Below are positions 1-7,509 of a stretch of 7,509 nucleotides of DNA, in pieces. The notes under the pieces were generated by a model that was not told the origin of the DNA, ran no database searches, and saw only the letters and a program-made list of their open reading frames with translations. The stretch's first letter is position 1, and each line of letters begins with the position of its first letter. Source of the DNA: Candidatus Zhuqueibacterota bacterium (GTDB lineage Bacteria > SM23-31); assembly GCA_022562855.1 (NCBI GenBank), contig JADFON010000079.1, positions 1 through 7,509 on the forward strand, given 5' to 3'. The translations under genes were made by a program, and so were the position numbers.

Positions 1-848
1 ACCTGCTTGATGAGATAATGGATAATTTGCCGGATAACGGCAGCGGCGATCCGGACGATGCGGCGATATCTATCGCGATTGTCGGCAGACCGAACGTCGG
101 AAAATCATCCATTGTAAATGCACTGCTTGGCGAAAATAAAATGATAGTTACCGATATCCCCGGTACTACAAGGGATTCCGTGGATTCAATGGTTAAGCGA
201 AACGGGAAAACCTACTGTTTGATTGATACAGCCGGGCTTCGAAAAAAGAGAAAAGTGCATGAAAATATAGAATATTACAGCACAATACGAACTTTAAGGA
301 GCTTAGACCGGTGTCAGGTTGTTGTTATAATTGTTGACGTCCGGGAGGGAATTCAAAACCAGGATATGAAAATAATCGAAATGGCAATCAATGCTAAAAG
401 AGGGATTCTTATTGTTCTCAATAAGTGGGATCTTATCGAGAAGGACTATAAAACCTATGTTACAATGGAAAAAGAGGTAAAGGAGAAGCTCAAGAATTCC
501 GATTTTATAGAGGTTATATCTACATCGGCATTGACAAAACAACGGATTTTTAAAGTGCTTGATTTGTGCAGCAAAGTGTATGATGAATGGCATAAAGATA
601 TAGAGACAAGCCGTCTGAACGCAGCGCTCCAGAAATGGATCAGCCGGAATCATCCTCCCTCAGACAAGGGAAAGCAGGTTAGTATTAAATATTGTACACA
701 GACAAGTGCGGCGCCCCCGGTTTTCGCCTTTTTTGCAAACCGTCCCGAGGGCATTTCCGATACGTACAGAAAATATCTTAGTAATAAACTGCGTGAGAGT
801 TTTGGATTTGCGGGCATCCCGATTACGCTGCAATTCAAGAAAAAATGA
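1..848 (+). CDS. der: Ribosome assembly GTPase Der (EngA), 3' part
   Basis: Der is an essential cytoplasmic GTPase with two tandem G domains and a C-terminal KH-like domain, acting in assembly of the 50S ribosomal subunit. The 5' end lies outside the window. The frame is open from position 3 through LLDEI into the ATG at 18, so that ATG is internal, in the linker after the missing first G domain. Family members run about 440-500 residues. Numbered from that ATG, the second G domain shows G1 GRPNVGKSS (23-31), G2 TTRD (50-53), G3 DTAG (70-73), G4 NKWD (135-138) and G5 SA (170-171). Residues from about 195 to 276 match the KH-like domain, with the typical PPVFAFFANRPE and SFGFAGIPI stretches and a basic KKK end. 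Nothing looks damaged. No clear terminator follows; an AT-rich spacer with a repeat cassette begins within 10 nt of the stop. Confidence 0.96.
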   Translation, partial: LLDEIMDNLPDNGSGDPDDAAISIAIVGRPNVGKSSIVNALLGENKMIVTDIPGTTRDSVDSMVKRNGKTYCLIDTAGLRKKRKVHENIEYYSTIRTLRSLDRCQVVVIIVDVREGIQNQDMKIIEMAINAKRGILIVLNKWDLIEKDYKTYVTMEKEVKEKLKNSDFIEVISTSALTKQRIFKVLDLCSKVYDEWHKDIETSRLNAALQKWISRNHPPSDKGKQVSIKYCTQTSAAPPVFAFFANRPEGISDTYRKYLSNKLRESFGFAGIPITLQFKKK

Positions 849-855
849 TGTTAAT

Positions 856-883
856 GTCGAGCTGAGAATTTCGAGTTAAGAGT
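856..883 (-). repeat. Left degenerate 7-nt repeat array
   Basis: Read on the minus strand from 883 to 856, the sequence divides into four 7-nt units: ACTCTTA, ACTCGAA, ATTCTCA, GCTCGAC. Three fit a loose A[C/T]TCnnA pattern. It begins 8 nt after the der stop codon. The inner part contains one copy of the 12-nt inverted repeat shared with the array at the other side of the four-helix bundle gene. Confidence 0.5.
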
Positions 884-943
884 ATTTATATTCAAAGTAC
901 GTCTCCGAATTTTGTGTTTTCACTATATAGTTAAAAGATGTGG

Positions 944-966
944 GTTTTAAATAAGAATTTTAAAAC
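944..966. repeat. AT-rich inverted repeat upstream of the four-helix bundle gene
   Basis: GTTTTAAA at 944-951 and TTTAAAAC at 959-966 form a perfect 8-bp inverted repeat around a 7-nt spacer. In RNA two more G-U pairs (942-943 with 967-968) would extend the stem. It lies about 40 bp upstream of the promoter-like box, so it could be an operator or a weak hairpin. In such AT-rich sequence a chance match is quite possible. Confidence 0.25.
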
Positions 967-1002
967 TTAAAAATCGATCAAGTTTATCAGAACGGAGTTT
1001 TT

Positions 1003-1010
1003 TATATTTG
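1003..1010 (+). promoter_or_regulatory. Candidate FCB-type promoter -7 box
   Basis: TATATTTG matches the Bacteroidota-type -7 consensus TAnnTTTG exactly, 33 nt before the ATG of the four-helix bundle gene. A convincing TTTG-like -33 element is not present; the nearest, TTTA at 983-986, is too close. It probably drives the small gene if functional, but AT-rich spacers produce such matches by chance. Confidence 0.35.
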
Positions 1011-1043
1011 TTCTTTCAATGTAGTGCTTAAACAAGTACAAAA

Positions 1044-1406
1044 ATGCAGGATTTAAAATTACGTACTAAGAAATTTGCTTTAGATATAATACGATTTTGT
1101 GCAACGTTGCCTAAACGGCAAGAATATTTTATTATAGGTAAACAGCTAATGCGAAGCGCTACATCGGTTGGCGCTAATTATAGGTCCTCTTGTCGCGCAA
1201 AATCAAGAAAGGATTTTATTCTAAAGTTGTCAATTGTTGAAGAAGAAGCGGATGAATGTTTGTATTGGCTGGAATTAGTCGAAGAATTAAACAAAAACAA
1301 ATCGGATATGTTGAATCAGCTAAAAAATGAGGCAAATGAATTGCTTTCAATTATTGTGGCATCAAAGAAAACGGCCAGAAAAAATTTAAATAATCAATCG
1401 AATTAA
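1044..1406 (+). CDS. Four-helix bundle protein, S23/23S rRNA intervening-sequence (IVP) family
   Basis: This 120-residue, charged, all-helical protein carries the hallmarks of the family first found in 23S rRNA intervening sequences and related to the Avd accessory proteins of diversity-generating retroelements. It has an N-terminal helix with LRTKKFALDIIRF (5-17), the conserved RSATSVGANYRSS stretch (37-49), SRKDFILKLSIVEEEADE (54-71) and YWLELVEE (74-81), then a C-terminal helix and a basic, Asn-rich tail. The length is normal for the family. The molecular role of stand-alone members is not established; Avd-type proteins form pentamers that bind nucleic acid. The ATG start places the conserved N-terminal helix correctly, with no Shine-Dalgarno visible. 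It is flanked by inverted repeat arrays and separates der from an unrelated exported protease. No 23S rRNA and no reverse transcriptase or variable repeat is present, so neither an in-place rRNA intervening sequence nor a DGR is supported. Confidence 0.9.
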   Translation: MQDLKLRTKKFALDIIRFCATLPKRQEYFIIGKQLMRSATSVGANYRSSCRAKSRKDFILKLSIVEEEADECLYWLELVEELNKNKSDMLNQLKNEANELLSIIVASKKTARKNLNNQSN

Positions 1407-1413
1407 TAAAAAA

Positions 1414-1441
1414 ATTCGTAATTCGCAACTCGAAATTCAAA
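1414..1441 (+). repeat. Right degenerate 7-nt repeat array
   Basis: Four consecutive 7-nt units on the plus strand, ATTCGTA, ATTCGCA, ACTCGAA and ATTCAAA, begin 8 nt after the stop of the four-helix bundle gene and end just before the metalloprotease start region. Consensus is roughly A[T/C]TCGnA. The third and fourth units hold AACTCGAAATTC (1427-1438), the exact reverse complement of 866-877. Confidence 0.55.
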
Positions 1442-1454
1442 AATATTGTCGAAC

Positions 1455-3257
1455 ATGATTAGAAAATCAAAAATTTATTTAATCTGTCAGTTATTTTTGT
1501 TTCTTGCAACTCCAATGGTTCTTTATTCGCAGGAGGCGGTAAAACGGATGGGAGCCGATCTGGAAGAGGGCAGGATCACGATGCACGATTACGCCGTGAA
1601 CCGCGGTTATGAATTGTTCGCTCCGGAAAGGCTCGACGCCCGGTACCGCGTGCCGGACGACCGGCATGATAAATGCGGGTTGGGAGTCATACATCTTTTA
1701 AGGACGGAATTCGATACTTTTACCACGGAAGAGCAGGATTTTTTCCGCCGTTTCGCATTCCGCCCATCGCTTCCGCAAAGCTATGTCAGTCCGGGGGGTT
1801 TTTTTAAGTTACATTATACAACTTCCGGTTCCAATTCAGTCTCTGTCGTGGATGATGACGGTAACGATATCCCCGATTTTGTCGATGAAGCTGCTCTCGC
1901 ATTCGATAACGTTCACCTTCTCTATACCGATACACTCGGTTACCAGGCGCCTCCAGCGGATGGAGTGGATGGTAATGAGTATGATGTATATATTGAAAAT
2001 CTTGGTTCGGGTACTTATGGATTGACTGCGCCCGAAGGACTGGGATTAAATACCCAATCGTATTTAATAATTGATAACGACTTTGCCGGTCAGGGATATT
2101 TTACAAATGGACTTGACGCTTTACGTGTTACCGTAGCGCATGAATACCATCATATGATTCAAATGGGATACATTTGGAGGTCGGGGGACAGGTTTTTTTA
2201 TGAAATGACCGCTACCTGGTTTGAAGACGTCGTTTACGATGACGTGAATGACTATTTTCAATATTTGCCTACGTTGTTTCAGGGGAGTGGATTTATTACC
2301 AACTCTACATCCAATTTTAGCTTGCCTTTTACAGACGTTGCGGACATGTACGGTAGATCGATCTGGATGCATTTTCTTGCGGCACAGTTCGGAGAAGTGA
2401 CTACGCACAACACGGTCCGGAGTATGTGGGAAAAAATGACTACCGACATTGCCATAAATGCAATTGAAAGCGCTGTTAACGAAGGCCTCCCTGTATCATT
2501 TGAAGAGGCATTTCACACGTTCAATACCTGGAATTATTTTACCGGGTCGCGAGCCGATACGGTGAATTATTATCCTGAGGGCAGGACCTACCCCGACCTC
2601 GTTTTTAACGAGACCCTGTTCAATGCCAACGATACAACATTCACCGTAACAAACAGGGAATTATCGACGCAATATATATCGGTTAACCGTCAACTTGCAA
2701 GTACATTTTCATTGTCTTTTGAGGCAGAATTGGACGATATTGATACGTGGAGAGTCTCAACGATACTCTCGGATAATTCCGGTCAGACTACGGTTAGCGG
2801 AGTTTCGTTTTTGAATGGCATTTCGGGAAGCTCTCTCGTGACAAGTTTTGGCAATAACCCTGAACTGGTGATCGTGGCGACCAATACAACAAAGTTTGGA
2901 AAACCGGGAAATTTCCCGTTAAGCGTTGATCTGAAAATGTTCGGTCCTGCAGAACTCAATGCCAATAAACTGCTCCCGACAATTCCAAGCCCTGCAAATT
3001 TCAGCGTAGTCAACCGGGTAAAAATTCCGTTTGTTATAGTCGATCCGTCGGACATTGAGATAAAAATTTACTCGATAAGCGGGGCATTGATAAAAAGCTT
3101 CCCTGAACGCACGTTCAGCGTTCCCGGTCTCTACGAAAACGAGTTTATATGGGACGGCAGGAATGATAACAACGAACGTGTTCCAAGCGGTATTTACATA
3201 TGTATTTTAAAAGGGGATAATTTTATCCATCGGGAAAAAATGGCGATAATAAGATAG
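1455..3257 (+). CDS. Exported HExxH metalloprotease with type IX secretion sorting domain
   Basis: Residue numbers count from the ATG at 1455; the upstream TTG at 1446 would add three residues. ATG was preferred because it opens directly onto a signal peptide: basic IRKSK, a hydrophobic core, likely cleavage near residue 25 (LYS|QE). No Shine-Dalgarno decides the matter. The zinc site is HEYHH (229-233), inside VTVAHEYHHMIQMGY. FYEMTATWFED follows, with E250 or E257 as candidate third ligand of a gluzincin-like site. Upstream, DDDGNDIPDFVD (133-144) resembles an EF-hand or thrombospondin-type Ca2+ loop. The middle is followed by a beta-rich domain (about 395-495). The C-terminal 90 or so residues hold IKIYSISG, an FIWDGRNDNNERVPSGIY stretch and a basic end, typical of FlgD-like/type A sorting domains recognised by type IX secretion. 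The architecture resembles the MXAN_6640-type putative metalloproteases. The substrate is unknown; the protein is probably surface-attached or released. Confidence 0.88.
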   Translation: MIRKSKIYLICQLFLFLATPMVLYSQEAVKRMGADLEEGRITMHDYAVNRGYELFAPERLDARYRVPDDRHDKCGLGVIHLLRTEFDTFTTEEQDFFRRFAFRPSLPQSYVSPGGFFKLHYTTSGSNSVSVVDDDGNDIPDFVDEAALAFDNVHLLYTDTLGYQAPPADGVDGNEYDVYIENLGSGTYGLTAPEGLGLNTQSYLIIDNDFAGQGYFTNGLDALRVTVAHEYHHMIQMGYIWRSGDRFFYEMTATWFEDVVYDDVNDYFQYLPTLFQGSGFITNSTSNFSLPFTDVADMYGRSIWMHFLAAQFGEVTTHNTVRSMWEKMTTDIAINAIESAVNEGLPVSFEEAFHTFNTWNYFTGSRADTVNYYPEGRTYPDLVFNETLFNANDTTFTVTNRELSTQYISVNRQLASTFSLSFEAELDDIDTWRVSTILSDNSGQTTVSGVSFLNGISGSSLVTSFGNNPELVIVATNTTKFGKPGNFPLSVDLKMFGPAELNANKLLPTIPSPANFSVVNRVKIPFVIVDPSDIEIKIYSISGALIKSFPERTFSVPGLYENEFIWDGRNDNNERVPSGIYICILKGDNFIHREKMAIIR

Positions 3258-3345
3258 CGGGAGATAGACTGAAAGTTTGAATAAAATATCTTCGTTGAAT
3301 ATATCAGTATTGATTTTTGCAAGTATCATTTAGAAAAGTGTCTCT

Positions 3346-5601
3346 ATGAAACCTGGAAAAAATATTTGTATCGTTATTGGTGCATTAATCCTTTCTGCCG
3401 CACTGTCCGGCTTGCCAACACGCGGAGCAGAAATTGTATTTGCTCAGACGCTCGACAGAAGCACAGAAAACCCGGCAGAAAGATTGGTAAAAGAGGGCGA
3501 TGCGGCGTACAGGATTGGAAAATATGCTGAAGCTCTCTCAATGTATAAGGATGCGGTTTCAGAGGACGCCTCTCTTTCAAATAAGCAGTCTCTTAATCTT
3601 CGAATGGCAATGTCTTTGTATTACCTGAAGGACTTTTCTTCGGCAATATCCCATTTTCAGAAGGCAAAAAACCTTCCCGTGAGGGACGGCTCACGCCGCG
3701 GTTCGGCGTTCCATGAATACATAGATTACTATACTGCAATGACCGAAATGCTTGCGGGTGATTATAGCGCAGCGGCAGCTTTATTTGCCGTCGTTCCTGA
3801 ACGATACCCGTCAAGTTTTGTAAAGAATGAAGCATCTTTCAAAGCCGGACGCCTTAACCATATCCTGGGAAATTATTCCGAATCGAACCGGTTGTTATCG
3901 CCGCTGGAAAATGTGAGAAATATTGAAGCAGGGCGCACCGCCACCCGGTATTACATTGCGATGAACTTTTTGAATACCGGCGATGAGGAAAACGGTATAT
4001 CGAGAATCTTAAATATATTAAATTCTTCTCCGTCCGACACGTTCGCGTTGAAATCGGCTGACAGGCTCTTCGGACTGAGAACTAATGCTGGCGGTGAAGG
4101 GGCGGTTCGTCCCGAAAGGGACCACTCACGTGGCGAACCGCCCCTACTATCCGAACAGGAAACAGTGCTTCTGGCTTCTGTTTATAACAGTCATGCAAAA
4201 GAAGACCGGGCGCATGAACTTCTTGACGGATATTTTGAAAGGTTTGCCGGGGGCGAATATACCGGCAGGGCTCATTTTGAACAGGGAAAGGTACACTATT
4301 CCCGCCGCCGTTACCGGGATGCAATTACAAGTTTTAACAAATCGTTTTCACAACTGAAAGATCCGGGACTCATTCGGGAATCACGTTTATATATCGCCCG
4401 AAGCTATAATAACAGCGGAGACAGGGCTGCTTCGGACAGGGAGTACGGCAGGTTCGCCCGTGAATATCCCTCCGACAGAAAAGCGGCGGAATCGCTTTGG
4501 TTGATCGCCCTTAACCTTGAACGGAGAGGCGAACTGTTGAAAGCGTCTGAGGAATACAGGAAAATTGCAGGGAAACCGGCGCCAAACGCTTACCGCGACA
4601 GGGCGCTATTCCGAACGGGTTTCACCTTGTATAAAAACGATTATCTAACGAGGTCGAGTGAGTATTTCAATGGTCTGAAAAAGCAGTTTTCGGGGACGGA
4701 ACTGGCAAATCAGGCTGCTTTCTGGGAGGCAAAAGCTCTTGAAAAACTCGGCAAAAGCCAGTCGTCGCAGGATGTATTTTCCAAACTGGCGCAAATCAGC
4801 AGGAGAAGTTATTATGCCGTTGCGGCAAGAGAAAAATCGGGACATACCGTTGATTTTGTGTCCGGTGAATCGTTAACGGTCCCGGTGATTCCGCAGGGAA
4901 TGACCGAAGCTGTGGAAATAGGGTTTATTTTTGGCGAACCATGGGGTTCGAGAGAACTTCGGCGGTTCAGACGCGGGGCGAATGTAACGAAGCAATCGCT
5001 CATTGAACTGTACCATGCCCTTGCAGAAATGGGAACCTATAAAGTGGCGGTTCAAACCGCCGACCTGTTATACAACAAGTTCTATTACGGTTCGAACAAC
5101 TTAGACGTCCTTCGCTGGCTCTATCCGAAACCCTATTCCGAACTGCTTGACGGTATCCCGGAAGCGTCACGGGTCGAGGAAAGCCTGATATTTGGTGTAA
5201 TGAGGCGTGAAAGCCTGTTCGAACTGAAAGCCGTATCTTCCGCCGGGGCATTGGGACTAATGCAGTTAATGCCTTCTACAGCCGCGAGCCTTGCCAGGTC
5301 GATCGGGCTTCAGGATTTTTCGGTGAGCGAAGTGTTTATGCCCGCTGTCAATATGCATCTTGGCATTAGAAATATCCATGATTTAATGCAAAGATTCCGG
5401 CGTAATGTGCCTTTGGTTCTCGCTGCATACAATGCCGGGGATTCGGCGGTTCGTAGATGGGTCGACCGCTACGGCACGGACGATATGGACGAATTTATCG
5501 AAAATATTGAATACTCGGAAACGCGTACGTTTGTTAAAGAAGTATTGAAAAATTACTATTTTTACGAACGGTTGTATCCGGATGAATCTAACATGAATTG
5601 A
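3346..5601 (+). CDS. Periplasmic TPR-containing soluble lytic murein transglycosylase (Slt-type, GH23)
   Basis: This 751-residue enzyme would cleave the MurNAc-GlcNAc bond of peptidoglycan to give 1,6-anhydro-MurNAc ends during wall turnover. The N-terminus is a signal peptide with hydrophobic core 7-23 and probable cleavage after A33 (VFA|Q); no lipobox is seen, so it should be soluble. Residues about 44-490 are helical TPR-like repeats (for example GDAAYRIGKYAEALSMY at 51-67 and GKVHYSRRRYRDAITSF at 314-330), giving a superhelix as in Slt70. The catalytic domain (about 610-745) has VMRRES with catalytic Glu622, SSAGALGLMQLMP (631-643), AAYNAG (693-698) and IEYSETR (721-727), all GH23 signatures. 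It is longer than E. coli Slt70 (about 645 residues). Residues 251-268 are encoded by an inserted palindromic repeat. The 88-nt gap upstream has GATTTTTG at 3312-3319, one mismatch from a TAnnTTTG box, but no clear partner element or Shine-Dalgarno. Confidence 0.94.
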   Translation: MKPGKNICIVIGALILSAALSGLPTRGAEIVFAQTLDRSTENPAERLVKEGDAAYRIGKYAEALSMYKDAVSEDASLSNKQSLNLRMAMSLYYLKDFSSAISHFQKAKNLPVRDGSRRGSAFHEYIDYYTAMTEMLAGDYSAAAALFAVVPERYPSSFVKNEASFKAGRLNHILGNYSESNRLLSPLENVRNIEAGRTATRYYIAMNFLNTGDEENGISRILNILNSSPSDTFALKSADRLFGLRTNAGGEGAVRPERDHSRGEPPLLSEQETVLLASVYNSHAKEDRAHELLDGYFERFAGGEYTGRAHFEQGKVHYSRRRYRDAITSFNKSFSQLKDPGLIRESRLYIARSYNNSGDRAASDREYGRFAREYPSDRKAAESLWLIALNLERRGELLKASEEYRKIAGKPAPNAYRDRALFRTGFTLYKNDYLTRSSEYFNGLKKQFSGTELANQAAFWEAKALEKLGKSQSSQDVFSKLAQISRRSYYAVAAREKSGHTVDFVSGESLTVPVIPQGMTEAVEIGFIFGEPWGSRELRRFRRGANVTKQSLIELYHALAEMGTYKVAVQTADLLYNKFYYGSNNLDVLRWLYPKPYSELLDGIPEASRVEESLIFGVMRRESLFELKAVSSAGALGLMQLMPSTAASLARSIGLQDFSVSEVFMPAVNMHLGIRNIHDLMQRFRRNVPLVLAAYNAGDSAVRRWVDRYGTDDMDEFIENIEYSETRTFVKEVLKNYYFYERLYPDESNMN
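4098..4145. repeat. In-frame palindromic repeat element inside the transglycosylase gene
   Basis: A perfect 12-bp inverted repeat, AGGGGCGGTTCG (4098-4109) and CGAACCGCCCCT (4134-4145), encloses 24 nt. These split exactly into two further hairpins: TCCC-GAAA-GGGA (4110-4121, a GNRA-type loop) and CCAC-TCAC-GTGG (4122-4133). The result is a three-way junction with no unpaired junction bases. Its 48 bp equal 16 codons, so the frame is kept, and it encodes the Pro/Arg/Glu-rich segment at about residues 251-268 between TPR-like helices. The right arm continues as CCCCTAC, like the GTAGGGGCG...CGCCCCTAC palindromes dispersed in many bacterial genomes, from memory. It is most likely a short non-autonomous mobile repeat that inserted in frame. 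Confidence 0.75.
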
Positions 5602-5659
5602 CCGGAAATTGTATTTATCTGCCAAATCCGCATAGGTATTTTCACATCAATATCTAATC

Positions 5660-7159
5660 ATGCGTATAAAGAAAATATTAATAGCTAACCGTGGTGAAAT
5701 AGCTGTCAGGATAATAAACGCCTGTACGGAGATGGCTATTACCTCGGTCGCGGTTTATTCCGATGCCGATAGATCGTCATATCACACCGAAAGAGCGGAT
5801 GAGGCTTATCATATCGGCGAATCGCCTGCTTCCGAAAGCTATCTGTGCATAAAAAAAATTATCGATACTGCTCTGAAATCAAAGTGCGATGCCATCCACC
5901 CCGGATACGGATTCTTATCGGAAAACGACCGGTTTGCTCAAGAAGTCAAAAAAGCGGGTCTCATCTTTATCGGTCCGCCGCCCGAATCGATATCGGCTAT
6001 GGGCGATAAAACGGCAGCCAGGAAACTGATGATAGAAGCCGGGATACCCGTTGTCCCCGGAACGGTGGAGCCTCTTTCCGGTAAAAAGGACGCACATTCC
6101 GCAGCAAGGGAAATCGGCTACCCTGTATTGATAAAAGCCGTCGGAGGCGGAGGCGGCAAAGGGATGAGAAAAGTTGAAAAAGCCTCCGATCTTGACGAAG
6201 CGTTCAACCGTGCGGTTTCCGAAGCCACGTCTTCGTTTGCAAATCCCCATGTTTACATAGAAAAATATCTTAACTCGCCGAGACACATAGAATTTCAGAT
6301 TCTTGCAGACCATTTCGGAAATGTTATCCATCTTGGTGAACGGGAATGTTCGATACAGCGGAGGCATCAAAAAGTTATAGAAGAAGCGCCGTCTTCGATC
6401 CTCACTGACAGGGAGCGGGAGTCGTATGGGGACCTGGCAGTAAGGACAGCGAAAGCCTGCGGATACAAAAATGCTGGTACGGTCGAATTTCTCATGGATG
6501 AAAACCGGAATTTTTATTTTCTTGAAATGAACACCCGGCTCCAGGTGGAGCATCCGGTCACCGAAGAAGTAACACACATTGACATCGTAAACGAGCAGAT
6601 ACGAATTGCCGCCGGAGAAAAACTCCGTTATAAACAGGACGACATAACCTGGAAAGGAAGCGCTATCGAGTGCAGGATTTATGCTGAAGATCCCCTGAAC
6701 GATTTCTATCCGTCCATAGGCACGATTTCCGATCTTAAAGAACCTACGGGAAACGGTGTCAGGATAGACAGCGGGGTGAAAAAATTTAACGAGATAAGCG
6801 TTTTCTATGATCCACTCATCGCAAAGTTGATCTGCTCTGCAGAAGACCGCAAAGGCGCGATTGAAAAATCATGCAGGGCGTTGGACGATTATGTTCTTTC
6901 AGGAGTCACGACAAATCTCTCTTTTTGTTATTATGTCTTAAATCATAAAAGTTTCCGGAGTGGAAAATTCGACACGCATTTTATAGACCGGGAATTTAAA
7001 CCGGGTTTATTGAATGTTTTCAACGGTAAAGAAAAAGCTATGTCCGCCGCCGCCGCGGCTCATTATAAACATAAAAGTTTGAAGACAAATCGATTCGTAA
7101 ATAGCTCTGCGAAACAGGGCAACTGGAAAATAACCGGGTTAATGGACGCCATGAGTTGA
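5660..7159 (+). CDS. accC: Biotin carboxylase subunit of an acyl-CoA carboxylase
   Basis: This cytoplasmic ATP-grasp enzyme uses ATP and bicarbonate to carboxylate biotin on a carrier protein, the first half-reaction of acetyl- or propionyl-CoA carboxylase. ANRGEIA (9-15) opens the biotin carboxylase N-domain. Lys117 and Lys159 bind ATP, and the glycine-rich loop GGGGGKG is at 162-168. HIEFQ (209-213), CSIQRRHQK (230-238) and FLEMNTRLQVEHPVTEE (287-303) supply the catalytic residues: by alignment from memory E289, N291, R293, Q295 and E297, with R339 in IECRIYAEDP. None is missing. At 499 residues it exceeds the roughly 450 of E. coli AccC; the extra C-terminal part (about 448-499, with an Ala run at 463-467) is common in the longer FCB enzymes. 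The substrate, acetyl- or propionyl-CoA, is set by a carboxyltransferase outside the window. The start matches the family N-terminus; no Shine-Dalgarno is visible in the 58-nt gap upstream. Confidence 0.95.
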   Translation: MRIKKILIANRGEIAVRIINACTEMAITSVAVYSDADRSSYHTERADEAYHIGESPASESYLCIKKIIDTALKSKCDAIHPGYGFLSENDRFAQEVKKAGLIFIGPPPESISAMGDKTAARKLMIEAGIPVVPGTVEPLSGKKDAHSAAREIGYPVLIKAVGGGGGKGMRKVEKASDLDEAFNRAVSEATSSFANPHVYIEKYLNSPRHIEFQILADHFGNVIHLGERECSIQRRHQKVIEEAPSSILTDRERESYGDLAVRTAKACGYKNAGTVEFLMDENRNFYFLEMNTRLQVEHPVTEEVTHIDIVNEQIRIAAGEKLRYKQDDITWKGSAIECRIYAEDPLNDFYPSIGTISDLKEPTGNGVRIDSGVKKFNEISVFYDPLIAKLICSAEDRKGAIEKSCRALDDYVLSGVTTNLSFCYYVLNHKSFRSGKFDTHFIDREFKPGLLNVFNGKEKAMSAAAAAHYKHKSLKTNRFVNSSAKQGNWKITGLMDAMS

Positions 7160-7171
7160 GATAAAAACGTT

Positions 7172-7509
7172 ATGGATAAAAGAAAATCAAATAATTCAGT
7201 ATTACAGCATTCATCAAAGATTTACTCTGTAGAAATAGATGGTGAAATTTATGAAGTAATAGTCTCTGACGATGAGAGTGTGCCCGTATCTGTGTCAATT
7301 GGGAAAAGGTCGCTTAAATTCCGGGTCAAATCGAATGGACAACCCGAGAGCTTATCGGTGTCCCATGGGGAAAATCAATTGCAGGTAATGATTGAAAAAT
7401 CTGAAAACAACCTGAGCGTCCATCTTGGGTGCCGGCATATGGAAGCGGCGGTGCGGACCGAGAGGGACCTATTACTCGCACAATATCATTCCTTAACTCC
7501 TGATAAAAC
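7172..7509 (+). CDS. Biotin carboxyl carrier protein of acyl-CoA carboxylase, 5' part
   Basis: The frame opens at ATG 7172, 12 nt after the biotin carboxylase stop, and runs off the window after 112 codons. The visible part fits the N-terminal region of the longer carrier subunits found with this kind of biotin carboxylase. It has a beta-strand pattern with KIYSVEIDGEIYEVIV (16-31), a second strand group around PVSVSIGKRSLKFRV (38-52), and AVRTERDLLLAQ (93-104), which resembles the region that usually precedes the biotinyl domain. The diagnostic biotinylation motif (A/V-M-K-M) would lie beyond the window, so the call rests on the strand pattern and the tight coupling to the upstream gene. The alternative is the biotin-carrying subunit of a decarboxylase of the oxaloacetate or methylmalonyl-CoA type, which shares the fold. 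A carboxyltransferase gene would be expected further downstream. Confidence 0.72.
   Translation, partial: MDKRKSNNSVLQHSSKIYSVEIDGEIYEVIVSDDESVPVSVSIGKRSLKFRVKSNGQPESLSVSHGENQLQVMIEKSENNLSVHLGCRHMEAAVRTERDLLLAQYHSLTPDK

Follow-up and report, generated by a model that had tools for sequence, protein, structure and literature searches.

The lytic transglycosylase gene (slt) of this Candidatus Zhuqueibacterota genome contains, in frame, a 48-bp stretch that is probably a nest of two non-autonomous REP-like mini-elements, an outer palindrome (A) and an inner double hairpin (B), moved by a REP-associated transposase. The evidence comprises an insertion of exact length, its multicopy parts, their nesting, empty sites, covariation and two transposase genes, one of which has the same nested architecture beside it. 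Throughout, the window denotes the whole stretch of DNA that we analysed, 7,509 nt of contig JADFON010000079.1. The assembly is metagenomic and incomplete (79.6% complete, 2.5% contamination, 491 contigs); ∼28% of the genome was read directly, with a bias toward contigs carrying B.

The 48 bp fold as a perfect three-way junction (−33.3 kcal/mol, z −5.25), and none of 200 dinucleotide shuffles was equally stable. This agrees with the original prediction, which had described a gapless junction with a 12-bp outer stem, two 4-bp hairpins (loops GAAA and TCAC) and no spacer, 16 codons long and in frame within the SLT-domain gene. When 698 kb of the genome was scanned with a strict criterion (arm ≥7 bp, zero unpaired bases), the slt junction was the sole example and shuffled sequence gave none; a relaxed scan returned 12 junctions compared with 2–5 in shuffles. 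The same prediction had treated the stretch as a single element, which did not hold: it consists of a 24-bp palindrome and a separate 24-bp double hairpin, and the two parts are found independently of each other. The inner 24 bp (TCCCGAAAGGGA joined to CCACTCACGTGG) are inserted precisely at the dyad of A (Table 1). The consensus 14-nt half-palindrome of A, GTAGGGGCGGTTCG, extends past the junction, with the right arm complete to 4147 and the left arm matching at 13 of 14 positions from 4096. Judged by this consensus, the element as such may span 4096–4147, though comparison with relatives gives a net insertion of 48 bp. The window copy of A has kept CTAC at 4144–4147, and its left end reads GAAG. 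B within A occurs once in the window, so that A or B may have come first, or both may have arrived jointly.

Table 1. The slt gene and its insertions, in window positions
Feature	Position	Strand	Evidence
Host gene: TPR-containing lytic transglycosylase with SLT domain, 751 aa	3346–5601	+	ORF; PF01464 (E 9e-27) and TPR matches
Second, non-nested B, TCCCGTGAGGGA joined to CGGCTCACGCCG, 8 codons	3675–3698	+	Double-hairpin scan; model match of 39.1 bits; 8 residues absent in ortholog
Composite insertion, 48 bp = 16 codons net (possible full element 4096–4147)	4098–4145	+	Fold; 16 residues absent from orthologs
Left arm of outer palindrome A, AGGGGCGGTTCG	4098–4109	+	Bare copies GTARGGGCGGTTCG^CGAACCGCCCYTAC elsewhere
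Inner element B, 24-bp double hairpin (12+12; each with 4-bp stem and 4-nt loop), at the exact dyad of A	4110–4133	+	B family pattern and covariance-model matches
B hairpin 1, TCCC-GAAA-GGGA	4110–4121	+	Fold
B hairpin 2, CCAC-TCAC-GTGG	4122–4133	+	Fold; ACCACTCACGTGGC pattern counts
Right arm of palindrome A including the CTAC end, CGAACCGCCCCTAC	4134–4147	+	Sequence; comparison with bare copies

By comparison with orthologous sequences, the 48 bp in slt are a genuine insertion. Slt homologs in three relatives are without the 16 residues at the composite site. The best of these, a protein of genome G002 with 45% identity, is encoded in a syntenic position, a biotin-carboxylase-like gene coming next in both genomes. 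In a global alignment, this ortholog has only two internal gaps between window residues 42 and 510, one of 8 residues at 110 and one of 16 at 243, exactly at the two structure-defined elements. Removing 3675–3698 and 4098–4145 within the script rendered the alignment gapless over residues 42–510 and raised its score from 1526 to 1556. The orthologs are as expected for the proposed in-frame insertion, and the result that would have refuted the original prediction by its own account, an element with no further copies in the genome and orthologs with a homologous segment of the same length, was not encountered. The copy of B at 3675–3698, independent of the composite, had been missed in the original prediction. 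A search with Slt across the genome contigs revealed a single distant relative. The AlphaFold model of the TPR part of Slt is poor (mean pLDDT 50) and gives a weak indication that both inserts may lie between predicted helices. Elsewhere in the window, a gene for a 23S rRNA-intervening-sequence protein (PF05635, E 5e-20; 1044–1406) is neighboured by an EngA/Der-type GTPase gene and a putative metalloprotease gene. The latter (1446–3257) would encode an HExxH enzyme of the MXAN_6640 family (NF045524), the C-terminus of which has a weak type IX secretion-like match.

Empty sites were likewise found for B outside slt. In glmS (contig C387, gene L277:2759–4618), B lies on the strand opposite to the gene, directly after CTTG, and the GlmS proteins of G001 and G002 (both 72% identical), G003 and E. 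coli (4amv) are all without the 8 residues at this site; in the alignment of the flanking DNA the gap measures 24 bp, and its ends show no duplication. A further pair comes from within the genome itself, where the TGTCATTG repeat is empty in L278 (GGCTCAATTTGTCATTG^CGAGCGAAGCGTGGCAATCTC) and filled in L275, with identical flanks. Since relatives are few and distant, the empty sites rest on proteins of 45–72% identity and on this one same-genome pair.

B belongs to a family with a consensus of two 12-nt hairpins, TCCC-GNNA-GGGA and NNNC-TYAC-GNNN. Its pattern occurs at 36 places in its own genome within 2 mismatches, compared with 1 for a reversed control, and that of the second hairpin (ACCACTCACGTGGC) at 24 places within 1 mismatch, again compared with 1 for the control. 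A covariance model of B (E ≤ 0.01, the E-values being rough) matched 37 times in the own genome and 1, 1 and seven times zero in nine other genomes; as the model was built from own-genome copies, high member scores are expected, and it is the difference between genomes that carries information. The strict B pattern had no copies in the 240 other genomes among the 241 searched, nor in viral contigs. Together with the copies of A described below, this answers the question of further copies in the source genome: the parts of the slt composite are multicopy. Additional copies of B are present in a TolC-like ORF (in the signal-peptide region), in a lipoprotein-like ORF and just upstream of pth, and a degenerate one in a hydantoinase-like ORF, where the gap in the alignment to a PDB sequence is ∼10 residues, not exactly 8. 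With respect to the host gene, intragenic copies occur on either strand, and stop codons are missing from most frames of B. A candidate in an mraY-like ORF (L203, GCCCTCGAGGGACCCC...) was judged a chance match.

Second hairpins of the B copies show compensation in three of the four base pairs (TA/CG, GC/CG, GC/AU). Covariation, which the original prediction had proposed looking for, amounted to 0.224, compared with ≤0.081 for slid structures and with 0 of 500 shuffles reaching it; because the B sequences are related, this is support, not proof. Such data, along with the very stable fold and the conserved loops of B, could also be expected of a functional structured RNA, either a cis-regulator or a processing site, recruited in the slt mRNA. 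The covariation fits DNA hairpins equally well, however, and the Rfam search yielded no match in the window at the gathering threshold, only a tRNA in a flanking locus. Copies of B are furthermore distributed over unrelated genes and intergenic mosaics, and their presence on both strands leads us to reject a structured RNA as very improbable. The inner double hairpin thus represents the separate family B, and the structured RNA suggested in the original prediction is not supported.

As for the sites of B, about 11 copies sit within repeats of the type TGTCATTG^B^CGAG..., where they may have been amplified as a composite and hence are not independent insertions. Among the 25 sites outside the TGTCATTG repeats, seven have TTG immediately 5′ of B (P ∼3e-7 given a genome TTG frequency of 0.019, an optimistic value because the test was chosen after inspection of the sites). 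For IS200/IS605-type elements, entry 3′ of a fixed short target without its duplication would be expected; the glmS copy is a net insertion of exactly 24 bp that follows CTTG and shows no duplication. TTG is not universal at B sites, its place being taken by ACCT at the 3675 copy and by TTCG at the nested window copy. In L280 (10865–10909), the loop of the second B hairpin is split by 21 bp, composed of a 17-bp hairpin, CCCCTATCATTTCGGGG, and a repeated CTTG; this is a further level of nesting and possibly an insert with a 4-bp duplication. Mosaics of CCACTCACGTGG hairpins were seen near contig ends (L038–L043; C390, C325, C293, C175 and C131), so that the assembly is probably interrupted at these repeats and the copy numbers are minimum values.

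Palindrome A has a different distribution. Its bare form (GTARGGGCGGTTCG^CGAACCGCCCYTAC), without inner hairpins, is present on contigs C54, C68 and C254 of the own genome, which holds only a handful of copies. Three unrelated genomes have 94, 52 (G142) and 9 copies, and G001, from the same family, has one; every listed copy outside the own genome is bare. Bare A is a perfect, loopless 28-bp palindrome with GTAG...CTAC ends. It shares with the GTAG REP superfamily the GTAG at one end and the high copy number (94 and 52 in other genomes), but not the unpaired tag and the short loop of 2–3 nt seen in most families, as its tag is included in the pairing. The exact palindrome pattern GTAGGGGCGNNT..CGCCCCTAC gave no match in the own genome because the window copy is without the left GTAG and the own bare copies have one arm mismatch, and a plasmid search gave weak partial matches only. 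Half copies of A in L155 (C54, ∼4135–4175) and L156 (C68, ∼7830–7940) are both preceded by TGTGA and have whole bare copies close by; they are possibly deletion derivatives of nested copies. On two contigs of the viral collection (L131, 4963–5002; L132, 5473–5512), A surrounds 18 bp of a different kind, which in L132 form a hairpin themselves.

These distributions also bear on whether the composite could be a true Rickettsia palindromic element (RPE), horizontally acquired. In-frame palindromes inside unrelated protein genes, here twice in slt and once in glmS, are how RPEs behave, and the TGTCATTG host repeat resembles the CGTC REP class, which has been equated with RPE-4/RPE-6 of R. conorii (PMC3733652). 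Yet B was found in its own genome alone among the 241 (strict pattern), and the outer arm belongs with GTAG rather than CGTC elements, which makes such an origin slightly less probable still than a structured RNA.

The original prediction had also proposed that the element may be a substrate of a REP-associated-type transposase. Three Y1 domains are encoded in the genome, and the genes on contigs C119 and C347 exceed the cut-off of NCBIfam NF047646 (REP-associated tyrosine transposase, RAYT); such enzymes are thus encoded here, and the link of the two to A and B is one of association. On one flank of the C119 gene is a bare palindrome, GTCAGGACTT^CAGTCCTTGAC (also given as GTCAGGACTTCAGTCCTTGAC); on the other, the GTCAGGACTT palindrome carries a 24-bp double hairpin, CCCCGAAGGGG joined to CGGCTTTCTGCCG, at its centre. 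C68 holds a second nested copy, in which the stems of the outer and inner hairpins alike are compensated; the six copies of this palindrome in G001 are all bare. The inner hairpins flanking the C119 gene are B-like, with a weak match to the B model (14.8 bits, E 0.38). What adjoins this RAYT is a B-like double hairpin in a different palindrome, and no clear copy of A or B was seen beside a RAYT. The C347 gene (L263, 2629–3165) is flanked by GGGGTCGTCCCTGACC...CGCCAC pieces similar to those beside many CCACTCACGTGG hairpin copies.

The transposases might instead be bystanders, with the hairpins spreading without a dedicated enzyme, whether by replication-dependent template switching, by slippage or by conversion at single-stranded palindromes. 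A is abundant (52 copies) in G142, a genome in which no Y1 domain was detected; nesting at palindrome centres is compatible with polymerase switching at hairpin tips, and extended mosaics of partial hairpins were observed. However, the precise 24-bp length and constant ends of the units at sites as unrelated as glmS and slt, together with the TTG preference, look recombinase-like, and a REP-type transposase gene has the nested architecture at its flank. We therefore consider spread without a transposase unlikely, albeit a more serious contender than the alternatives above.

In the reading that we favour, transposase-driven nesting, A, with GTAG/CTAC ends, and B would have come together in slt, B exactly at the dyad of A, and the second B would have entered separately, upstream of the composite. 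B would insert as a 24-bp unit whose ends are the feet of the hairpins, without visible target duplication; it would favour sites preceded by TTG and would often enter other hairpin repeats. The likely mover of both A and B would be a REP-associated HUH/Y1 tyrosine transposase acting in trans on single-stranded hairpins, and the fate of the insertions in proteins would be near neutral. As 24 bp equal 8 codons and most B frames are stop-free, genic insertions add ∼8 residues, which should be survivable where the protein tolerates a loop. It is conceivable, if rather doubtful, that B is among the smallest mobile DNA units known, a 24-bp, codon-multiple double minihairpin that preferentially enters the tips of other hairpin repeats, lets repeats grow by recursive nesting and, time and again, extends functional proteins by loops of 8 residues.

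Rickettsia and some REP-rich genomes are known to carry palindromes inserted in frame. With two insertions of the same family, exact empty sites, a codon-multiple length and REP-type transposases in the same genome, the case of slt lends itself to direct tests of the mover, the target rule and the cost to the protein, and the B insertions show a simple route for adding short peptide loops to essential enzymes such as GlmS.

A literature search for the repeat sequences returned nothing relevant. GTAG and CGTC REPs have been described, some lying in frame within genes of several species, R. conorii among them, and some situated within other palindromes (Di Nocera et al. 2013, PMC3733652), so that the parallel to RPEs drawn in the original prediction is apt. 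Like GTAG REPs, A is palindromic with GTAG/CTAC ends, dispersed, sometimes genic and in frame, and sometimes associated with other palindromes; it differs in that bare A is loopless with GTAG on both ends, and in that the window copy has lost its left tag and holds a foreign double hairpin. With CGTC REPs and RPE-4/RPE-6, B shares in-frame insertion in unrelated protein genes, and the TGTCATTG...GCAAT host repeats look like a TGTC variant, whereas B itself is a tagless, lineage-specific 24-bp double hairpin. Bacteroidetes-type REP transposases of subclass 2.6 are flanked by 'atypical secondary structures' (Quentin et al. 2018, PMC6006769). The C119 system resembles these REPtrons in its Y1 transposase with DHIH...WQ...YIHNNP motifs, by which motifs the subclass was judged, and in its unusual flanking palindromes copied elsewhere in the genome, but has a bare palindrome on one flank and a three-way junction with a 24-bp double hairpin on the other. 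Mitochondrial double-hairpin or repetitive hairpin-forming elements (PMC2800124) likewise consist of small hairpins in tandem, enter genes with the frame preserved and nest or form clusters; they are organellar and of other sequences than B, with no evidence of common descent. Against this background, three features appear novel: the 24-bp double hairpin forms a lineage-specific family of its own, it has repeatedly entered other hairpin repeats, at the dyad or within them, and it is inserted twice in one gene.
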